Shown: positions 1 to 64,000 of the stretch, piece after piece
Layout of the letters: the number at the start of each line of letters is the position of its first letter
Numbering within the stretch: the stretch's first letter is position 1
Assembly (NCBI GenBank): GCA_011390955.1
Contig: JAABRM010000022.1
Location: forward strand, 1 to 64,000
From: Oscillatoriales cyanobacterium
Lineage (GTDB): Bacteria; Cyanobacteriota; Cyanobacteriia; Cyanobacteriales; Laspinemataceae
Reading direction: 5' to 3'
DNA: 64,000 nucleotides
Position numbers and translations under genes: made by a program
The notes under the pieces: model-generated
Databases searched by the model: none
The model's input: only the letters and a program-made list of their open reading frames with translations
What the model was told of the DNA's origin: nothing

Positions 1-1
1 G

Positions 2-355
2 ATGACCTTACCAGAAGAACTGGAGAAATCTTTTAATATAGAAATCACGAGTTATGAGGAGGAAAGCAAAATGCCCTATATCACCCCCCTGGAACGCTTT
101 GCTATAGAAAAAGGACGGCAAGAAGGAATTCTTGCAGGACGCCAAGAAGGAATTTTAGCAGGAATGTTAAAAAACCGTCAAGAGGATGTAATTGAAATCC
201 TAGAAACCCGGTTTTCTCCGGTGCCCGCTTCCCTGGTTGAAACAATTAATCTGATGGAAGATGCAGCGTTATTAAAAACTCTGCTTAAGCGGGCGATTAC
301 TATTGGCTCGATCGCTGAATTTGAACAGTTAATTCAAGAACTAACTCAAGAATAG
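2..355 (+). CDS. C-terminal part of an Rpn-family (PD-(D/E)XK nuclease/transposase-like) protein, cut by window edge
   Basis: The visible 117 codons look like the tail of cyanobacterial Rpn-family proteins, which carry an N-terminal PD-(D/E)XK nuclease core and a variable helical C-terminus. The segment PYITPLERFAIEKGRQEG is typical of that tail. The octamer RQEGILAG is repeated twice in tandem (about residues 39-54), a repeat that often expands in this family. The terminal helices (residues 60-117) contain no catalytic residues. The gene very probably starts left of the window, so the ATG at position 2 is only the first in-frame Met seen. Family members are numerous in cyanobacterial genomes; their role in recombination is known for E. 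coli RpnA, not shown here. Confidence 0.6.
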   Translation: MTLPEELEKSFNIEITSYEEESKMPYITPLERFAIEKGRQEGILAGRQEGILAGMLKNRQEDVIEILETRFSPVPASLVETINLMEDAALLKTLLKRAITIGSIAEFEQLIQELTQE

Positions 356-386
356 GCGATTCTCCCTTTAAACCCAAAAGCCAAAA

Positions 387-457
387 CCCAGAAACCGGGT
401 TTCTTGTTTGGTATCACAGTTAACTGTTGTATGCCTAACAGAAACCCGGTTTCTGGG
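387..457. repeat. ~70-bp dispersed repeat bounded by AAACCGGGTTT-type palindromes
   Basis: CCCAGAAACCGGGTTTCTT at the left and CAGAAACCCGGTTTCTGGG at the right enclose a short variable core containing AGTTAACT. Each end is itself palindromic and the two ends are inverted copies. The same unit occurs four times at 28481-28859 and once at 57849-57914. A further degenerate half copy follows at about 470-481. It lies downstream of the Rpn-like gene and encodes nothing visible. Confidence 0.7.
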
Positions 458-657
458 TCTTGGCAGCAACCCGGTTTTTTGTTGTTCGGCAATTTCATAG
501 AGGCGATCGCGATTTATCTGTTAACCCATCCGTTGCTCATGGTGCGTTACGGCTGGCATCAAGATTAATCCTTTATATACCAAAGTGAATCGCCAGCCTA
601 ACACACCCTACCAAATTTTTTCCCTTACTGCCTTACTATTACGATGTAGTAAATCAA

Positions 658-704
658 AACAACAAACAACAAACAACAAACAACAATCAACAATCAACAA
701 AAAA
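658..704. repeat. Heptanucleotide tandem repeat (AACAAAC type)
   Basis: AACAAAC is repeated with a strict 7-bp period and then degrades to AACAATC. This matches the short tandemly repeated repetitive (STRR) heptamers known from cyanobacteria. The rest of the spacer 458-657 shows only a HIP1 site and no gene. Confidence 0.75.
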
Positions 705-708
705 ACTC

Positions 709-737
709 TTGACATACTCAGAAAATCCTGATATCGT
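709..737 (+). promoter_or_regulatory. Candidate sigma-70 type promoter for the HTH gene
   Basis: TTGACA at 709-714 matches the -35 consensus. A weak -10 candidate, TATCGT, follows at 732-737 with a 17-bp spacer. The ATG of the HTH gene is at 769. The same TTG could also serve as an upstream in-frame start codon, which I consider less likely. Confidence 0.35.
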
Positions 738-768
738 ACTATTACGATGTAGAAAAAAAGCAAAAAAA

Positions 769-1284
769 ATGAGCAACCAAACCAGCAGCCCAACCCATAT
801 CGGCACCACCGAAGCCGCCCAATACCTAGGTATTTCCACCGTCAGACTCCGCATCCTCCTCCAACAAGGCAGAGTCAGAGGAGCCGAAAAGCAAGGCCGC
901 AACTGGGTTATCCCCTTATTTAACGGAATGCCGGTCATCGAAGAACGCAGCAAAGGCCCGAAGAGTACCTGGTACAAGCGCCGCCGCCAAGTTGAAACCT
1001 GCATCCTGGTAAATCGGCAAATTATTGGCAAAAACGCCAAAGAAGGTCAGAACGAGCCGCCAATTGTGGTCAAAGAAGGCAAAAATAACTACAACTGCCA
1101 CGAACTAGAAATCAACGGCCCATGCCGCCTGGTGTACACCCCCCATGAAACCGGCCCTTGTGGTGCTCGCCTGTGGATTGAAGCAGCGGCTCATGTGCCA
1201 GTAGTCAGAAAGACCTTTACCGCCTTTCAGCCGGTCAATCAGCCGGTCAATCATCAGCCGGTTAAAGCCCCTTTTGAGCTTTAG
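769..1284 (+). CDS. Small DNA-binding protein with excisionase/MerR-type helix-turn-helix
   Basis: From the ATG at 769 the product is 171 aa. Residues about 10-45 (GTTEAAQYLGISTVRLRILL followed by GRVRGAEKQGRNWVIP) form the winged HTH typical of excisionase/MerR-like domains, with the GRNWVIP wing. Downstream are a basic stretch (STWYKRRRQVE) and a Cys-containing region (NCHELEINGPC, ETGPCGARLWIE). The tail has a PVNQPVN repeat. An in-frame TTG at 709 would add 20 residues encoded by promoter-like and A-rich sequence, so I prefer 769. It stands alone between heptamer repeats. Target unknown; it could regulate a neighbour or be an orphan mobile-element gene. Confidence 0.65.
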   Translation: MSNQTSSPTHIGTTEAAQYLGISTVRLRILLQQGRVRGAEKQGRNWVIPLFNGMPVIEERSKGPKSTWYKRRRQVETCILVNRQIIGKNAKEGQNEPPIVVKEGKNNYNCHELEINGPCRLVYTPHETGPCGARLWIEAAAHVPVVRKTFTAFQPVNQPVNHQPVKAPFEL

Positions 1285-1317
1285 TGATTGGCGTCGGTGA
1301 CTCGTGTGAAATCAACC

Positions 1318-1364
1318 AAATAACAAACAACAAATAACAAACAACAAATAACAAACAACAAATA
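1318..1364. repeat. AACAAAC/AACAAAT tandem repeat upstream of ftsH
   Basis: AACAAACAACAAAT is repeated three times as two alternating 7-bp units, the same family as 658-704. The remaining spacer to ftsH (1365-1504) has no other clear element. Confidence 0.7.
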
Positions 1365-1504
1365 AGTTTGTGTTGCTATGAAAAAGTCACGTTAAACTAG
1401 ATGTCAAAGCGATTTTCGCAGTTTTTCACCGCAGATTCGGTGGAACCTAGTAGATAGATATTTTTCTACTGGACGGCAAATTACAGCTAAAAGGCATCGG
1501 ATAT

Positions 1505-3478
1505 ATGAATAGTTCTTGGAAAATATGGATCGATAAGCTGAAGGCAACTTCGGCAGTTGTAGGCGATCGCACCTCTTCTGGGCAGAAAACCGATCGGCCC
1601 AGGGCAAACTTACCGTTAAAACGGTTGAGTTCATTGGTGGCCAGTTTAATCATTGCTCAAGGAGTGATGCTGGGAACTCCAGCCCTGGCGCAAAAAAGTG
1701 CGAAAGAAACCCTAACCTATGGAGAACTTTTAGAAAAAATTGACGCTGGAGAAGTCAAAGGAGTAGTCCTCGATCCGGCTAAAGGAAATGCCACGGTGAC
1801 ATTAAAGAATTCTACGGAACACCAAGTCACTCTGTTTGAGCGATATCCAGAGTTATTTCAAAAAATCCGGGCGGCAAATAGAGATGGAGAGCAGGTGCAA
1901 CTTGATATTCAGCCTTCCGCCGATCGCGCTGAGGTTATGGGCATTGTCGCTAACTTATTGCTGATTATGTTATTAGTTGGCGGTTTGGTAATGATTCTGA
2001 AACGGTCATCACAAGTGGGCAACCAAGCGATGAGTTTTGGTAAATCCAGAGCTCGCTTTCACATGGAAGCGAAAACCGGGGTGACTTTTGATGATGTGGC
2101 GGGAATTGAAGAAGCCAAAGAAGAACTCCAGGAAGTGGTGACATTCCTCAAGCAACCGGATCGCTTTACAGCGGTGGGGGCGAAAATTCCCAGAGGGGTG
2201 CTATTAGTCGGTTCCCCAGGAACGGGAAAAACCCTATTGGGCAAGGCGATCGCGGGAGAAGCGGGAGTGCCGTTTTTCAGTATCTCTGGTTCTGAGTTTG
2301 TGGAGATGTTCGTCGGGGTCGGGGCTTCACGGGTCAGAGACTTATTCCACAAAGCCAAAGAAAATGCCCCTTGTATTGTCTTTATCGATGAAATTGATGC
2401 GGTCGGTCGCCAGCGTGGTGCGGGAATTGGTGGGGGGAACGATGAACGAGAGCAAACCCTCAACCAACTGCTCACAGAAATGGACGGTTTTGAGGGCAAC
2501 AGCGGCGTGATTGTGATTGCTGCCACCAACCGTCCGGATGTGCTGGATCTGGCTTTGTTACGACCGGGACGGTTTGACCGACAAGTGGTTGTGGATTTGC
2601 CCGGTTACAACGGTCGCCTGGGGATTTTGCAGGTTCATGCTCGGAATAAAAAACTCTCTAGTGATGTGTCTTTAGAAGCGATCGCCCGTCGGACTCCGGG
2701 ATTAGCGGGCGCGGATCTCGCCAACCTGCTCAATGAAGCGGCCATTCTCACCGCCCGTCGGCGCAAAGAGGCCATTACTCCCTTGGAAATTGACGATGCC
2801 ATTGACCGAGTAACCATTGGTTTAAAATTAACGCCTCTGTTGGATAGCAAGAAAAAGCGGATTATCGCTTATCACGAAGTCGGCCATGCCCTATTAATGA
2901 CCGTATTAAAAAATTCCGACTCCTTAAATAAAGTCACCATTATTCCTCGTTCCGGTGGAATTGGCGGTTTTGCTCAACCAGTCCCCAATGAGGAAATGAT
3001 TGACAGTGGCTTAGTCACCCGTGCGTGGCTGATGGATCGAATTACGATGGCCTTGGGTGGTCGCGCAGCGGAAGATTTGGTATTTGGGGATGCGGAAGTG
3101 ACCAACGGCGCCAGCGGCGATATTCTTATGGTGGCTAAAATTGCGCGAGAAATGGTAACCCGTTATGGAATGTCTGACCTCGGTCCGTTAGCCCTAGAAA
3201 TAGAACAGGGTGAGGTGTTTCTGGGCCGAGACTTTATGACGCGATCGGAATATTCCGAAGCCGTAGCCATTCAAATCGATCGCCAAGTCCATGAAATAGT
3301 CTCCCACTGCTACCAAGAAGCGCAGCGAATTCTGAACGAACATCGCCCCGTCATGGAAAAACTGGTAGACATTCTCTTAGAGCAAGAAACCATTGAAGGA
3401 GAACAATTCCGAGCAATTGTTTCTCAATACACCAACTTGCCGAAGCAGCAATTAACCTCAGCAGTTCTTTCCTCATAG
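1505..3478 (+). CDS. ftsH: ATP-dependent zinc metalloprotease FtsH
   Basis: Membrane-anchored AAA+ protease of 657 aa that extracts and degrades membrane and misfolded proteins; in cyanobacteria FtsH complexes turn over photosystem II D1 and regulators. Visible: a hydrophobic first segment with an AQ-type cleavage-like site (about 42-63), a lumenal/periplasmic domain (about 65-140), a second membrane segment (about 143-165), Walker A GSPGTGKT (236-243), Walker B IVFIDEID (291-298), the second-region-of-homology arginines in RPGRFDRQ (353-360), and the zinc site HEVGH (457-461). Length is normal. The N-terminus is longer than in E. coli, as often in cyanobacteria. ATG 1505 is the first Met of the open frame. 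I cannot say which of the four cyanobacterial FtsH paralogues this is. Confidence 0.95.
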
Positions 3479-3830
3479 TTCCTGCCTGGATGAGGGGCGG
3501 AGGGGCGGAGGGGCAGAGGTGCAGGGGGGCAGGGGTGCAGAGGGGAGAGTGAATAATTGATAATTGATAATTGATAATTGATAATTGATAATTGATAATT
3601 GATAATTAACAATTATCAATTCTTTTCCTCTGCTCCCCCGCTCCTCTGCTCCTCTGCTCCCCCGCTCCTCTGCTCCCCTGCTCCCCCGCTCCTTGGTCGG
3701 TGAGCGAAGCCGAACCGCCGCTCCTCTGCTCCCCTGCACCCCCGCTCCTCTGCTCCTCTGCACCCCCGCTCGATGGCGGCTCCCCCGCACAAGAACACGA
3801 AGCGCTATATGTTTTTTCTGAGGAAGATTT
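3479..3830. repeat. Repeat-filled spacer downstream of ftsH
   Basis: The gap between ftsH and the Fur-family gene (3479-4003) is mostly low-complexity DNA. It holds GGGGCGGA/GGGGCAGA units (about 3490-3545), the heptamer AATTGAT repeated about eight times (about 3552-3608), and CTGCTCCTCTGCTCCCC-type units (about 3625-3690 and 3720-3775) broken by GGTCGGTGAGCGAAGCCGAA (3693-3712), a motif frequent in cyanobacterial spacers. G-rich and C-rich tracts can pair and may block transcription. No gene is credible here; 3830-4003 shows nothing clear. Confidence 0.75.
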
Positions 3831-4003
3831 CTGTTATAGTGCGATTAAAAATCAGCCAGCATTGGGGAAGGAACAGTCCCTAAAACTCCGTAGATGAAAC
3901 CTCTTTTGATTCAAAAGCGTTTCATCCCCGATATCCATCATTAGGTTAGTATCGAAAGCACCGAGATTACCGATTGATTTTATTAATTGATTTTATTATT
4001 GGA

Positions 4004-4408
4004 ATGAAAGTTAAACGCACCCGTTCTCAGGATCGAATTCTCACTCTCCTGAAAAGTCTTCAGCAAGCGGTTTCGGCTCAAGATATCTATGTGGAAATGC
4101 GGCAACGAAACCAAGCCGTTGGGTTGGCAACTATATATCGGTCTTTAGAAGCGTTGAAACTTGAAGGGGTTGTACAAGTGAGGACTTTGAGTAACGGTGA
4201 GTCTGTTTATAGCTGCATTAAACAAGATCGTCATCATTTAACTTGCTTACATTGTGGGGCGTCGATCGCCATTGATGAATGTCCGGTTCACGATTTAGAA
4301 ACCGAACTGGAAACATTACATCATTTTAAAGTTTTTTATCACACTCTGGAATTTTTTGGGATGTGCGATCGCTGCCAGCTAGGTTCCCACCCCATCAAGG
4401 ATAATTAG
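4004..4408 (+). CDS. Fur-family transcriptional regulator (probably Zur/FurB type)
   Basis: A 134-aa metal-dependent repressor. An N-terminal winged helix (about 1-75) carries AQDIYVEMRQRN and GLATIYRSLEALKLEG, the DNA-recognition helix. The C-terminal half has the two CxxC pairs of structural zinc (CLHC and CDRC) and the His-rich metal site KQDRHH. The N-terminus KRTRSQDRIL and the C-terminal FKVFYHTLEFFGMC resemble the cyanobacterial FurB/Zur group, which controls zinc uptake, more than FurA; this subgroup call is from memory of family sequences. ATG 4004 is preferred to the upstream TTG at 3974, which would add only hydrophobic residues. No Zur box could be recognised with confidence. Confidence 0.85.
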   Translation: MKVKRTRSQDRILTLLKSLQQAVSAQDIYVEMRQRNQAVGLATIYRSLEALKLEGVVQVRTLSNGESVYSCIKQDRHHLTCLHCGASIAIDECPVHDLETELETLHHFKVFYHTLEFFGMCDRCQLGSHPIKDN

Positions 4409-4652
4409 TTGTTAGTTGTTCTTTGTTGTTTGTTGTTTGTTCTTTGTTGTTGGTTATTAGTTGTTAGTTGTTAGTTATTAGTTATTAGTTCTTAATCACT
4501 CATGGAAAGATATGCGTACAAATAACAAACAACCAAGAACAAACAACCAACAACCAACAACAAACAACAAACAACAAACAACCAATAACAAACAACCAAG
4601 AACAAACAACCAATAACAAACAACCAACAACCAACAACAAACAACCAAGAAT
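4409..4652. repeat. Long heptamer tract, both orientations
   Basis: GTTGTTTGTTCTTTGTTG and TTAGTTGTTAG units occupy 4406-4495. Their complements (AACAAACAACCAAGAAC type) occupy 4519-4650, separated by about 25 bp of ordinary sequence. The two halves can pair, so this spacer between two convergent genes could act as a large imperfect hairpin. Confidence 0.75.
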
Positions 4653-4654
4653 GT

Positions 4655-5209
4655 CTAACGAATATGTTTCAACTCGTGATTTACTTCTTCGATATCGAAG
4701 GCATTGGGATCAAAATCTCCTAGCCATTCTAAAGTCGTTTCGTATTCAGCATCTTCTGGGTTTTTCAGAATTTCTAACAAATCCTTATAACCGAGAATTC
4801 CCCCACAATCTTCTGGAGGACAAGCCCGTTCTCCTTCGACACAGCGAGGGTAATGCACTTTCGGAGTTGGGGAAATAATTTTTTCCACCAACATAAGATG
4901 TTCCCATTCTTCATCGAGATTATATTTATAAATAAACTCCGTGTTTTCGGTGGGAACCAGATCGCCTAACTTCGCCCGTCTTTCGGTTTTCATCTCCAAG
5001 CCATATTCTGGGTGAGATTCACCATAGGAAGTGCCATTAATAATAAATTCATGAAGATGAGAATTTTCCCAACCCATGACAATTTGCATCACACGCTGCA
5101 ATCTATACAGGGTGATATGACTGGGAACTTGGATTTTTCTCCAAATCGGTGGGTCACTATCCTTTAGGGTTACTTGTATTTGATAAATAAACTCACTGTC
5201 AGTTTTCAT
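4655..5209 (-). CDS. Plasmid pRiA4b ORF-3-like family protein
   Basis: A 184-aa protein of the pRiA4b ORF-3-like family (also met as the IS1096 passenger TnpR). The hallmark start IYQIQVTLKDSDPPIWRKIQ is followed by LYRLQRVMQIVMGWENSHLHEF (residues about 31-53) and the tail CVEGERACPPEDCGGILGY (about 123-141), whose two spaced Cys suggest a metal or structural role. Function is not established in the family. The 3' end runs almost into the repeat tract 4409-4652. ATG at 5209 gives the family-typical N-terminus. No mobile-element ends were seen nearby. Confidence 0.85.
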   Translation of the reverse strand: MKTDSEFIYQIQVTLKDSDPPIWRKIQVPSHITLYRLQRVMQIVMGWENSHLHEFIINGTSYGESHPEYGLEMKTERRAKLGDLVPTENTEFIYKYNLDEEWEHLMLVEKIISPTPKVHYPRCVEGERACPPEDCGGILGYKDLLEILKNPEDAEYETTLEWLGDFDPNAFDIEEVNHELKHIR

Positions 5210-5354
5210 TTTTTTGAGTTTTTACCGTTAAAATACAACCATAAAATCTTGGTTACTTTTGGAAAATTAACCAATTGACGAGAAATAACTGTCATTTATA
5301 AATCGTAGCATAGTTATGGAAAAATATTACCAAGCATTTAGCCTTCAGTTATGA

Positions 5355-5390
5355 GGGAACGGGGAACGGGGAACGGGGAACGGGGAACGA
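5355..5390. repeat. GGGAACG heptamer repeat
   Basis: GGGAACG/GGGGAAC is repeated five times with a 7-bp period, a third heptamer sequence in this window. It sits in the divergent spacer between the pRiA4b-like gene and pdxA (5210-5481), which holds nothing else clear. Confidence 0.75.
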
Positions 5391-5481
5391 GGGATTGGAC
5401 AAATTCCCTCTCCCTACGACTGAAAGCTAATAGCTATCCATTTATTAAGATTTTTGCGATTAAAAAAAAGGAAATTCAGCC

Positions 5482-6555
5482 ATGACGCTAAATAGACAGA
5501 CTGCCGAGATGAAACTGCCAGCCCCTCGACTGGCTTTGACCCTAGGGGATCCAGCGGGAATTGGCCCAGAGGTGATTCTCAAAGCGTTAAGTAATCTAAA
5601 GTTGACCCCAGCCTGTGAAATTACCGTGGTGGGTAGTCGGCGGATTTTGCAGCAGACTTATCAGCAGCTAAGGTCTTCTACTATTACGATGCAGAAGGCG
5701 ATCGATCCAGAACAGCTACAGACGATCGATATTGGTATAGACGTAGATAAAATAACCCCCGGTATGGGTAATGCGGCAAGTGGGGCAGCCAGTTTTGCCT
5801 ATCTGGAAACCGCGATCGCCCATACTCTAGCCGGAGAATTTGACGCGATCGTCACCGGCCCGATCGCCAAACATTGCTGGAAAGCTGCCGGTCATCATTA
5901 TCCCGGACAAACGGAACTCTTAGCCGAACGCGCTGGAGTCGATCGGTTCGGGATGTTATTTGTAGCCAAGTCCCCCCATAGTGGCTGGACAATGCGGACA
6001 TTGTTAGCGACCACCCATATTCCCCTGCGTCAAGTCCCGGACACCCTCAACCCAGATTTATTAAGTCGAAAATTAGACTTATTTGTGGAATGCTTAGAGC
6101 AAAATTTTGGCATTCAAACACCCAAGATTGCCATTTCTGGTTTAAATCCCCACAGTGGCGAAAACGGACAATTGGGGACGGAAGAAAAAGACTGGTTAAT
6201 TCCCTGGTTGGAGGAAATGCGCGATCGCTATCCTCATGTCCAACTCGATGGCCCAATTCCTCCCGATACCCTCTGGGTGAAACCGGCACAAACTTGGTTT
6301 GGTACGGGCAATTATGGCCATGATGGTTACTTAGCATTGTATCACGATCAAGGGTTAATTCCGGTTAAATTAATGGCCTTCGATCGAGCAGTGAATACAA
6401 CAATTGGTTTACCATTTCTTCGCACCTCTCCCGATCATGGCACCGGCTTTGATATTGCCGGAAAAGGATTAGCAAATGGGGCAAGTATGAAAGCTGCTTT
6501 AGAGTTAGCGATGGATATTGCACCACATAACTCTGCCGCACACAAAAAGGGTTGA
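5482..6555 (+). CDS. pdxA: 4-hydroxythreonine-4-phosphate dehydrogenase PdxA
   Basis: Oxidises 4-phosphohydroxy-L-threonine in the DXP-dependent pyridoxal phosphate pathway; a cytosolic, metal- and NAD-dependent dimer. The 357-aa product begins the core with [20 protein letters not shown] (about 17-36) and has the conserved blocks [22 protein letters not shown] and [10 protein letters not shown], which supply the metal-binding histidines, then [15 protein letters not shown] near the end. Length fits the family. An AAGGAAA ribosome binding site 7 nt upstream supports the ATG at 5482. A 17-bp inverted repeat follows the stop codon and probably ends the transcript. Confidence 0.95.
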
Positions 6556-6572
6556 CGATAGTCTCTGTGTTT

Positions 6573-6623
6573 CTCTGTGTCTCTGTGGTTAAGAGGTTAA
6601 TATTTCACCACAGAGACACAGAG
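6573..6623. terminator. 17-bp perfect inverted repeat after pdxA
   Basis: CTCTGTGTCTCTGTGGT (6573-6589) is repeated inverted at 6607-6623 with a 17-nt loop. The position just after pdxA suggests a terminator, although no T-run follows directly. The CTCTGTGTCTCTGTGG motif recurs at about 28940-28960, 31508-31526, 32012-32030 and 32128-32147, so it is also a dispersed repeat. Confidence 0.5.
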
Positions 6624-6737
6624 GACACAAATAAAACACAAAGAGAGTTGCAATAGGGTTAATGGTGGCTGTGGTTGATATCCTTGAGAAGGATGGTTAT
6701 TTTTCTGATGGACGCTTAATTAGTTAGCTATAATGAA

Positions 6738-6941
6738 ATGGCACCGAAAGAAGATATTAAACAAGTTAATGCGATCGCCAAGGAATTTAATATGACGCAA
6801 CCGCAAAGAGAAGACTTTGGATTTTTTTTGGAACAGTGCAAGACTGAAGGTTACAGAGGCACAAAAAACGAACGAGGTGATTTTACTTACCAAGAACTTC
6901 GGCAAATGGCCAAGGAGTATCTAGGGATTCTAGAAAATTAA
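6738..6941 (+). CDS. 67-aa small protein, copy 1 of tandem module (toxin-C-terminus-like)
   Basis: Starts MAPKEDIKQVNAIAKEFNMT; the first 59 nt are identical to those of the copy at 7573. The second half, GTKNERGDFTYQELRQMAKE, has the pattern G(T/S)xNxRGDFxxxEL, which I associate with the extreme C-termini of some polymorphic toxins (Rhs/CdiA-type), here as a free-standing gene. That link is from memory and tentative. No signal peptide or membrane segment is present. It is followed after 43 bp by a ~179-aa gene, and the pair is repeated downstream. Function unknown. Confidence 0.65.
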   Translation: MAPKEDIKQVNAIAKEFNMTQPQREDFGFFLEQCKTEGYRGTKNERGDFTYQELRQMAKEYLGILEN

Positions 6942-6984
6942 TTCAATGTTAATCTAGGTTAAAAAGTAGTAATCGGAGATAATA

Positions 6985-7524
6985 ATGCTGGTACAATATA
7001 ACAATATAATAAAAAAAATTACCAATATTAACGATTTAGAGGTTTTCAGGGCGATCGCTAAAAATTTGATAAAAAAACCCTGTTGGCAAACTCGAATCAG
7101 CTATGGGGATGAGTTATGTTTAGATTTTGGTCAACAAATTCCTTATGGTCATAATGCCCATAAATTTTTAGCGGGAAAGAAAAAAGGCGAATGGAGATTT
7201 GGGACTAGGGGGACAGACTGGCAATTAAGTGCTGCCCCCGGCAATATCCTGACCAGTTCCGCCGAAAATGTTGAATTATTTAAGTCAAAAGTAAAAATCC
7301 TTGAAGGCACAACTATTAATAAGTTTGAAACCCACTATCCCGACTTAGTGTTAACTATTGGTTTTAGCAATGGTTGTGAGTTAAAACTATTCCCAAACTT
7401 GGCAGATGATTGTGATGTTTCTTGCTGGGAATTGTTTACTCCCGATAATATGCTGTTGACTTTAGAACCAGGAGGAATTTGGACTTATACCCGGTCTGAT
7501 GTGCCAATGGGTGAGGAAAGGTGA
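6985..7524 (+). CDS. 179-aa partner protein, copy 1 (immunity-like)
   Basis: The N-terminal half (1-85) is helical, with CWQTRISYGDELCLDFG and KKGEWRFGTRGTDWQL. The C-terminal half (about 88-177) is beta-rich and contains LVLTIGFSNGCELKLFPN and CWELFTPDNMLL, a pattern seen in small immunity-type proteins (DUF6188-like fold is my best guess). No signal peptide. The 3' 270 nt are identical to the copy at 7866 while the 5' part is clearly diverged (no shared N-terminal sequence in residues 1-30). It follows the 67-aa gene by 43 bp and probably shares its transcript. An immunity or antitoxin role is an inference from layout. Confidence 0.65.
   Translation: MLVQYNNIIKKITNINDLEVFRAIAKNLIKKPCWQTRISYGDELCLDFGQQIPYGHNAHKFLAGKKKGEWRFGTRGTDWQLSAAPGNILTSSAENVELFKSKVKILEGTTINKFETHYPDLVLTIGFSNGCELKLFPNLADDCDVSCWELFTPDNMLLTLEPGGIWTYTRSDVPMGEER
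7246..7515 (+). repeat. 270-nt block identical to 8112-8381
   Basis: Read base by base, this block and 8112-8381 show no difference, while flanking coding sequence differs. It covers the 3' half of the two partner genes. Recent duplication followed by 5' diversification, or gene conversion, would explain it. Confidence 0.85.
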
Positions 7525-7572
7525 GGAAAGTTGATTTATATTTGCCAAGATTAAGGAATAATTGGCTGGAAC

Positions 7573-7770
7573 ATGGCACCGAAAGAAGATATTAAACAAG
7601 TTAATGCGATCGCCAAGGAATTTAATATGACCGCAGGAGATAGAAAAAGATTCGGTAAATTTATCGAACAAGAGAAAGCAGCAGGTTACGGAGGCACCAA
7701 AAATGAGCGAGGAGATTTTAACTACGAAGAATTGCGACAAAAGGCTCGTGAATTTTTAGGGCTTGACTAA
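7573..7770 (+). CDS. 65-aa small protein, copy 2 of tandem module
   Basis: Paralogue of the gene at 6738. Residues 1-20 are identical, then FGKFIEQEKAAGYGGTKNER and GDFNYEELRQKAREFLGLD follow the same pattern with changes in the middle (TAGDRKR against TQPQRED). The middle variation between constant ends is what one expects of a specificity or partner-contact region, but this is inference. It sits 48 bp after copy 1 of the partner gene and 95 bp before copy 2. Confidence 0.65.
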   Translation: MAPKEDIKQVNAIAKEFNMTAGDRKRFGKFIEQEKAAGYGGTKNERGDFNYEELRQKAREFLGLD

Positions 7771-7865
7771 GGCTTGATTCAGGCTCATAACAATTAATCA
7801 TCAATTACGGTTTTTTGCTGAATATAAGCGCTAATTTAATCATCAACATATAAGGGTATAGAAAT

Positions 7866-8390
7866 ATGCTGGCAACAGAAAGTATCAAGAAAATTAGTGA
7901 AAATCAGGATTTAGATTATCTGAGAAAAATTATCAATCAAATCATCGGAAAAACCTGTGGTAAAACTCTTATTAGCTATGGGGATGAACTCCGTTTAGAA
8001 ATTGGCGATCGAATTGCTTGCCAGTCGCAAGCGATCGCCGGTCAAGAAGAAAGCGAATGGGAATTTGGGACTAGGGGGACAGACTGGCAATTAATCGCTT
8101 ACCCCGGAAACATCCTGACCAGTTCCGCCGAAAATGTTGAATTATTTAAGTCAAAAGTAAAAATCCTTGAAGGCACAACTATTAATAAGTTTGAAACCCA
8201 CTATCCCGACTTAGTGTTAACTATTGGTTTTAGCAATGGTTGTGAGTTAAAACTATTCCCAAACTTGGCAGATGATTGTGATGTTTCTTGCTGGGAATTG
8301 TTTACTCCCGATAATATGCTGTTGACTTTAGAACCAGGAGGAATTTGGACTTATACCCGGTCTGATGTGCCAATGGGTGAGAAAATTTGA
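7866..8390 (+). CDS. 174-aa partner protein, copy 2 (immunity-like)
   Basis: Paralogue of the gene at 6985. It keeps LISYGDELRLEIGD and SEWEFGTRGTDWQL in the first half but has a different N-terminus (MLATESIKKISENQDLDYLR). From about residue 83 it is identical to copy 1 at protein and DNA level. It ends MGEKI where copy 1 ends MGEER. No catalytic motif, signal peptide or membrane helix seen. An immunity-type role is proposed only from the repeated small-gene/partner arrangement. Confidence 0.65.
   Translation: MLATESIKKISENQDLDYLRKIINQIIGKTCGKTLISYGDELRLEIGDRIACQSQAIAGQEESEWEFGTRGTDWQLIAYPGNILTSSAENVELFKSKVKILEGTTINKFETHYPDLVLTIGFSNGCELKLFPNLADDCDVSCWELFTPDNMLLTLEPGGIWTYTRSDVPMGEKI
8112..8381 (+). 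repeat. Second copy of the 270-nt identical block
   Basis: Pairs with 7246-7515 (offset 866 bp). Together with the 59-nt identity at the starts of the two small genes it marks a tandem duplication of about 0.85 kb. Confidence 0.85.
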
Positions 8391-8519
8391 AGCCATCAAT
8401 TGTTAAGGTATGACTTGATTGGCGATCGCCTATTTGGATTTGAAATTGCTAGTGAGGCGATCGCCCACAGGAGGATAATATGAAATTAATTGAACTTTTT
8501 TGACAAATTATTAAATTAT

Positions 8520-8584
8520 TTGACGAAAATGTAACAATTTTCGCAAACTAAACCTAAAAAATTGAACAATTTCAATGCTATACT
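8520..8584 (+). promoter_or_regulatory. Candidate promoter and paired 11-bp direct half-sites before the kinase gene
   Basis: TGCTATACT (8576-8584) is an extended -10 element. Upstream, TTGACGAA (8520-8527) and GTAACAAT (8531-8538) are 11 bp apart, with another TTGACA at 8500. The half-site form resembles the eight-unit array at 57735-57823. The spacer 8391-8519 otherwise shows HIP1 sites only. Confidence 0.35.
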
Positions 8585-8617
8585 AAGTATAAATCTTCAT
8601 AGCAAGGGGAAGCTGGT

Positions 8618-9949
8618 ATGAAATCTACCCTTCTAAGCAACCGCTATCGATTTATTAAAGTCCTGGGTGACGGTGGATTTGGTGAAACTTTTATCGCGGA
8701 AGACACCCAAATGCCTTCTAATCGGCAATGTGCGATCAAGAAATTAAAGCCGATCGCCAATAATCCCCAAATTTACCAACTGATTCAAGAACGGTTTAAA
8801 AGAGAAGCCGCGATTTTAGAAACATTGGGGGATGTCAACGGTCAAATTCCCCGGCTATATGCGTATTTTGCCGAAGAAAATAATTTTTATTTAGTCGAAG
8901 AATTGATTCAGGGGGAAACCCTGACCAAAAAAGTCGCAAGTACCGGGAGATTTAGTGAAGATGCGGTGCGTAATTTGCTGATCGAGATTCTGCCAGTCTT
9001 CGATTTTGTTCATAGCAAACAAATTGTCCATCGGGATATTAAACCGGACAATATCATCATCAGAGATTTAGATCAATTACCAGTTTTAATTGACTTTGGG
9101 GCAGTGAAAGAAGCAATGGGGACAGAAGTAACAACTTCGGGAAATGCTATCAGGTCAATTGTGATTGGTACTCCTGGGTTTATGCCCAGCGAACAAGCCG
9201 CAGGCAGGCCGGTTTATTCCAGCGATCTTTATAGTTTAGGGTTAACGGCAATTTACTTGCTTACGGGCAAATGGCCTCAAGAATTAGAAACCGACTCCCG
9301 TACCGGCCAGATTATGTGGCGATCGCACGCGCCACAGGTTAGTCCTACTTTGGCAGAAGTGTTAGATAAGGCGATCGAATATCATCCCCGCGATCGTTAT
9401 CCCAGCGCCAGAGAAATGCTTTCAGCATTGCAACAGCCAAAAAGTCAACCAGTGGGACAGGGGTCTTCTACAATGGTTTCTCTGACATCGAATTTGACTA
9501 GCGACTTTCTGTTATCATCGTTGCAAAAAAAAGAGTGGCGCAATGCAGCAATTACCGGCAGCATTATTGGCGCATTCGTCATAATTGGTTTGTCGATCGC
9601 CCAGCCCAATCTCGTCCCATTTGCCGAAAACTCTTCAAAACAAACTGTAACACAACCAAGCAGAAGTCAAAATCAAACTGACGAATACTTCTGGTTAGCC
9701 GCTAGACGAGTAACTGACGCCGATTTAGCTGGTAAAACAGCTTTTGAAATTGACATCATGCGGAATGAGATTTTTGCTCGTCATGGTCGTCGTTTTAACG
9801 ATCCAGCATTGCAAAGTTATTTTAATAGTCAACCTTGGTATCGTCCGATTTACGAACCCGATATTTTCCCTAATAGCTTACTGTCAAATTTGGAGAAAGA
9901 AAATGCCCAGTATATTCTAGATTTTCAGCAGAGAAATGGCTTAAAGTAA
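8618..9949 (+). CDS. Serine/threonine protein kinase with membrane segment and YARHG domain
   Basis: A 443-aa Hanks-type kinase. Glycine loop LGDGGFGET (16-24), lysine in CAIKKLK (about 41), catalytic HRDIKPDN (138-145), DFG (159-161) and GTPGFMPSEQ in the activation segment are all present, so it should be active. A transmembrane helix (about 308-328) separates the cytosolic kinase from an external YARHG domain (about 353-440), recognisable by FEIDIMRNEIFARHGRRF and the WYRP turn; YARHG is thought to bind the cell envelope. AGGGGA lies about 9 nt before ATG 8618. It stands as a single gene. Signal and substrates unknown; envelope sensing is a reasonable inference. Confidence 0.9.
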   Translation: MKSTLLSNRYRFIKVLGDGGFGETFIAEDTQMPSNRQCAIKKLKPIANNPQIYQLIQERFKREAAILETLGDVNGQIPRLYAYFAEENNFYLVEELIQGETLTKKVASTGRFSEDAVRNLLIEILPVFDFVHSKQIVHRDIKPDNIIIRDLDQLPVLIDFGAVKEAMGTEVTTSGNAIRSIVIGTPGFMPSEQAAGRPVYSSDLYSLGLTAIYLLTGKWPQELETDSRTGQIMWRSHAPQVSPTLAEVLDKAIEYHPRDRYPSAREMLSALQQPKSQPVGQGSSTMVSLTSNLTSDFLLSSLQKKEWRNAAITGSIIGAFVIIGLSIAQPNLVPFAENSSKQTVTQPSRSQNQTDEYFWLAARRVTDADLAGKTAFEIDIMRNEIFARHGRRFNDPALQSYFNSQPWYRPIYEPDIFPNSLLSNLEKENAQYILDFQQRNGLK

Positions 9950-10170
9950 GTCAATTTATGTGAGGATAGTAAAGTTTTCCGGTTTGAATCGATTTTGTTT
10001 TTCGGAAAAAAAAGTTATATATTTATTTCAATTAAAATTCATAAAATTATGTAGGTGCGGCTCCCTAATCACCCCTAATAACAGAGATTAAATGTCTCAC
10101 TTTTACCTGAAAATCAATCTAACTCTATGTTCCAAGAATTGCCTAATTGTAAGTAGATGAATATCATATT

Positions 10171-10210
10171 TGCTAAGGTTACTATAGTTTTTATGCTAAG
10201 GTTACTATAG
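10171..10210. repeat. Paired 17-bp direct repeat, possible operator
   Basis: TGCTAAGGTTACTATAG occurs at 10171-10187 and again at 10194-10210, a 23-bp period. It lies about 215 bp before the likely start of the PBP4-type gene and could be a regulator site. The rest of the spacer 9950-10425 is AT-rich with HIP1 sites near its end and no gene. Confidence 0.45.
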
Positions 10211-10425
10211 TATTTTATGAATTTAACTCAAGCTTTCATGCAACATCTATCAATTGCAAATAAACGATCGCTTTTTTATGGGGGATGTTCGCTTTTTTAG
10301 GGAGCGATCGCCTAAGCAAGAGATCCAGTCACCAAAATCCTGATATTAGGCTAAAATTTCCAGAAAATTGTTCACTGGCAAAGGCGAGCGATCGCCTACT
10401 GCTAATAAATCATCCTTCAAACCAC

Positions 10426-11790
10426 ATGGTAATTTTCAACAATCGACCAAAACTAGCATTAATTTCCCTAACCTTTCTCACATTAATCACTGGATGCGCC
10501 CCAGAAGCCACTCAAAATAGTTCATCTTCCTCACCCACCTCGGAACCTGCCCAGGTTTCCACACCGCAACCAGAACCTCCGAAAGCACCGCCTAAACCCT
10601 TACTGGTATCCCCAGACAACCCAGATCCAACCACCAACGCCAAAATCCAGCAATATATCAACAATTTAGCCGCCCAAGGATTTGCCGCAACGGATCAAGG
10701 GGTTTGGATGCAGTCGGGTACAACTTTATTAGCCAATCATCAAGGAACCGTCCCCCTCTCTGCCGCTTCCGTCACCAAAATCGCCACCACGATCGCCGCA
10801 TTACAAACCTTTGGCCCCGAACATCAATTTAGCACCGTAATTTCTGCCACTGGCCCCATAGAAAATGGCCAACTCAATGGAGATTTAGTCATTCAAGGGG
10901 GAGAAGACCCATTTTTTGTCTGGGAAGAAGCGATCGCCCTTGGCAACGTCCTCAACCAAATCGGCATCAAACAAATCACCGGCAACCTAATCATCACCGG
11001 CAAATTTTACATGAACTATGAACTTGACCCCGACGCCTCCGGCAACCTCCTCAAAATCGGACTAAATAGCAACATTTGGCCAGAAGAAGCAGAAACTCAA
11101 TATCTCACCTTGCCTCCAGACACCCCAAGACCCCAGGTAGAAATTCAAGGGGCAGTCCAAGTCATCCCCGCACCTCCGGCAAACCTTCAGCCCCTCGTCC
11201 GCCATTATTCCAAACCCCTGGGCGAACTGGTCAAACTAATGAATATGTACAGCAACAACATGATGGCAGATATGCTGGCAAACGCCGTCGGTGGCCCACA
11301 AATCGTCGCCCAAAAAGCCGCCCAAGCTGCCGAAGTTCCCCCCCAAGAAATTCAACTCATCAACGGTTCCGGCTTAGGAGAAGAAAATCGCATTTCTCCT
11401 CGTGCTGCTTGTGGAATGTTTCTCGCCTTAGAGCGTTATCTTCAACCGTACAACATGACGATCGCCGATGTGGTTGCCATTGTCGGTCAAGACCTAGGAG
11501 TATTAGAAGACCGCAACATTCCCAAATTTTCTATAATTAAAACTGGTAGCCTTAATCGTGTCAGTACCTTAGCGGGAGTCATCCCCACCCAAAATCAGGG
11601 CAATATTTGCATGGCAATTATGAACATCGGCGGCGAACTTGATGGTTTTCGCAATCAACAAGACAACTTACTTCAAGGACTTTTAACTCAATGGGGATCC
11701 GTCGCATCACCCCCACCAGAAGTCAGTCCTACCGCTTGGAAAAATGGCAAAAACTCAAAATCAGAAATTATCAAACCATCCGGGACTTAA
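10426..11790 (+). CDS. D-alanyl-D-alanine carboxypeptidase/endopeptidase, PBP4 (S13) family, lipoprotein
   Basis: Penicillin-binding hydrolase that trims or cleaves peptidoglycan cross-links. From ATG 10426 the product is 454 aa and begins with a lipoprotein signal peptide ending in the lipobox LITGC (Cys24), then a Ser/Pro-rich linker. The catalytic motifs are SVTK (115-118), SNN in MYSNNMMADML, and KTG in IIKTGSLNR. An in-frame ATG at 10285 would add 47 residues before the signal sequence and is unlikely. It lacks much of the large insert domain of E. coli DacB. A strong hairpin follows the stop codon. Periplasmic, outer-membrane or plasma-membrane anchored by lipid. Confidence 0.88.
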   Translation: MVIFNNRPKLALISLTFLTLITGCAPEATQNSSSSSPTSEPAQVSTPQPEPPKAPPKPLLVSPDNPDPTTNAKIQQYINNLAAQGFAATDQGVWMQSGTTLLANHQGTVPLSAASVTKIATTIAALQTFGPEHQFSTVISATGPIENGQLNGDLVIQGGEDPFFVWEEAIALGNVLNQIGIKQITGNLIITGKFYMNYELDPDASGNLLKIGLNSNIWPEEAETQYLTLPPDTPRPQVEIQGAVQVIPAPPANLQPLVRHYSKPLGELVKLMNMYSNNMMADMLANAVGGPQIVAQKAAQAAEVPPQEIQLINGSGLGEENRISPRAACGMFLALERYLQPYNMTIADVVAIVGQDLGVLEDRNIPKFSIIKTGSLNRVSTLAGVIPTQNQGNICMAIMNIGGELDGFRNQQDNLLQGLLTQWGSVASPPPEVSPTAWKNGKNSKSEIIKPSGT

Positions 11791-11798
11791 ACGCAAAA

Positions 11799-11823
11799 AA
11801 AGGAGCCTAAAAAAGGCTCCTTT
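11799..11823. terminator. Bidirectional rho-independent terminator
   Basis: AAAGGAGCC, a 7-nt A-rich loop, then GGCTCCTTT: a perfect 9-bp stem with A/T flanks on both sides. It lies between the converging PBP4-type gene and rplL and can serve both. Confidence 0.8.
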
Positions 11824-11875
11824 CTTAAAGCTTTGGTTAAAGCTTTGGTTAAAGGTTTAACAACCTAACTCAAGC

Positions 11876-12265
11876 TTACTTAATGCTGACCTTAGCACCA
11901 GATTCTTCCAGTTGCTTCTTAGCATCTTCAGCGGCTTCTTTAGCCACAGCTTCTTTAACTGCTTTTGGTGCAGATTCAACTAAATCCTTAGCTTCTTTCA
12001 GACCCAAGCCGGTCAAAGCCCGCACCACTTTCAGAATGGCAATCTTCTTATCAGCGGGAACTTCTTCCAGAATCACATCAAACTCGGTTTTTTCTTCTTC
12101 TGGTTCAGCAGCGGCAGCGGCACCGGGAGCCATCATCATCATGCCACCAACAGGGGCAGCAGCGCTAACACCAAAAGCTTCTTCAATTTGCTTAACCAGT
12201 TCAGAAGCTTCCAGCAGGGTCAAACCTTTTAGCTTTTCCAAAATTTCATCAGTTGCAGCAGACAT
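11876..12265 (-). CDS. rplL: 50S ribosomal protein L7/L12
   Basis: Stalk protein of the large subunit that recruits translation GTPases. The 129-aa product has the N-terminal dimerisation helix region ([20 protein letters not shown]), an Ala/Gly/Met-rich hinge (about 35-57) and the C-terminal domain with [20 protein letters not shown] and the final [10 protein letters not shown]. Last gene of the ribosomal block. Unusually, 288 bp of heptamer repeats separate it from rplJ, where the two are normally close. Confidence 0.98.
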
Positions 12266-12302
12266 TGATTAACTCCTTAGATAATAATTTTTTTTCGGGT
12301 AA

Positions 12303-12551
12303 TGGTTCTTTGTTGTTTGTTCTTTGTTGTTTGTTCTTTGTTGTTTGTTCTTTGTTCTTTGTTGTTTGTTCTTTGTTCTTTGTTGTTTGTTCTTTGTTCT
12401 TTGTTGTTTGTCTAATGAGCAAACAACCAACTAACAACCAAAGAATCCCTACCCAACAACCAACAACAACCAACTAACAACCAACAACCAACAACCAACA
12501 ACAACCAACCAACAACTAACAACCAACAACTAACAACCAACAACTAACAAC
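12303..12551. repeat. Heptamer repeat tract between rplJ and rplL
   Basis: TTTGTTGTTTGTTC units (12304-12408) are followed by AACAACCAACTAACAACC units (12420-12551), complementary in type, so the transcript can fold on itself. Copy ends are imperfect. Nothing else is in the rplJ-rplL spacer. Expansion here lengthens a normally short intercistronic gap. Confidence 0.8.
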
Positions 12552-12553
12552 AA

Positions 12554-13099
12554 TTAAGCTGCATCGCTGTCTTGTTGGTTGTCTTTGTCCGCATAAGCTT
12601 GCAGACCACGGGCGATCGAAGCCGGAACTTCTTTGATGCCAATAGCAACCTTGGCAGTAACTGCATTGAGGGCGCCAGCAATTTGCGCGTAGAGTTGCTC
12701 TTTAGAGGGCAAGTCACCGATCGCAGTCACATCAGCTTCAGTTAAGAGTTTTCCTTCTAAAACCCCACCCCGGAGTTCGGTTTTTTTGGTGGTTTTTTGG
12801 AACTCTTTATAAGCCTTAATTGCCCCACTCAAATCATCTTTGAGTAGCAGGAATGCGGAAGCATCTTTGAGCAATGGCTCGATAGATTCCCACTTTCGAT
12901 CGCCATCAACAGCCCGTTTCATTAGGGTATTTTTGGTGACCTTGCAAACTGCTCCGCTGGCTCGCAGACTTCTCCGCAAATTGGTAATCTCAGCCACGGA
13001 AAGTCCTTTGTATTCGATGACAACTGCCATCTGGGACTCACTCAAAAGCTGTTTGATATCGGCTACAATAGCCTGTTTATTTTCCTTTGTTCTGGGCAA
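12554..13099 (-). CDS. rplJ: 50S ribosomal protein L10
   Basis: Base of the L7/L12 stalk and, in many bacteria, autogenous repressor of its own mRNA. The 181-aa product has the L10 core MAVVIEYKGLSVAEITNLRR (about 24-43) and the C-terminal helices that bind L7/L12. The start is TTG at 13099 (MPRTKENKQ), supported by a full AAGGAGG Shine-Dalgarno 9 nt upstream; no ATG is suitably placed. A ~290-bp leader precedes it, consistent with L10 leader control. Confidence 0.97.
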   Translation of the reverse strand: MPRTKENKQAIVADIKQLLSESQMAVVIEYKGLSVAEITNLRRSLRASGAVCKVTKNTLMKRAVDGDRKWESIEPLLKDASAFLLLKDDLSGAIKAYKEFQKTTKKTELRGGVLEGKLLTEADVTAIGDLPSKEQLYAQIAGALNAVTAKVAIGIKEVPASIARGLQAYADKDNQQDSDAA

Positions 13100-13106
13100 A
13101 TGTTTT

Positions 13107-13115
13107 CACCTCCTT
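13107..13115 (-). promoter_or_regulatory. Strong ribosome binding site fixing the TTG start of rplJ
   Basis: AAGGAGGTG on the minus strand, 9 nt before TTG 13097-13099. This is the best Shine-Dalgarno in the block and compensates for the rare start codon. Confidence 0.8.
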
Positions 13116-13129
13116 GTCGGCTGTTTTGC

Positions 13130-13380
13130 AGACTTTCAGATTCCAAAAAATCATCGCATCCCAAATCAAAAACCCCAGCGACACTGCCAGGGTTACACAT
13201 AATTCTGGGGCGATCTGGGCAATCAAGTCCCGATCGCGTGACCTAGAAATTTTCGCATAAACCTAGGCAGGTAATTAAGCTTTTGGCTCCTGCTTTTTTC
13301 GGCTGCTTTTATTTAATTGGAATCAAATTTTTGCTTGAATTGAACACTCCGAAAATACTTTAAGAATAGTACCAAAATAT
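13130..13380 (-). promoter_or_regulatory. Candidate ribosomal protein L10 leader and rplJ promoter region
   Basis: The 291-bp rplA-rplJ spacer is gene-free. On the minus strand CCCCAG (13204-13209 complement) and CTGGGG (about 13171-13176 complement) can close a stem around AACCCTGGCAGTGTCG, followed by the rplJ Shine-Dalgarno. Position and size fit the L10 leader class that binds L10(L12)4. This is a structural inference, not a covariance-model hit. Confidence 0.45.
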
Positions 13381-13390
13381 TCCCAGAATC

Positions 13391-14110
13391 TTACGCTACA
13401 GTGGCTTCTACTTTGAGATCGCGCAAGAAGGTAATATCCACTTCAATAGATGGGCCCATTGTGGAGGATACATACAAACTGCGCCAGTAGCGACCTTTCG
13501 CCCCGGAAGGACGGTTGCGGTCAATACAATCTTGCAGTGCCTTGAGATTGACTAATAAATCTTCCGCTGAGAAGGATGCCTTGCCAAATAGAACGTGGAC
13601 AATGCCCGTGCGATCGGCGCGGAATTCTAGCTTACCAGCTTTAAATTCATTAATTGCTCCAGCCAAGTCAAACGTAACGCTACCACCTTTGGGGGATGGC
13701 ATCAAGCCACGGGGACCGAGTAGTCGCCCTAACTTAGCCACTTGGGGCATCACATCCGGGGTAGCAATCAGCTTATCAAAGTCCATCCGGCCTTGCTGAA
13801 TTTCGTCAATCAGTTCTTCTGAACCAACCACATCAGCGCCCGCATTTGTAGCTTCTTGGACTTTTTCCCCACGCGCAATCACGGCTACACGCACAGTTTG
13901 ACCCGTACCCTTGGGCAGGACTACGGTAGTCCGCAATTGTTGGTCGGTATATTTGGGATCGATTCCTAAACGAATATGAGCTTCTGCGGATTCTGGAAAC
14001 TTAGCTGTTGCCGTTTCTTTCAACAGATTCAGAGCTTCCAAAGGCTCGTAAGGTCGCTCCTCAACTTTTTTCTTGAGGGCTTGTAGTCTTTTAGATACTT
14101 TTCTTGTCAT
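13391..14110 (-). CDS. rplA: 50S ribosomal protein L1
   Basis: Forms the mobile L1 stalk at the ribosomal E site. The 239-aa product carries [20 protein letters not shown] at the start, the conserved [18 protein letters not shown] (about 132-149) and [15 protein letters not shown]. Normal length. AGGAGA is placed 7 nt before ATG 14110. It follows rplK by 83 bp in the same transcript. Confidence 0.98.
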
Positions 14111-14193
14111 TTATATCTCCTGGGGTCAATAGCGAGTCGAGGACTCTCCCCCCTAAATTTGCTTCAGAATTTGGGTGCTAAATTCTGAGTTGT

Positions 14194-14619
14194 TTAATCA
14201 GCAACGGTTACACCCATATTTCTGGCAGTACCTTCCACAATTCGGATGGCTGCTTCAATATCATTCGCATTTAAGTCAGGCATTTTGGTTTGGGCAATTT
14301 CCTGGAGTTGTGCTCGGGTAATTGAGCCAACTTTTTTCCGGTTTGGTTCGCCCGAACCTCTTTCAATCCCGATCGCCTTACGAATGAGTACCGATGCTGG
14401 CGGTGTTTTCAGAACAAAGGTGAAACTGCGGTCTTCATAGACACTGATTTCCACCGGCACCACTAGACCTGCTTGGTCGGCTGTTCTGGCGTTGTATTCT
14501 TTGCAGAACATCATAATATTCACGCCATGCTGACCCAAGGCAGGGCCGATTGGAGGTGCTGGGTTGGCTTTTCCCGCCGTAATAGCCAACTTAATTAGCG
14601 CAACAACTTTTTTTGCCAT
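14194..14619 (-). CDS. rplK: 50S ribosomal protein L11
   Basis: Binds the GTPase-associated centre of 23S rRNA. The 141-aa product starts with [20 protein letters not shown] and contains [20 protein letters not shown], the canonical L11 signature, and the C-terminal RNA-binding domain with [19 protein letters not shown]. Lies 17 bp after nusG. Confidence 0.98.
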
Positions 14620-14636
14620 TGATTGTATTTGCTACT

Positions 14637-15275
14637 TTAGCTCAATTTGCGAACTTGATTAAACTCCAGTTCCACTGGCGTATCCCGTCCGAAAATAGAG
14701 AGTAGGGCCTTGAGTTTACTACGCTCAGGGCTGACTTCAATAACTTCGCCGTCAAAGTCTTTGAAGGGGCCTGAAATCACCTCAATTTTTTCTCCGGGAG
14801 CCAGGGAAGTTTTAACAACTGGCTCGGAGTCTTGCCGTTGTTTAAAGATGCGTTGCACTTCAGACGGAGAAAGGGGCATGGGTTTAACATGGCCGCGTCC
14901 TCGACCATAGCTGCGCTTCTGTTCGGCTCCGACAAAGTTAATCACATGGGGGGTATTTTTGATCACCTGCCAGCTTTCGTCGTCCATCGCCATCTTAACA
15001 AGCACATACCCAGGAAATATTTTTTCCTCTGTGGGCATCCGCTTGCCATCTTTACGAATTTTGACGGCAGCTACCTGCGGAATCTCTATCTGAAAAATTC
15101 TGTCACTCACGTCCAGGGTTTGGATCCGCTGTTCCAAGTTAGCTTTGACCCGCTTTTCACAGCCGGAGGCTACTTGCACCGCATACCAGCGGCCTTTATT
15201 AGTTGAGGTCGCTGATTCTCGATCCAGAATTTCCTGTTCTGGTGAATATCCTGATTCGTCCGATGCAAAAGTCAT
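14637..15275 (-). CDS. nusG: Transcription termination/antitermination protein NusG
   Basis: Couples RNA polymerase to Rho or ribosomes. The 212-aa product has a ~30-residue N-terminal extension, the NGN domain (about 29-140, GRWYAVQVASGCEKRVKANL, PGYVLVKMAMDDESW) and a C-terminal KOW domain (LAPGEKIEVISGPFKDFDGE). The ATG overlaps the secE stop codon (TGATG), so translation is probably coupled. Confidence 0.97.
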   Translation of the reverse strand: MTFASDESGYSPEQEILDRESATSTNKGRWYAVQVASGCEKRVKANLEQRIQTLDVSDRIFQIEIPQVAAVKIRKDGKRMPTEEKIFPGYVLVKMAMDDESWQVIKNTPHVINFVGAEQKRSYGRGRGHVKPMPLSPSEVQRIFKQRQDSEPVVKTSLAPGEKIEVISGPFKDFDGEVIEVSPERSKLKALLSIFGRDTPVELEFNQVRKLS

Positions 15276-15499
15276 CAGAATACCTGTTTAGCTGCCCAAC
15301 CGAAAAAATTATCCACTAGATATATTAAGCTTGCGGAGAGAATCACCATTAATAGGACAGCAACAGACTCACTAATGACCTGTTGCCGGGAAGGCCACAC
15401 TACTTTAGTGAGTTCCTCTTTGGTTCCATCAAAAAAGCTGGTCAGATTAAATCCGCCCTTTTGCGTTTCTTGAATTTCTCCCTCGGTTTTTTTGGCCAC
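15275..15499 (-). CDS. secE: Preprotein translocase subunit SecE
   Basis: Small essential subunit of SecYEG. I place the start at GTG 15499 (VAKKTEGEIQ), giving 74 aa, the usual cyanobacterial length, with AGAGGGG 8-14 nt upstream. A longer frame from ATG 15571 would add 24 non-conserved residues. The conserved amphipathic region EELTKVVWPSRQQVISES precedes the single membrane helix VAVLLMVILSASLIYLVDNF. First gene of the secE-nusG-rplKAJL transcript. Confidence 0.93.
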   Translation of the reverse strand: MAKKTEGEIQETQKGGFNLTSFFDGTKEELTKVVWPSRQQVISESVAVLLMVILSASLIYLVDNFFGWAAKQVF

Positions 15500-15655
15500 A
15501 ATTTTTCCCCTCTTCCAGTTAAGAGTCTCAAGACCTTTGGTTTTTGCTGATTCCAGCTTGCCGTGATGCACGGAAAGCGGGGTGACAAATTACCTCAGAC
15601 TTTTGACTTGATGATCCGGTAGTTTTTTGCGCTTTTGAACCAACGCGATCGCCAA

Positions 15656-15719
15656 TCTGCCCGAAAGTATTGGTTGTTTTTGGCTAGATGACCTAGCACT
15701 TAACACACTTTCGGGCAGA
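15656..15719. repeat. 13-bp inverted repeat between tRNA-Trp and secE
   Basis: TCTGCCCGAAAGT (15656-15668) and ACTTTCGGGCAGA (15707-15719), separated by 38 nt. It lies between the 3' end of tRNA-Trp and secE on the minus strand and may help end or process the tRNA transcript, or form part of the secE leader. Confidence 0.6.
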
Positions 15720-15740
15720 CTTGATCGAGCGATGGTTCAG

Positions 15741-15813
15741 CGCGCCCTGGAGGACTTGAACCCCCGACATCAGGTTTTGGAGACCTGCGTTCTACCAACT
15801 GAACTAAGAGCGC
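15741..15813 (-). tRNA. tRNA-Trp (anticodon CCA)
   Basis: 73 nt on the minus strand. Acceptor stem GCGCTCT/AGGGCGC (one G-T pair), D-loop AGTTGGTAGAAC, anticodon loop CTCCAAA giving CCA, T-arm GGGGGTTCAAGTCCTCC, discriminator G. The 3' CCA is not encoded. tRNA-Trp just upstream of secE is a common bacterial and cyanobacterial arrangement. Confidence 0.97.
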
Positions 15814-15923
15814 ACACGCTGAATCTACTTCAACCGTAGCTCAATATTTCCAGTTTAGTACAGACTTGCCCGTTTGTCAACGATCTAAATTAATTAATTT
15901 CGATCGCTTATTTTTGGTCCAGC

Positions 15924-16286
15924 TTATAGAGGGCGATCGAAGCGCTGTTTCAGACGAGTTGCCTTACCAACGCGATCGCGCAGATAGTATAGTTTGGCGC
16001 GTCGGGCTTTACCGCGACTCATCACCTTAATACTTTCAATGCGAGGTGAATGGAGCAGGAATACCCGCTCTACACCAACACCTTGGAAAATCCGTCTGAC
16101 GGTAATGGTTTCATTAATGCCACCATTTCGCATCCCAATCACAGTCCCTTCATAGGGTTGGATTCTTTCCTTACCGCCTTCACGGATTCTGACGCTAACC
16201 CTTACGGTGTCACCGACATAAATGGTCGGTAGATCCGATTTAAGTTGCTCCGCTTCAATGGAACGGATAATTTCTTGAGCGTGCAT
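15924..16286 (-). CDS. rplS: 50S ribosomal protein L19
   Basis: Located at the 30S/50S interface. The 120-aa product has the family signature [20 protein letters not shown] and [37 protein letters not shown], and the basic end [20 protein letters not shown]. It is the first protein gene of the minus-strand block, 111 bp upstream of tRNA-Trp. Confidence 0.98.
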
Positions 16287-16582
16287 AGTCCTTAATAAAA
16301 CTCACAGTCTTCCATTATATACCAGTGCATCACGGAAAGTCTAGTGATTAGCCAAAATTTTTCGGGAATTTCTCTAGCCCCATCTCTAGCAGCAATTGGC
16401 GCGGAGCGGATCCAGTCTGGGGTTAAAAGGCGATCGTCCCTGATTTAGAGGGAATTTCCAGGGAATTTCCGGCCAAATTGACTCAAATGTCGTCAATCCT
16501 TGACTATATGACGTAAAATTAAACAAATTCCTATTGCGTTTATCAATCAGATAGAGTATATTAGAGGTACATTTGTTGTTCA

Positions 16583-16885
16583 CACGAGGTGGCAGAAATA
16601 CAGTTGAAAATTGCAGCGTTAACTGGCTACCCTTGGAGATCCTTATGGTATCTGGATCTTCAACTCAAGCGGAAAAGACATTTCGACCCGGCGCTCTCCT
16701 GGACGAATCGGTGTGAGGCGCCTAGTATGTGACTGATCGGCCTACTAGGAAAGGTTGGTCAGTTATTAGTGCAATAGTTTCACTGGTGAGATGACTCTGA
16801 ACTCAACAGCAATGAGACGAGAGTTGATCCAGACCTAAAAAATTTCTCATTGACGCTCAAAGCCCTGATTGGCTTTTGAGTCCCA
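16583..16885 (+). ncRNA. Candidate structured RNA or long leader in the rplS-DHS spacer
   Basis: The divergent spacer 16287-17207 has no gene apart from a 23-codon frame at 16645 I do not trust. It contains several consecutive stems: GGCGC/GCGCC (about 16690/16718), CCTAGTA/TACTAGG (16721-16727/16743-16749), CAATGAGA/TCTCATTG (16810-16817/16845-16852), and CTCAAAGCC pairing with GGCTTTTGAG (16856-16864/16871-16880, one bulge). Higher GC than the flanks. I recognise no Rfam class; it could be a leader of the downstream gene or an independent RNA. Strand is a guess. Confidence 0.3.
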
Positions 16886-17207
16886 TACTATGTTTTTGCT
16901 GGGGATTGCGGATTGTCGCAAACCCTGGAAAGATTCTGGCTTCATTCTGGCTTCATAAGTTCAAAATCACTTCCGAATCACTTCCGAACTAGCGGCAGAC
17001 GCAAAAAACCGCGACTCGGAAACAAATCGGCAACGAAATGGGTGCTGGTTGACCTTTGACTGCAAGGATAACTCCGTCCTTAGAGACAGTCAGCGATCGA
17101 TTTTGACCCGTGATGATGAACCGTGATGAACCGGCAAAAGTGTGGAAAATTTCGCGATCGGTTTGAAACCAACTCAACTGTTTTTAGCACTATATCTGAG
17201 GTTGAAT

Positions 17208-18422
17208 ATGTCACCGAATTTTGGCTTGAAAATTGCCCCCGCTCCCATGTCCGAGCAAATTAATATTGTCGATTTAATTGACAGCTATTTTACCGCTTAC
17301 AACTCTGCGCGTTTGCGGGAAATTTGCCATTTGCTCCAGCAAAAAGTCTTTCGCGAAGGTGTCACCGTCGGGCTGAGTCTGTCTGGTGCGATGACTCCAG
17401 CGGGTTTTGGAGTTTCTACCTTAGCTCCCTTGATTCGTCACGGTTTTATTGACTATATCATTAGCACTGGGGCGAATCTGTATCACGATATTCATTATGG
17501 CTTGGGTTTAAGCCTGTATAGTGGCAATCCATTTACGGATGATATCAAGCTGCGGCAAAGCGGACAGATTCGGATTTATGACATTATCTTTGATTACGAT
17601 GTCTTGCTAGAAACCGATGCATTTATTCGTCGCTTGCTGATGTCTGAATCTTTCCAAAAACGGATGGGAACTGCTGAGTTTCACTATCTGTTAGGCAAGT
17701 ATATCTGGGAAACCGAGAAACAATTAGGCATTAAAAATTCTTGCTTGTTGGCTACGGCTTATGAATGTGGCGTACCGATTTATACTTCCTCTCCTGGGGA
17801 TAGTTCTATTGGGATGAATGTGGCAGCAGTGGCTTTAGAAGGTTCTCAGTTGATTATCGATCCTGCGGTGGATGTGAACGAAACCGCCGCGATCGCCTAC
17901 TCAGCGCGGGAAACGGGCACGAATGTCCCTGGTAAAAGTGCCGCGTTAATTCTCGGTGGTGGCAGTCCGAAGAACTTCCTGCTGCAAACCCAGCCGCAAA
18001 TTCACGAAGTGCTGGGTCTGGAAGAACGGGGTCACGACTATTTTATCCAAGTCACTGATGCACGTCCAGATACCGGAGGTCTGTCTGGTGCAACTCCGAG
18101 TGAAGCGGTAAGCTGGGGCAAGGTAGATCCCCATGAATTGCCGAATACGGTGGTTTGCTACACCGACAGCACGATCGCTTTACCGTTGATGACCGCGTAT
18201 GTGATGCATCAATGCGCCCCTCGTCCCCTGAAGCGTCTTTACGATCGCCGCCCGGAAATGGTGACTAAGCTGAAATTGGATTATCTGATGGCTAAGGCTG
18301 AACAGGCGAAAAAGCAAGAATCCCCAGAAAAATCTTTGGCCAAAGTTCTGCAAAATGGACACAGACCGAAACAGGTCGCCACTTATCCCTGCGGAACCCC
18401 CATCTACAATGGTCATACCTAG
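17208..18422 (+). CDS. Deoxyhypusine synthase family protein (homospermidine-synthase-like annotation in cyanobacteria)
   Basis: NAD-dependent enzyme family that transfers a 4-aminobutyl group from spermidine; since bacteria lack eIF5A, bacterial members are thought to work on polyamines. From ATG 17208 the product is 404 aa. Seen: [19 protein letters not shown] (cofactor/active-site region), [35 protein letters not shown], and [19 protein letters not shown], where the Lys of SWGK corresponds to the catalytic lysine. GTG 17142 would add 22 non-conserved residues; TGAGGTTGA just before 17208 favours the shorter form. A clear terminator follows. Substrate not determinable here. Confidence 0.88.
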
Positions 18423-18466
18423 CGTTGTGATTCAGTAATTTCGTTCGTAATTTCGATCTAAATCAG

Positions 18467-18498
18467 CCCTCTTGTCTGAAGATAAGAGGGTTTATTTT
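18467..18498 (+). terminator. Rho-independent terminator after the DHS-like gene
   Basis: CCCTCTT (18467-18473), 10-nt loop, AAGAGGG (18484-18490), then TTTATTTT. 45 bp after the stop codon. Confidence 0.8.
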
Positions 18499-18519
18499 GT
18501 GATTTTGTTAACAAGGGGA

Positions 18520-18632
18520 ATAATTGATAATTGATAATTAACAATTAACAATTATCAATTGACAATTAAAAATAATTGTCAATTATCAATTGTCAATTAT
18601 CAATTATCAATTATCAATTATCAATTATTCCC
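18520..18632. repeat. AATTGAT/ATCAATT heptamer repeats, both orientations
   Basis: ATAATTGATAATTG units switch to AATTATCAATTGTC and ATCAATT units, giving an AT-rich inverted arrangement like that at 3552-3608. It fills the spacer before the phosphate permease. Confidence 0.75.
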
Positions 18633-18687
18633 TGTTGCCTTATGAGTAGTATTGTGCTGAACAGTAGAAGCTTTGGAATTGATAAAT

Positions 18688-20052
18688 ATGACGTTAGATT
18701 TTTTGACTTTATCGTTGCCAATTTTGCCAATTTTGCCAATTTTATTGTTAGGGATTTTAGCCTTTTATGTGGCGGCGAATTTGGGCGCTAATGATGTGGC
18801 TAATTCAATGGGTACTTCGGTGGGTTCCAAGGCTTTAACCCTAGGACAAGCGTTGATCGTGGCGGGGATTTTGGAGTTTACCGGGGCGACGATCTTTGGT
18901 CATGGGGTGGCGGAAACTTTGGCGACCCAAGTGGTAAATCCCCGGTTTTTTGTGGGTCAACCCCAAGTGTTGTTATTGGGGATGGTGTCGGTGATGGTTG
19001 CTTGTGGTTTGTGGCTGCAAATTGCTACCAGTTTCGGTTTGCCAGTGTCTTCCTCTCATGGGGTGGTGGGGGCTTTGGCTGGGTTTATCTGGGTGGCGGC
19101 TGGTTTTCAAGCAGTAGACTGGCAAACTATTGGGGTGATTTCTGTGACTTGGTTGGTGACACCGTTGGTGAGTGGGGCGATCGCTGCGGGTTTTTATGGG
19201 GTAGTGAAATATTCGATTTTAGATCGTGGGGCACCGATGCAACAATTGCAAGAATGGACTCCTTGGTTAAGTGCGGCGTTGTTTGGCATTTTTGGGGCGA
19301 TCGCGCTGCCGAAAGTCGCCGCACCTGTGAATCATTGGATCGGCGATCGATTTGGTGTAATTTTACCGCCCCAAGATTTACCTTTACTGTTAGGAACGGT
19401 GGCCGCTGTCACCCTGACGGTGATGATTTGGCGTAGTGCTGAAGCCGGGAAAAATATAGATAATAATATAGATCATAATTTAGATAATAATTTAGATAAT
19501 AGTTTAGAGAAAGATGGCAAAAATGCCAGTGCTAATCGGTGGTTAGTCGAGAAACAATTGGCCAAATTTCAGGTGATCAGTGCTTGCTTTGTGGCGTTTG
19601 CTCACGGGTCGAATGATGTGGGAAATGCGATCGCGCCTTTAGCGGCCATATCCTATATTTTGCGAACCGGAGAAATCCCAGGGGCTAATTTTTATATTCC
19701 GGTATGGATTTTAATCCTCGGTGGTGCGGGGATTGTCACCGGGTTAGCAATTTGGGGCAAAAACGTGATTACCACCGTGGGAGAAAAGATTATTTCTTTG
19801 CAGCCTAGTGGCGGATTTTGTGCGGAATTAGCCACAGCAACCACCGTATTAATTGCCTCCCGTTTAGGCTTGCCGGTGTCCACTTCTCATGCTTTAGTTG
19901 GTGGAGTAGTCGGCATTGGTTTAGTGCAGAACTTTCGGTCAATTCGTTTAGAAACTATGCGATCGATTATCTTGGCTTGGTTGATTACTGTCCCAGTGTC
20001 AGCGGTGTTAGGTGCGGCAATTTTTTGGGTGTTAAATTGGTTAATTTATTAG
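18688..20052 (+). CDS. Inorganic phosphate transporter, PiT family
   Basis: Low-affinity phosphate (metal-phosphate) symporter of the plasma membrane, 454 aa with about ten hydrophobic segments. Both copies of the PiT signature are present: NLGANDVANSMGTSVGSKAL near the N-terminus and HGSNDVGNAIAPLAAISYIL in the second half, with inverted internal duplication GLPVSSSHGVVGA and GLPVSTSHALVGG. The central cytoplasmic loop holds an Asn/Asp-rich repeat (NIDNNIDHNLDNNLDNSLE). ATG 18688 is chosen over TTG 18673. No partner Pit accessory gene adjoins it. Confidence 0.92.
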   Translation: MTLDFLTLSLPILPILPILLLGILAFYVAANLGANDVANSMGTSVGSKALTLGQALIVAGILEFTGATIFGHGVAETLATQVVNPRFFVGQPQVLLLGMVSVMVACGLWLQIATSFGLPVSSSHGVVGALAGFIWVAAGFQAVDWQTIGVISVTWLVTPLVSGAIAAGFYGVVKYSILDRGAPMQQLQEWTPWLSAALFGIFGAIALPKVAAPVNHWIGDRFGVILPPQDLPLLLGTVAAVTLTVMIWRSAEAGKNIDNNIDHNLDNNLDNSLEKDGKNASANRWLVEKQLAKFQVISACFVAFAHGSNDVGNAIAPLAAISYILRTGEIPGANFYIPVWILILGGAGIVTGLAIWGKNVITTVGEKIISLQPSGGFCAELATATTVLIASRLGLPVSTSHALVGGVVGIGLVQNFRSIRLETMRSIILAWLITVPVSAVLGAAIFWVLNWLIY

Positions 20053-20134
20053 ACAATTCTGGCAAAATTATAAAAAACCCCCCTTAAAAATGGGGGGTGG
20101 GGGGATCGATCCGGTATGAAAGCCAGAATTGTCT
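20051..20134. terminator. 13-bp inverted repeat enclosing a GC-rich hairpin
   Basis: AGACAATTCTGGC (20051-20063) and GCCAGAATTGTCT (20122-20134) bracket CCCCCCTTAAAAATGGGGGG (20078-20097) and a G-run. It starts inside the stop codon region of the permease gene and lies between converging genes, so a terminator role is likely; the nested form also looks like a small mobile repeat. The CCCCCCTTTNAAAGGGGGG core recurs at 41528-41546. Confidence 0.55.
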
Positions 20135-20174
20135 ATGATCGGAATGATTTAGAACCGCTATATAAGAGCATCAT

Positions 20175-21269
20175 TTAAGTGGCAATAATATGTAAATCGA
20201 TCTCCTTAATTTGTCTGATTAAACGTTGTATAATTGACCCGTATAGAAATAGTTTCCACCGGGATTGCTGGGTTTGTCCAATCACAATTTGTGTAATATA
20301 ATATTCTTGGGCAATTTGAGCGATCGCTTTGACGACATCAGGACTTGATAAGCGTAAAAATTCTCCGCCCAATTCTTGAGTCAACCGTTCACACATTTCG
20401 ATATAGAGGCTTTCCTCTTTCGTTAAAAACCGTTCAGGATGGGAGACAAATAAAACATAAAGTTTTCCTTTGAGTTGACTGACTAACCGAGCCCCTCGTC
20501 GGATCAGTCGAGAGGAATGAGGATTTGTGGAAATCGTGACTAAAATTCGTTCTTGAATGCTATTAAAACCTGTTGTTCCTAATTCATCTTCCGTGACATC
20601 TTCCAAATTATCCGCAACTTCCCGCAGGGCTAATTCCCGCAAAGAGATTAAATTGCGATATTGGAAAAAGTTGCTTAAAGATTGTTCTATTTTATGAACA
20701 TCATAGATTTTGCCGTCTTGTAGCCTTTCTTGGAGAATTTCCGGGGTTATATCGACTACCACGACTTCATCCGCTTCATCCAACAGGCGATCGGGGATAC
20801 GTTCTCTAACGACGACTCCAGTAATTTTAGTGACTACATCTTTCAGGCTTTCTAAATGTTGAATATTGACCGTAGAAAAAACATCTAGCCCTGATTCTAG
20901 GATGTATTCTACATCTTGGTAGCGTTTGGAGCGCACAGAACCAGGTACATTAGTATGTGCGAGTTCATCCACTAAGACCAATTGGGGCGATCGGGCTAAA
21001 ATTCCCTCAACATTCATTTCTTTAAGGCGTTTATCAAGATAATTCACCGCCGATAAAGGAATTCGTTCTAACCCCTCTGCTTGTTGTGCTGTTTCTTCAC
21101 GATTATGGGTTTCTAGCAAGCCAATCACGACATCAATGCCCTCTTGTTTGAGAGCTTTTGCATCTTGAAGCATTCGGTAAGTTTTACCCACACCGGGAGC
21201 CATGCCGATATAAATACGGTGTTTTCCTTGATGAGATGGGGAAAAAAAACCGTGACTTGAATTAATCAT
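20175..21269 (-). CDS. kdpD: Truncated KdpD: sensor/USP domains without histidine kinase
   Basis: 364 aa, against about 900 for full-length KdpD. It contains the KdpD domain with Walker A GMAPGVGKT (22-30) and Walker B VLVDELAHTN (98-107), and a universal-stress-protein domain (about 240-364). The four membrane helices, GAF and histidine kinase regions are absent and the frame ends cleanly, so this is a domain-reduced form of the kind known from Anabaena kdp operons, not a fresh truncation. It follows kdpC by 8 bp. It probably senses K+ or nucleotide state and must act through another kinase. Confidence 0.93.
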   Translation of the reverse strand: MINSSHGFFSPSHQGKHRIYIGMAPGVGKTYRMLQDAKALKQEGIDVVIGLLETHNREETAQQAEGLERIPLSAVNYLDKRLKEMNVEGILARSPQLVLVDELAHTNVPGSVRSKRYQDVEYILESGLDVFSTVNIQHLESLKDVVTKITGVVVRERIPDRLLDEADEVVVVDITPEILQERLQDGKIYDVHKIEQSLSNFFQYRNLISLRELALREVADNLEDVTEDELGTTGFNSIQERILVTISTNPHSSRLIRRGARLVSQLKGKLYVLFVSHPERFLTKEESLYIEMCERLTQELGGEFLRLSSPDVVKAIAQIAQEYYITQIVIGQTQQSRWKLFLYGSIIQRLIRQIKEIDLHIIAT

Positions 21270-21277
21270 TGGACAAT

Positions 21278-21853
21278 TTAGTTGAATTGATCTAACGCTA
21301 AATTAAGTTGAAGTACATTCACCCCTGGTTCACCGAAGATGCTTAAAAATCTCCGATCTGTATGCTGTTTAATCAAGGTTTCCAGTTGATTAGGATCGAG
21401 GTTGCGGATGGCAGCGATTCGGGGGATTTGAAGTCGGGCAGATTCGGGGGTAATATGGGGATCCAAGCCAGAACCAGAGGCATAAACTAGATCGGCAGTG
21501 GGCTGAATTTGAGCTTTTTTGAGGTCAATAATTGTTTGTTTAACTCGCTGAATTAATTCAGGGTTACTGGGGGCTAAATTACTAGCACCAGAAATTCCCG
21601 TTGGTTGGGCATTTTCCCCTTCGCTATAGTTAATAGCACTAGGACGAGAAATGAAATAGCGATCGAACGTAAAAATTTGACCAATTAAGGCCGATCCAAT
21701 CACTGTTCCCTGATTATTTGTGATTAAACTGCCATTAGCTTGATAGGGAAAAACTGTTTGGGCGATCGCTATCATCAGGAAAGGATAAACGATCGCAGTC
21801 AGCACCCAGAGAATCAAGGTACTACGAATAGCAGTGATGATTTCTTTTAGCAT
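21278..21853 (-). CDS. kdpC: Potassium-transporting ATPase subunit KdpC
   Basis: 191-aa single-span subunit that stabilises KdpA-KdpB and affects ATP affinity. One N-terminal membrane helix (about 10-33) and the family motifs GSALIGQIFTFDRYFISRPS and YASGSGLDPHITPESARLQI. The ATG lies 3 bp after the KdpF-like stop codon, indicating a tight operon. Confidence 0.95.
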   Translation of the reverse strand: MLKEIITAIRSTLILWVLTAIVYPFLMIAIAQTVFPYQANGSLITNNQGTVIGSALIGQIFTFDRYFISRPSAINYSEGENAQPTGISGASNLAPSNPELIQRVKQTIIDLKKAQIQPTADLVYASGSGLDPHITPESARLQIPRIAAIRNLDPNQLETLIKQHTDRRFLSIFGEPGVNVLQLNLALDQFN

Positions 21854-21856
21854 AGT

Positions 21857-22099
21857 TTAAAATCGCTCCGGTTGAAAAATGACGACAAATAAGTAAATAG
21901 ATAAACTAAAAATGACTAGCAATAACAAACCAATTGCGTAGACCGTATCACGAGAGATTGCCTCTCTAGTCGCGGCATAAATAGCCGATGCGATGATGAG
22001 GTTAGAACAGAGTGCTAGGAAAAGGGAAATCGCTACGGTTTTTGGCGACCATTTCCTCAAATAAATTGGGCTTAATTGAGCTAGGTTAATTTTGTTCAT
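21857..22099 (-). CDS. Small KdpF/KdpG-like subunit
   Basis: 80 aa with two hydrophobic segments: TVAISLFLALCSNLIIASAI (about 20-41) and VYAIGLLLLVIFSLSIYLFV (about 53-73). The ending VVIFQPERF resembles the LLRPERF end of KdpF, the ~29-aa subunit that stabilises the complex, extended at the N-terminus. A gene in this place (between kdpB and kdpC) is called kdpG in Anabaena. It overlaps no neighbour and is 3 bp from kdpC. Confidence 0.75.
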   Translation of the reverse strand: MNKINLAQLSPIYLRKWSPKTVAISLFLALCSNLIIASAIYAATREAISRDTVYAIGLLLLVIFSLSIYLFVVIFQPERF

Positions 22100-22269
22100 A
22101 GTTTTAATTATTGGATATGAGGATATTTGAAAATAATGCGCCTTGGTGTAGGTTAAAAATTTCCAGCCATCAAAAACCGTTTTTTCTTGCTTGTCACCGC
22201 CATTTTTTTGTCTAAAAAAGGTAAACTAACCGGTTTATTTGGATGCTGTAACGATGCTTTGAGAGTCGA

Positions 22270-24381
22270 TCAACTGAGGCCAATGGCGGTAATTCCCAAA
22301 TCAATGATTTTAATGCCGATAAAAGGCGCAATAATGCCACCTAAGCCATAAATTAGAATGTTACGCTGCAACCATTGATTAGCAGTTAAAGGACGGAATT
22401 TGACTCCGGTGAGGGCAAGGGGAATCAATAAAGGAATAATGATAGCGTTATAAATTAACGCAGACAAAATGGCAGATTGTCCACTGGCTAAACCCATAAT
22501 ATTCAGGCTTCCTAGTCCTGCTGCGGCAAACATTGCCGGAATAATGGCAAAATATTTAGCAATATCATTGGCCAAGGAAAATGTAGTTAATGTCCCTCTA
22601 GTAATTAGTAATTGTTTACCAATTGTTACTAAATCAATTAATTTGGTAGGATCCGAGTCCAAATCTACCATATTGGCAGCTTCTTTGGCGGCTTGGGTGC
22701 CAGAATTCATGGCTAATCCTACATTTGCTTGGGCCAAAGCTGGTGCATCATTTGTTCCATCCCCGGTCATCGCCACTAATTTACCTTTTGCTTGTTCTTG
22801 CTGAATGACTCTAATTTTGTCTTCGGGAGTCGCTTCCGCAATATAGTCATCTACTCCGGCTTCTTTGGCAATTACTGAGGCGGTAATTCGGTTATCTCCG
22901 GTTAACATTACGCTGCGTACACCCATTCTTCTTAGCTGGTCAAAACGTTCTCGCATTCCGGGTTTAATAATATCTTTGAGATAAATTACCCCATAAACTT
23001 CACCATTTAATGCAAGACCTAAAGGGGTGCCTCCGAGATGAGAAACTTTTTCGTAAGCTAGATCGAGATCGTCTGTAAAATTCCCTCCTCTTGAGCGAAC
23101 AAAGCCTTTAATCGCATTAACTGCCCCTTTTCTAACTTCTGTCTCATCTGGTAAATTTGTGCCACTCATACGGGTTCTTGCGGAAAATTCGACGCCTTCG
23201 GCTTCATCTTTATTAAAATTTGTAGTTGCTCCTAATTTTTGGGCTAATTTAACGATCGATTTTCCTTCGGGGGTGACATCAAATAAACTAGCAGCAAGGG
23301 CAATTTGTGCGACTTCAAGTTGCGAATGACCACTCACAGGAATGAATTCTTCAGCGAGACGATTTCCTAGAGTAATTGTGCCCGTTTTGTCTAAAACTAG
23401 GGTGTTAATATCTCCACAAGCTTCTACGGCTCGTCCAGAAGTGGCGACTACGTTAAACTGGGCTACTCTGTCCATTCCAGCAATCCCGATCGCACTTAAT
23501 AATCCACCAATCGTCGTCGGAATTAAAGCAACTAATAAGGCGATTAAGGTGACAATACTCACCGGATTGCCTACATAATTAGCAATTGGGGGAATCGTGG
23601 CGACCACCACTAAAAATACTTGGGTTAAAACTGCTAATAATACAGTTAAGGCAATTTCATTGGGGGTTTTTGTTCTTTCTGCTCCTTCTACGAGGGCGAT
23701 CATTCGTTCTAAAAATCCTTTGCCCGGATCTGCTGTTACTTTGATGATTAATTCATCGGAAATTACTCTGGTTCCACCCGTGACAGAACTCGCTATATCT
23801 GAACCGGGTTCTTTCAAAACTGGGGCAGATTCTCCGGTAATTGCAGATTCATCTACAGAAGCGACTCCTTCTAATACTTCGCCGTCCGCAGGAATCATTT
23901 CACCGGCAATTACTTTTAGCCGATCGCCTTTACGCAATTCTGTAGAATTGACTTTTTCCGTTGAACCATTGGGGAGTAAACGATGGGCGATCGTCTCTCC
24001 TCTAGTGGAACGCAAGGAGTCTGCTTGTGCTTTTCCTCGCCCCTCTGCAACGGCTTCGGCGAAGTTGGCAAAAACAACGGTTAAAAATAGAATAATCGTC
24101 ACTAATCCATTAAATAGGCGTTGATTTTCTCCGGGAACTTGACCAAAAAGATCGGGATTAAGGGTTAACATTGCTGTGATGACTGTGCCCACCCAGACCA
24201 CAAACATCACAGGATTTTTCATGATAATTCGGGGATTGAGTTTCACAAAAGCATCGGCGATCGCTCTTTTGTACAATCCTTTGTTAGTGACTCGCTGTTG
24301 CTTTTTATTTTGGCGATGGCGAGAACGAGAGGGTTGATGGGGGAGTTTTGCTGGTTGGTTTGATTTTGGTTCCATACTCAT
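22270..24381 (-). CDS. kdpB: Potassium-transporting ATPase ATP-binding subunit KdpB
   Basis: P-type ATPase that drives K+ uptake by KdpA. 703 aa with basic cytosolic N-terminus, TGES loop (182-185), [13 protein letters not shown], the phosphorylation site DKTGT (Asp331), [15 protein letters not shown] hinge motif and seven or so membrane helices. Full length. The 170-bp gap to the KdpF-like gene is unusually long for the operon and shows no clear element. Confidence 0.97.
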
Positions 24382-24482
24382 ATTTTTAGGTTAATTAAGT
24401 AATTTTTAATGATGAATAGATGATGAATATCTTTGCCGATCCACGATCGCTTGGCATCCGATTCAATTTTTACGATTTTTTA

Positions 24483-26165
24483 TCATTGAGAACTTAAGTA
24501 AAACGCTTCGGCAATTGCTCCCAATGCTAAAACCGGCAGGAAAGTTAATGCCCCTAAAATCAGAATGATTCCGGCAGTAATACTGGTAAATAAGCCTGTA
24601 TCCGTTCTGAGTGTTCCTGTTGTCTCAGGAATCGGCTGTTTTTGTCGCATACTTTCTGCCAATAGCAATAAAGCAATAATCGGAATATAACGACCTAATA
24701 GCAAAGCAACGGTGGTAGTCAAATTCCACCAGAGGGTATTGTCTCCCAAACCTTCCAACCCTGAACCGTTATTAGCGGCGGCGGAAGCGTATTCATAAAC
24801 TACTTGAGAAACTCCACGAAATCCCGGATTACTGATACCTGATAAGATTTCGGGAAAGGCGATCGCAATTGCACTGGGAATTAAAACAGCGAAAGGATGA
24901 ACTAATAAGATAACGCTGGTGAGGATAATTTCTCGTTTTTCAATTTTACGTCCCAAAAATTCGGGCGATCGACCTACCATTAACCCGGTAAGAAACACCG
25001 TCAGAATCAAAAACACAAATAGATAAGCTGTGCCGGTTCCTTGTCCTCCCCAAACAATCTGCAAAAATAGATTAAATAGAGTGGAAAATACCCCTAACGG
25101 CATCAAAGAATCGTGCATTCCATTCACAGCCCCGCACATTGTTCCCGTGGTACTGATTGCCCAAAGTGCAGTTTGCGCCCAGCCAAACCGAATTTCTTTT
25201 CCTTCTAAATTTGCCTGTTGGCTGCCTAATAAATTGTTTACTAAAGGATTTCCTTGATATTCAGCGATCGCCGTCAGTCCTATTAATACAATATAGACGA
25301 TCGACACCATCCCAAAAATTAACCAAGCTTGTTTTTTATTGCCGATGATGACTCCATAAGTATAAATTAAAGCCGTCGGAATAGAGAGCATCAATAGGGT
25401 TTCGATTAGATTAGTCAAACCATTAGGGTTTTCCCACGGATGAGCCGAATTAATGCCAAAAAAACCACCGCCGTTTTCGCCTAATTGTTTAATACTTTCA
25501 AAATGAGCAACGGGTCCCCTGGCTAGGGTTTGGGTTGCGCCTTCTAAAGTAGTTAAACTCACCGGAGGTGCCAGAGTTTCAGGGACTCCTTGACTTAAGA
25601 GAATCATGGCACTAATCAGGGAAATTGGTAGCAAAATTCGAGTAATAGAACGGGTTAAGTCTACATAAAAATTTCCTAAGCTTCGTCCGGTTAAGCCTCG
25701 AATAAAAGCGATCGCAACAGCTAAACCTGTCCCGGCTGAAGTAAACATTAAAAAACCCAAAGCAAACATATGACTGCCATAGCTAAAGGTGGTTTCTCCA
25801 GCATAATGTTGTTGGTTAGTATTGGTGACAAAAGAGATCGCCGTATGTAGGGCTAAATCCCAATTAGGGGCAGGCAATTCGGTGGGATTTAAGGGTAAGT
25901 TTCCTTGAAAAAAGAAGATAAAAAAGACCAAAAATCCCATGACTGCATTACTAATCAGGATGCTTTTGGCATATTGCCATCCGGTCATTTCCCGCTGAGA
26001 ACTAACACCAGTCAGCGTATAAATTAGTTTTTCTATGGGTAATAAAATAGGATCGAATAAAGTGGGTTGCTGAAGATAGACTTGCGCCATGTAGTTTCCC
26101 AAACTAGGCACAATAATCAGCACCAGCAGTAATGTCAGAGCAATTTGGATGAATCCAAAAATCAT
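24483..26165 (-). CDS. kdpA: Potassium-transporting ATPase channel-like subunit KdpA
   Basis: 560-aa channel-like subunit of the superfamily of K+ transporters, with four repeated pore loops: [44 protein letters not shown] and [11 protein letters not shown], and ten membrane helices. First gene of kdpABF(G)CD. Its divergent neighbour is a histidine kinase at 26679. Confidence 0.97.
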
Positions 26166-26478
26166 ATCTGTTAAGCACTCAAGATAACCTCTGCTATTAA
26201 TTATGCTGATTTTTCTTGAGTTTGAAATCTACCAGGAAGAATATTTTTTTCTTAGATAAATTTTATATCGGGAGGATTACGGAGATATAGATTATGTTTC
26301 TGTTTAATATACTTACTGATATAGATCAACTATATCTGGTGATATACCCAGCTTAAATTACCAGCTTAAATTATTTTTGCTTATCTAACAAAAAAAGCAT
26401 CTGATGCGCTAAAACAGGATTGGGACTTACGCTGTCTCTAACAATGCTTAATCCTATATATCTGGAATGGTCGGCAAT
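26166..26478. promoter_or_regulatory. kdp upstream region
   Basis: The 513-bp spacer between kdpA and the divergent kinase gene. Next to the kdpA start, ACTCAAGA (26177-26184) and TCTTGAGT (26214-26221) form an inverted repeat able to fold in the kdpA leader. The middle (26265-26345) is AT-rich with repeated GATATA words. I see no known riboswitch. A large perfect inverted repeat follows at 26479. Confidence 0.35.
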
Positions 26479-26527
26479 GGGATCATTTAACTTTTGTAGG
26501 GCTTGCTTACAAAAGTTAAATGATCCC
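26479..26527. repeat. Perfect 20-bp inverted repeat, 9-nt loop
   Basis: GGGATCATTTAACTTTTGTA (26479-26498) and its exact complement (26508-26527) around GGGCTTGCT. Just outside, GGCAAT and AATGCC continue an interrupted pairing. Located midway between kdpA and the histidine kinase gene. It could be a transcription barrier, a regulator site or the remnant of a small mobile element. Confidence 0.75.
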
Positions 26528-26678
26528 TGGGTAATGCCCACCCCACAGATCATATTGAGGGGTCAGTCCTAGGTCGGTGAGTGATGTACTGATGACAGGT
26601 TAACCGCCCAAACCAGCCCATCTCTTGTTACAGATATTTTGATTTCATTAATCATGCGCTAAAAAATCTCAAAAAACC

Positions 26679-27776
26679 ATGAAAAACCATATTTCTCTGA
26701 TTGCCAATTCTGTTGAGAATTATTTACAAAAGTATTCCTGTTATGCTCTAATATTATCTATCTTTGCGGTAGTCATTATTTTGGAGTACAGTACACCTTC
26801 AGCCTATGTATTTGGCTATCTTTATACCGGAGCGATTTTACTCGCGAATACCCAGAAAAATCGTCATCTGGCGATCGGGGTGACGTTAGGGGCAGCGATG
26901 CTGACTTTACTCAATTTATTTATTCCCATTGGGAAAATTCACAATTTACCAACGGTGGCTAATCGGACGATCGCAATGATTGCACTTTTAGTGGCGGGTT
27001 GGTTGACTGTTCGGAATCGAATATATGAAGAAAAAATTGCCCATCAGCAAGCGCAAATTCAAGCACAAGAAAAACTTTTTCAGATTCGAGAAGATTTTGT
27101 TTCTACCCTCACTCATGACTTGAAAACCCCTTTGCTTGGGGCAATAGAAACTTTAAAATCTTTTCAAATGGGTCTATTTGGTTCCGTGACCCTAAAACAG
27201 CAAAAAGTTTTAGAAATGATCTGTCGTTCTCATCAATCTACTTTACAATTAGTAGAAACTGTTCTGGATATTTATCGCAATGACAATGATGGTTTAAAGT
27301 TAGAACAAAAACCCGTGAATTTACGATCGCTCTTAGAAGAGATTATCACCAGTGTCACTGATTTAGCTCAATCCCGTCGGATTCATATTAATGTTACCGG
27401 GGATAGACTGTGGGTGAGAGGAGATCCTTTTCAGCTTCACCGGGTTTTTGTCAATCTTTTGAGTAACGCTATTAATCACTCACCCAGAGGCAGTAATGTA
27501 GAAATTGTATTGGAGTCAAAAGGGGATGAACAACAGATTTTATTTATCGACAATGGCTTAGGTATTACTAAGGAAGAACTGCCCCAGTTATTTGAGCGAT
27601 TTTACCAGGGCAATAGCGATCGCCAAGCTAAAGGTTCAGGATTAGGACTTTACCTGAGTCGTCAGATTATTGAGGCGCATGGTGGTAAAATATGGGCAGA
27701 AAATCGAGCCAAAACAGGGGCAATTTTTGGCTGTCGTTTACCAGCTATTATTGAAAATATTTATGAGCATCTCTAA
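26679..27776 (+). CDS. Membrane sensor histidine kinase
   Basis: 365 aa. Four hydrophobic segments in residues 22-110 form a compact membrane sensor (DUF4118/KdpD-like four-helix arrangement), then a short coiled coil (AHQQAQIQAQEKL) leads to the H box STLTHDLKTPL (His146). The N box is HRVFVNLLSNAINHSPRG, followed by DNGLGIT and GSGLGLYLSRQIIEAHGG. It overlaps the next gene by 14 bp. Because the local KdpD lacks a kinase and the sensor layout resembles the missing part of KdpD, this pair may control kdp; that is inference. Confidence 0.9.
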   Translation: MKNHISLIANSVENYLQKYSCYALILSIFAVVIILEYSTPSAYVFGYLYTGAILLANTQKNRHLAIGVTLGAAMLTLLNLFIPIGKIHNLPTVANRTIAMIALLVAGWLTVRNRIYEEKIAHQQAQIQAQEKLFQIREDFVSTLTHDLKTPLLGAIETLKSFQMGLFGSVTLKQQKVLEMICRSHQSTLQLVETVLDIYRNDNDGLKLEQKPVNLRSLLEEIITSVTDLAQSRRIHINVTGDRLWVRGDPFQLHRVFVNLLSNAINHSPRGSNVEIVLESKGDEQQILFIDNGLGITKEELPQLFERFYQGNSDRQAKGSGLGLYLSRQIIEAHGGKIWAENRAKTGAIFGCRLPAIIENIYEHL

Positions 27777-28443
27777 TCCGTTAAAAATTTTGTTAGTTGA
27801 AGACGATGAACTGTTTAGATTAGGGCTGGCTACCCGTCTTCAAAGAGAATTAGAATTTGAAGTGGTCGCCGAAGCCAGTGATGGTGAAACCGCTGTTGAA
27901 TTTACTAATCAATATTTGCCTGATGTGGTATTACTGGATATTGGCTTACCGGGCATTGGGGGAATTGAAGCCTGTCGTCAAATCAAACAACAACATCCAG
28001 ATTTACCGATTTTAGTCTTAACTTCTCATTCCCAAACTGCTTTAATTGAACGTCTGATTGCGCTTGGGGTTAATGGTTACTGTCTCAAAGGGATTGAATC
28101 AGAACATCTAATTTTAGCCTTGCGTTCAGTGGCAGCGGGGGCTTCTTGGTGGGATCAAAAAGTTACGAGCGAAATTCACGCGGTTTTTGCTAAAAAACCT
28201 GTGATTAATCCTGATAAAGTTGAACCAGTTGAAAAGATATTAACTCAACGAGAACAGGAAATCCTTGATTTAATTGCAATGGGGAAAACTAACCCGGAAA
28301 TTGCCGAAGATTTGGGAATTGCGATCGGCACAGTCCGGGTTCATGTTCATGCGATTTTACAAAAACTGGATGTGCGCGATCGCACCCAGGCAGCGATTTT
28401 GGCCATTCAACAAACTGGGCATCCCAATGAATCATCTGACTGA
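27763..28443 (+). CDS. NarL/LuxR-type response regulator
   Basis: 226 aa. Receiver domain with LLVEDDE acidic pocket, phosphorylated Asp59 (VLLDIGLPG) and switch residues (LTSHSQ, KG), then a LuxR-type HTH (LTQREQEILDLIAMGKTNPE, IAIGTVRVHVHAILQKL). ATG 27763 lies inside the end of the kinase gene, giving translational coupling; a longer frame from 27670 only shadows the kinase. KdpE is normally OmpR-type, so if this protein regulates kdp it is a replacement. Confidence 0.9.
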   Translation: MSISNPLKILLVEDDELFRLGLATRLQRELEFEVVAEASDGETAVEFTNQYLPDVVLLDIGLPGIGGIEACRQIKQQHPDLPILVLTSHSQTALIERLIALGVNGYCLKGIESEHLILALRSVAAGASWWDQKVTSEIHAVFAKKPVINPDKVEPVEKILTQREQEILDLIAMGKTNPEIAEDLGIAIGTVRVHVHAILQKLDVRDRTQAAILAIQQTGHPNESSD

Positions 28444-28456
28444 TTTCAAGAAAAAA

Positions 28457-28859
28457 AACCCGGTTTCTCAGCCCCTTGAACCCCAGAAACCGGGTTTCTT
28501 GATCGCATCCTACAGTTAACTCTGATATCCACAGCAGAAACCCGGTTTGTTAACCCCTTAAACCCCAGAAACCGGGTTTCTTGATCGCATCCTACAGTTA
28601 ACTCTGGTATCCACAGCAGAAACCCGGTTTCTCATAGTAGTTGGCAGCGGATAGGTTGACTATTTGATTTTGGAATAGTAGTTGGCAGCGGATAGGTTGA
28701 ACCCCAGAAACCGGGTTTCTTTGTCGCATCCTACCGTTAACTTTGATATCCACAACAGAAACCCGGTTTCTTAGTCCTATTGTTGAACCCCAGAAACCGG
28801 GATGTCTTTGTCGCATCCCACCGTTAACTCTGATACCCACAGCAGAAACCCGGTTTCTT
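28457..28859. repeat. Four ~70-bp units bounded by AAACCGGGTTT palindromes
   Basis: Units at 28481-28549, 28563-28632, 28700-28773 and 28787-28859, each CCCAGAAACCGGGTTTCTT, then GTCGCATCC-ACCGTTAACTCTGATA-CCACAGC, then AGAAACCCGGTTTCTTA. Between units 2 and 3, TAGTAGTTGGCAGCGGATAG is present twice. Core sequence is conserved, so these are tandem copies of the dispersed element at 387-457. The following 28860-29015 contains a GTGTCCTCTGTGTCTCTGTGG repeat and nothing else clear. Confidence 0.8.
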
Positions 28860-29015
28860 AGCCCCCACAACCCAATTGGCAGCGGATATATTTGGGCAAC
28901 GGATGGGATAACGGTTTTGTCTCTCTCGTCTCTCTCTTTGTGTCCTCTGTGTCTCTGTGGTAAAAAACAACGTTTCCTGGTAAAATAAAATATTCCTATT
29001 AACCAGCGGAAAAAT

Positions 29016-31484
29016 ATGACTGTTAATCATCCCGAATGTGCTAACTTGAAAGACCAAGTTAATGCCTTGTTAAAATTGCTACAGCAAGAACCAAATCTGC
29101 GATCGCAATACAATACTATCGCCGTAGAACATTCTTTAAATAAAGCTATTTCACCTCGCTTTGAAATTGTGTTTGCCGGGGCATTTAGTGCCGGTAAGTC
29201 GATGTTAATTAATGCGCTGTTAGAACGAGAGTTATTATACAGTGCCGAAGGACACGCGACCGGAACCGAATGTTATATTGAATACGCAGAACCCAATCAA
29301 GAACGGGTGGTTTTGACGTTTTTAAGCCTAGGGGAAATTCGCGAGCAATTCGGGATGATGTGCAAGAATCTGGGATTATTGAGTACCTCTATAGATCCAG
29401 AAAATATCGATCGCCTCGAAGTAATCGATAAGTTAGAACAAATCTGCCAGGAGATTATTAAAAAAGAGGGGGGAGAAAGTAAGTCTGAATATGCCAAGCA
29501 AGCTAAAGCGTTAAGTTTACTCATAGAAGGTTATCAGCATAACCGCGATCGCATTAACCCGGTTCACAATGCCATCTATTCTATGGATCAATTGGGGTTT
29601 TCTAACCTGAGTAAAGCGGCAGATTATGCGCGACGGGGTAGCAATAGCGCGGTGTTGAAACGGTTAGAGTATTACTGTCATCATCCCCTGCTAAAAGATG
29701 GGAATATTTTGGTTGATTTGCCGGGAATTGATGCCCCAGTCAAAAAAGATGCCCAGCTAACTTATCAGAAAGTGGAAAACCCGGATACTTCTGCGGTGGT
29801 GACGGTTTTAAAACCAGCGGCTGCGGGAGATATGACCACAGAAGAGACGGAATTACTGGAAAAGATGAAGAGTAATCCCGGAATTCGCGACCGTGTATTT
29901 TATGTGTTTAACCGGATTGACCAAACCTGGTATAATGCTCAATTACGACAACGGTTAGATCAACTGATCCAGACTCAGTTTCGCGATACCAACCGCATTT
30001 ACAAAACCAGTGGCTTGTTGGGATTTTATGGCAGTCAAATTAAACAAACCAGTGGGCGCGATCGCTTTGGGTTAGACTCCATATTTACCGAAAGTGTTAA
30101 AGGACTTGGGGGACAAGAAGAAACCCCCCAATTTGTCAGCGAATTTAACAACTATTGTGCCAACTCTGGGAAACTTTCCCGCAGTGAATTTCGGGTTTCC
30201 GTGAATGGGTATGAAACCCCAAATGAGAACTATGTGCGGATTTTGAGTGAGTGGGGGACACCTTTAATGGATCAACTCATTCAAGATAGTGGGATTGAGA
30301 CATTTCGGGAGGCGATTACTCAGTATCTTACTAATGAAAAACGCCCCCAACTGTTTACTACTTTGGCTGACGATTTACAACCAATTTGTATCGGGTTAAA
30401 AGATTACTATAATAGCCAACGGCAAAACCTAGCCAGTCAACCTCGCGAAATCGATGCGATGAAAGCGCAAGAGTTGGATCGACTCAACCAGCAATTGCAA
30501 ACCATTGGCAGTGAGTTAGAGCAATATTTGGCGAAAAAAATTAACCTAATTATTGCCGAAGAAGATCCAGAGTTTGAAAATGATTTTAATCGGCTGAAAA
30601 AACAAATGGTCGTGCGACTTGATGAGTTACTGCATCAGTTTTCTGTGCTGGAAGCTTATAAAAAAGCAACGGGTAGCCATAGTCGGAATGCCACGGCGCC
30701 TTTTTTGGCGGTTTTGGTGGAAGCATTATACTATCTTGCCAATGAATTAGAGGATGTTTTGGTGGAATATGCTCAAATGGTGGTGACAAATTTCTGTCAG
30801 CGTCTTTTGGACTCCGTGAAAAAAACCGATAGTTATCTGAATTTGTATCGGTTGCTGGGGAAAGATGGGGGAATTGAACAGCAGTTTAAAAAGTTAGAGG
30901 AAACTTTGTTAAGTTTGATTGCTAATGAAGCGCGGCGAGAATGCGATCGCTATGTGCGGGAAAGTCCCCGATTTTACGATGAAGGCACTTTTTCTATCTA
31001 TCAATTTCGCCAAACCTTGCAACAAACCTCTCAAAGTTATGGGGCTGAAAGTATCATCAAGGCAGAACCGGCAATTCGCCAATTACTCAAGTTAGATTTT
31101 GAGCCGAAAATTGCGGCGACTATTCGCAGTCATTTCCGGCAAGGGATGAACCAAACTCTGAAAACTCAAGTGTTACCTTTGGCGGAACAATACAAGTTAG
31201 ATATTCTCCAAAAATACGATCAAGCGCGGGCGTATTTAGAGAAAAGCTTGGAAAAGGAAGCGGAGTTAAAGATTGCTCAAAATCAAGAAAATCTCGATAT
31301 TATTGAAGAAAAAATTGCGGCTTATAATCAGGCGGTTCAAGGGATTAATGCTTGTTTACAATCGATGAATTTATACGGTCAGCAATTGCCGGTAATTTCT
31401 GACAATGTTTCTGATGATGAGTTTGCCGATGCCGGTGAATTCCGGGAAAATACTGAGACGATTGAAGCCGATTTAATCGGTTAA
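29016..31484 (+). CDS. Dynamin-family GTPase
   Basis: 822 aa bacterial dynamin-like protein. P-loop GAFSAGKS (55-62), a conserved switch Thr in GHATGTECY, G3 DLPGID (234-239) and G4 FNRID (about 298-302) define the GTPase. The rest is long helices (about 440-822) with a hydrophobic patch around SVLEAYKK/APFLAVLVEALYYLANELE, which may be the membrane paddle. Bacterial dynamins remodel or protect membranes and some act in phage defence. It is a single gene here, not a tandem pair, preceded by repeats. The acidic C-terminus (ISDNVSDDEFADAGEF) is unusual. Confidence 0.9.
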   Translation: MTVNHPECANLKDQVNALLKLLQQEPNLRSQYNTIAVEHSLNKAISPRFEIVFAGAFSAGKSMLINALLERELLYSAEGHATGTECYIEYAEPNQERVVLTFLSLGEIREQFGMMCKNLGLLSTSIDPENIDRLEVIDKLEQICQEIIKKEGGESKSEYAKQAKALSLLIEGYQHNRDRINPVHNAIYSMDQLGFSNLSKAADYARRGSNSAVLKRLEYYCHHPLLKDGNILVDLPGIDAPVKKDAQLTYQKVENPDTSAVVTVLKPAAAGDMTTEETELLEKMKSNPGIRDRVFYVFNRIDQTWYNAQLRQRLDQLIQTQFRDTNRIYKTSGLLGFYGSQIKQTSGRDRFGLDSIFTESVKGLGGQEETPQFVSEFNNYCANSGKLSRSEFRVSVNGYETPNENYVRILSEWGTPLMDQLIQDSGIETFREAITQYLTNEKRPQLFTTLADDLQPICIGLKDYYNSQRQNLASQPREIDAMKAQELDRLNQQLQTIGSELEQYLAKKINLIIAEEDPEFENDFNRLKKQMVVRLDELLHQFSVLEAYKKATGSHSRNATAPFLAVLVEALYYLANELEDVLVEYAQMVVTNFCQRLLDSVKKTDSYLNLYRLLGKDGGIEQQFKKLEETLLSLIANEARRECDRYVRESPRFYDEGTFSIYQFRQTLQQTSQSYGAESIIKAEPAIRQLLKLDFEPKIAATIRSHFRQGMNQTLKTQVLPLAEQYKLDILQKYDQARAYLEKSLEKEAELKIAQNQENLDIIEEKIAAYNQAVQGINACLQSMNLYGQQLPVISDNVSDDEFADAGEFRENTETIEADLIG

Positions 31485-31596
31485 TTTTAGAGAGTTCAGT
31501 AAAACTACAGAGACACAGAGAACACCAAGAAAAATGTGATAGGAGGGCAACTATTTGCCCCCCTACTGTGATAGAATTACTCAACCATGTAAAATT

Positions 31597-31956
31597 ATGT
31601 CGGTAGTAGTTATGAATCAACAACACTTTCAAGCTTTGGCCAACGAAGAAGATGTCATCTCGGTTCAAGAAGAAAATATGCACGGTCATATTCACAATTA
31701 TCCCATGTTTAAACTGGCCGATATTGTGCGAAAGTTGTCTTGTAAGTTGATCGGGATGAATGAAGTCTATTTCAACAGGGAAGATTACAAGCAAAACAAA
31801 TGGATTACTGATGGAGTAAAATGTGAAGTATTAAGTGTCAGTGAAGGAAAATGGAAAACTGGAAAATTGAGAATTAAGGTTGTATTTGAATTTTGTCCTG
31901 ATGAACCTAAGTCGATTACGGCTAGTAAGTCACCTCTGGATGATTTACGAGGCTAA
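31597..31956 (+). CDS. KGK-domain protein
   Basis: 119 aa from ATG 31597 (a second Met at 31612 is possible). The C-terminal KWKTGKLRIKVVFEFCPDEP is the core of the cyanobacterial KGK domain. The N-terminal part contains an ENMHGHIHNYPMF His-rich stretch. Family function is unknown; members are often present in several copies in filamentous cyanobacteria. Downstream, the spacer carries the CAGAGACACAGAG repeat. Confidence 0.85.
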   Translation: MSVVVMNQQHFQALANEEDVISVQEENMHGHIHNYPMFKLADIVRKLSCKLIGMNEVYFNREDYKQNKWITDGVKCEVLSVSEGKWKTGKLRIKVVFEFCPDEPKSITASKSPLDDLRG

Positions 31957-32180
31957 AGCAATTTAATCTTTGAAAAATGCTTGTTGAATCAGGCAATATA
32001 AAGAAGAAAAACCACAGAGACACAGAGAACACAGAGAAGAAAGAATAGGAGGCAAAAGCATATCGTCAGATTACGAGTCACTTCTCTATTTTTAATCTGA
32101 AAAAGCATTCTAGATCAAATCTTTGTGTCCTTTGTGTCTTTGTGGTAACTTGAATGTAACATATTTTAATCATAAAAACC
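31957..32180. repeat. CACAGAGACACAGAG repeats in inverted pair
   Basis: ACCACAGAGACACAGAGAAC (32011-32030) and GTGTCCTTTGTGTCTTTGTGGT (about 32126-32148) are inverted copies about 95 bp apart. The same word follows the dynamin gene (31505-31526). No gene in between. Confidence 0.6.
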
Positions 32181-32414
32181 ATGACAAAAACACCTCGAAT
32201 TAAAATCCCCCCAGAAGTGAGACAATTTGTGTTAAATCGAGATGGTTTTCAATGTCGCAGTTGTGGCAGTCGGGAGAATCTTCAAGTAGATCATATTATT
32301 CCTCTTGCCAAAGGAGGGGCGAACGATTTGAGTAATTTACAAACTCTATGTTCGGTTTGTAATAGCCAAAAAAGCGATCGCCTCGACCCACGGTTTAAAC
32401 GACGGTTTAGTTGA
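32181..32414 (+). CDS. HNH endonuclease
   Basis: 77 aa and little more than the nuclease domain: FVLNRDGFQCRSCGSRENLQ, VDHIIPLAKGG and LQTLCSVCNSQKSDR. The two CxxC pairs bind zinc; the DH (Asp-His) pair and the Asn of DLSNLQ are the catalytic set. Stand-alone HNH proteins of this size are common in cyanobacteria with unknown role. No intron or mobile element ends are visible around it. Confidence 0.9.
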   Translation: MTKTPRIKIPPEVRQFVLNRDGFQCRSCGSRENLQVDHIIPLAKGGANDLSNLQTLCSVCNSQKSDRLDPRFKRRFS

Positions 32415-32446
32415 ATTAAATAAGTTATACCAAATCCGCTTTTCAA

Positions 32447-32474
32447 GTAGGGGCGATTCGCGAATCGCCCCTAC
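32447..32474. repeat. 28-bp perfect palindrome
   Basis: GTAGGGGCGATTCG directly followed by its complement. Same family as the 30-bp palindromes at 40741 and 41141. Lies after the HNH gene. Confidence 0.8.
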
Positions 32475-32497
32475 AATTATCGCCTAAAATGCGCTGT

Positions 32498-32765
32498 GGA
32501 TTCCCGCCTTCGCGGGAATGACAGATTGCTGGATTCCCGCCTTCGCGGGAATGACAGATTGCTGGATTCCCGCCTTCGCGGGAATGACAGATTGCTGGAT
32601 TCCCGCCTGAAGCGGGAATGACAGATTGCTGGATTCCCGCCTTCGCGGGAATGACAGATTGCTGGATTCCCGCCTGAAGCGGGAATGACAGATTGCTGGA
32701 TTACCGCCTGAAGCGGGAATGACAGATTGCTGGATTACCGCCTGAAGCGGGAATGACAGATTGCT
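32498..32765. repeat. Eight-unit 33/34-bp tandem array with internal hairpins
   Basis: Unit: GGATTCCCGCC-TTCGC (or TGAAGC)-GGGAATGACAGATTGCT. Each unit contains ATTCCCGC...GCGGGAAT inverted arms. Four units have the TTCGCG loop and four TGAAGCG; the last two have an A replacing a C in the left arm. The arms look like ATTCCC(N8)GGGAAT repeats. There are no unique spacers, so it is not a CRISPR. Single copies occur at 39962, 50984 and 60845. Confidence 0.9.
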
Positions 32766-32801
32766 TTATAAGTGGGTTTTCAGAACCGAATTTCGTATTA
32801 T

Positions 32802-33401
32802 TTAATCATTATTTAATTCATAAATAGCTTTAAGCTGGTCTAAATTTTGCCGAAATTGAACGGCTAACCAACTGTCGGGAAACCGTTCAGAATAGATCGT
32901 CGCCAAAGACTCACCAAACCACATTAATCTCGGTCGGTGTTTAATCACATTCGGATTGAATGCTTCCCGCATATAACCGTTAGTATAGTTGTCATATTTA
33001 TCGGCTAAACTGACCAAAACTATACTATCGGAACCAGCGGCAATTTGCTCGATATATTGTTCTTTTCTTTCTTTCCAAGTGCCACTGCGATCGCATTCGG
33101 TACAACCGCGCACAATTGCCGCTACTTCTGCCCCAAACTTATCGGTAATTTTGGCAAAAGCTTGCTCAACGGTTAGCCCTTGTTTCGGGGCGGCATCTTC
33201 TACATAATCGTGCAACCAAGCAGCGATCGCCTCTGCTTCGGTTCCCCCTTCTGACCACACATAACTCGACACCGCTTGTAAGTGGAGAATATAAGGTTTA
33301 CGGCTATGTTTGCGCTGTTGATAACGGTGGGCTTCTAGGGCAAATTGGACGGCGCGATCGTACTGTTGAGAATATTGTGGAATTGTCGAAAACTCAGCCA
33401 T
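32802..33401 (-). CDS. HD-domain phosphohydrolase, MESH1/RelA-SpoT-hydrolase-like
   Basis: 199 aa from ATG 33401. HSRKPYILHLQAVSSYV supplies the first His, AWLHDYVEDA the HD pair with the ED of SpoT-type hydrolases, and LVSLADKYDNYTN the distal Asp. Overall it resembles the (p)ppGpp 3'-pyrophosphohydrolase module alone, without a synthetase domain. It might hydrolyse (p)ppGpp or another nucleotide; this is inference. An ATG 16 codons upstream (33449) adds a hydrophobic stretch unlike the family. Confidence 0.8.
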   Translation of the reverse strand: MAEFSTIPQYSQQYDRAVQFALEAHRYQQRKHSRKPYILHLQAVSSYVWSEGGTEAEAIAAWLHDYVEDAAPKQGLTVEQAFAKITDKFGAEVAAIVRGCTECDRSGTWKERKEQYIEQIAAGSDSIVLVSLADKYDNYTNGYMREAFNPNVIKHRPRLMWFGESLATIYSERFPDSWLAVQFRQNLDQLKAIYELNND

Positions 33402-33581
33402 AATGATTTGAGAAATAACTGCAATAAAATTAATCAACGATCTAATCATACCGGACGCAAGGCTGGGTTAATCCTGTCTTAATCTCGGTTTTTGTTTACT
33501 TTTCCCGACTTTTCTCGGATTTTTCTTGACAAGGTGATTAAGATAGATCCAGGAACATACAATCCGTCGAATTATTTATCC

Positions 33582-34895
33582 ATGATATCAACTCTGCTCA
33601 AATCTCCTGTCATCAATCGCCTTAACTCACCGACGATTCATCGATTACCCAATGGCTTGACAATTGTGGTCGAACAAATGCCCGTAGAAGCGGTCAATCT
33701 CAACCTGTGGAACCCCATTGGTTCAGCCATAGAAGCCAATGAAATCAACGGCATGGCGCATTTTCTCGAACACATGATTTTTAAAGGCACGCAACAACTT
33801 CTGAGTGGGGAGTTTGAGCGCAAAATCGAAGAGCGCGGTGCGGTCACTAATGCTGCCACCAGCCAAGATTATACTCACTATTACATTACCACTGCGCCGA
33901 AAGACTTTGCGGAACTAGCGCCGTTACAAATGGATGTGGTGCTAAATCCCACTATTCCCGATGAAGCTTTTGAAAAAGAGCGTTTGGTGGTGCTCGAAGA
34001 AATTCGTCGATCGCAAGATAATCCCCGTCGTCGCACCTACTACCGGGCAATGGAACTGGCATTTAACCACTTACCATATCGTCGTCCCGTCCTCGGTCCG
34101 GTGGAGGTGATTTCTAGCCTCACCCCACAGCAAATGCGAGACTTTCATACTCGGTGGTATCAACCGGAGTCCTTGACCGCAGTAGCTGTGGGGAATTTGC
34201 CCGTGGAAGAGATGATCGAAATTATTGCCGAAGGGTTTACTCATATTAAACCCCAGGGGCGGGAAAAAAGCGCTCGTTCCCAAATGCCTCACCCCCTGGA
34301 AATGCTCACTCCAGAACCAAATTTTCAGGAAATTGTGCGCCAAGAAATTGTCGATGAGACCCTGCAACAATCGCGAATGGTAATGCTGTGGCGAGTACCC
34401 GGTTTATTGGATCTAGACCAAACTTATCCCTTGGATGTATTAGCCTCTATTTTAGGTGCCGGTCGGACATCCCGCATGATTAAAGATTTACGAGAAGACC
34501 GGGGATTAATCTCTAGTATTTCTGTGAGCAATATCAATCACCGAATTCAAGGACTTTTTTATATTTCGGTGGATTTACCCACAGAAAATCTGGACATTGT
34601 GGAAGCGGCGATCGCTCAACATATTCGCACTTTACATCAGGAATTTGTCACCGAAGCCGAAATTACTCGGATTCGCACGCAAGTGGCAAATCGCTTTATT
34701 TTTGGCAATGAAACACCAAGCGATCGGGCTAATTTATATGGTTATTACCAATCAATGCTGGGAGACTTAGCCCCGGCATTAAATTATCCTCAGCACATTC
34801 AATCAGTGCAACCAGTGGATATCCGAGAAGCAGTCCAAAAATATCTTTCTCCTGATGCTTATGGGGTGTCGATCGTTCGACCGAAAGCGAATTAA
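33582..34895 (+). CDS. M16-family zinc peptidase (insulinase/processing-peptidase type)
   Basis: 437 aa from ATG 33582. Inverted zinc motif HFLEH (60-64), with the distal Glu in LEEIRRSQDN, identify an active M16 subunit. The second half has the R/Y region (LYGYYQSMLGDL) that closes the chamber. M16 enzymes work in pairs or as internal duplications; no inactive partner lies next to it, so it may be homodimeric or pair with a distant gene. ATG 33492 would add 30 residues without M16 similarity. Cellular location uncertain; no signal peptide. Confidence 0.88.
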   Translation: MISTLLKSPVINRLNSPTIHRLPNGLTIVVEQMPVEAVNLNLWNPIGSAIEANEINGMAHFLEHMIFKGTQQLLSGEFERKIEERGAVTNAATSQDYTHYYITTAPKDFAELAPLQMDVVLNPTIPDEAFEKERLVVLEEIRRSQDNPRRRTYYRAMELAFNHLPYRRPVLGPVEVISSLTPQQMRDFHTRWYQPESLTAVAVGNLPVEEMIEIIAEGFTHIKPQGREKSARSQMPHPLEMLTPEPNFQEIVRQEIVDETLQQSRMVMLWRVPGLLDLDQTYPLDVLASILGAGRTSRMIKDLREDRGLISSISVSNINHRIQGLFYISVDLPTENLDIVEAAIAQHIRTLHQEFVTEAEITRIRTQVANRFIFGNETPSDRANLYGYYQSMLGDLAPALNYPQHIQSVQPVDIREAVQKYLSPDAYGVSIVRPKAN

Positions 34896-35169
34896 TCCGA
34901 TGGATGTTTAGTGGTTATTCTATCGACAATAGGGGTCAAGTTGACCCCTACCTATACCGCAGTAATGCAGCGGGCTGACTAAGTACATCTACTCAATAAT
35001 TAAATAAAAAATCAGTATATATTTGAACCGGGGGGCAAATTGCTGTCAAAGGCAACAGATTAATCAAAATTGACTAACTAGCCGAAAAAACGCCGCTTTA
35101 TCAGGCTAAAATTATTTTAGCCAAAAAATGTTATAATCGCCAATAGCTAATCTATCCAACAAACTAATC
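34896..35169. promoter_or_regulatory. Spacer with palindrome and candidate promoter
   Basis: AGGGGTCAAGTTGACCCCT at about 34930-34948 is a near-perfect palindrome, a possible terminator of the M16 gene. TGTTATAAT (35129-35137) is an extended -10 about 33 bp before the cytochrome start, preceded by the palindrome GCTAAAATTATTTTAGC (35105-35121) over the -35 position. Confidence 0.45.
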
Positions 35170-35787
35170 ATGCTGCGGAATCGTCCTTACCAACCGTTAT
35201 TATTGCGGCTGTTACATGGGGTCAATGGATTGTTAATCATCGGGGCAATCATCACCGGATTTTTGGTTTACAATACCTACGACGGTCGTTGGGGCAAAAT
35301 TCCCCTCCCCAACCTATCAGAAACTCAAGATATTCACGGCACAATTGCCGTTACTTTTTTTCTGCTTTTCCCCGCTTTTGCCCTATATAGTTTTTACCCA
35401 GGGGAAAAACGCTTATTACAGCCGGATTCTGTCAAAAATTTGGGCAAAATTAATCAACAGATCGGCTGGTATAGTTGGCATCGTGTAGTCAATACCTTAA
35501 TGCTAATAGCTGCCATATTAGCCGCTTTTTCTGGCCGCACCATGAAAGAAGAATGGCTACCCAATGGGGAATTAAATCATCCTGGGTATTATCTGCATTT
35601 ATTCTCTTGGTTAGTGATGGTGCTTTGTTTATTATTCCACTTACTTATGGTGGCTAAAGTGGGAGGGATGCCGCTGATTATTTCTATGTTTAATTGGCAG
35701 GTTCGCCCCCAAGATAGTCCCCGTCACTGGAAAGCAAATACGGTCAATTGGTTGCAGAAGCAAAAATCAAAATTTACGCAAAAATAA
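35170..35787 (+). CDS. Cytochrome b561/b6-type membrane protein
   Basis: 205 aa with four membrane helices (about 10-35, 58-75, 105-122, 140-165). Histidines at 16, 56, 104, 143 and 157 lie in or at the ends of the helices (LLRLLHGVNG, TQDIHGTIAV, YSWHRVVNTL, LHLFSWLV, LLFHLLMV) and can ligate two b haemes. It fits the cytochrome b561/bacterial YodB-type family of electron carriers. The stop codon overlaps the start of a 33-codon frame (TAATG). Confidence 0.85.
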   Translation: MLRNRPYQPLLLRLLHGVNGLLIIGAIITGFLVYNTYDGRWGKIPLPNLSETQDIHGTIAVTFFLLFPAFALYSFYPGEKRLLQPDSVKNLGKINQQIGWYSWHRVVNTLMLIAAILAAFSGRTMKEEWLPNGELNHPGYYLHLFSWLVMVLCLLFHLLMVAKVGGMPLIISMFNWQVRPQDSPRHWKANTVNWLQKQKSKFTQK

Positions 35788-35888
35788 TGTTTAAAATGTT
35801 TAAGTCTACCAATCATTTGTTAAAAAAAGTTGAAATTTTGGTGTTTTTTGGCTGGTTTATGGCGCTGATTATTCCCGTGTTTTTGTAA
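35787..35888 (+). CDS. 33-aa small membrane protein coupled to the cytochrome gene
   Basis: Starts at the ATG overlapping the cytochrome stop codon (TAATG) and encodes a basic N-terminus (MFKMFKSTNHLLKKV) and one hydrophobic helix (EILVFFGWFMALIIPVFL). The overlap suggests translational coupling and a small subunit of the cytochrome. Frame length alone would be weak evidence; the overlap and single clean helix make it plausible. Confidence 0.45.
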   Translation: MFKMFKSTNHLLKKVEILVFFGWFMALIIPVFL

Positions 35889-35934
35889 ACCCAGTGATGC
35901 CAACAATTATTTAGTTGGAATATTAGAATCATTG

Positions 35935-35991
35935 ATGTCTTTGGGAATGTCTTTGGGAATGTCTCTGGGAATGTCTTTGGAGATGCCTTTG
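35935..35991. repeat. 12-bp tandem repeat ATGTCTTTGGGA
   Basis: About four and a half imperfect copies. No coding role apparent. The rest of 35889-36124 shows nothing clear. Confidence 0.7.
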
Positions 35992-36124
35992 GGCGACAGC
36001 CGAAAATCCCCTATAATTTATCCCATTGCTTTCCCATTGCTTTATTGACCATGATACTATATCCAGCGGAGCAATACAGCCGATAATTTCAATTAACCAA
36101 TAGTTTTAAGTTTAGGACAACGCA

Positions 36125-36601
36125 ATGGTTCAGTACACAATCCCCCAATCTCCGGAAATCGTTATTAATGTTAGAGGCAAAGATTCCCCGAAAAATCGCG
36201 ATAAAGCGATGGATCGACTGATGGAGTTGATGGACGAAGGAACGCTAAAAACGGAATTAGCCGATGGATTTGGCCCAGATCGGTTTGTGGAAGTCAAAGA
36301 TCCAGACCTAGACACAGAAGAATGTGACGACCCGGTGACAGAAGCGGTACAAATTCTGAATAGTTTGGCCTCTTTGAAGTTAAAAGTGACTCAGAGCAAA
36401 GAAGAAGCCCTGCAAGTTCGTCAACAAATCGATATTTTATTTAATGACGATCCGGTGACTGAGGAGCAAATTAGTCAGTTGAAAGACGGGTTTAAGGTTC
36501 TGAAAGCTTTTGCTCAAGCAAATCAGCGTTATTTGATAGCAAGAAGCCAAGCGGAAGAAGCGAGAAAAATTTTGGATCGCGCTTTAAGTTCTTTGGAATA
36601 A
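36125..36601 (+). CDS. Conserved hypothetical protein
   Basis: 158 aa, acidic, predicted helical in the second half with a long coiled-coil-like stretch (LNSLASLKLKVTQSKEEALQ to RALSSLE, about 77-158). The N-terminal PEIVINVRGKDSPKNRDKAM is followed by the motif DPVTE twice (about 69 and 109). I recognise no family. No signal peptide or membrane segment. It stands alone, followed by two 66-bp elements. Confidence 0.7.
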   Translation: MVQYTIPQSPEIVINVRGKDSPKNRDKAMDRLMELMDEGTLKTELADGFGPDRFVEVKDPDLDTEECDDPVTEAVQILNSLASLKLKVTQSKEEALQVRQQIDILFNDDPVTEEQISQLKDGFKVLKAFAQANQRYLIARSQAEEARKILDRALSSLE

Positions 36602-36639
36602 AGCCGCGTTTTGGTGACAAACGAAAGCCCGGATATTTT

Positions 36640-36807
36640 GTCGGGTGGGCAAATGGAAATGACGAGGGGGCCAGCCGACTAAGATTTTAATTTTGCCCAC
36701 CCGACATCTTGGTTTGAGAAATACGGAAGCCCAGATATTTTGTCGGGTGGGCAAATGGAAATGACGAAGGAACCAGCCGAATAACATTGTAATTTTGCCC
36801 ACCCTAC
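36640..36807. repeat. Two 66-bp elements with 14-bp terminal inverted repeats
   Basis: Copies at 36640-36705 and 36742-36807. Ends GTCGGGTGGGCAAA/TTTGCCCACCCGAC in the first; one end of the second is GTAGGGTGGGCAAA when read inward. Interiors begin TGGAAATGACGA. The intervening CATCTTGGTTTGAGAAAT is also repeated, so the pair is a 102-bp tandem duplication. The same 66-bp element appears in the opposite orientation at 49164-49321. Confidence 0.85.
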
Positions 36808-36851
36808 ATCTTGGTTTGAGAAATTAGGCGATCGCTTTCCCTTTTCCCTGT

Positions 36852-37202
36852 TTATGAACTTGACTGAGGTGGACGGTTAACTCTAATTAATTGACCTTTT
36901 AATGTTTCTACCTGAGAAATCGCCTGATTAATTCTCATAGCCAGTCTTTCTCGATCGAAATCTTCCGAGCAAACAATAATCCCTGCATGGTCGGGCTGCA
37001 AGAGATGCAATTTAATAAAATCAGGCCGATTGAATGTCAAAACCGCTCGATTATTGCGAGAGGCAAAAGCCAAGACTTCCTCATCTGAAATCCTTTGGTT
37101 AGCATTTCCGGCTTCCTTGACCGTGAGCACATCGTGACCTAAATTTCTAAGCAATTTCACTACGGGGCTAGAAAAATTTTCATCTGCATATAGACGTGCC
37201 AT
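36852..37202 (-). CDS. DUF5615 PIN-like toxin protein
   Basis: 116 aa from ATG 37202 (a longer frame to 37283 overlaps the antitoxin). MARLYADENFSSPVVKLLRN is the start typical of DUF5615 (Mut7-C/PIN-like) RNases, with acidic Asp7/Glu8, ISDEEVLAFA and LTFNRPDF. The last motif is usually TxDxDF; here the first Asp position is Asn (TFNRPDF), which could weaken catalysis. Gene order antitoxin-toxin with 4 bp spacing matches DUF433-DUF5615 modules. Presumed ribonuclease toxin. Confidence 0.85.
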   Translation of the reverse strand: MARLYADENFSSPVVKLLRNLGHDVLTVKEAGNANQRISDEEVLAFASRNNRAVLTFNRPDFIKLHLLQPDHAGIIVCSEDFDRERLAMRINQAISQVETLKGQLIRVNRPPQSSS

Positions 37203-37206
37203 GATG

Positions 37207-37539
37207 TCAGGCTTCCTCCTGCTGTCGAATGGCTTTCTCAATTTCATCCGGGTTAGCATCAGCATAAGCCCAGGCGTTGGCAAGTTCTTCCTTCGTCAGA
37301 TCGGGATAATCTTCTAGAATATGGGTTTCACTACACCCTAAACGACGAAGATTTACTAGCAACCACACTGGAATTCGCGTCCGGGAAATACAGGCTTGAC
37401 CCCCCATGACGCCAGGAGTTTTTTCTATTCCAGGCCATGGGATTTGGAAAGTTTGGAATAACATTTGGATCGCCCGAGCTTTTTCCACAGCAGTTAAGGC
37501 CAGAAGTTGGGATTCTAATTCTTTGAAAGTCATATTCAT
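37207..37539 (-). CDS. DUF433 antitoxin
   Basis: 110 aa. The DUF433 domain occupies about 40-95: GVMGGQACISRTRIPVWLLV (HTH-like) and ILEDYPDLTKEELANAWAYA. An extra ~38-residue N-terminal segment (FKELESQLLALTAVEKARAI) may be an added dimerisation or DNA-binding region. ATG 37539 or the Met two codons later both possible. Upstream gene of the toxin pair, likely autorepressing. Confidence 0.85.
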   Translation of the reverse strand: MNMTFKELESQLLALTAVEKARAIQMLFQTFQIPWPGIEKTPGVMGGQACISRTRIPVWLLVNLRRLGCSETHILEDYPDLTKEELANAWAYADANPDEIEKAIRQQEEA

Positions 37540-37612
37540 CCGATCGCTGGTTAAAAATGAATAAATATTATTTTCTCATGTTATCGATTTTGTAGGAGTT
37601 TTGAGAAACAAG

Positions 37613-37651
37613 GCGATTCCCGCTTCGGGATCCGAGCGAAGCGGGAATCGC
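37613..37651. terminator. 15-bp perfect inverted repeat
   Basis: GCGATTCCCGCTTCG (37613-37627), loop GGATCCGAG, CGAAGCGGGAATCGC (37637-37651). It stands between the beta-lactamase-fold gene and the antitoxin gene, 11 bp beyond the former's stop codon, and probably terminates it. It contains the ATTCCCGC arm seen in the 33-bp array. Confidence 0.6.
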
Positions 37652-37661
37652 TTCCCCGGAG

Positions 37662-38813
37662 TTAGAAACCTGGTTTATTGGTGTTGCTATTTCGTGCCAC
37701 CATGCGGTTAAATAATACCAGAGACATTTCGGGAAAGATTTCCCAATCTTCTGCATAAGCTGTGTCCTCAGCAAAAATTACTAATATGTATTGAGTTTTG
37801 CCATCTTTTGTGGAGATAAATGCCACATCTTCTCGTGAGTCAGAAGTCCAACCAACTTTCGAGGCAAATTCAACCCGATCGAGCGGTAGAAATTCTCCTA
37901 AAAATCCTTCTATAGAATTGTATTGTTCTTGTCGCCAAACTTCTGGACGTAAGTCTCTGATGAGTAACTGCTGCATTTTTTGACTATATTTTGGCGAAAC
38001 CGCTTGATCTGTAAAAATTTCATACATTAATCTAGCTGCTTGAGTGGTGGTCATTTTATTGCGAATTGGGCGATCGGGGTTTCCCCTCATTTGTAACTCG
38101 CGACCTTGCGGGCGATCTAAACTAAGATAAGGAATAGGAAAATTTTTCTGACTAATATTAATGTCTTTATAACCTGCTTTTTGAAAAAATTGATTAAGAG
38201 ATTCACGTTGATTTAGCCAAGGTTTATAAGCTTCTTCCTCTAAAGCAACTCCAGACTTAGTTTGAGTTAAGAGATCGACTATTCTACTCGCTGATTCGTT
38301 GTCTGATTTTTGGATCATTTTGTACATTTCAGACTCAAAGGCAGCTTCATCAGATAAAATTCCTTTGCCGATCTGCTCATAAAAAATTACCATCCAGAAT
38401 AATTTGGCAACACTGGCAGGGAACTTCGGTTGTTTGTCTTGATACCCGGCAAAGCTAGGATAGTTTGAATTGCTTAAATCAATTAAGCTAATGGACAAAG
38501 ATTGAGTAGACAGTCCTTTAGCCTTTGCCAGATTAACCAGTTCATCCACCATTGCTTGCAATTCAGAACTATAGGCAATTTTTGGAGGCTGTATAACATT
38601 GTACGTTAATTCATCAAAAGTTACTGTTTTTTTTCTTGTAGGCAAACTATCTGTGTTTGAAGTTAATCGGATTTTTTGCTCAAAAATTAACTGGTGTGCT
38701 AACATGATCAAATTTTGATTTTTGATTAAAAAAGCTGTCATGCCACTAGCAATAATTCCCAAGGCAACTCCGACGACAATTAAGTTATACTTGAGTCGAG
38801 ATAATCGAGCCAT
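37662..38813 (-). CDS. Membrane-anchored class A beta-lactamase-fold serine hydrolase
   Basis: 383 aa. N-terminal membrane anchor (about 10-30), then a beta-lactamase/transpeptidase-like domain: SxxK as SVAK (134-137) in FPASVAKLFW, SDN in IQKSDNESAS, and KVG in ASKVGWTSDSRED in place of KTG. ISTKDGKTQYILVIF follows as the usual beta-strand. Lack of an Glu166-type omega loop cannot be judged by eye. Probably an extracytoplasmic serine hydrolase acting on peptidoglycan or beta-lactams; exact activity unknown. Same strand as the ankyrin gene, 159 bp away. Confidence 0.85.
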   Translation of the reverse strand: MARLSRLKYNLIVVGVALGIIASGMTAFLIKNQNLIMLAHQLIFEQKIRLTSNTDSLPTRKKTVTFDELTYNVIQPPKIAYSSELQAMVDELVNLAKAKGLSTQSLSISLIDLSNSNYPSFAGYQDKQPKFPASVAKLFWMVIFYEQIGKGILSDEAAFESEMYKMIQKSDNESASRIVDLLTQTKSGVALEEEAYKPWLNQRESLNQFFQKAGYKDINISQKNFPIPYLSLDRPQGRELQMRGNPDRPIRNKMTTTQAARLMYEIFTDQAVSPKYSQKMQQLLIRDLRPEVWRQEQYNSIEGFLGEFLPLDRVEFASKVGWTSDSREDVAFISTKDGKTQYILVIFAEDTAYAEDWEIFPEMSLVLFNRMVARNSNTNKPGF

Positions 38814-38861
38814 ATTTTATTTAGCTAATTTCAGCAATATATTACTCATCTATTTTAATAC

Positions 38862-38942
38862 CAATTTGAAAAATTATTGTGACAATTGCGAGCGAGCTTA
38901 ATTTGGGCGGAAAAATTGCTATTTACTGTTGCATTTTTTGAT
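38862..38942. repeat. ~75-bp dispersed repeat, copy 1
   Basis: AAAAATTATTGTGACAATTGCGAG, then TTTGGGCG, ending ACTGTTGCATTTTT. A related sequence is at 52240-52306 (AAAAATTATTGCTACAATTGCGAG ... ACTGTTGCATTTTT). No coding role. Confidence 0.5.
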
Positions 38943-38972
38943 GGAAAACTGTATAATTAGCTGTAACTGAAT

Positions 38973-39923
38973 TTAGTTTAGTTTTTGATAATCTTCGATT
39001 TTCCATGTGTTATCAACTCGCTGCAAAGAGTACCGAACTTTACGAGTATCAAACCCGCTTTGAGTATTGTCTTGTTCATTATTGACATATAAAGCGAGTT
39101 CTTCTGTTACTATTACCTCAATAGTTGCTCGATCTTCGGTAGCAGCAAACGAGCCAGTTGGCTCAACTTTCCGAAGCCCAAATTTATAAAAAGCATTATT
39201 GCTTTTTAGCCAATCAATTGAGCCACCAGACTTGGTTATATCGTAATAAAGCACCCCTGTTGTTAGATTTGCGGCTAATTGACGATCGAATGGAGGAGCA
39301 AATATTTGTTCCTTTAAAGTAAACCAATTAGAAATCAGGTTAACCGCATCAGCTTCGGTAAATTGGGCGGATGAGGTAGAATTAGAATAATTCTCAGAAT
39401 TAGAATCCCCCGGACTCACTGAATTATTTCCTGCTGTTTGAGTCACTTGAGGCTTGGTAAACAAAATAATTAAAATCATAATCGAACCGCCAATCAAAGT
39501 ACCAAGACTGACCGCATCTCGCCAATCCTTATCCGCCACGGTTTCAGCACCCGATCGCACTTCTATCGCGGTTCTGGCTGGAGGCGTAAATGTTTCCAAC
39601 TTAGTAGCAGCAGACACCTGCGTTCTGAGTTCATCTACATTTTCCAGTAACTCAATAATTGCCGTTTCTTGCAATTCCTCTGCATATTTTAAAGCCGTCC
39701 AACCATCGCGATCGGTAACTCTCGGATCTGCCCCTTTTTCCAGTAACAAATGAACTAAACTAACCTCACCTTTATAGGTGGCAATTATCAGCCCTGTATG
39801 TCCATTGTTATCTTTAGCATTCACATCAGCCCCACGGAATAATAACTCCGCCACTGTGGGGCGATCGCCTTTAATAATAGCATCAATTAAACTTTGATTC
39901 TGGTTCAGAGTATTGATATTCAT
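38973..39923 (-). CDS. Ankyrin-repeat membrane protein with C-terminal IMS/ARC6-like domain
   Basis: 316 aa from ATG 39923. Two to three ankyrin repeats (about 10-97; GADVNAKDNNGHTGLIIATY, GADPRVTDRDGWTALKYAEE), a membrane helix (about 132-155, LGTLIGGSIMILIILF), and a C-terminal domain (about 185-316; EADAVNLISNWFTLKEQIFA to RYSLQRVDNTWKIEDYQ) typical of IMS/DUF4101, the domain of plastid ARC6 and of cyanobacterial proteins. The open frame extends 57 codons upstream through 21-bp repeats (MSFPEFL five times); I take that as non-coding. Last gene of the WXG100/FtsK cluster on this strand, possibly part of it. Confidence 0.85.
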   Translation of the reverse strand: MNINTLNQNQSLIDAIIKGDRPTVAELLFRGADVNAKDNNGHTGLIIATYKGEVSLVHLLLEKGADPRVTDRDGWTALKYAEELQETAIIELLENVDELRTQVSAATKLETFTPPARTAIEVRSGAETVADKDWRDAVSLGTLIGGSIMILIILFTKPQVTQTAGNNSVSPGDSNSENYSNSTSSAQFTEADAVNLISNWFTLKEQIFAPPFDRQLAANLTTGVLYYDITKSGGSIDWLKSNNAFYKFGLRKVEPTGSFAATEDRATIEVIVTEELALYVNNEQDNTQSGFDTRKVRYSLQRVDNTWKIEDYQKLN

Positions 39924-39978
39924 GGTTATGACTCCGGTGATGATTGGTGATGCAAAATTTGTGGATTCCCGCCTTCGC

Positions 39979-40104
39979 GGGAATGACATCAGAAATTCTG
40001 GGAATGACATCAGAAATTCTGGGAATGACATCAGAAATTCTGGGAATGACATCAGAAATTCTGGGAATGACATCAGAAATTCTGGGAATGACATCAGAAA
40101 TTCT
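39979..40104. repeat. Six perfect 21-bp tandem copies
   Basis: GGGAATGACATCAGAAATTCT repeated six times without change, preceded by a single ATTCCCGCCTTCGCGGGAAT hairpin (39964-39983) of the 32498 family. On the minus strand it keeps an open frame into the ankyrin gene. Located between that gene and the 192-aa WXG-like gene. Confidence 0.9.
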
Positions 40105-40123
40105 GATTCACTTATTCGCTGTT

Positions 40124-40702
40124 TTACGCCGAAGGGGGATGTTTCTTTGGTGGCGAACCACTTGCTTGATTTTTATTATCAGCCTTAGCGCTTTTCTCAA
40201 TTTCTCTTTGCCTGCGTTGTGCGTCTGTCTCTTGTTGCTGCGAATAAGCCTCGCTTAACTGGTCTTCCGCATTCATATTCCTCATAATTCCCGGCATCAT
40301 ATCATAACGCTCGCTTAAAGTTGGAGGACGCTGAACGGGTGGGGCGATCGCCATTCCCGCAAGAGACGAAAACGCTTGCACTACGGTAACAGTTTTTTCC
40401 AGTTTTCCCATTAAATCTAAACCCCCCAACTTTGACTTGCGCGACTCAGCAATTCTAATTTGCTCTTGCAGAAACTCAATATAATTGTCGCAATCTTGTT
40501 CCGCATCCTGATAATTAGCCGCCATCTTTTCAAACAACGGCTCAAACTTATCAAACTGTTCATCGCGCCAAGCTATTTTTAAATTAGCCCATTGAGAAAG
40601 TACCCGCGACCACTCTTGCTGAAATGTCTCGCGAAATTGTTGCAAATCACTCAAGAGAACTGCGGCATCTTCTAAAGAGAAAGAAGTTTGTTGTTTAGCC
40701 AT
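40124..40702 (-). CDS. WXG100-like helical protein with C-terminal extension
   Basis: 192 aa. The first ~100 residues are two long helices (SLEDAAVLLSDLQQFRETFQ ... EQDCDNYIEFLQEQIRIAES) with a turn at AWRDEQFDKF, in the size and helix-turn-helix shape of WXG100 proteins, though WRD replaces WxG. The extension (about 110-192) has a hydrophobic part (VVQAFSSLAGMAIAPPVQRP) and a polar Lys/Pro-rich end (KNQASGSPPKKHPPSA), possibly a substrate or targeting tail. Paralogous to the 98-aa gene at 40806. Role as a secreted or structural component is inferred from its place next to the FtsK/EssC-like ATPase. Confidence 0.7.
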   Translation of the reverse strand: MAKQQTSFSLEDAAVLLSDLQQFRETFQQEWSRVLSQWANLKIAWRDEQFDKFEPLFEKMAANYQDAEQDCDNYIEFLQEQIRIAESRKSKLGGLDLMGKLEKTVTVVQAFSSLAGMAIAPPVQRPPTLSERYDMMPGIMRNMNAEDQLSEAYSQQQETDAQRRQREIEKSAKADNKNQASGSPPKKHPPSA

Positions 40703-40740
40703 TTTTATTTAGCCCGGTTCATGGTTTATATAGTTCCTAA

Positions 40741-40770
40741 TGTAGGGGTGATTCGCGAATCACCCCTACA
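40741..40770. repeat. 30-bp perfect palindrome
   Basis: TGTAGGGGTGATTCG plus its exact complement, no loop. An identical copy is at 41141-41170; each follows one of the paralogous WXG-like genes, so it was duplicated together with them. Confidence 0.85.
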
Positions 40771-40805
40771 GTGGTGTGGTTCACCAAAGAGAACAGCGCT
40801 GTAGG

Positions 40806-41102
40806 CTATAAATCCGACAAAGCCCCCAATTTTGACTTGCGCTCATCAGCAATTCTAATTTGTTCTTGCAGAAACTGAATATAGCGATCGCAATCTTGTT
40901 CCGCATCATTATAATTAGCGGCCATCTTTTCAAACAGCGGATCAAACCGATCGAATTGCTCATCGCGCCAAGCTATTTTTAAATTAGCCCATTGAGAAAG
41001 TACCCGCGACCACTCTTGCTGAAGAACTTCTCGAAATTGTTGCAAATCCTTAAGCAGCATTTCCGCATCTTCTGAAGAAAACGAAGTTTGTTGTTTAACC
41101 AT
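40806..41102 (-). CDS. WXG100-like small helical protein
   Basis: 98 aa, nearly identical in layout to residues 1-98 of the 192-aa neighbour (SEDAEMLLKDLQQFREVLQQ, AWRDEQFDRFDPLFEKMAAN, QDCDRYIQFLQEQIRIADER). About 100 aa and two helices is the WXG100 size. The central Trp is kept but Gly is not. It probably dimerises, perhaps with its paralogue or the WXG protein at 41195. Confidence 0.75.
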   Translation of the reverse strand: MVKQQTSFSSEDAEMLLKDLQQFREVLQQEWSRVLSQWANLKIAWRDEQFDRFDPLFEKMAANYNDAEQDCDRYIQFLQEQIRIADERKSKLGALSDL

Positions 41103-41140
41103 TTTTCTTTAGCCCAGCTTATTGTTTATATAGTTCTTGA

Positions 41141-41170
41141 TGTAGGGGTGATTCGCGAATCACCCCTACA
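41141..41170. repeat. 30-bp perfect palindrome, second copy
   Basis: Identical to 40741-40770, with about 35 bp of similar flanking sequence (TTTATATAGTTC). In the spacer between the 98-aa gene and the WXG100 gene. Confidence 0.85.
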
Positions 41171-41194
41171 TACAGGTGCGAAAACATCGCCAGA

Positions 41195-41479
41195 TTATCG
41201 CCGATAATTGCTCTCGAATTCTCTAACGATTTCATCAAAGCGTTCCAACCACTTCAAGGCATCATCCCCCGCTTCTAATGTCACATCAACGGACTGCCGA
41301 GTGCGATCGAAATCCTTAGTAAACTGGTCTTTAGTTTCTCCTTGCCAAGAATCATCACAGGTATCCCAGCTACTTATCACCGTCTTCAATTTATCCTCAG
41401 TAACTTGCTGAAAAGTCGCTAACGTTTGAATAAACCGGGCTAATTCCTCTTCATCTACATCAATATCTCGTTTGCCCAT
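41195..41479 (-). CDS. WXG100-family (ESAT-6-like) protein
   Basis: 94 aa with two helices (DEEELARFIQTLATFQQVTE ... SVDVTLEAGDDALKWLERFD) joined by DDSWQGETKDQF, a true W-x-G motif. This is the hallmark of ESAT-6-like proteins exported by type VII secretion. The usual YxxxD/E signal is not obvious at the end (REFESNYRR), though Tyr is near it. It is 92 bp downstream of the ATPase gene on the same strand, the classic partner arrangement. Confidence 0.82.
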   Translation of the reverse strand: MGKRDIDVDEEELARFIQTLATFQQVTEDKLKTVISSWDTCDDSWQGETKDQFTKDFDRTRQSVDVTLEAGDDALKWLERFDEIVREFESNYRR

Positions 41480-41524
41480 AACCTTACCTCCTATTTATTT
41501 GCCGATACCTTTATCTGTTTCCTT

Positions 41525-41556
41525 AAGCCCCCCTTTCAAAGGGGGGTTGGGGGGAT
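41525..41556. terminator. GC-rich hairpin in the ATPase-WXG100 spacer
   Basis: CCCCCCTTT-C-AAAGGGGGG (41528-41546) followed by TTGGGGGGAT. A common cyanobacterial dispersed repeat. It could attenuate transcription between the ATPase gene and the small genes, or simply be a repeat. Confidence 0.5.
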
Positions 41557-41571
41557 AAAACCCCGTTGAGA

Positions 41572-44500
41572 TTAAAACGAACGGTGCTGAAACTGCTTGC
41601 TATACTCAGCCATTTCTGCAATCGATGGCACCGAATAAGCCTTAAACTTTTCTAAATTATTGCCCGTAGATTTATCGCAGAAATAAGCCATCATTCGCGG
41701 TAAACTTTGGGCGTCAGTTTCTCCCAACAACAACCGCGAATCATCCCCCGGCATATTCAGCCCTACCCGCAAGTCGAAATTAGTTAAAGCCGAACGGTTA
41801 TCTGCGGTTAACTGAGTAAAAGTTTTCAAACTATCCAACCAAAGAATAGAATGAATCCCCAATTCTGGCCCTCTTGCAGCTAAAGCAAGCAACTTTTCCG
41901 CATCTTCCGAAGGTTCTTCATTGCGTCGTCCCACGATCGGGCGCAAATTTTGGGCGCGACTCAAAGAACCGATCGCATATACTAAAAATAAGGAAGGTCC
42001 TAAATTCAGTTCGTCGGGATTTTCATCGCGCTGTTTTTGGCGCCGTTCCAATTCCTCATAGACATTTTGCAACACAGTTTCTCCTCGGAGAATTTTATCC
42101 CCAGGTTTGGGAAAACGTTTGCCGATCGCGGTGGGAAAATACTGGGCAAACAAGCGGCGGAAATTAAGCGACATTGCCGCCCAAGAATTATCTTCGCTGT
42201 CTTGACAAAGGTCAATAATTTGAAACTCTGCTTGTTGCGGTTCATAAGTATGCACCAGACTCAAAAGAATGCCGCTAATTATTCCGAAAATAATTTCTTC
42301 TGACGTCCCCACTAAAAGCATATTACTGCGCGATCGCCGCCGGAAAATCGCCTTAGTATGGTCGCCAATTCGCATTGCTTCTCCCAACCATGCCACCCCC
42401 GGAGTTTCTTCCCCCAACCAGTCAGGTTCTTGAATCACTTGTTTATTCAAATCTCGCGAAGATAACCACCCAGACATTTGGGATAATTGGCGCAATTGGC
42501 GATTGTGACTTAACTTAGTCGGACGACTGCCATTAAATAAAACTAACGGTTCAGAACGTTGATAACCAATATCTCTGGCAGTATTTTGAACTTCTAACAA
42601 AGCCTTAATTCGCTCCGATAAGGACATATCTGCCACTTGACCGATTTCATTATGACCTTTGCGGCCAAAATCTTTATTGTAAATAACCTTCCCCGGCTTT
42701 TCTAACAAATCCACCGCATCAATATTCCCTTCTGCCAACACGGAAGCCGCAGTATTTTTATCCATCTGTTGTGCCATTCTCAACTCAATAAAAGAATAAA
42801 TGCCTCGACTCATATTCGGCACATTAGGAGACTGAGAAGCAATCAGCAAATGGACGCCAAACGCTCGTCCTCGGCGAGTAATATCTTCAAAAATTAAATT
42901 CAGTTCGGCGGTAATCTTGTCCCGGTCTTGGAACATATATTGAAACTCATCAATTACTACCAAAATCCGAGGCATTTTTACGTCAGGGCGTTTTTGCCGA
43001 TAGTCAGTTAAACTGCTCACTCCGACGGACTTAAACTGGCTACCCCGCTGTTCGATTTCCGCTTGCACGTTTTGCAGCACACTTAACCCAAATTCGCGAT
43101 CGCTTTCAATAGAGACAACCCGAGCATGAGGTAAGGCTTTTTCCTCATTTAACTCCTCAGTGTAACTCAGGATTTCTGACCGCTCTGGATCCACATAAAT
43201 TTGAAACTCAACTCCCTCCTTAAAATCCAACAAATACATCTGTAATTCATCCGGGGAATAGCGCAGGGCTAAACTGAGAATAATGGCATGAAGGGTGTAA
43301 CTTTTTCCTGCCCCTGGTTTCCCCGCTAACAATGATTGACTCACCACCAGTGCATCTTCATTTGTCCCTAGCCAAAACTCTAAATTTTCCCTGGCGCCCA
43401 TCACACCAATGGGGGCTCTAACTTCACGACCACTATTGTAATCTACCGACCAGGCAATCTTATCTGGGTTAATAGAACTGGGATAAAACTCGGTAAAAGA
43501 AACCGTCTCCGTTTTCACCTCTTTAAAAGCCTTAGCGATCGCCCCAGTAAGCTGATTAAATTGCTGATTCAGCGGTGGTTCATCTAAATCTACTTGACAT
43601 AAGCAACCATTCGGTAACTGCATCTGAAATAACTGACGTCCTGCTGACTTCATCCCGGACGGTCGTAACACAGTGCAGTAACTTTCAAACAGATTATAGT
43701 TCATATCCCGTTTCGGCTTTTGAGACTCATCAGACTCATCCACATGAACGATCGCATAAACTCCGGCTTTTGAGCCATTCACCAGCAAACTTTTCAAATC
43801 CTCCCAAGAAGCACTCTCAAAATTAGTGGGAAAATCCGCCAAAAATAAATACCGATAGGGTTCTTCCACCGAAGACTTCGCCGCATTAAACGCTTCAATG
43901 GTATCGTAATTTCTGCCCAAATAATTTTGGATCACCTGCTCGATATGCACCGTCAAAGCTCGCAACTGCTCGCGAATATCATCGCTGCGGGTATAGGTTT
44001 TAAGTCCCGAAATAAAATCAGGCAATTCCTTAAATGGAAAATTATTTCCCATACTCACGGGGTCGATAAAAATCCCCTTTAGTTTGCGTACCGGGAACGT
44101 GCAAATAATTCTCAAAGCGATCGACTGAATTGCCGCCACTGCTGCCTGTCTTGACTCAGCATTGTTGCTAAAAATCACCAAATGTCCTGGCATTTTATCC
44201 GCTGTATTTGAAGACATTGCCCGAATTGGCACCAAAGCAGGAATCCCCGGTTCAGTTATGATTGGTTCTGGTAATTTTTCTCTATGATTAACGCTGCTTA
44301 CAGTTCCCACTCTTAAAATTCCGGGGGCTAAACCACCCAGACGCGGCTGATAACCATTACTACCATTACTACCACTATATAATTGATGCCAAATCTCATC
44401 ACTCCAAGGCAGAGATAGCAGAGATTCGGGGCAAATTTTCTCGGCAATTTCCACAGATTCTTTGATTTTGCTTTCCAGACTTTGAATCTCTAAATTAAGT

Positions 44501-44670
44501 CTATTTTCCTCATTGCGCTTATTTTGAGTGAATTCCTGCTGCTCATTCTGGCTATCGCGATTAAATCGCCAACTTTGTTCAGCCACTTCTTGTTCTAACT
44601 TGGCAATTTTTTGGCCAAGCTCTATTCTTTTTTTTTCTAAGTTCTGCAAATTAATTAATACTTTAAGCAT
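41572..44670 (-). CDS. FtsK/SpoIIIE-family ATPase, EssC-like, three modules
   Basis: 1032 aa. N-terminal coiled coil (about 5-72), then three tandem FtsK/SpoIIIE-like modules: the first (about 110-400) and third (about 745-1032) have lost the P-loop (third: LLVGTSEEIIFGIISG at about 785-800), while the second (about 410-690) is intact, with Walker A GKPGAGKS (450-457), Walker B VVIDEF (571-576) and SQSPN sensor (613-617). Three modules with degenerate copies is the EssC/EccC plan of type VII secretion. Unlike EssC there are no FHA domains and no N-terminal membrane helices, so it must be recruited to the membrane by a partner. WXG100 genes follow and a membrane kinase precedes it. Confidence 0.85.
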   Translation of the reverse strand: MLKVLINLQNLEKKRIELGQKIAKLEQEVAEQSWRFNRDSQNEQQEFTQNKRNEENRLNLEIQSLESKIKESVEIAEKICPESLLSLPWSDEIWHQLYSGSNGSNGYQPRLGGLAPGILRVGTVSSVNHREKLPEPIITEPGIPALVPIRAMSSNTADKMPGHLVIFSNNAESRQAAVAAIQSIALRIICTFPVRKLKGIFIDPVSMGNNFPFKELPDFISGLKTYTRSDDIREQLRALTVHIEQVIQNYLGRNYDTIEAFNAAKSSVEEPYRYLFLADFPTNFESASWEDLKSLLVNGSKAGVYAIVHVDESDESQKPKRDMNYNLFESYCTVLRPSGMKSAGRQLFQMQLPNGCLCQVDLDEPPLNQQFNQLTGAIAKAFKEVKTETVSFTEFYPSSINPDKIAWSVDYNSGREVRAPIGVMGARENLEFWLGTNEDALVVSQSLLAGKPGAGKSYTLHAIILSLALRYSPDELQMYLLDFKEGVEFQIYVDPERSEILSYTEELNEEKALPHARVVSIESDREFGLSVLQNVQAEIEQRGSQFKSVGVSSLTDYRQKRPDVKMPRILVVIDEFQYMFQDRDKITAELNLIFEDITRRGRAFGVHLLIASQSPNVPNMSRGIYSFIELRMAQQMDKNTAASVLAEGNIDAVDLLEKPGKVIYNKDFGRKGHNEIGQVADMSLSERIKALLEVQNTARDIGYQRSEPLVLFNGSRPTKLSHNRQLRQLSQMSGWLSSRDLNKQVIQEPDWLGEETPGVAWLGEAMRIGDHTKAIFRRRSRSNMLLVGTSEEIIFGIISGILLSLVHTYEPQQAEFQIIDLCQDSEDNSWAAMSLNFRRLFAQYFPTAIGKRFPKPGDKILRGETVLQNVYEELERRQKQRDENPDELNLGPSLFLVYAIGSLSRAQNLRPIVGRRNEEPSEDAEKLLALAARGPELGIHSILWLDSLKTFTQLTADNRSALTNFDLRVGLNMPGDDSRLLLGETDAQSLPRMMAYFCDKSTGNNLEKFKAYSVPSIAEMAEYSKQFQHRSF

Positions 44671-44741
44671 GGTTAACTTCCCCTACTTATTTTTTTGATA
44701 TTTGATAATTTTCGATTTTCTATAATCATTACCAATTATCG

Positions 44742-45344
44742 CTATTCTGACTCTGGATCTACAGCACTAATAACTCCAAAAACTACAACCACCGCCACTA
44801 ATGTAGCTATTGGATTATGGCTAATTATCGCTGTAATTACTCCCGCAATAACCGTCAGCAATACCTGAATTAACTTAGCATTTTTCAGATACTTCCTCAG
44901 AGCCTCTATTTTATTCTCCGTAATCGTTAACTCGGCTTTCATTACCCTTAAATTATCGGCGTTTTTTTCAATTCCTCCGCGAGCAAATTCGGGCATTTGC
45001 CGATTGACTACTTGGGTTAAAGATTTTTGAGCCTGATGTTTTTTTTGCGAATCAGTCACCAGTTTCTCTAGAGTAAAGTAATAGCGCTCTAGTGCCAATT
45101 TATCTGTTTCTATTGTCAATGATTTATCAATTTTTATGTTCAACCCATATTTCGCTAAATTTTGCTGAATTATTTCGGCATCTTTTCGGTCAATATTGTT
45201 GAGGATGAGAGAATTAGCTGGGGAATTTAAAAGATTTCTAGCCTCTCTTAGGTTCAGTCCCAAAATGCGGGCTAGAGTCTTAGCGACTAAGATTTCCTTG
45301 TCTTCAGAGAATTCCGTCAAGGTTACATAACATTCATCAGCCAT
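44742..45344 (-). CDS. Membrane protein with ribosomal L7/L12 C-terminal-like domain
   Basis: 200 aa. Residues about 1-72 (VTLTEFSEDKEILVAKTLAR, LNLREARNLLNSPANSLILN, IIQQNLAKYGLNIKI) have the alternating helix-strand pattern and alpha-beta layout of the L7/L12 C-terminal/ClpS-like fold. A helical middle (about 80-155) precedes two closely spaced hydrophobic segments (about 158-176 and 178-193). Upstream of the ATPase gene by 71 bp, so probably co-transcribed. It could be the membrane recruiter that the ATPase lacks; that is inference. Confidence 0.7.
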   Translation of the reverse strand: MADECYVTLTEFSEDKEILVAKTLARILGLNLREARNLLNSPANSLILNNIDRKDAEIIQQNLAKYGLNIKIDKSLTIETDKLALERYYFTLEKLVTDSQKKHQAQKSLTQVVNRQMPEFARGGIEKNADNLRVMKAELTITENKIEALRKYLKNAKLIQVLLTVIAGVITAIISHNPIATLVAVVVVFGVISAVDPESE

Positions 45345-45654
45345 TGTGCCTACCTAGTTGACTTTTCCTAGAGTTCTTGTTATGCTTACGTTTAAAAGTT
45401 TTAAGCTACTTTTGCGAATTAATTATCAAAGAATAATTTTATTGTTATTTTAAAATAAATCGATCGTCTTGCCAACTGTCAGCGAAAAAATGTAATAAAT
45501 TGTTACAATTAAAACTCAGAAACCGGGTTTCTTTTGGTTTAAGAAATAGCAGGATTCCCCCCCGCGAAAGCGGATCCCTACCGGGATCCGCTTTGCGCGA
45601 TCGCCTCCCAGGAATTATAAACCCGGTTTCTTGTTTCCCAAAATAAACTTTTCA
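45345..45654. repeat. Spacer with two repeat-derived hairpins
   Basis: AAAGCGGATCCC (45567-45578) and GGGATCCGCTTT (45583-45594) form a 12-bp stem with a 4-nt loop. AAACCGGGTTTCT (45522-45534) and AAACCCGGTTTCT (about 45619-45631) are the ends of a copy of the ~70-bp element. No gene. The kinase-L7/L12-like gap could therefore contain a terminator plus a new promoter. Confidence 0.6.
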
Positions 45655-46842
45655 TTAAAGCATACTCAAAAGGGCGATCGCGCCGAGCCAAATTGCCATA
45701 GATACGGGAATCCCAAACAGAATACCGGCGATCGTCCAGCCCCGTTGGTGTGCTTTAAATTGTTCAATACTGCGCCATTTGCGACTTTTCCAAGCCCATT
45801 CATTGCCCTTATATCCGAGGATTGGCCCCATAAACATTCCGATATATGGAGCCCAGGATAAAAGTCCAATCCAGGTTTGATTGGTCAATGGCCAAAATTG
45901 GGGAAACAAAAAAGCACCCCAATTCCAACCTTTAATTTCATCGGGCACTGGAACCGAGGAATCAAATAAACCTCCTTCTCCCGAATTATTGACAAAATTA
46001 CTGGCAACTTTCCCGGTATTTTCTTTATTTAAAATAATGCCAGATTCCAGCATATTTTTCGCTTCCCGCGCCGAGGTGGGGCGTTTTTCTACGGATGGTT
46101 CTGTCAGCATTTCTAGCCACTGCAAAAAGCTGGGACTAGCATTAACTAAATGACGAAATTGAATATGGGCATCATATTGGGGTAAATCTGCGGGTGAAGT
46201 GCCACTGAGTAAATTAATTAAAGTGGCAGCGAGGGCATAAAGGTCAGAAGCGGGGACAGTTCTGCCGCCATATTGTTCCATTGGGGCATAACCGAATGTG
46301 CCCACGACGGTGAAAGTCGATCCGATCGCTGGGGATGAATCTTGCACCGAACCAAAATCAATTAAATAAAGGCAACCTTTGTTATCTAAAATTAAGTTAC
46401 TGGGTTTAATATCCCGGTGTAAAACTTGGGGATTCAGTTCGTGCAGATAAATCAGGATATTTAATGCTTGTTTAGCGAGTTCCCGCACTTCTGATTCAGT
46501 AAATCGTTTCTCTTCAATTTGTAACTGTTTGAGAGATTTGCCCGGAATATATTGCTGGACTAAGCCAAACCAAAGGGTTTGGTCATCGAGATGAAAATAA
46601 TCATAATATTTGGGAATGCGCGGATAATCTAGTTGTTTTAATATGTTGGCTTCTCGTTCAAATAGTTTCAAGTGTTCCCACTGGACTAGGCCACCAAATG
46701 CTAAGAATTTTATCACCACTAATTGTCGTTCAATTTCCGTGGCTTGCAAATCTTTTGCCAGCCAAGTTTGCCGGACGGGATTATCACTTAACTGCCGTTG
46801 GAGTTGATAACGGTCTTGGATGATTTGAGCGATCGCGAGCAT
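45655..46842 (-). CDS. Ser/Thr protein kinase with C-terminal membrane domain
   Basis: 395 aa. Kinase domain about 1-270 with Lys45 (VVIKFLAFG), HRDIKPSN (142-149), DFG (162-164), GTFGYAPMEQ and SDLYALAATL. The glycine-rich loop is replaced by LSDNPVRQTW (18-27), so ATP binding may be atypical. The C-terminal region (about 305-395: WNWGAFLFPQFWPLTNQTWI and further hydrophobic stretches) is a small multi-span membrane module. First gene of the WXG100/FtsK cluster; EssB of Firmicutes type VII systems is a membrane pseudokinase, a suggestive but unproven parallel. Confidence 0.88.
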   Translation of the reverse strand: MLAIAQIIQDRYQLQRQLSDNPVRQTWLAKDLQATEIERQLVVIKFLAFGGLVQWEHLKLFEREANILKQLDYPRIPKYYDYFHLDDQTLWFGLVQQYIPGKSLKQLQIEEKRFTESEVRELAKQALNILIYLHELNPQVLHRDIKPSNLILDNKGCLYLIDFGSVQDSSPAIGSTFTVVGTFGYAPMEQYGGRTVPASDLYALAATLINLLSGTSPADLPQYDAHIQFRHLVNASPSFLQWLEMLTEPSVEKRPTSAREAKNMLESGIILNKENTGKVASNFVNNSGEGGLFDSSVPVPDEIKGWNWGAFLFPQFWPLTNQTWIGLLSWAPYIGMFMGPILGYKGNEWAWKSRKWRSIEQFKAHQRGWTIAGILFGIPVSMAIWLGAIALLSML

Positions 46843-46985
46843 GGCGTTTGCTTCCCTGTAAACCCATTTCTTCTAATTTAACCTTAAAATTTTGATTAGG
46901 GTAATCATGTTACGGTTTTTAAAGAAAATTTATATTTTTTAGGCTGGAAAAAAGCCTAGATATAGATTAAGATATATGTAAATAA

Positions 46986-47006
46986 GGACACGGCATTGCC
47001 GTGTCC
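46986..47006. repeat. Palindromic repeat GGACACGGCATTGCCGTGTCC
   Basis: A perfect hairpin with ten-base arms around a central T, a common cyanobacterial spacer repeat. Found downstream of the 83-aa membrane protein gene, where it may act as terminator. Confidence 0.65.
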
Positions 47007-47035
47007 CTACAGGGGATATTGTGACTGAACTGGTG

Positions 47036-47287
47036 TTATTTGGCGGTGGAAGAACTAAGCCGTTTAGAAATCCAGTTAATGATGCCGGTGACAATGGCAC
47101 CGGCCATGAGAATGCCGATCGCGGGAGTAAAAACCGGATCCCAAAGGCTATACCAAAGGTCAAAACCTAGGGGGACGCCAATGGAACGACCGACGAGAGC
47201 GATCGCAAACCAAAAAAAGCTCAACAGGACGAAAAATACATCGGCCATTAAGACGATATTTAACCAATTCAAAAGCTTATCTTTCAT
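47036..47287 (-). CDS. Small membrane protein, conserved cyanobacterial type
   Basis: 83 aa with two hydrophobic helices (WLNIVLMADVFFVLLSFFWF, about 8-34, and PAIGILMAGAIVTGIINWI, about 55-73). Function unknown. Upstream region has no Shine-Dalgarno that I can pick. It may belong with the next small membrane protein on the same strand. Confidence 0.7.
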   Translation of the reverse strand: MKDKLLNWLNIVLMADVFFVLLSFFWFAIALVGRSIGVPLGFDLWYSLWDPVFTPAIGILMAGAIVTGIINWISKRLSSSTAK

Positions 47288-47442
47288 AGCTAGGTAAAAT
47301 TTGTGATTTCCATGACTGATTGATTTAAAGAATGCCGCTAGGCAGATTTCTGGCTGATTTTCCTGAATGGTTGAAGTCTAGAAAATTGAGCATTTCTAAA
47401 ATTCAACCATTCACAAAATCAACCATCATTCAGCATTTTCGG

Positions 47443-47844
47443 TTAATCGGCATTGACCGAAGATTGTACCGAACGGAAAGGAAATGTTATGGCAAAATGA
47501 TTGCCTAACAATTTCAACCAATGCCAAATTTGCAGTAAGAGTCCGCTGAGACTGGCCGGATGTGCGATCGCCCAACCATTAATGATTAAACAAACGCAGG
47601 CCAAAAACAGCAAAATAAAGGTGGGCGCCATCACGACCCCAACGGCAAACCAGGTAAAAACGTGAAACACCATCGTTAAGGCATACAAGCTGGCAGCGGT
47701 GACGAGGATCGGCACCCGGGAACGAAACCGAGGCCAAGGGGTAAAAATCATGGTTTGCAAGGTGGCCAGCAGGTTCGCGGGCACCAGAAAGCCACAAATG
47801 GCAAGGCAATGAGTATGGGAAAAGGCAAAAATCGAGTCAATCAT
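47443..47844 (-). CDS. Small integral membrane protein
   Basis: 133 aa with about three membrane helices (about 8-30, 45-66, 70-92) and a basic loop (WPRFRSRVPI) between. I do not recognise the family with certainty; conserved proteins of this type are found in cyanobacteria. Same strand as the 83-aa membrane gene, 155 bp upstream of it. Confidence 0.65.
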   Translation of the reverse strand: MIDSIFAFSHTHCLAICGFLVPANLLATLQTMIFTPWPRFRSRVPILVTAASLYALTMVFHVFTWFAVGVVMAPTFILLFLACVCLIINGWAIAHPASLSGLLLQIWHWLKLLGNHFAITFPFRSVQSSVNAD

Positions 47845-47987
47845 TAATTTAAGTTAAAAAAACATCAGCAAAAAATTTGAGCCAAAAAACGGGTGTATTT
47901 TTGAGAAAACATCAGCCCGGAGACTCCTGGCATCCGGGTCAGGCATTCAAAGCGATAGCCTTTTAACCTTAGCATCCGAAGACTCAG

Positions 47988-48044
47988 CAATGGGACTAAG
48001 CAATGGGACTAAGCAATGGGACTAAGCAATGGGACTAAGCAATG
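47988..48044. repeat. 13-bp tandem repeat GCAATGGGACTAA
   Basis: Four copies in a row, then a partial. The rest of 47845-48129 shows a SELF-complementary AGCGATTCC-type repeat near 48055-48090 and no gene. Confidence 0.75.
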
Positions 48045-48129
48045 GGCGCAAGCAGGCGATTCCGCGAGAGCGGACGCCAAAGCGAATCGCTATGAGATGA
48101 TAATAAGTAAGATTATCTAAAAGAGTCTC

Positions 48130-48237
48130 ATGGAAATCACTGAACTAGAAAACTGGATTGCGGGTGGATTGGCGATCGCGCTGTTCCTGGGTGGAATGCT
48201 GATGATGTTTACCACCGTGTTTACGAGTAAAAAATAA
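48130..48237 (+). CDS. 35-aa single-span membrane protein
   Basis: Acidic N-terminus (MEITELENWI), one hydrophobic helix (AGGLAIALFLGGMLMMFTTV) and a basic end (TSKK), the size and topology of small photosynthetic or respiratory complex subunits in cyanobacteria. I cannot match it to a named Psb/Psa/Pet/Ndh subunit. A 13-bp inverted repeat follows immediately, consistent with a short separate transcript. Confidence 0.55.
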   Translation: MEITELENWIAGGLAIALFLGGMLMMFTTVFTSKK

Positions 48238-48251
48238 ACATCATGCAACTT

Positions 48252-48302
48252 CCGTCTAGTCTGGGGTCTGGGAAAATCCCCCGTTACCTCCAGACTAGAC
48301 GG
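48252..48302 (+). terminator. 13-bp inverted repeat after the 35-aa gene
   Basis: CCGTCTAGTCTGG (48252-48264) and CCAGACTAGACGG (48290-48302), with a second GGG/CCC pairing in the loop. Located 14 bp after the stop codon. Confidence 0.6.
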
Positions 48303-48426
48303 CCAAACCCCGATCTCAAACCACAAACATTTAAAAAACTCACCTAAAAATTCCCATAACTAGGCGATCGCCTGGAAATAGATTCGGTATGATCGGGGAG
48401 TCTAAAATAGCTGTTCTCTTCACACA

Positions 48427-49152
48427 ATGCAAACAACTCAGTCGATCCCTAAATTCCTTGCTACTGGCTTCCTGTCGGTTGCGATCCTGTCCTCAACTCC
48501 CTTCATGGCAGAAGCTAAAGACGAATCCCGTTTAGCTTGGCTATTTGAAGCGCAATGCGTCAGCGAAAGCCCTGGACGCTGGCGAAGGGAAGTAGAAGAT
48601 GTTTCCGTCGGTAGAGAAGTTTATCGATCGCTCATGTTTATGGGGCCGGGGAGCCAATTAGCATCCCTGGCCTGTAGAATCCGCCAACGTGAAGATACTG
48701 AAACATCCAACAAAAAAAATTTCCAAAGTCTGAAACTCGAATTTGGAATGCGCGATCGACATAGTGCCAGTCCTGCCAATCAAGTAATTGTCTATTTAGA
48801 TGGCGAACAAGCTTCCGTCAGTACGGTGTCATCGGGAGAAAGAGTGGTTTTAGCCCTTGATGTCAGCAATATTAGTAATATCGCAATTGAAACTATTTGT
48901 TCTAGCAAAATTCAATACTGCGATCGGGTTTATTTCTTCGACGCATCCCTCAGTTCTGACGTAGTTACGCCGACGGAAACCCCCAGTTCGGAAACCAGAA
49001 AACTGGATAAATTTCCTCCTAGTGAAGAAATCACCGAAATAGAATCACCCGAAACAGAATCGACGGAAACAAACATCATGCCATCTGAGACTGAAATGGA
49101 ACCGCCAGCCACTTTGCCATCTAACATTGAGACTTTGCCTTCGATCGATTAA
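48427..49152 (+). CDS. Secreted hypothetical protein
   Basis: 241 aa. Signal peptide (about 1-30, FLATGFLSVAILSSTPFMAE followed by AKDE). A globular middle (about 35-175) has four Cys (QCVSE, LACRI, ETICS, IQYCDRV) that could form disulfides, and the tail (about 185-241) is rich in Thr, Glu, Ser and Pro, probably disordered. No family recognised; weak resemblance to carbohydrate-binding NPCBM-type sandwiches is not enough for a call. Confidence 0.65.
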   Translation: MQTTQSIPKFLATGFLSVAILSSTPFMAEAKDESRLAWLFEAQCVSESPGRWRREVEDVSVGREVYRSLMFMGPGSQLASLACRIRQREDTETSNKKNFQSLKLEFGMRDRHSASPANQVIVYLDGEQASVSTVSSGERVVLALDVSNISNIAIETICSSKIQYCDRVYFFDASLSSDVVTPTETPSSETRKLDKFPPSEEITEIESPETESTETNIMPSETEMEPPATLPSNIETLPSID

Positions 49153-49163
49153 GCAACTAAGAG

Positions 49164-49321
49164 GTAGGGTGGGCAAAACTAAAATGTTAGTCTAGAGGTT
49201 CCCTCGTCATTTACATTTGCCCACCCTACAAGCCTACTTTTGCGGTATTCTAGGGGTAGGGTGGGCAAAATTAAAATGTTAGTCTAGTGGCTCCCTAGTC
49301 ATTTCCATTTGCCCACCCTAC
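49164..49321. repeat. Two further 66-bp elements, opposite orientation
   Basis: Copies at 49164-49229 and 49256-49321 with ends GTAGGGTGGGCAAA/TTTGCCCACCCTAC, 92 bp apart. The reverse complement matches the copies at 36640-36807, including GGAAATGAC and ATTTTAATTTTGCCC. Length is exactly 66 bp in all four. Confidence 0.85.
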
Positions 49322-49354
49322 AAGCCTTTATGAAAGTTATGAGACTCCTGACCG

Positions 49355-49735
49355 ATGAAACCTAAATTTAAAAATTCCTTGGCATGGCAGCAAGCCGAAT
49401 TATTAATGCAGCCTTGCCTGATTCGTTTACTGGATAATATCCGTAAATATCTAGAAGCTTCTTCATGGGAAGGCACTTATGAAAATGTGCAAACCCCAGT
49501 CCCAGGTTATATTTTATGTTTGAAGCTAGGGGACAATCAGGTGAGGTTTGATCTGTGGGAACTCTGCTATCAAATCTGTTTTATCAATTACAAACAAACC
49601 CATGCGGAGGCGGAAACCCAAGAAGTAGAAATTGACACCAGTTTAATTGATGAAACCGGAGATGTTGACTGGAACGAATTAGAAAAAAAAGCCAAAAAAA
49701 TAGTTGGAAAAATGTTTGCTAATTTACCCATTTAA
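49355..49735 (+). CDS. Conserved hypothetical protein (cyanobacterial)
   Basis: 126 aa. SLAWQQAELLMQPCLIRLLD then SSWEGTYENVQTPVPGYILC and DLWELCYQICFINY define the body; the acidic linker ends in DWNELEKKAKKIVGKMFANL. I do not know a function. Start ATG 49355 gives a plausible N-terminus. 88 bp before the ygfZ gene on the same strand. Confidence 0.7.
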   Translation: MKPKFKNSLAWQQAELLMQPCLIRLLDNIRKYLEASSWEGTYENVQTPVPGYILCLKLGDNQVRFDLWELCYQICFINYKQTHAEAETQEVEIDTSLIDETGDVDWNELEKKAKKIVGKMFANLPI

Positions 49736-49823
49736 TTTTTTTAAATTAAACAAATTAAAGGGAACAAGAAGGGAACAAGCCTAATTTGTTAAGCATAAAA
49801 TTAACGCGAGAAATTAACCAGAA

Positions 49824-50885
49824 ATGAATCCAGAATTACTAGCAATTCAAAAGTCATCCGGGGCGATTTTTGACGATTCTCAACCCAGCGAAAAAATCGC
49901 GATTTCTTTTGGCAATGATGCCACCGCTTTGACCGCAGCTACAGCAGGGGTTGCCCTGTGCGATCGCAGTCATTGGGGACTAATTCAACTTTCAGGGGGC
50001 GATCGCCTGCGGTTTTTACACAACCAAAGCACCAACAACATTCAAATGCTCAAACCCGGTCAAAGTTGTGACACCGTATTCGTCACCTCCACCGCCCGAA
50101 CCATTGACCTAGCCACGGTTTACGTTACCGAAGATAAACTATTAGTTTTGGTTTCCCCCAACCAGCGGCAAAAACTGATGCAATTGCTCGATCGCTATAT
50201 TTTTCCAGCGGATAAAGTCGAACTAGAAGACCTCAGCGACGCCACCGCCATCTTCAGCTTAATTGGACCAAAAAGTCCCGAACTTTTAAAACAGCTTGGA
50301 GTTAAAAATTTAAGCTTCTCTGAGCAAACAAAGCATCAAATTATAGACCTAAATGGCCACCAATTACGCATTGCCGAAGGCAGTGGTTTAGTCACCCCAG
50401 GCTACACCTTAATCATGCCCAATGATGCAGCGGCAACGGTTTGGCAAACTCTCACCAATGGCGGGGCGGTTCCTTTGGGAGAAAATTGCTGGGAACAGTT
50501 AAGAATTGAACAAGGACGCCCCGCCCCTGATTATGAACTCACCGAAGATTATAATCCCTTAGAAGCCGGATTATGGCACACTCTTTCCTTTGATAAAGGC
50601 TGTTACATTGGTCAAGAAACAATTGCCCGGTTAAACACCTACAAAGGAGTCAAACAGCAACTTTGGGGAGTACAACTCACTGCCCCCGTAGAACCGGGAA
50701 CTGCGGTCATGGTTGGGGAAGACAAAGTTGGGATAGTCACCAGTTATACTAACAGCAACACCGGGCTATTTGCCTTAGCTTATATCCGCACTAAAGCTGG
50801 GGGTTTGGGCTTAAAAGTCCAAGTGGGAAATGTTGCCGGTGAAGTGGTGGATGTACCATTTTTAACTCGCGGTTATTTAGCATAA
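49824..50885 (+). CDS. ygfZ: Folate-binding protein YgfZ (GcvT family)
   Basis: 353 aa tetrahydrofolate-dependent protein that supports iron-sulfur cluster enzymes under oxidative stress. GcvT-like core with QLSGGDRLRFLHNQSTNNIQ at the N-terminus and the YgfZ signature KGCYIGQE (258-265), with the essential Cys, followed by TIARLNTYKGVKQQLWG. Length is normal. The Arg of RPAPDYELTEDYNPLEAG is typical. Confidence 0.92.
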   Translation: MNPELLAIQKSSGAIFDDSQPSEKIAISFGNDATALTAATAGVALCDRSHWGLIQLSGGDRLRFLHNQSTNNIQMLKPGQSCDTVFVTSTARTIDLATVYVTEDKLLVLVSPNQRQKLMQLLDRYIFPADKVELEDLSDATAIFSLIGPKSPELLKQLGVKNLSFSEQTKHQIIDLNGHQLRIAEGSGLVTPGYTLIMPNDAAATVWQTLTNGGAVPLGENCWEQLRIEQGRPAPDYELTEDYNPLEAGLWHTLSFDKGCYIGQETIARLNTYKGVKQQLWGVQLTAPVEPGTAVMVGEDKVGIVTSYTNSNTGLFALAYIRTKAGGLGLKVQVGNVAGEVVDVPFLTRGYLA

Positions 50886-50981
50886 TTGGAAAAAATTAGC
50901 ATTTTTGACCGTTATGCTAACGCCTAAATACTTGATATCAAGTCCGTTCGATCGGTTACAAAAACAATCGTCTATCGTTAA

Positions 50982-51010
50982 GATGGATTCCCGCTTTCGC
51001 GGGAATGACA
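50982..51010. repeat. Single ATTCCCGC...GCGGGAAT hairpin
   Basis: GGATTCCCGCTTTCGCGGGAATGACAG-type unit, the same as the 33-bp array monomer. In the spacer between ygfZ and the wecG-like gene, which is otherwise empty. Confidence 0.7.
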
Positions 51011-51081
51011 GCACTTTGTAGCTAATCAGAGAATACACGGACTTGGTATGACTTAATTACCACCTTAAACTCAATAACAAA

Positions 51082-51903
51082 ATGACCAGCAATCAACTTT
51101 CTTTAACCCCGCCTAAGAAAACCAGCGTCTTAGGCATCGGCGTAAGTCGGACTAACTACTACGACTGTACGGAATTTATTATTAAATCGGCTAAACTCCG
51201 CCAGTCTTGCACCGTGGCTCCCACCCCGGTACATGGGATTATGACTGGTTACTTAGATCCCAAGGGTCATGGCGATCGCCTCAATCAATTTACCCTGGTT
51301 GTTCCTGACGGTCAGCCAGTCCGTTGGGCGATGAATTTATTCCGCCAACCTGATGAAACTCCTCTAAAAGATCGAGTTTATGGCCCAACATTAATGCTGC
51401 ATCTTTGCGCCTCAGCAGCCAATGAAAATATGGGGATTTTTCTCTATGGTTCCAGTACCGAAGTCTTAGGTCAGTTGGCGCAAAATCTCAAAGAAAAATT
51501 CCCAAACTTAACTATCGCTGGCGCCATTTCTCCACCATTTCGCCCACTAACTCCTGAAGAGGACGCCGAATACACGCAAAAAATTCGTGAATCTGGCGCC
51601 GGGATTGTGTTTATTGGTTTGGGTTGCCCCAGACAAGAGGCTTGGGCATTCAAACATTCTCAGCAGTTAAACTGCGCTTTGGTTTGTGTCGGGGCTGCTT
51701 TTGATTTTCATGCGGGCAATATTCCCCAAGCACCTCCGTGGATGCAAAAAGCTGGCTTAGAGTGGTTATTTCGCTTGCGGCAAGAACCCATTCGTCTTTG
51801 GCAACGTTATGTATTTTTAAATCCCCTCTATTTAATTCTGTTGTTTCTTCAGTTAATCAAGTTACTTCCACTTTCAGCCCCTTTGAAAAAGAAATTTTCT
51901 TAG
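51082..51903 (+). CDS. WecG/TagA/CpsF-family glycosyltransferase
   Basis: 273 aa. GT26 family enzymes transfer N-acetyl-mannosaminuronate-type sugars in surface polysaccharide synthesis. Motifs: VLGIGVSRTNYYDCTEFIIK at the N-terminus, VVPDGQPVRWAMNL, VYGPTLMLHLC, GIVFIGLGCPRQEAW, and VGAAFDFHAGNIPQAPPWMQ. The hydrophobic C-terminal segment (YLILLFLQLIKLLPL) may anchor it to the membrane. Isolated from the convergent glycosyltransferase genes that follow on the other strand. Confidence 0.9.
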   Translation: MTSNQLSLTPPKKTSVLGIGVSRTNYYDCTEFIIKSAKLRQSCTVAPTPVHGIMTGYLDPKGHGDRLNQFTLVVPDGQPVRWAMNLFRQPDETPLKDRVYGPTLMLHLCASAANENMGIFLYGSSTEVLGQLAQNLKEKFPNLTIAGAISPPFRPLTPEEDAEYTQKIRESGAGIVFIGLGCPRQEAWAFKHSQQLNCALVCVGAAFDFHAGNIPQAPPWMQKAGLEWLFRLRQEPIRLWQRYVFLNPLYLILLFLQLIKLLPLSAPLKKKFS

Positions 51904-52334
51904 GTGGATGATTTCCTGAAAGCTACTACCGTTTTCCCTATTTTTTCACTAAATTATGTCCTAAAATCAATCGGATGAGGGTGGGCAAAGCCCACCAATC
52001 CTTCTAGATCGTTTCTAATTTATATAGTCATTTCAATTAAAAATGAGAATGTTTTTTTTGGTTCAACCCCGAAGACAGCCCTCACGATGGCGGGCCCCTC
52101 TCCCTACTTGGGAGAGGGGAGATGAGCAGACAAAAAGTGGCCTCCGTCTCCCCTTTCTCCCCCCCTGGGAGAAAGGGGTTGGGGGATAGAGGGCATCAAG
52201 AGAGTGTCTCATTGTTATTTGAATTGACTATACTAATTGCAAAAATTATTGCTACAATTGCGAGGTTAGTTCGGGCGCAAGCATTGCGCCCCTACTGTTG
52301 CATTTTTAATTTAAAACGGTATTTTCTTAGAAAA
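51904..52334. repeat. Spacer with several hairpins
   Basis: Between the convergent wecG-like and GT4 genes. GGTGGGC-AAA-GCCCACC near 51980; CCCCTCTCCC/GGGAGAGGGG (52095-52104/52110-52119); CCCCTTTCTCCC/GGGAGAAAGGGG (52150-52161/52167-52178); GGGCGCAA/TTGCGCCC (52273-52280/52284-52291) within the ~75-bp dispersed repeat at 52240-52306. Any can stop transcription. No gene. Confidence 0.65.
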
Positions 52335-53540
52335 TTATCCTTGCAAAACTTGCCGATAAGCCGCTGCTAGTTTTTCCGCCAATTTATCCCAAGTGTACTT
52401 TTCTAATACTGTTTGATAACCGGCCTGACCCATTTTTTCTCGTAATGAAGTATTCTGGAGCAATTGGCAAATTTTATCAGCTATTTCCGCCGGATTCTGT
52501 TGCACCAAAAAACCATTGACTCCATCGGAAATCACCTCCCGAATTGCTGGAATATCACCACCAATGACAGGTTTTTTCATCATCCAAGCTTCTGGATAAA
52601 CTCCGCCAAAACTTTCTTGCATAGATGGCACACATAAAATATCGCAGGCTGCCAATGCATTGGTTTTTTCTGCTAGGGAAACTTGGCCTAATTCTATCAC
52701 TCGCTCATCTTTGATTTGAGCAAAAACTTTTTTTGAATAATTCGTGCGTGGGCCAATAAATATAAACCGAGTATCGGGAAACTTTTTCCAGACTTGTGGC
52801 GCAGCTTTCCATACAGATTGAAATCCTTTATAAGGATACTGCTGACCCAAAAATAAAATAATCGGATCGCGTCCTAAAGCATATTTTTGACGAAATTTTT
52901 CCGGTTCTGAGGTATCGGCAATTAATGGGCCAATTCCGGTAATAAAGATTTTTTCTGGTTTAACCCCCAGTTCAATTAAAATTTGCTTTTCTACATTGGT
53001 GAGGGCGATCGCTCCATCCGCTTGTTGATAAAGATTGATATACTCGCGGTAATTCCATCCCACCCACCGGGGATGATGCAGGGGGGTAAAAATAAATGGA
53101 ATATCTAATTTTCTGGCTAGTTTCCATGAAGCATAACTCAGTCCTTCGCGACCGATGCGGACATTGTGAATTAAATCTAATTCTGCCGGTGCAGATGCTT
53201 CTAATTTAGGCAGCAGGCGATCGGAAATGCGATCGACTGCTATTTTTTTAATCGCATAATATCCCAATACATAAGGAATTAAAGCCAGTCTTTCTGACTG
53301 ATTTAGGGTAATTTGTTTAACGGGAATGCCATCGAGGTCATAATTTTTGACCATTTTTGGAGCATTCAACGTAGTGCCTAATAACCAATCAGTGCGATTT
53401 TCCGTCCAATGAGTGACGACACTGATTTGATGGGTTTGGTTTAAAAGACTGGCAATTTTATGGGTATGTAGCTGGGCTCCGCCCACTGACGGAGGGTAGG
53501 CAGTAATTGTACAGAGAATTTTCAAGGTAGAGTTGTTCAC
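52335..53540 (-). CDS. Glycosyltransferase, GT4 family
   Basis: 401 aa GT-B fold enzyme. N-terminal SVGGAQLHTHKIASLLNQTH is the usual start loop; the C-terminal half has ILFLGQQYPYKGFQSVWKAA and the acidic motif MQESFGGVYPEAWMMKKPVI with the E-x7-E pair that binds the sugar nucleotide. Donor and acceptor unknown; likely surface polysaccharide. Second GT4 gene follows upstream on the same strand after a 118-bp gap. Confidence 0.9.
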   Translation of the reverse strand: MNNSTLKILCTITAYPPSVGGAQLHTHKIASLLNQTHQISVVTHWTENRTDWLLGTTLNAPKMVKNYDLDGIPVKQITLNQSERLALIPYVLGYYAIKKIAVDRISDRLLPKLEASAPAELDLIHNVRIGREGLSYASWKLARKLDIPFIFTPLHHPRWVGWNYREYINLYQQADGAIALTNVEKQILIELGVKPEKIFITGIGPLIADTSEPEKFRQKYALGRDPIILFLGQQYPYKGFQSVWKAAPQVWKKFPDTRFIFIGPRTNYSKKVFAQIKDERVIELGQVSLAEKTNALAACDILCVPSMQESFGGVYPEAWMMKKPVIGGDIPAIREVISDGVNGFLVQQNPAEIADKICQLLQNTSLREKMGQAGYQTVLEKYTWDKLAEKLAAAYRQVLQG

Positions 53541-53658
53541 CGACTGATTTTACTGATTTTATTTTCAGTTAATCTTGCTGATCATTTCTTATATCCTAGT
53601 GCTTTTACATAAATTATTGATCCAATGCTTTAACCCAGAGGTTGCATAACGGTTCAAA

Positions 53659-54885
53659 TCATCTAGTTTGAGAACTAAGGGCTAACTGGTAGATTTCCAT
53701 TAATTGCCGATAGTTGGCTTCGGCGGTGTAGTGGGCTTCAAATTCGGCGCGGGCTTCTCGACCCATTTGCCCTAGTTCTTGGGGGTGCGCGATCGCCCAT
53801 TCAATTTTTGCCGCCAGGTCATCGGCATCTCCGGGACGAAAATGAAGACCCGTGCGACCAGCATCAACCAATGAAGAGAGACTGCCCAAGTTACTGGCGA
53901 CTACGGGCAAGCCCAAAGCATAAGCTTCCACAATCACCATAGGAAAGCCTTCGTACCACACCGAGGGAAACACCAGCATTTTGGCATTTTGCATCAGCTT
54001 TTGCACTTGTTCTTGGGGCTGTCTACCGAGCCATTCTACCCCTGGGATCTCCTGTGCTGCCATAGCCACTCGATCCGCTAAAGGCCCGTCTCCGACAATT
54101 TTGAGCGACCCTAAAAAATTTTGAATCTGCTCACCCAGCCCATTTGATGCTTTTAATCGCCAAGCCGCCAGCATTGTATCGATTCCTTTTTCTGGGGACA
54201 GCCGCCCCACAAACAGCGCATAATTTTCCTTGGTTTCCTGTAACTTTGGATCTGAGGATATTTCCTCATTTTTTGACAACAGGAAATTAGGTTTGACAAC
54301 AATTTTATCTGCTGGCAACCCAGCCTCAATAAATTTATGGCGGGCAAATTCCGTCAATGCAATGTACAAGTTAACCCGTTCCTTCCAGGTTCCCCTGGCG
54401 TGGTGGACTGCCTGCATTGTTGCTAATACCGCACTGCCGACTCGACTGCCTCGGTAGCAACGGTGGACTACTCCCGGCCAAGGAAAAAACTTGCCCAAAC
54501 AGTCTTCGCACACCTTTCCATCCCGAAAAAAGAACGCACCAGCGCAAAAGAGTCGGTAATTATGGAGAGTCTGCAATACCGGCACTTTAGCTTCCTGACA
54601 GGCATCGTAAACTGCCGGAGACCACAGTGGGAAAAAATTGTGGACGTGAACTATATCCGGTTGAAACTTAGCAATTTCTGCCTGCACTCGTTTTTTGGCC
54701 GAGAAGGAATAAACCGTGTTCAAGGCGGTCATGGCTTGGCTGAAGAAATTGGTAATGTTGTGATTGTCCGCTTGCAGCAATATCACCTCGTGACCATAAG
54801 CTTCTAGCAAGGTTTTCTCAGCCTGCACCACGACATCTTCTCCCCCTGCGATTTTGTAGAGGTTATGCAACTGTAGGATTCTCAT
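53659..54885 (-). CDS. Glycosyltransferase, GT4 family
   Basis: 408 aa from ATG 54885 (MRILQLHNLYKIAGGEDVVV). The open frame continues 60 codons upstream through heptamer repeats (Gln/Pro/Thr/Asn-rich), which I treat as non-coding. N-terminal domain with HVHNFFPLWSPAVYDA, a Cys cluster in CEDCLGKFFPWPG (possible zinc site), and the C-terminal ALFVGRLSPEKGIDTMLAAW and WYEGFPMVIVEAYALGLPVV with E-x7-E. Role in polysaccharide synthesis inferred. Confidence 0.9.
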   Translation of the reverse strand: MRILQLHNLYKIAGGEDVVVQAEKTLLEAYGHEVILLQADNHNITNFFSQAMTALNTVYSFSAKKRVQAEIAKFQPDIVHVHNFFPLWSPAVYDACQEAKVPVLQTLHNYRLFCAGAFFFRDGKVCEDCLGKFFPWPGVVHRCYRGSRVGSAVLATMQAVHHARGTWKERVNLYIALTEFARHKFIEAGLPADKIVVKPNFLLSKNEEISSDPKLQETKENYALFVGRLSPEKGIDTMLAAWRLKASNGLGEQIQNFLGSLKIVGDGPLADRVAMAAQEIPGVEWLGRQPQEQVQKLMQNAKMLVFPSVWYEGFPMVIVEAYALGLPVVASNLGSLSSLVDAGRTGLHFRPGDADDLAAKIEWAIAHPQELGQMGREARAEFEAHYTAEANYRQLMEIYQLALSSQTR

Positions 54886-55075
54886 TGTTGTTGGTTGTTG
54901 GTTGTTGGTGGTTGGTTGTTGGTTGTTGGTGGTTGTTGGTTGTTGGTTGTTGGTGGTTGGTTGTTGGTGGTTGGTTGTTGGTTGGGGGTGGTTGGTTGGT
55001 GGTTGGGGGTTGTTGGTTGTTGGTGGTTGACGAACAACGAACAACGACCAACAAACAACAAACAACGAACAACAT
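54886..55075. repeat. Heptamer tract upstream of the GT4 gene
   Basis: GGTTGTTGGTTGTTGGTG-type units over about 140 bp, then AACAACGAACAACGACC units. It abuts the ATG of the GT4 gene, replacing a normal leader: on the transcribed strand the 10 nt before ATG are repeat bases without a Shine-Dalgarno. Confidence 0.8.
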
Positions 55076-55081
55076 TATGTT

Positions 55082-57340
55082 TCAGGGCGTGGGCGCCGGT
55101 TGAGCCAAAATTGAGGCGATCGCGCGTAAATCCCACCACCATTGTTCCTTGGCGCGTTTAAATTCTTGGTCGGTCCATTGGGGAAATTTGGCCAAACTCC
55201 AAAAACTGACCTGTCCTCCCTGCAAACCCATAAATGAAGCCGCCGGTGATTCTTTTCCCACTTCTTCTATGAGATAGTTAATCCCTTTTTGGGCTAATCG
55301 GGTGGCGCTAATGCGATCGAAGGGAGAGGGGTCGCCGCCTTGTTGTAAATGTCCCAGAATTGATTGCCGAACTTGGAAGATTTTTTTACCTTCTTCGGTG
55401 AATAAATCCCGAATAAAATTGCTGTTGTAAACGGGGTGGGCTTTTTCATTACATAAGACTAATCCTAACCTTTTCCCCGCATTAAATCCAGAAATTAAAT
55501 CGGATAAATCTTGCTGCAAATTCTTTAAAGTGATGCCTTCTTCGTGTAAATAAACTCGTTCGGCGCCGGTGGCAATACCACTCATTAAAGCTAGATAACC
55601 GCAGTATAAACCCATGACTTCGACGACAAAACAGCGATTAGAAGCAACGGCGGATTGTTTAATTTTATCGATCGCCTCGATAATATTATTCAGGGCTGTA
55701 TCGCTGCCAATGCTATGTTCCGCACCGGGTAGATTATTGTCAATAGTGGCGGGAATACAAAGGATGGGAATATTAAAGGCCGGATAGTTTTCTCGTTGCT
55801 GATATAAATAGTAAGCAGTTTGATAACCAGACCAGCCACCAATGATTAATAGGGCGTCAATGTGATGATTTTCAATGTGACGAGCGATCGCATAAAAATC
55901 TCCTCCTTGGGGAGTTTTGCGACTGGTGCCTAATTCTGAACCGCCAGTGGTTGCCCAACCGCGCACGCTGACCCAATCCAACTCGCGAATTTTTCCTTCA
56001 ATAAAGCCGCGAAATCCATGTTCAATGCCTAACATGGTGTTACCGCGATCGATGCCCAACCGGACTGCTGCCCGAACCGCAGTATTCATCCCTGGTGCAG
56101 CGGCATCACAGTTGAGAATGGCAATGCGTAAAGACTTTTGACTGCCCGGTGGTCCTTCGCCTCGACTACCGGGCGGTTTCGCCTGAATCAATGTGGAAAA
56201 AGTGTTGTAGGCTTCTGCAAAAATATGCCCTCGTAACTGCATAGCTTTTTGATAGTCCCCAGCGGCGATCGCCTGCACCACGGAACGGCTAATTTGCACG
56301 CATTCCATCAACGGCGCCTGGGTGACTCGGTTGCCCCGCATCCCAATCAACATCGGCTCGCGGTGGGGCTTGTCCGCTAAAATTTCCTCAACGGCGTTAT
56401 ACCCCAAAATCGTGCTTAAAATGCGATCGTAAGCACTCGGCGCCCCGCCCCGCTGCATATGACCCAAAATTGTCACCCGGACATCCTCATCTAGCCGTTC
56501 TTCCAGAATATGTTTCACTTGGTCGCAAGAAATGAGATTTCCGTGACTATCTCTGGCTCCTTCCGCCACAATCACAATAGTATCTCGACGGCCAACTCTT
56601 CGCCCTGCCTTGAGGACTTCACACATTTTCTCTTCCCAGTTTTCGTCTGTGGGCGGCATTTCGGGAATTAACACCCAGTCGGCGCCGGCTGCCAAAGCCC
56701 CCATCAAGGCCAAATAGCCGCAATTGCGTCCCATTACCGAAATCACAAAGGTGCGCTGGTGACTGGCAGCGGTGGAAGAAATGGCGTCCACCGCTTCCGT
56801 AATGCGATGCAGGGCGGTATCCGTGCCAATGGTCATGTCACTGCCATAAAAGTCATTATCAATGGATGCAGGCAACCCCACTATTTTGAGTTGAGGATGA
56901 GCGATCGCTACCTCCTGGGTAATTTCCCCTGCTTCCACCAGTTCTTTTAACAGTTCTGGCCATTCTTGGTAAAAAATATTCGCCCCAGTCAGGCTACCAT
57001 CTCCACCAATGACCACTAAGGCATCGATGCCCCTGGAGAGCAAATTTCGCGCCGCTTGGCGTCGTCCCGGTCGGGTTTGAAACGGCATACAGCGGGCGGT
57101 GCCAATGACTGTGCCTCCCCGTTGCAAAATCCCACCGACAAATCCCCAATCACACTTATGGATGCGATCGCCCCCATCCACCATTCCTTGATATCCTTCA
57201 TAAATGGCGTAAACTTCCACATCCCGCTCTAATGCTGTTCTCACCACCGCTCGCACGGCAGCATTCATTCCGGGAGCATCACCGCCACTGGTCAAAATCC
57301 CTAATTTTTTTGTAGTCAAGATACCGACTTCCTGCCTCAT
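55082..57340 (-). CDS. Tandem (eukaryotic-type) 6-phosphofructokinase
   Basis: 752 aa from ATG 57340, with two PFK units in one chain (N about 1-375, C about 388-730). N unit: LGILTSGGDAPGMNAAVRAV, GGDGSLTGANIF, PASIDNDFYG with catalytic Asp, TVIGTARC, ILGHMQRGGAPSAYDR. C unit: AILNCDAAAPGMNTAVRAAV, GGWSGYQTAY (GGDGS lost), PATIDNNLPG and LGHLQQGGDPSPFDR, so it is probably a regulatory, non-catalytic unit as in eukaryotic PFK. The bacterial enzyme is normally 320 aa. ATG 57406 would read through a perfect hairpin, and TTG 57319 with AGGAAG upstream is an alternative start. Gates glycolysis from fructose-6-phosphate. Confidence 0.9.
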   Translation of the reverse strand: MRQEVGILTTKKLGILTSGGDAPGMNAAVRAVVRTALERDVEVYAIYEGYQGMVDGGDRIHKCDWGFVGGILQRGGTVIGTARCMPFQTRPGRRQAARNLLSRGIDALVVIGGDGSLTGANIFYQEWPELLKELVEAGEITQEVAIAHPQLKIVGLPASIDNDFYGSDMTIGTDTALHRITEAVDAISSTAASHQRTFVISVMGRNCGYLALMGALAAGADWVLIPEMPPTDENWEEKMCEVLKAGRRVGRRDTIVIVAEGARDSHGNLISCDQVKHILEERLDEDVRVTILGHMQRGGAPSAYDRILSTILGYNAVEEILADKPHREPMLIGMRGNRVTQAPLMECVQISRSVVQAIAAGDYQKAMQLRGHIFAEAYNTFSTLIQAKPPGSRGEGPPGSQKSLRIAILNCDAAAPGMNTAVRAAVRLGIDRGNTMLGIEHGFRGFIEGKIRELDWVSVRGWATTGGSELGTSRKTPQGGDFYAIARHIENHHIDALLIIGGWSGYQTAYYLYQQRENYPAFNIPILCIPATIDNNLPGAEHSIGSDTALNNIIEAIDKIKQSAVASNRCFVVEVMGLYCGYLALMSGIATGAERVYLHEEGITLKNLQQDLSDLISGFNAGKRLGLVLCNEKAHPVYNSNFIRDLFTEEGKKIFQVRQSILGHLQQGGDPSPFDRISATRLAQKGINYLIEEVGKESPAASFMGLQGGQVSFWSLAKFPQWTDQEFKRAKEQWWWDLRAIASILAQPAPTP

Positions 57341-57360
57341 TAATAAAATAGTTCCAGATT

Positions 57361-57403
57361 TATTTTTATCTTTATCGGGCTCGATCCGATAAAGATAAAA
57401 ATA
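57361..57403. promoter_or_regulatory. 18-bp perfect inverted repeat before the PFK start
   Basis: TATTTTTATCTTTATCGG (57361-57378), loop GCTCGAT, then its exact complement (57386-57403). 20 bp upstream of ATG 57340 on the minus strand, so it folds in the 5' leader or marks a regulator site. Part lies within the frame if the 57406 start were used. Confidence 0.65.
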
Positions 57404-57734
57404 CACAAACCGGGTTTCTTGACTTTTTATTACTGATTCTCTATTGGCAATAAGTTATCTATCAAGGGTCAATTCCACAACTGATATAGGATTGCTATAG
57501 GGGCGATCGCCAGTTAAACTCAGATCGCATCGGACTGTGAAGATTGATTCGATTAACCATTATTATCGATCGTTTCTACCTGTTTTAATTCACAAAATAC
57601 CGTAATAAATATGTGTTTTTAGAGGAGATAATTTGTGTCAAAAGATAGCATATTTTTGGTTAAAATATTTTTTATTTAATCAATACACCAAAAACACATG
57701 AAAAAAATTAAGTTGCTCAAGCAAAAAAACAAAT

Positions 57735-57823
57735 TTCACATAAAATTAACATAAAAGTAACATTCAATTGACAAAATTTTCACATTGAAGTAACAATAAG
57801 GTGACAATTGAGGTGACAATTAG
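57735..57823. promoter_or_regulatory. Array of eight 11-bp-spaced (G/T)TNACA half-sites
   Basis: Half-sites begin at 57735 TTCACA, 57746 TTAACA, 57757 GTAACA, 57768 TTGACA, 57779 TTCACA, 57790 GTAACA, 57801 GTGACA and 57813 GTGACA: spacing 11 bp six times, then 12. Most are followed by A/T pairs. Eight-bp units with 3-bp gaps is the geometry of OmpR/PhoB-class regulator sites in cyanobacteria (RpaB HLR1, SphR Pho box), but the third base is never T as in HLR1. It lies in the 750-bp divergent spacer between PFK and ftsL-like genes. Confidence 0.65.
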
Positions 57824-57848
57824 CTAAAGCTGATTGTGGATGGGGGCA

Positions 57849-57914
57849 AGAAACCGGGTTTCTGCGTTAGATTTGGGTGAGGATGTAGAAATTGTCAGAG
57901 AAACCCGGTTTCTG
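57849..57914. repeat. ~70-bp element with AAACCGGGTTT ends
   Basis: AAGAAACCGGGTTTCTG ... CAGAGAAACCCGGTTTCTG, the sixth full copy of the element at 387-457. A half copy ends at about 57420. The remaining spacer up to 58090 has an imperfect GGGCGATT palindrome-derived repeat and no gene. Confidence 0.7.
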
Positions 57915-58090
57915 AGATCGGTTTGATACCAAATCCGCTAATCAAACTTACTATTTATGATAATCCCCTAAAATGCATAAAGATTCCCAGGTTCGCGGTT
58001 CGGGGCATCTGACGAATCGCCCCTACGATAGAACCGGATTTGCTATAAGTCCTAAAATTGACACCTTCGGCTGACATAGGAGAAAATTGT

Positions 58091-58672
58091 ATGACTGCTG
58101 CTCTGAGAAAAATTGATTCCCCTCGATCGCGCAGGATGAGGCAATCGGTGAGTGCAAAGAATTCCCGCAACAAAGTGACATATCTACCATTAGCTTCACC
58201 CGAAGCACCCCCCAGCCCTCCCCCTGTTCCTCAAGAAAAAAAAGTGGTCGATCGCCAGACAGTCTTGGGTCGGGAGAATTTAAACGGCAAAATTGCCAAT
58301 CTGACTAATCCCTGGGCAAAACCCATCTGGTTGCGATCGCTCTTAGGGATGAATACAGCGACAGCGATCGCCATGTTGATCGTCGTTGGTGCAGTGGTCG
58401 GGCTATACAGCAAAGTGGTGTACACCAAGCAAAATTGGGGTCAAGAGTACCGCAAACTAGAACGGTTGCAAAAAGAAGAACGGCAAGTCACAATTTTCAA
58501 CGAAGCGTTAAAAAATGACATTGCCCAAACCGCGAAACAAGATGGCACCGGGTTAGTCCCTCCCAATGGTAGCCTGATGATTCTGCTAGAACCCACCCCA
58601 GTCCGTCCGTTGCGAGAAGCGACTGCGCCGCAACCAGAGAATTTTCAATCCCTGCAACCTTTGGGCTATTAA
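58091..58672 (+). CDS. FtsL-like cell-division protein
   Basis: 193 aa from ATG 58091, with AGGAG about 10 nt upstream. Basic cytosolic N-terminus (SRRMRQSVSAKNSRNKV), Pro-rich stretch (EAPPSPPPVPQ), one membrane helix (about 96-118, ATAIAMLIVVGAVVGLYSKV) and a periplasmic coiled coil (QNWGQEYRKLERLQKEERQV) ending in a Pro-rich tail. This topology and the position just upstream of FtsI match the cyanobacterial FtsL-type protein that bridges FtsQ/FtsB and FtsI. Sequence conservation in FtsL is low, so the name is by context. Confidence 0.7.
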   Translation: MTAALRKIDSPRSRRMRQSVSAKNSRNKVTYLPLASPEAPPSPPPVPQEKKVVDRQTVLGRENLNGKIANLTNPWAKPIWLRSLLGMNTATAIAMLIVVGAVVGLYSKVVYTKQNWGQEYRKLERLQKEERQVTIFNEALKNDIAQTAKQDGTGLVPPNGSLMILLEPTPVRPLREATAPQPENFQSLQPLGY

Positions 58673-58753
58673 GGAATAAATATCCCGGCGGCTGGCTGAA
58701 AATAAGCATTTATTCCAGTACATGAAATCCGGCAATAGGCAATTTTGGGACCG

Positions 58754-60757
58754 ATGAAAAATCCGACTAAACATAATTTTCTGGAACACAGAAAGCAGCG
58801 GAGTAAAAACCCACGGGGCAGTCGCAGTCGATTGGTCGTTGGTCGTTGGTCGTTGTTGGTTGGTCGTTGTGCGTTGTTCGTTGTTCGTTGTTGGGTGGTC
58901 GTTGTGCGTTGTGCGTTGTTCGTTGGTCGTTGTTTGTCAATAATCAACCATCAACGACCAACAATCAACCACCAACAATCAACCACCAACTACCAACCAA
59001 CAACAATCAACCACCAACAATCAACCAACAACAATCAACAAAGATCGACGGAAACATTGGCAAATCCCCGCACCCGATTATTTATCGTATGGGGCATTTT
59101 GCTGGCGGGGATGCTGGGTTTAATGCTCAAATTATATTTACTGCAAGTCGTGGAAGCAGCGGATTTGCAAGTCAAAGCCCAGCAGCAACAATCGGTAAGT
59201 ATCGATCCGTTTGTCCCCAGGCGGAAAATTTTGGATCGCAATGGCAACGTCATTGCCCTAGATCAACCCGTTTACCGTTTATTTGCCCATCCGCAATTAT
59301 TTAAAGAATCAAAAGCAGAAATTGCCGAAAAATTGGCGATCGCTTTGGAGCGATCGCCGGGGGAACTGCTGGATAAATTTAACCAAAAAGAAAGCGGGAT
59401 TTTAATTACCGATCAGATCGGCGAAAGCGTTGCCAATAAAGTCAAACAGCTATTTTTAGATGGACTAGAACTTATTCAATATCAACGACGGTTTTATCCC
59501 CAAGAAAAACTATTTGCCGATGTCGTAGGGTATGTAGATTTAGAAGGGAAAGGGCAAGCCGGAGTAGAGTATAGTCAAGAAAAATTATTAGATCGTTCCC
59601 TTTCCCGACAAGCCCTGACTCGTTCTGGAGAGGGTTGGATCGCGGATTTAGTCCCGGATAACTTCCTCAAACTTGATGATTTAACCATCAAACTAACCTT
59701 AGATAGTCGCCTACAACGAGCCGTGCGCGACGCTTTGGGGAAAAAAATCAAAGACACCAAGGCGAAACGGGGTACGGTGATTGTCATGGATGCGACTGAT
59801 GGATCTTTGCTTTCTCTGGTTTGCGAACCCACCTACGATCCGAATCATTATTATGACTTTGATGTGCAGTTGTATAAAAACTGGGCAATCACCGATTTGT
59901 ATGAACCGGGATCGACCTTTAAACCGATTGCCGTTGCGATCGCCTTAGAAGCGGGTGCAATTAAACCCGACAGTGTTTTCCAGGACGAAGGACGCATCCA
60001 TGTAGATGGCTGGCCGATTTCTAATGCTGACTACTCTTATTCAGGGGCTAGAGGCGCAGTCAATGTTAAGGAAATATTGAAATATTCCAGTAACGTGGGC
60101 ATGGTTCATATTGTCGCCGAAATGCGTCCCCGGGCTTTCTATCATTGGCTAAAACGGTTAGGATTAGGAGAAACAGTCACCGTTGACCTGCCTTTTGAAA
60201 CCGCCAGCGACATCAGACCAGACTGGGAATTTGTCGCCTCGCCGGTTCACCCAGCCACCACCGCCTTTGGTCAGGGATTTGCCATGGCGCCAGTGCATCT
60301 AGCCAGATTACACGGTGCCTTAGCCAACGGCGGCTATTTAGTCACCCCTCATGTTGTCCAAGGACTTTACGACAGCCGGGACAAAGCCTTATGGAAATTG
60401 GATTTGCCCGAACCTCAACAAATTTTTTCCCCTGAGACGGCGACCAGCGTAATTAAAATGATGGAAAGCGTCATTCACGATGAAGATGGCACCGGCAAAC
60501 AAGCGGCAATTCCCAATTATCGGATTGCGGGCAAGACCGGCACCTCACAAAAAGTGACTTCTGATAGTGGTGAATATTCCCAATCAGCGCGAATTACCAG
60601 TTTTGTGGGTATTTTGCCCGTGGAAAATCCTCGCTATGTCGTTCTCGCTGTCATCGATGAACCCGAAGGAGGGTTTGGGGGAACCGTAGCTGCCCCAGTA
60701 GTGCGATCGGTTATGGAAGCCTTGATTGGGATTTCTGGGATTCCCCCCTCAGAATAA
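58754..60757 (+). CDS. ftsI: Penicillin-binding protein FtsI (PBP3), septal transpeptidase, with repeat-derived insertion
   Basis: 667 aa. Class B PBP of the divisome. Catalytic SxxK STFK (387-390), SSN in KYSSNVGMVH, KTG in AGKTGTSQK, and the dimerisation/pedestal domain after the membrane helix (LFIVWGILLAGMLGLMLKLY). Residues about 27-98 are encoded by ~210 bp of GTTGGTC/AACAATC heptamers: first a hydrophobic Arg-spaced stretch (FVVRCWVVVVRCALFVGRC), then a Thr/Asn/Gln-rich one. The flanks (NPRGSRSR and TETLANPRTRLF) look like the normal N-terminus. The insertion keeps frame because 210 bp is 70 codons. Confidence 0.92.
   Translation: MKNPTKHNFLEHRKQRSKNPRGSRSRLVVGRWSLLVGRCALFVVRCWVVVVRCALFVGRCLSIINHQRPTINHQQSTTNYQPTTINHQQSTNNNQQRSTETLANPRTRLFIVWGILLAGMLGLMLKLYLLQVVEAADLQVKAQQQQSVSIDPFVPRRKILDRNGNVIALDQPVYRLFAHPQLFKESKAEIAEKLAIALERSPGELLDKFNQKESGILITDQIGESVANKVKQLFLDGLELIQYQRRFYPQEKLFADVVGYVDLEGKGQAGVEYSQEKLLDRSLSRQALTRSGEGWIADLVPDNFLKLDDLTIKLTLDSRLQRAVRDALGKKIKDTKAKRGTVIVMDATDGSLLSLVCEPTYDPNHYYDFDVQLYKNWAITDLYEPGSTFKPIAVAIALEAGAIKPDSVFQDEGRIHVDGWPISNADYSYSGARGAVNVKEILKYSSNVGMVHIVAEMRPRAFYHWLKRLGLGETVTVDLPFETASDIRPDWEFVASPVHPATTAFGQGFAMAPVHLARLHGALANGGYLVTPHVVQGLYDSRDKALWKLDLPEPQQIFSPETATSVIKMMESVIHDEDGTGKQAAIPNYRIAGKTGTSQKVTSDSGEYSQSARITSFVGILPVENPRYVVLAVIDEPEGGFGGTVAAPVVRSVMEALIGISGIPPSE
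58832..59041 (+). repeat. In-frame heptamer tract inside ftsI
   Basis: GTTGGTC/GTTGTTC/GTTGTGC units with an exact 7-bp period (58832-58937), then AACAATC/AACCACC units (about 58945-59041), the complementary type. Only multiples of three heptamers keep frame. The transcript should fold into a long imperfect hairpin. Confidence 0.85.
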
Positions 60758-60996
60758 AATTCCCCCTATAGCTTTCACTCTTTGAAGATTTCCCCAAATT
60801 ATACCAAATTCGGTTCTTAAAACCCGTTTATAAAGCCATCTGTCATTCCCGCGAATGCGGGAATCCACGAGCGTTTTAGGTGACGATCATAGTCAGTCTA
60901 TGACAACCGTATTTGGTATTACCCCCTGGGGGATACGGAGGGGCGAACCACCGTTCGCCCCTCCGTATCATCTCGGTTTGAGAACAGAGGGAGAAT
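60758..60996. repeat. Spacer with two palindromic repeats
   Basis: ATTCCCGC-GAAT-GCGGGAAT (60845-60864), array-monomer type, and ATACGGAGGGGCGAAC-CACC-GTTCGCCCCTCCGTAT (60933-60968), a perfect 16-bp stem. The latter lies just after the hisD stop codon and before the end of ftsI's spacer, so it can terminate both converging genes. Confidence 0.75.
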
Positions 60997-62298
60997 TCAG
61001 TCCGATTTTTTGACTCTTAGTCTCACTGACTCTGCATGAGAAGGTAAACCTTCCGCCGTCGCCAGTAGATCGATCGCGCTGGCAACTTTTTGCAAAGCTT
61101 GTGGGGAATACTGGATTAAGCTGGAACTTTTCATAAAAGTTTCCACACCCAGGGGGGACGCATAACGCGCCGCACCAGAAGTTGGTAAGGTGTGATTCGG
61201 CCCAGCTAAATAGTCTCCCACCGCTTCAGGGGTGGAATTGCCTAGGAAAATTGCCCCGGCATGGCGAATGTGAGGGAGTAAATCCCACGGTTCCGCCACT
61301 TCGAGTTCCAAGTGTTCTGGCGCAAATTGATTCGAGAGTTCAGCGGCAATTTCCAACGACTCAACCACGATCGCCAAACCATAATGAGCGATCGCTTTTT
61401 CCGTCAGAGTGCGGCGCGGATGTTCTGCCAATTGCCGATCCACTTCCATCGCCACCTTGGAAGCCAAGACTTCATCGGTGGTAATCAAAATTGCCGCTGC
61501 CATCGGATCGTGTTCGGCTTGGGCTAATAAGTCGGCGGCAACATGACAGGGGTTTGCCTGGGTATCGGCAATAATCAGCACCTCCGATGGCCCAGCGAGG
61601 GAATCAATTCCCACCGTGCCATAGACTAACTTTTTCGCCAAGGTGACATAGATATTCCCCGGTCCGGTAATCACATCCACGGAAGGAATGGTTTCCGTCC
61701 CATAAGCCATCGCCGCGATCGCTTGCGCCCCGCCAACCCGATAGATTTCCGTAACCCCGGCTTCTTGGGCGGCCACCAACACCGCAGGAGCGATCCCTTG
61801 TTTTTGACCCGGTGGAGTACAAATAATAATTCTTGGCACCCCAGCCACTTTAGCTGGGATGGCATTCATTAGCACTGTACTCGGATAAGCCGCACGACCC
61901 CCAGGGATATAAAGACCCGCTCGGTCTACCGGAGTGTACCGTTTACCCAGAACCACATCATCTTCACCAAATTGAACCCAGGACTTTGGTGTCCGCTCTC
62001 GATGAAATGCTTCGATTTTTTGACGAGCCAAGCGAATGGCGTCTAATAATTCCTTATTAACCTGTTGATAAGCAGCATCTAGGTCAGATCCGCTCACCCG
62101 CAGAGAGTCAACATTCAAAGAAAGACCATCAAATTGAGCGGTATAGTTTAGGAGTGCCTGGTCTCCTTCCCGCTTAACGGTCTGAAGGACATCTCTGACC
62201 ACTGATTCTTTTTGAACCACTTGGTCATCGTGGGTGCGTTCGCAGATCCGTGCGATTTCTGCGGCGGCGTAGGTTCGCTGAGTAATGATTCGCAGCAT
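60997..62298 (-). CDS. hisD: Histidinol dehydrogenase
   Basis: 433 aa, last enzyme of histidine synthesis: oxidises L-histidinol to histidine with 2 NAD and a zinc ion. Visible: TGPGNIYVTLAKKLVYGTVG, LLAQAEHDPMAAAILIT (zinc Gln and His), ITGPG nucleotide loop, PEHLELEV, and GPNHTLPTSGAARYASPLGV (zinc Asp/His at YLAGPNHT). Normal length. Single gene here, as usual in cyanobacteria where his genes are dispersed. Confidence 0.97.
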   Translation of the reverse strand: MLRIITQRTYAAAEIARICERTHDDQVVQKESVVRDVLQTVKREGDQALLNYTAQFDGLSLNVDSLRVSGSDLDAAYQQVNKELLDAIRLARQKIEAFHRERTPKSWVQFGEDDVVLGKRYTPVDRAGLYIPGGRAAYPSTVLMNAIPAKVAGVPRIIICTPPGQKQGIAPAVLVAAQEAGVTEIYRVGGAQAIAAMAYGTETIPSVDVITGPGNIYVTLAKKLVYGTVGIDSLAGPSEVLIIADTQANPCHVAADLLAQAEHDPMAAAILITTDEVLASKVAMEVDRQLAEHPRRTLTEKAIAHYGLAIVVESLEIAAELSNQFAPEHLELEVAEPWDLLPHIRHAGAIFLGNSTPEAVGDYLAGPNHTLPTSGAARYASPLGVETFMKSSSLIQYSPQALQKVASAIDLLATAEGLPSHAESVRLRVKKSD

Positions 62299-63028
62299 GG
62301 AGTTTGGAATTTATCACAAAGAGTTTTGACCCTCCGAGAACGAGTCTGGCAGCAGTCAGAGGATGCGAAACCATAGATGATGATTCAGATTAAATAAAGT
62401 AGGACTTGCTTTTTCACCCCTCTGACTAGCAAGTGGCCCCAAAAAATATTTTGAACTGCTGCCTCGCCTCGGGGGGCGAAGCATTTGCGGACAAGATTAC
62501 TCGTTATCTGCGAGAAATAAAGGCGCAAATGCGATCGCCCCTACTTGTATCTAGCTTAACGTGGAATCTTATTCACTGACGTGCCTTCTCTGCAATCTTC
62601 GCCGAGTTTTTTTCGCCGTTTTCCGGATCCTCTGAGGTTGGCCACGCCAGCCCAATGGGTGCTTCTGGGTGCTTCTGGCTGCTGTGGGGTGCTTCTGGGT
62701 GCTTCTGGGTGCTGAAGAAAAATTCATCGGAGAGAGAGGAGAGAGAAAAGAGGTGAACCTTTGATTATTCTCTCCCCTGTCTGCTCTCTCCTCTCTCCTC
62801 ATGTATAATGGTTAACTAAGCTATCATCTTTTTAGTTCTAATCAAAGGTCGAAGCACCCTCTGGCTGAACAGACCGATCGGGGTTTCAGATTTATTCCCG
62901 GAAGAAAAGTCGCAATTCATCAAAAAATTAGATATTCACATTTGTAAATCAGCCCACTTCAATGCTACAATGTGGAGTCTAGTATTTTGTATGTCTTTGA
63001 AGCGTAAAGAGTTTTATTAGAACCTACT
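62299..63028. promoter_or_regulatory. Long divergent spacer hisD-rpsT with repeats and candidate rpsT promoter
   Basis: GGTGCTTCTG repeated about five times (62656-62714), then a purine-rich GAGAGAGGAGAGAG block (62729-62754) and a pyrimidine CTCTCTCCTCTCTC block (about 62778-62800) that can pair. TATAAT at 62804-62809 is a -10 candidate. Nearer rpsT, TTGTAA (62942-62947) and TACAAT (62966-62971) with an 18-bp spacer form a plausible sigma-70 promoter. No gene in 730 bp. Confidence 0.45.
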
Positions 63029-63325
63029 GTGGCCAACATTAAGTCTGCTGAAAAACGTATCCAAATCAACGAGCGCAACCGTTTGCGCAACAAATCCTAT
63101 AAGTCAGCGGTCAAGACCCTGACGAAAAAATGCCTCGCGCAAATCAGCAACTACGAAAAAAATCGCAGTCCTGAAGTGCGTCAAGAAGTCAGCGAGTCCA
63201 TCAACGCTGCTTATAGCAAAATCGATAAAGCGGTAAAGCGAGGGACGATCCATCGCAATCACGGCGCGAGAAAAAAATCTCAACTCGCCAGAGCTCTGAA
63301 GAAAGTCGAGATGGCAACGGCCTAA
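63029..63325 (+). CDS. rpsT: 30S ribosomal protein S20
   Basis: 98 aa, basic helical protein that binds 16S rRNA. Begins at GTG 63029 ([20 protein letters not shown]), the conserved S20 start; no ATG alternative in frame. Followed by [11 protein letters not shown] and the conserved [20 protein letters not shown]. Upstream of tatD as in many cyanobacteria. Confidence 0.97.
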
Positions 63326-63443
63326 GCAAGAGTCAAATTGCACGGGTCCCGACTGGGGGCAGGGAAAGTCTCTGTACCCTGTCCTCTGTATCGTTTAGTC
63401 AACCAAGATATCCCTATAAGTAAGCGATCGCGCTCTTAGTCAG

Positions 63444-64000
63444 ATGCAATTGATCGATACCCACGTTCACATTAATTTTGATGTGTTTCAGTCGGACATC
63501 CAGGCAGTGTGCGATCGCTGGCGTTCGGCTGGAGTCACTCGCTTGATTCACTCATGCGTGACCCCAGACGAATTTGCCAGCATTCAAGCCTTGGCGAAGC
63601 GCTTTCCCGAACTGTCTTTTGCCGTAGGACTACACCCCCTAGACGCCCAAGAATGGCAGTCCGATACCCAGGAGCGCATTCGCTCTTTGGCAGCCTCGGA
63701 TCCCAAAGTAGTGGCGATCGGTGAAATGGGTCTGGATTTTTACAAAGCCCAGAACCAAGATCGTCAAAAGCTAGTCTTTGCCAGCCAACTGCAAATTGCC
63801 CAAGAACTCAATAAACCAGTGATAATTCACTGCCGAGATGCCGCCTTAGTGATGGCACAACTTTTACGAGACTTTTGGGAAAAATCGGGGCCAGTGCGAG
63901 GGGTGATGCACTGTTGGAGCGGGACTCCAGAAGAAACCATCAAGTTTTTGGATCTGGGACTATATGTGAGTATCAGTGGCATTGTTACTTTTAAAAATGC
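63444..64000 (+). CDS. TatD-family metal-dependent hydrolase, 5' part
   Basis: 185 codons to the right edge of the window, with no stop yet. [13 protein letters not shown] has the HxH metal site (His7, His9); GEMGLDFY supplies the Glu, VIIHCRDA the His, and [14 protein letters not shown] a further His. TatD proteins are 3'-5' DNA/RNA exonucleases and D-aminoacyl-tRNA deacylase-like hydrolases. Normal length is about 260 aa, so about 75 residues are cut off. Start at ATG 63444, 118 bp after rpsT; cyanobacterial order often continues with rpoB. Confidence 0.9.

What the first reader, a model, noticed from the sequence alone, without database searches (positions are those of the whole stretch)
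40124..46842. Type-VII-secretion-like cluster in a cyanobacterium: membrane kinase, L7/L12-like membrane protein, EssC-like ATPase, WXG100 proteins
All genes lie on one strand in order kinase, L7/L12-CTD-like, three-module FtsK/SpoIIIE ATPase, true WXG100 (W-Q-G at its turn), and two WXG100-like paralogues, then the ankyrin/IMS membrane protein. Established: WXG100 proteins next to a multi-domain FtsK/SpoIIIE ATPase define type VII systems in Actinobacteria and Firmicutes, and EssB is a membrane pseudokinase. Here a kinase-like membrane protein sits at the head, but EsaA/EssA/EccB-E are absent, and the ATPase lacks N-terminal membrane helices. This could be a minimal or novel WXG100 export or conflict system.
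Basis: partly seen in the sequence, partly recalled or inferred. Interest (0 to 1): 0.88.

Follow-up and report, generated by a model that had tools for sequence, protein, structure and literature searches.

The report
Cyanobacterial ESX-like WXG100 export cassette
A cyanobacterium carries a small gene cassette built like the motor and cargo of the type VII protein secretion machines of Gram-positive bacteria; the family was noted in print in 2012, but the membrane anchor, the paired cargo and the effector-like relatives seen here make its function testable.

Summary
All genes lie on the minus strand at the stated places: kinase, L7/L12-CTD membrane protein, 1032-aa EccC/EssC-like ATPase, a true WXG100 protein, and two paralogues with W-x-D at the turn. 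ATPase and WXG-like genes form a conserved unit: in 386 sampled cyanobacterial genomes the 9 with this ATPase are the 9 with clear WXG-like genes; across phyla 64 of 89 ATPase loci have WXG-like ORFs, all on the ATPase strand.

It is not a new kind. Zhang et al. 2012 (PMC3482391, Table 1 footnote) name cyanobacteria among lineages with solo WXG domains and a three-module YueA-like ATPase whose middle module alone is active, as "mobile versions of T7SS"; the CoCoNuT paper (PMC11090510) describes an embedded form. Not found in eight library searches: the missing membrane helices sit in the upstream gene (fused to the ATPase in Calothrix and Leptolyngbya, in one chain in planctomycetes); WxG plus WxD pairs as a family trait; effector-like third genes (ADP-ribosyltransferase, GNAT) in cyanobacterial relatives; kinases fused to the ATPase in planctomycetes. 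Best reading: a split, membrane-anchored ESX-like translocase for WXG-domain proteins. Export is inferred, not shown.

The parts
45655..46842 (-). Ser/Thr protein kinase with intact VVIK/HRD/DFG motifs and a hydrophobic C-terminal part (one predicted helix, residues 374-392); probable regulator, possibly its own transcription unit
   Evidence: Pfam Pkinase 102.6 bits; motifs and helix; 310 bp gap; kinase fused to the same ATPase in planctomycetes L053, L056, L075
44742..45344 (-). Membrane anchor subunit: L7/L12 CTD-like domain (7-72), coiled coil, C-terminal hydrophobic hairpin (156-174, 177-195)
   Evidence: Pfam Ribosomal_L12 32.5 bits; hydropathy; coiled-coil/TM similarity to the L032 upstream protein E 5e-8; related N-terminal parts fused to the ATPase in L035, L072, L004
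41572..44670 (-). EccC/EssC-like FtsK-fold ATPase, N-terminal coiled coil plus three modules, only the middle one with Walker A (450-457) and B (570-575)
   Evidence: pLDDT 84.8; T. curvata EccC Z 30.7, 551 aligned
41195..41479 (-). WXG100 protein (W-Q-G at the turn)
   Evidence: Pfam WXG100 32.0 bits over cut-off 27.3; the only PF06013 match in the genome at E 0.001
40806..41102 (-). WXG100-like protein with W-R-D at the turn; predicted helical hairpin, probable partner of the 94-aa WXG100 protein
40124..40702 (-). WXG100-like domain (82% identical to the 98-aa protein) plus a low-complexity tail of about 100 aa; part of a 400-bp tandem duplication; in the slot where relatives carry effector-like genes
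   Evidence: tandem repeat 40419-41170; 254 of 304 aligned DNA positions identical; relatives
38973..40094 (-). Ankyrin repeats, one hydrophobic helix, ARC6-like IMS domain; likely real start 39923; accessory
   Evidence: Pfam IMS 81.3 bits, Ank_2 49.9; helix 194-212; homologues beside the cassette in L007, L032-L034, L036
37662..38813 (-). Beta-lactamase2-family serine hydrolase with a hydrophobic N-terminus; co-located in some relatives but not specific to the cassette
   Evidence: Pfam 63.0 bits; beside the cassette in L032-L034, L036, L124; homologues at E 1e-20 in 176 of 386 genomes

Best explanation
A compact ESX/type-VII-like translocase cassette with a split motor. The upstream coiled-coil/TM-hairpin protein holds the soluble three-module ATPase at the cytoplasmic membrane. 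ATP turnover is confined to the middle module. The WXG100 (WxG) protein and its WxD partner form a hairpin pair that engages the motor, is pumped through it, and guides larger substrates. These substrates are proteins whose head is a WXG-like hairpin or the coiled-coil domain found beside it in relatives, and whose tail varies (ADP-ribosyltransferase, GNAT, possibly nuclease). In the window the third gene (192 aa) is in that slot but bears only a low-complexity tail. The kinase and the IMS/Ank membrane protein are probably regulators or envelope-facing accessories. Shown by computation: gene order, predicted folds, one intact ATP site, anchor by fusion in relatives, co-occurrence. Inferred: assembly at the membrane, pairing, transport and its direction, use in conflict. 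How anything would cross the outer membrane is unknown.
For: ATPase: EccC and EssC models far above FtsK (101.5 and 97.5 v 21.1 bits); profile search best hit T. curvata EccC 196 bits, FtsK 77; Foldseek best hits EccC then EssC. Anchor: fused in L035 (L7/L12 + coiled coil + hairpin + ATPase), L072 and L004; by a hydropathy rule an upstream TM gene in 14 of 20 cyanobacterial loci, fused in 3, not found in 3; hairpin inside the ATPase chain in 18 of 21 loci that I grouped as planctomycete; same order on a Deinococcus plasmid. WXG: 64 of 89 loci, 127 ORFs, all on the ATPase strand, 63 of the 64 loci within 4 kb; 18 of 20 cyanobacterial loci have two or more, and the other two contigs end 105 and 0 bp past the ATPase. 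Substrate-like fusions over Pfam cut-off: L032 coiled coil + ART (37.6 bits), L038 WXG-like + GNAT (33.5), L125 coiled-coil protein + GNAT (29.4). Analogy: LXG toxins need cognate WXG-like partners (PMC5555719, passages seen).
Against: No export data. No YukD, EssB/YukC or EsaA match in the genome. The YxxxD/E pattern is absent from the window's WXG100 protein and lies mid-helix (residue 64) in the two WxD proteins; the published HxxxD/ExxhxxxH pattern was not found in the second half of the three window sequences tested and in only 4 of the 25 sequences (pattern from PMC3935865; the tail of the 192-aa protein was not tested). No TM segment found by my rule in or beside the ATPase in 22 of 82 loci, many of them actinobacterial, so anchoring is not universal; background TM frequency was not measured. 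Hydropathy windows, not a trained TM predictor, were used; at a lower threshold they also flag 176-194 and 785-803 of the ATPase, which are helices inside modules in the model. FtsK ties with EccC in the structural second look. No recognisable toxin domain in the window itself. The host has an outer membrane (established for cyanobacteria) and no outer-membrane part was identified.
Confidence: 0.55

Rival explanations
1. Intracellular conflict or defence device: the ATPase and hairpin proteins assemble at or near the inner membrane and, on a kinase or phage signal, load or release effectors inside the same cell; nothing is exported.
For: Family members are embedded in CoCoNuT/TerY-P defence operons (PMC11090510, section read); TerD fused to the ATPase in L081 (102.4 bits); HEPN/MNT-like toxin-antitoxin genes (by eye) sit inside four cyanobacterial cassettes, two of them probably one locus; no TM found near the ATPase in 22 of 82 loci; no canonical secretion signal found.
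Against: A TM anchor is in trans or fused in 17 of 20 cyanobacterial loci by rule; by sequence and Foldseek the nearest solved proteins are type VII secretion ATPases; the anchored planctomycete chains resemble EccC/EssC in layout.
Confidence: 0.28
2. Kinase-regulated envelope module: the IMS/Ank protein, serine hydrolase and kinase form an envelope sensor, and the ATPase/WXG genes are its export arm for cell-wall or septum work, not for conflict.
For: A kinase-IMS fusion (127.2 and 84.5 bits) and a serine hydrolase (48.5) lie in the cassette operon in L124; IMS and serine hydrolase are also beside it in L032-L034 and L036.
Against: A kinase-IMS gene next to the hydrolase occurs without the ATPase in G103, and an IMS-hydrolase pair lies on another contig from the ATPase in G207 (2 of the 6 hydrolase regions examined); hydrolase homologues occur in 176 of 386 genomes; other cyanobacterial cassettes lack these genes in the stretches held.
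Confidence: 0.1
3. A DNA translocase of the FtsK/HerA kind with unrelated small helical neighbours.
Against: FtsK covers far less of the chain (275 v 551 aligned residues) and scores far lower by sequence; WXG-like partners are conserved over phyla.
Confidence: 0.04

Closest known systems
'Mobile versions of T7SS': solo WXG plus YueA-like ATPase with only the middle module active (Zhang et al. 2012, PMC3482391, Table 1 footnote 6)
   Same: Three modules with one active in the middle, WXG proteins without the rest of a T7SS; cyanobacteria are named
   Different: The footnote, as seen, gives no loci, anchor, WxD partner or effectors; [quoted passage not shown]
   Same: EssC-like ATPase with N-terminal coiled coil and one active module; two WXG100 proteins, one with WxG and one without; a coiled-coil gene with a nuclease-like domain
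   Different: No CoCoNuT or vWA domain among the ten window proteins scanned; that paper stresses the lack of TM helices, here supplied by a second gene
T7SSb and T7SSc-j of Gram-positives (PMC11217815)
   Same: FtsK-family ATPase plus WXG100; kinases often encoded with it, TscD with a conserved active site
   Different: Membrane-bound ATPase, a YukD-like subunit in most, other membrane parts; described there for Bacillota and Actinomycetota
LXG toxins with WXG-like partner proteins (PMC5555719)
   Same: Helical N-domain plus variable C-terminal enzyme, with small WXG-like partners encoded beside it
   Different: LXG motif not tested; heads here are WXG-like or a separate coiled-coil family

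Membership tests
Mobile T7SS-like cassettes (Zhang 2012 footnote) | ATPase with three FtsK/HerA modules, only the middle one active | tested here: met
   One P-loop and one Walker B, both in the middle module; three-module model
Mobile T7SS-like cassettes (Zhang 2012 footnote) | WXG protein encoded with the ATPase | tested here: met
   Pfam 32.0 bits v 27.3; 9 of 9 ATPase-bearing genomes of 386
Mobile T7SS-like cassettes (Zhang 2012 footnote) | Mobility | tested here: inconclusive
   Present in 9 of 386 cyanobacterial genomes; relatives at E 1e-20 in 5 of 72,556 plasmid and 1 of 50,697 phage records; but the 19 cyanobacterial ATPases in the tree form one clade (0.99)
Type VII secretion system (T7SSa/b) | EccC/EssC-type ATPase | tested here: met
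   but all NCBIfam scores are below the curated cut-offs for EccC/EssC proper
Type VII secretion system (T7SSa/b) | ATPase anchored by N-terminal TM helices | tested here: inconclusive
   None in the window ATPase; hairpin in the upstream protein, fused in relatives
Type VII secretion system (T7SSa/b) | YukD/EsaB ubiquitin-like protein | tested here: not met
   0 matches in the genome (95.1% complete); control rings in B. subtilis
Type VII secretion system (T7SSa/b) | EssB/YukC pseudokinase | tested here: not met
   0 matches, control rings in B. subtilis; the kinase here keeps its catalytic motifs
Type VII secretion system (T7SSa/b) | EsaA | tested here: not met
   0 matches; control rings in 4 genomes, over the cut-off in 1
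Type VII secretion system (T7SSa/b) | EccB | tested here: inconclusive
   0 matches but no control genome rang
Type VII secretion system (T7SSa/b) | C-terminal signal YxxxD/E or HxxxD/ExxhxxxH on WXG100 proteins | tested here: not met
   Pattern search of 25 sequences: in the window YxxxD/E only at residue 64 of the two WxD proteins, mid-helix; HxxxD/ExxhxxxH in none of the three window sequences, in 4 of 25 overall; the tail of the 192-aa protein was not tested
Type VII secretion system (T7SSa/b) | ATPase-dependent export of WXG100 proteins | not testable with these tools
   Needs an export assay
WXG100 superfamily | About 100 aa, two-helix hairpin with WXG at the turn | tested here: met
   94-aa protein: Pfam over cut-off and W-Q-G; its own structure was not predicted. 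The 98- and 192-aa proteins have W-R-D at the turn and do not reach the Pfam cut-off; a hairpin was predicted for the 98-aa protein
CoCoNuT-embedded EssC module | Flanking TerY-like vWA and CnuB/CnuC genes | tested here: not met
   None among the ten proteins of 37.2-47.3 kb scanned with Pfam; genes further out were not scanned

The most novel reading that the evidence does not exclude
A minimal, split type-VII-like machine working in diderm bacteria: the motor is recruited by a separate membrane subunit, and it delivers WXG-headed polymorphic effectors (ADP-ribosyltransferase, acetyltransferase, nuclease-like) under Ser/Thr-kinase control, an export and antagonism system of cyanobacteria, planctomycetes and Chloroflexi for which I found no characterised member.
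Probability: 0.3. Interest if true: 0.8.

Novelty: new variant of a known kind. Interest (0 to 1): 0.5.

Why it matters
T7SS are textbook Gram-positive machines. A compact ATPase/WXG pair that recurs in phyla with two membranes asks how little a type VII translocase needs, and where its cargo goes when an outer membrane lies beyond. The split anchor and its natural fusions give a direct test of the motor's topology. The 2024 account of the embedded form thought a different mechanism likely because TM domains are lacking; that argument weakens if the anchor is a second gene. A hairpin or coiled-coil head with changing enzymatic tails offers a handle on effector export or conflict in cyanobacteria.

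Tried and rejected
Serine hydrolase and IMS gene as core parts: rejected as specific. Hydrolase homologues are in 176 of 386 genomes, and IMS/hydrolase neighbours exist apart from the ATPase in 2 of 6 regions examined.

Kinase as an EssB equivalent: rejected, catalytic motifs intact. As a core part: left open. A search with the window kinase over the called ORFs hits none of the other 19 cyanobacterial loci (some have only about 1.5 kb of flank); of six re-fetched, longer loci only L124 (G054) shows one; planctomycetes have it fused.

Viral relatives of the WXG protein: none confirmed. YukD, EssB, EsaA elsewhere in the genome: none; the EccB search is void. Pfam for L066, L088, L081 and L080 coiled-coil-headed proteins: no match over cut-off. 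L065's matches CorA over cut-off (29.9 v 27), over its coiled coil, which I take as spurious. Zincin-like, ParB-like and nuclease-like readings of such tails are mine by eye or below cut-off (L125 342 aa: 15.0 v 27 bits; L044: 13.4 v 26.3).

Module register: the second and third modules align to EccC from residue 415 on (Z 30.7) but also to EssC ATPases 2-3 (Z 26.5), and the first to the EccC5 DUF domain (Z 15.6). I lean to DUF-D1-D2 but rest nothing on it.

Literature: eight searches. I found no paper on a cyanobacterial WXG100 system beyond the 2012 footnote; subscription papers are mostly not held. Anantharaman 2012 is known to me only through its citation in PMC11090510. Sutcliffe 2011 is recalled, and seen only as a citation in PMC3935865. 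What I saw: PMC11217815 abstract and passages; PMC3482391, PMC5555719, PMC3935865, PMC1779556, PMC12607788, PMC12599244 and PMC4631099 passages; PMC11090510 passages and section 10 whole.

Dropped rows: 7 of 89 loci left out of the ATPase alignment (under 800 aa or under 150 bits), and 2 of 82 from the tree. L005 and L038 look like the same locus, and L096, L098 and L108 are close relatives, so counts are of loci, not independent events. Only 80 of 95 relatives were kept by the tool. Phyla were assigned by me from record titles; L060's title names none.
Full report
What is there. The finding's genes are all present: kinase 45655-46842, L7/L12-CTD membrane protein 44742-45344, ATPase 41572-44670, WXG100 protein 41195-41479, paralogues 40806-41102 and 40124-40702, then Ank/IMS 38973-40094. 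The gap between kinase and anchor gene is 310 bp; the others are 29-103 bp. Promoter-like and terminator-like matches fall in the 310-bp gap, but such matches are not clearly above background for the region (29 v 23.5 +/- 4.5, and 17 v 11.1 +/- 4.6), so the transcription units are not settled. The two WxD paralogues are part of a 400-bp tandem duplication and are 82% identical in protein over the shared part.

The motor. NCBIfam gives EccCa 101.5 bits, EssC 97.5 and FtsK 21.1, all below the curated cut-offs for the named equivalogs. A profile of 26 relatives finds T. curvata EccC first (196 bits) and FtsK later (77). The AlphaFold model (pLDDT 84.8, pTM 0.75) has a long N-terminal helix and three modules. 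Foldseek ranks EccC and EssC first, though with low TM-scores over the whole chain (0.36 for EccC), as expected if modules are set at different angles. The structural second look gives Z 30.7 over 551 residues to EccC; FtsK ties within one Z unit over 275 residues. So fold alone does not decide; sequence and neighbours do. Only the middle module has Walker A and B, and the lysine and the acidic pair are invariant in the 82 homologues aligned.

The anchor. The ATPase chain has no N-terminal membrane segment. The gene before it encodes a C-terminal hydrophobic hairpin after a coiled coil. In Calothrix NIES-4105 (L035) one 1362-aa chain carries an L7/L12 CTD (27.3 bits), a coiled coil, the hairpin and the ATPase. 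Leptolyngbya L072 and L004 are fused too, and 18 of the 21 loci that I grouped as planctomycete have a hydrophobic segment or hairpin about 230-275 residues before module 1. The head of the anchor varies: L7/L12 CTD in the window and L035, TPR-like in L032 and L036 by eye, little in L040. By my hydropathy rule 24 of 82 loci are fused, 26 have a TM gene upstream, 10 only downstream, and 22 have none. Many actinobacterial members are in the last group, so the anchor belongs to some branches and not to the whole family. I did not measure how often random neighbours have TM segments.

The hairpin proteins. Iterated profile search finds WXG-like ORFs in 64 of 89 ATPase loci, 127 ORFs in all, every one on the ATPase strand although both strands were searched. 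The turn reads W-x-D in 103, W-x-G in 20, F-x-G in 2 and gaps in 2 of 127. Of the 25 loci without a hit, several end close to the ATPase; others are a Firmicutes branch with different small genes, and distant actinobacterial members. In cyanobacteria 18 of 20 loci have at least two, and the other two contigs end at the ATPase. In 386 genomes of the phylum, 37 match the ATPase at E <= 1e-10, but 28 of these match only over the FtsK-like stretch at about 41-51 bits; 9 are true relatives of 260 bits or more. The hairpin profile hits those 9, plus 2 weak partial matches. The profile was built partly from cyanobacterial loci, so the absences carry the weight.

Effector-like genes. Downstream of the hairpin pair, relatives carry genes with one of two heads and a changing tail. 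In L032-L034 a 422-aa gene has the coiled-coil head and an ADP-ribosyltransferase (PF01129 37.6 bits, PF03496 28.5, tested on L032 only), followed by a 60-aa ORF and a small WXG-like gene. In L038 a WXG-like head carries a GNAT domain (33.5 bits). L125 has a coiled-coil protein with GNAT (29.4 bits) and a WXG-like head with a weak, sub-threshold restriction-nuclease match. Iterated search with the coiled-coil head from L066 finds 54 ORFs across phyla, although such helical profiles drift: searches from L032 (121 ORFs) and L051 (90) also drew in WXG-like ORFs. [quoted passage not shown] the cyanobacterial fusions extend this if they are toxins, which is not shown. The window's own third gene has only a low-complexity tail.

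Kinase and envelope genes. The kinase has VVIK, HRD and DFG. In planctomycetes the same ATPase has a Pkinase domain at its N-terminus in the three chains tested (L053, L056, L075: 142-151 bits); L055 and L062 look similar by a weaker search. In G054 a kinase-IMS fusion and the serine hydrolase lie in the operon. But the hydrolase is common (176 of 386), and a kinase-IMS/hydrolase pair (G103) and an IMS/hydrolase pair (G207) occur apart from the ATPase, in 2 of 6 regions examined. I read them as a separate module that has joined the cassette in some lineages.

History. The 19 cyanobacterial ATPases in the tree form one clade (support 0.99) beside a clade of seven Chloroflexi (joint support 1.00), patchily present. 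Relatives occur on a few plasmids (5 of 72,556 records); the Deinococcus one is preceded by three transposase genes and has the order TM gene, ATPase, two WXG-like genes, coiled-coil gene, 144-aa gene.

Comparison with the known. The system fits the 'mobile versions of T7SS' of Zhang et al. 2012, where cyanobacteria are named, and the EssC-like module of CoCoNuT operons. It fails membership of T7SSa/b on YukD, EssB, EsaA and the C-terminal signal, so I do not file it there; it may still work like one. New here, as far as eight searches of the held library go: the anchor in trans with natural fusions, the WxG/WxD pair as a family trait (the CoCoNuT paper notes one WXG100 protein without WxG), effector-like fusions in cyanobacterial cassettes, and the kinase fusion. 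Export itself remains an inference.

Noticed in passing
window 36852-37539, minus strand: A DUF433 gene (77.2 bits) next to a 143-aa ORF that looks like a DUF5615/PIN-type toxin (by eye, recalled), a probable toxin-antitoxin pair just beyond the serine hydrolase.
   Followed up: no
window 39979-40105: Six perfect copies of a 21-bp repeat inside the called start of the Ank/IMS gene, giving a spurious repeated N-terminus; real start probably 39923.
   Followed up: partly
window 36621-36824 and 47981-48046: A 102-bp repeat in two copies (91% matches) and a 13-bp repeat in five copies near the cluster.
   Followed up: no
L004, L005, L006, L038: An MNT-like nucleotidyltransferase and a HEPN-like gene (toxin-antitoxin type, by eye) sit between the ATPase and the WXG gene in these four loci (two of them probably the same locus); L003 has the first only.
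   Followed up: no
L072:9398-12196: The Leptolyngbya ATPase chain contains an S1 RNA-binding domain match (42.6 bits, residues 544-612) before the active module.
   Followed up: no
L081:8423-12424 and L094: Actinobacterial homologues carry an N-terminal TerD domain fused to the ATPase (102.4 bits in L081; L094 by eye).
   Followed up: partly
L076, L083, L084, L086, L090, L097, L106: A Firmicutes branch with a long conserved operon (radical-SAM-like, FHA-like and TM-hairpin genes by eye) around the same ATPase, in which my profile found no WXG-like gene.
   Followed up: no
window 44742-45344 and L035: A ribosomal L7/L12 CTD-like domain heads the anchor protein; why that fold is there is unexplained.
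   Followed up: no
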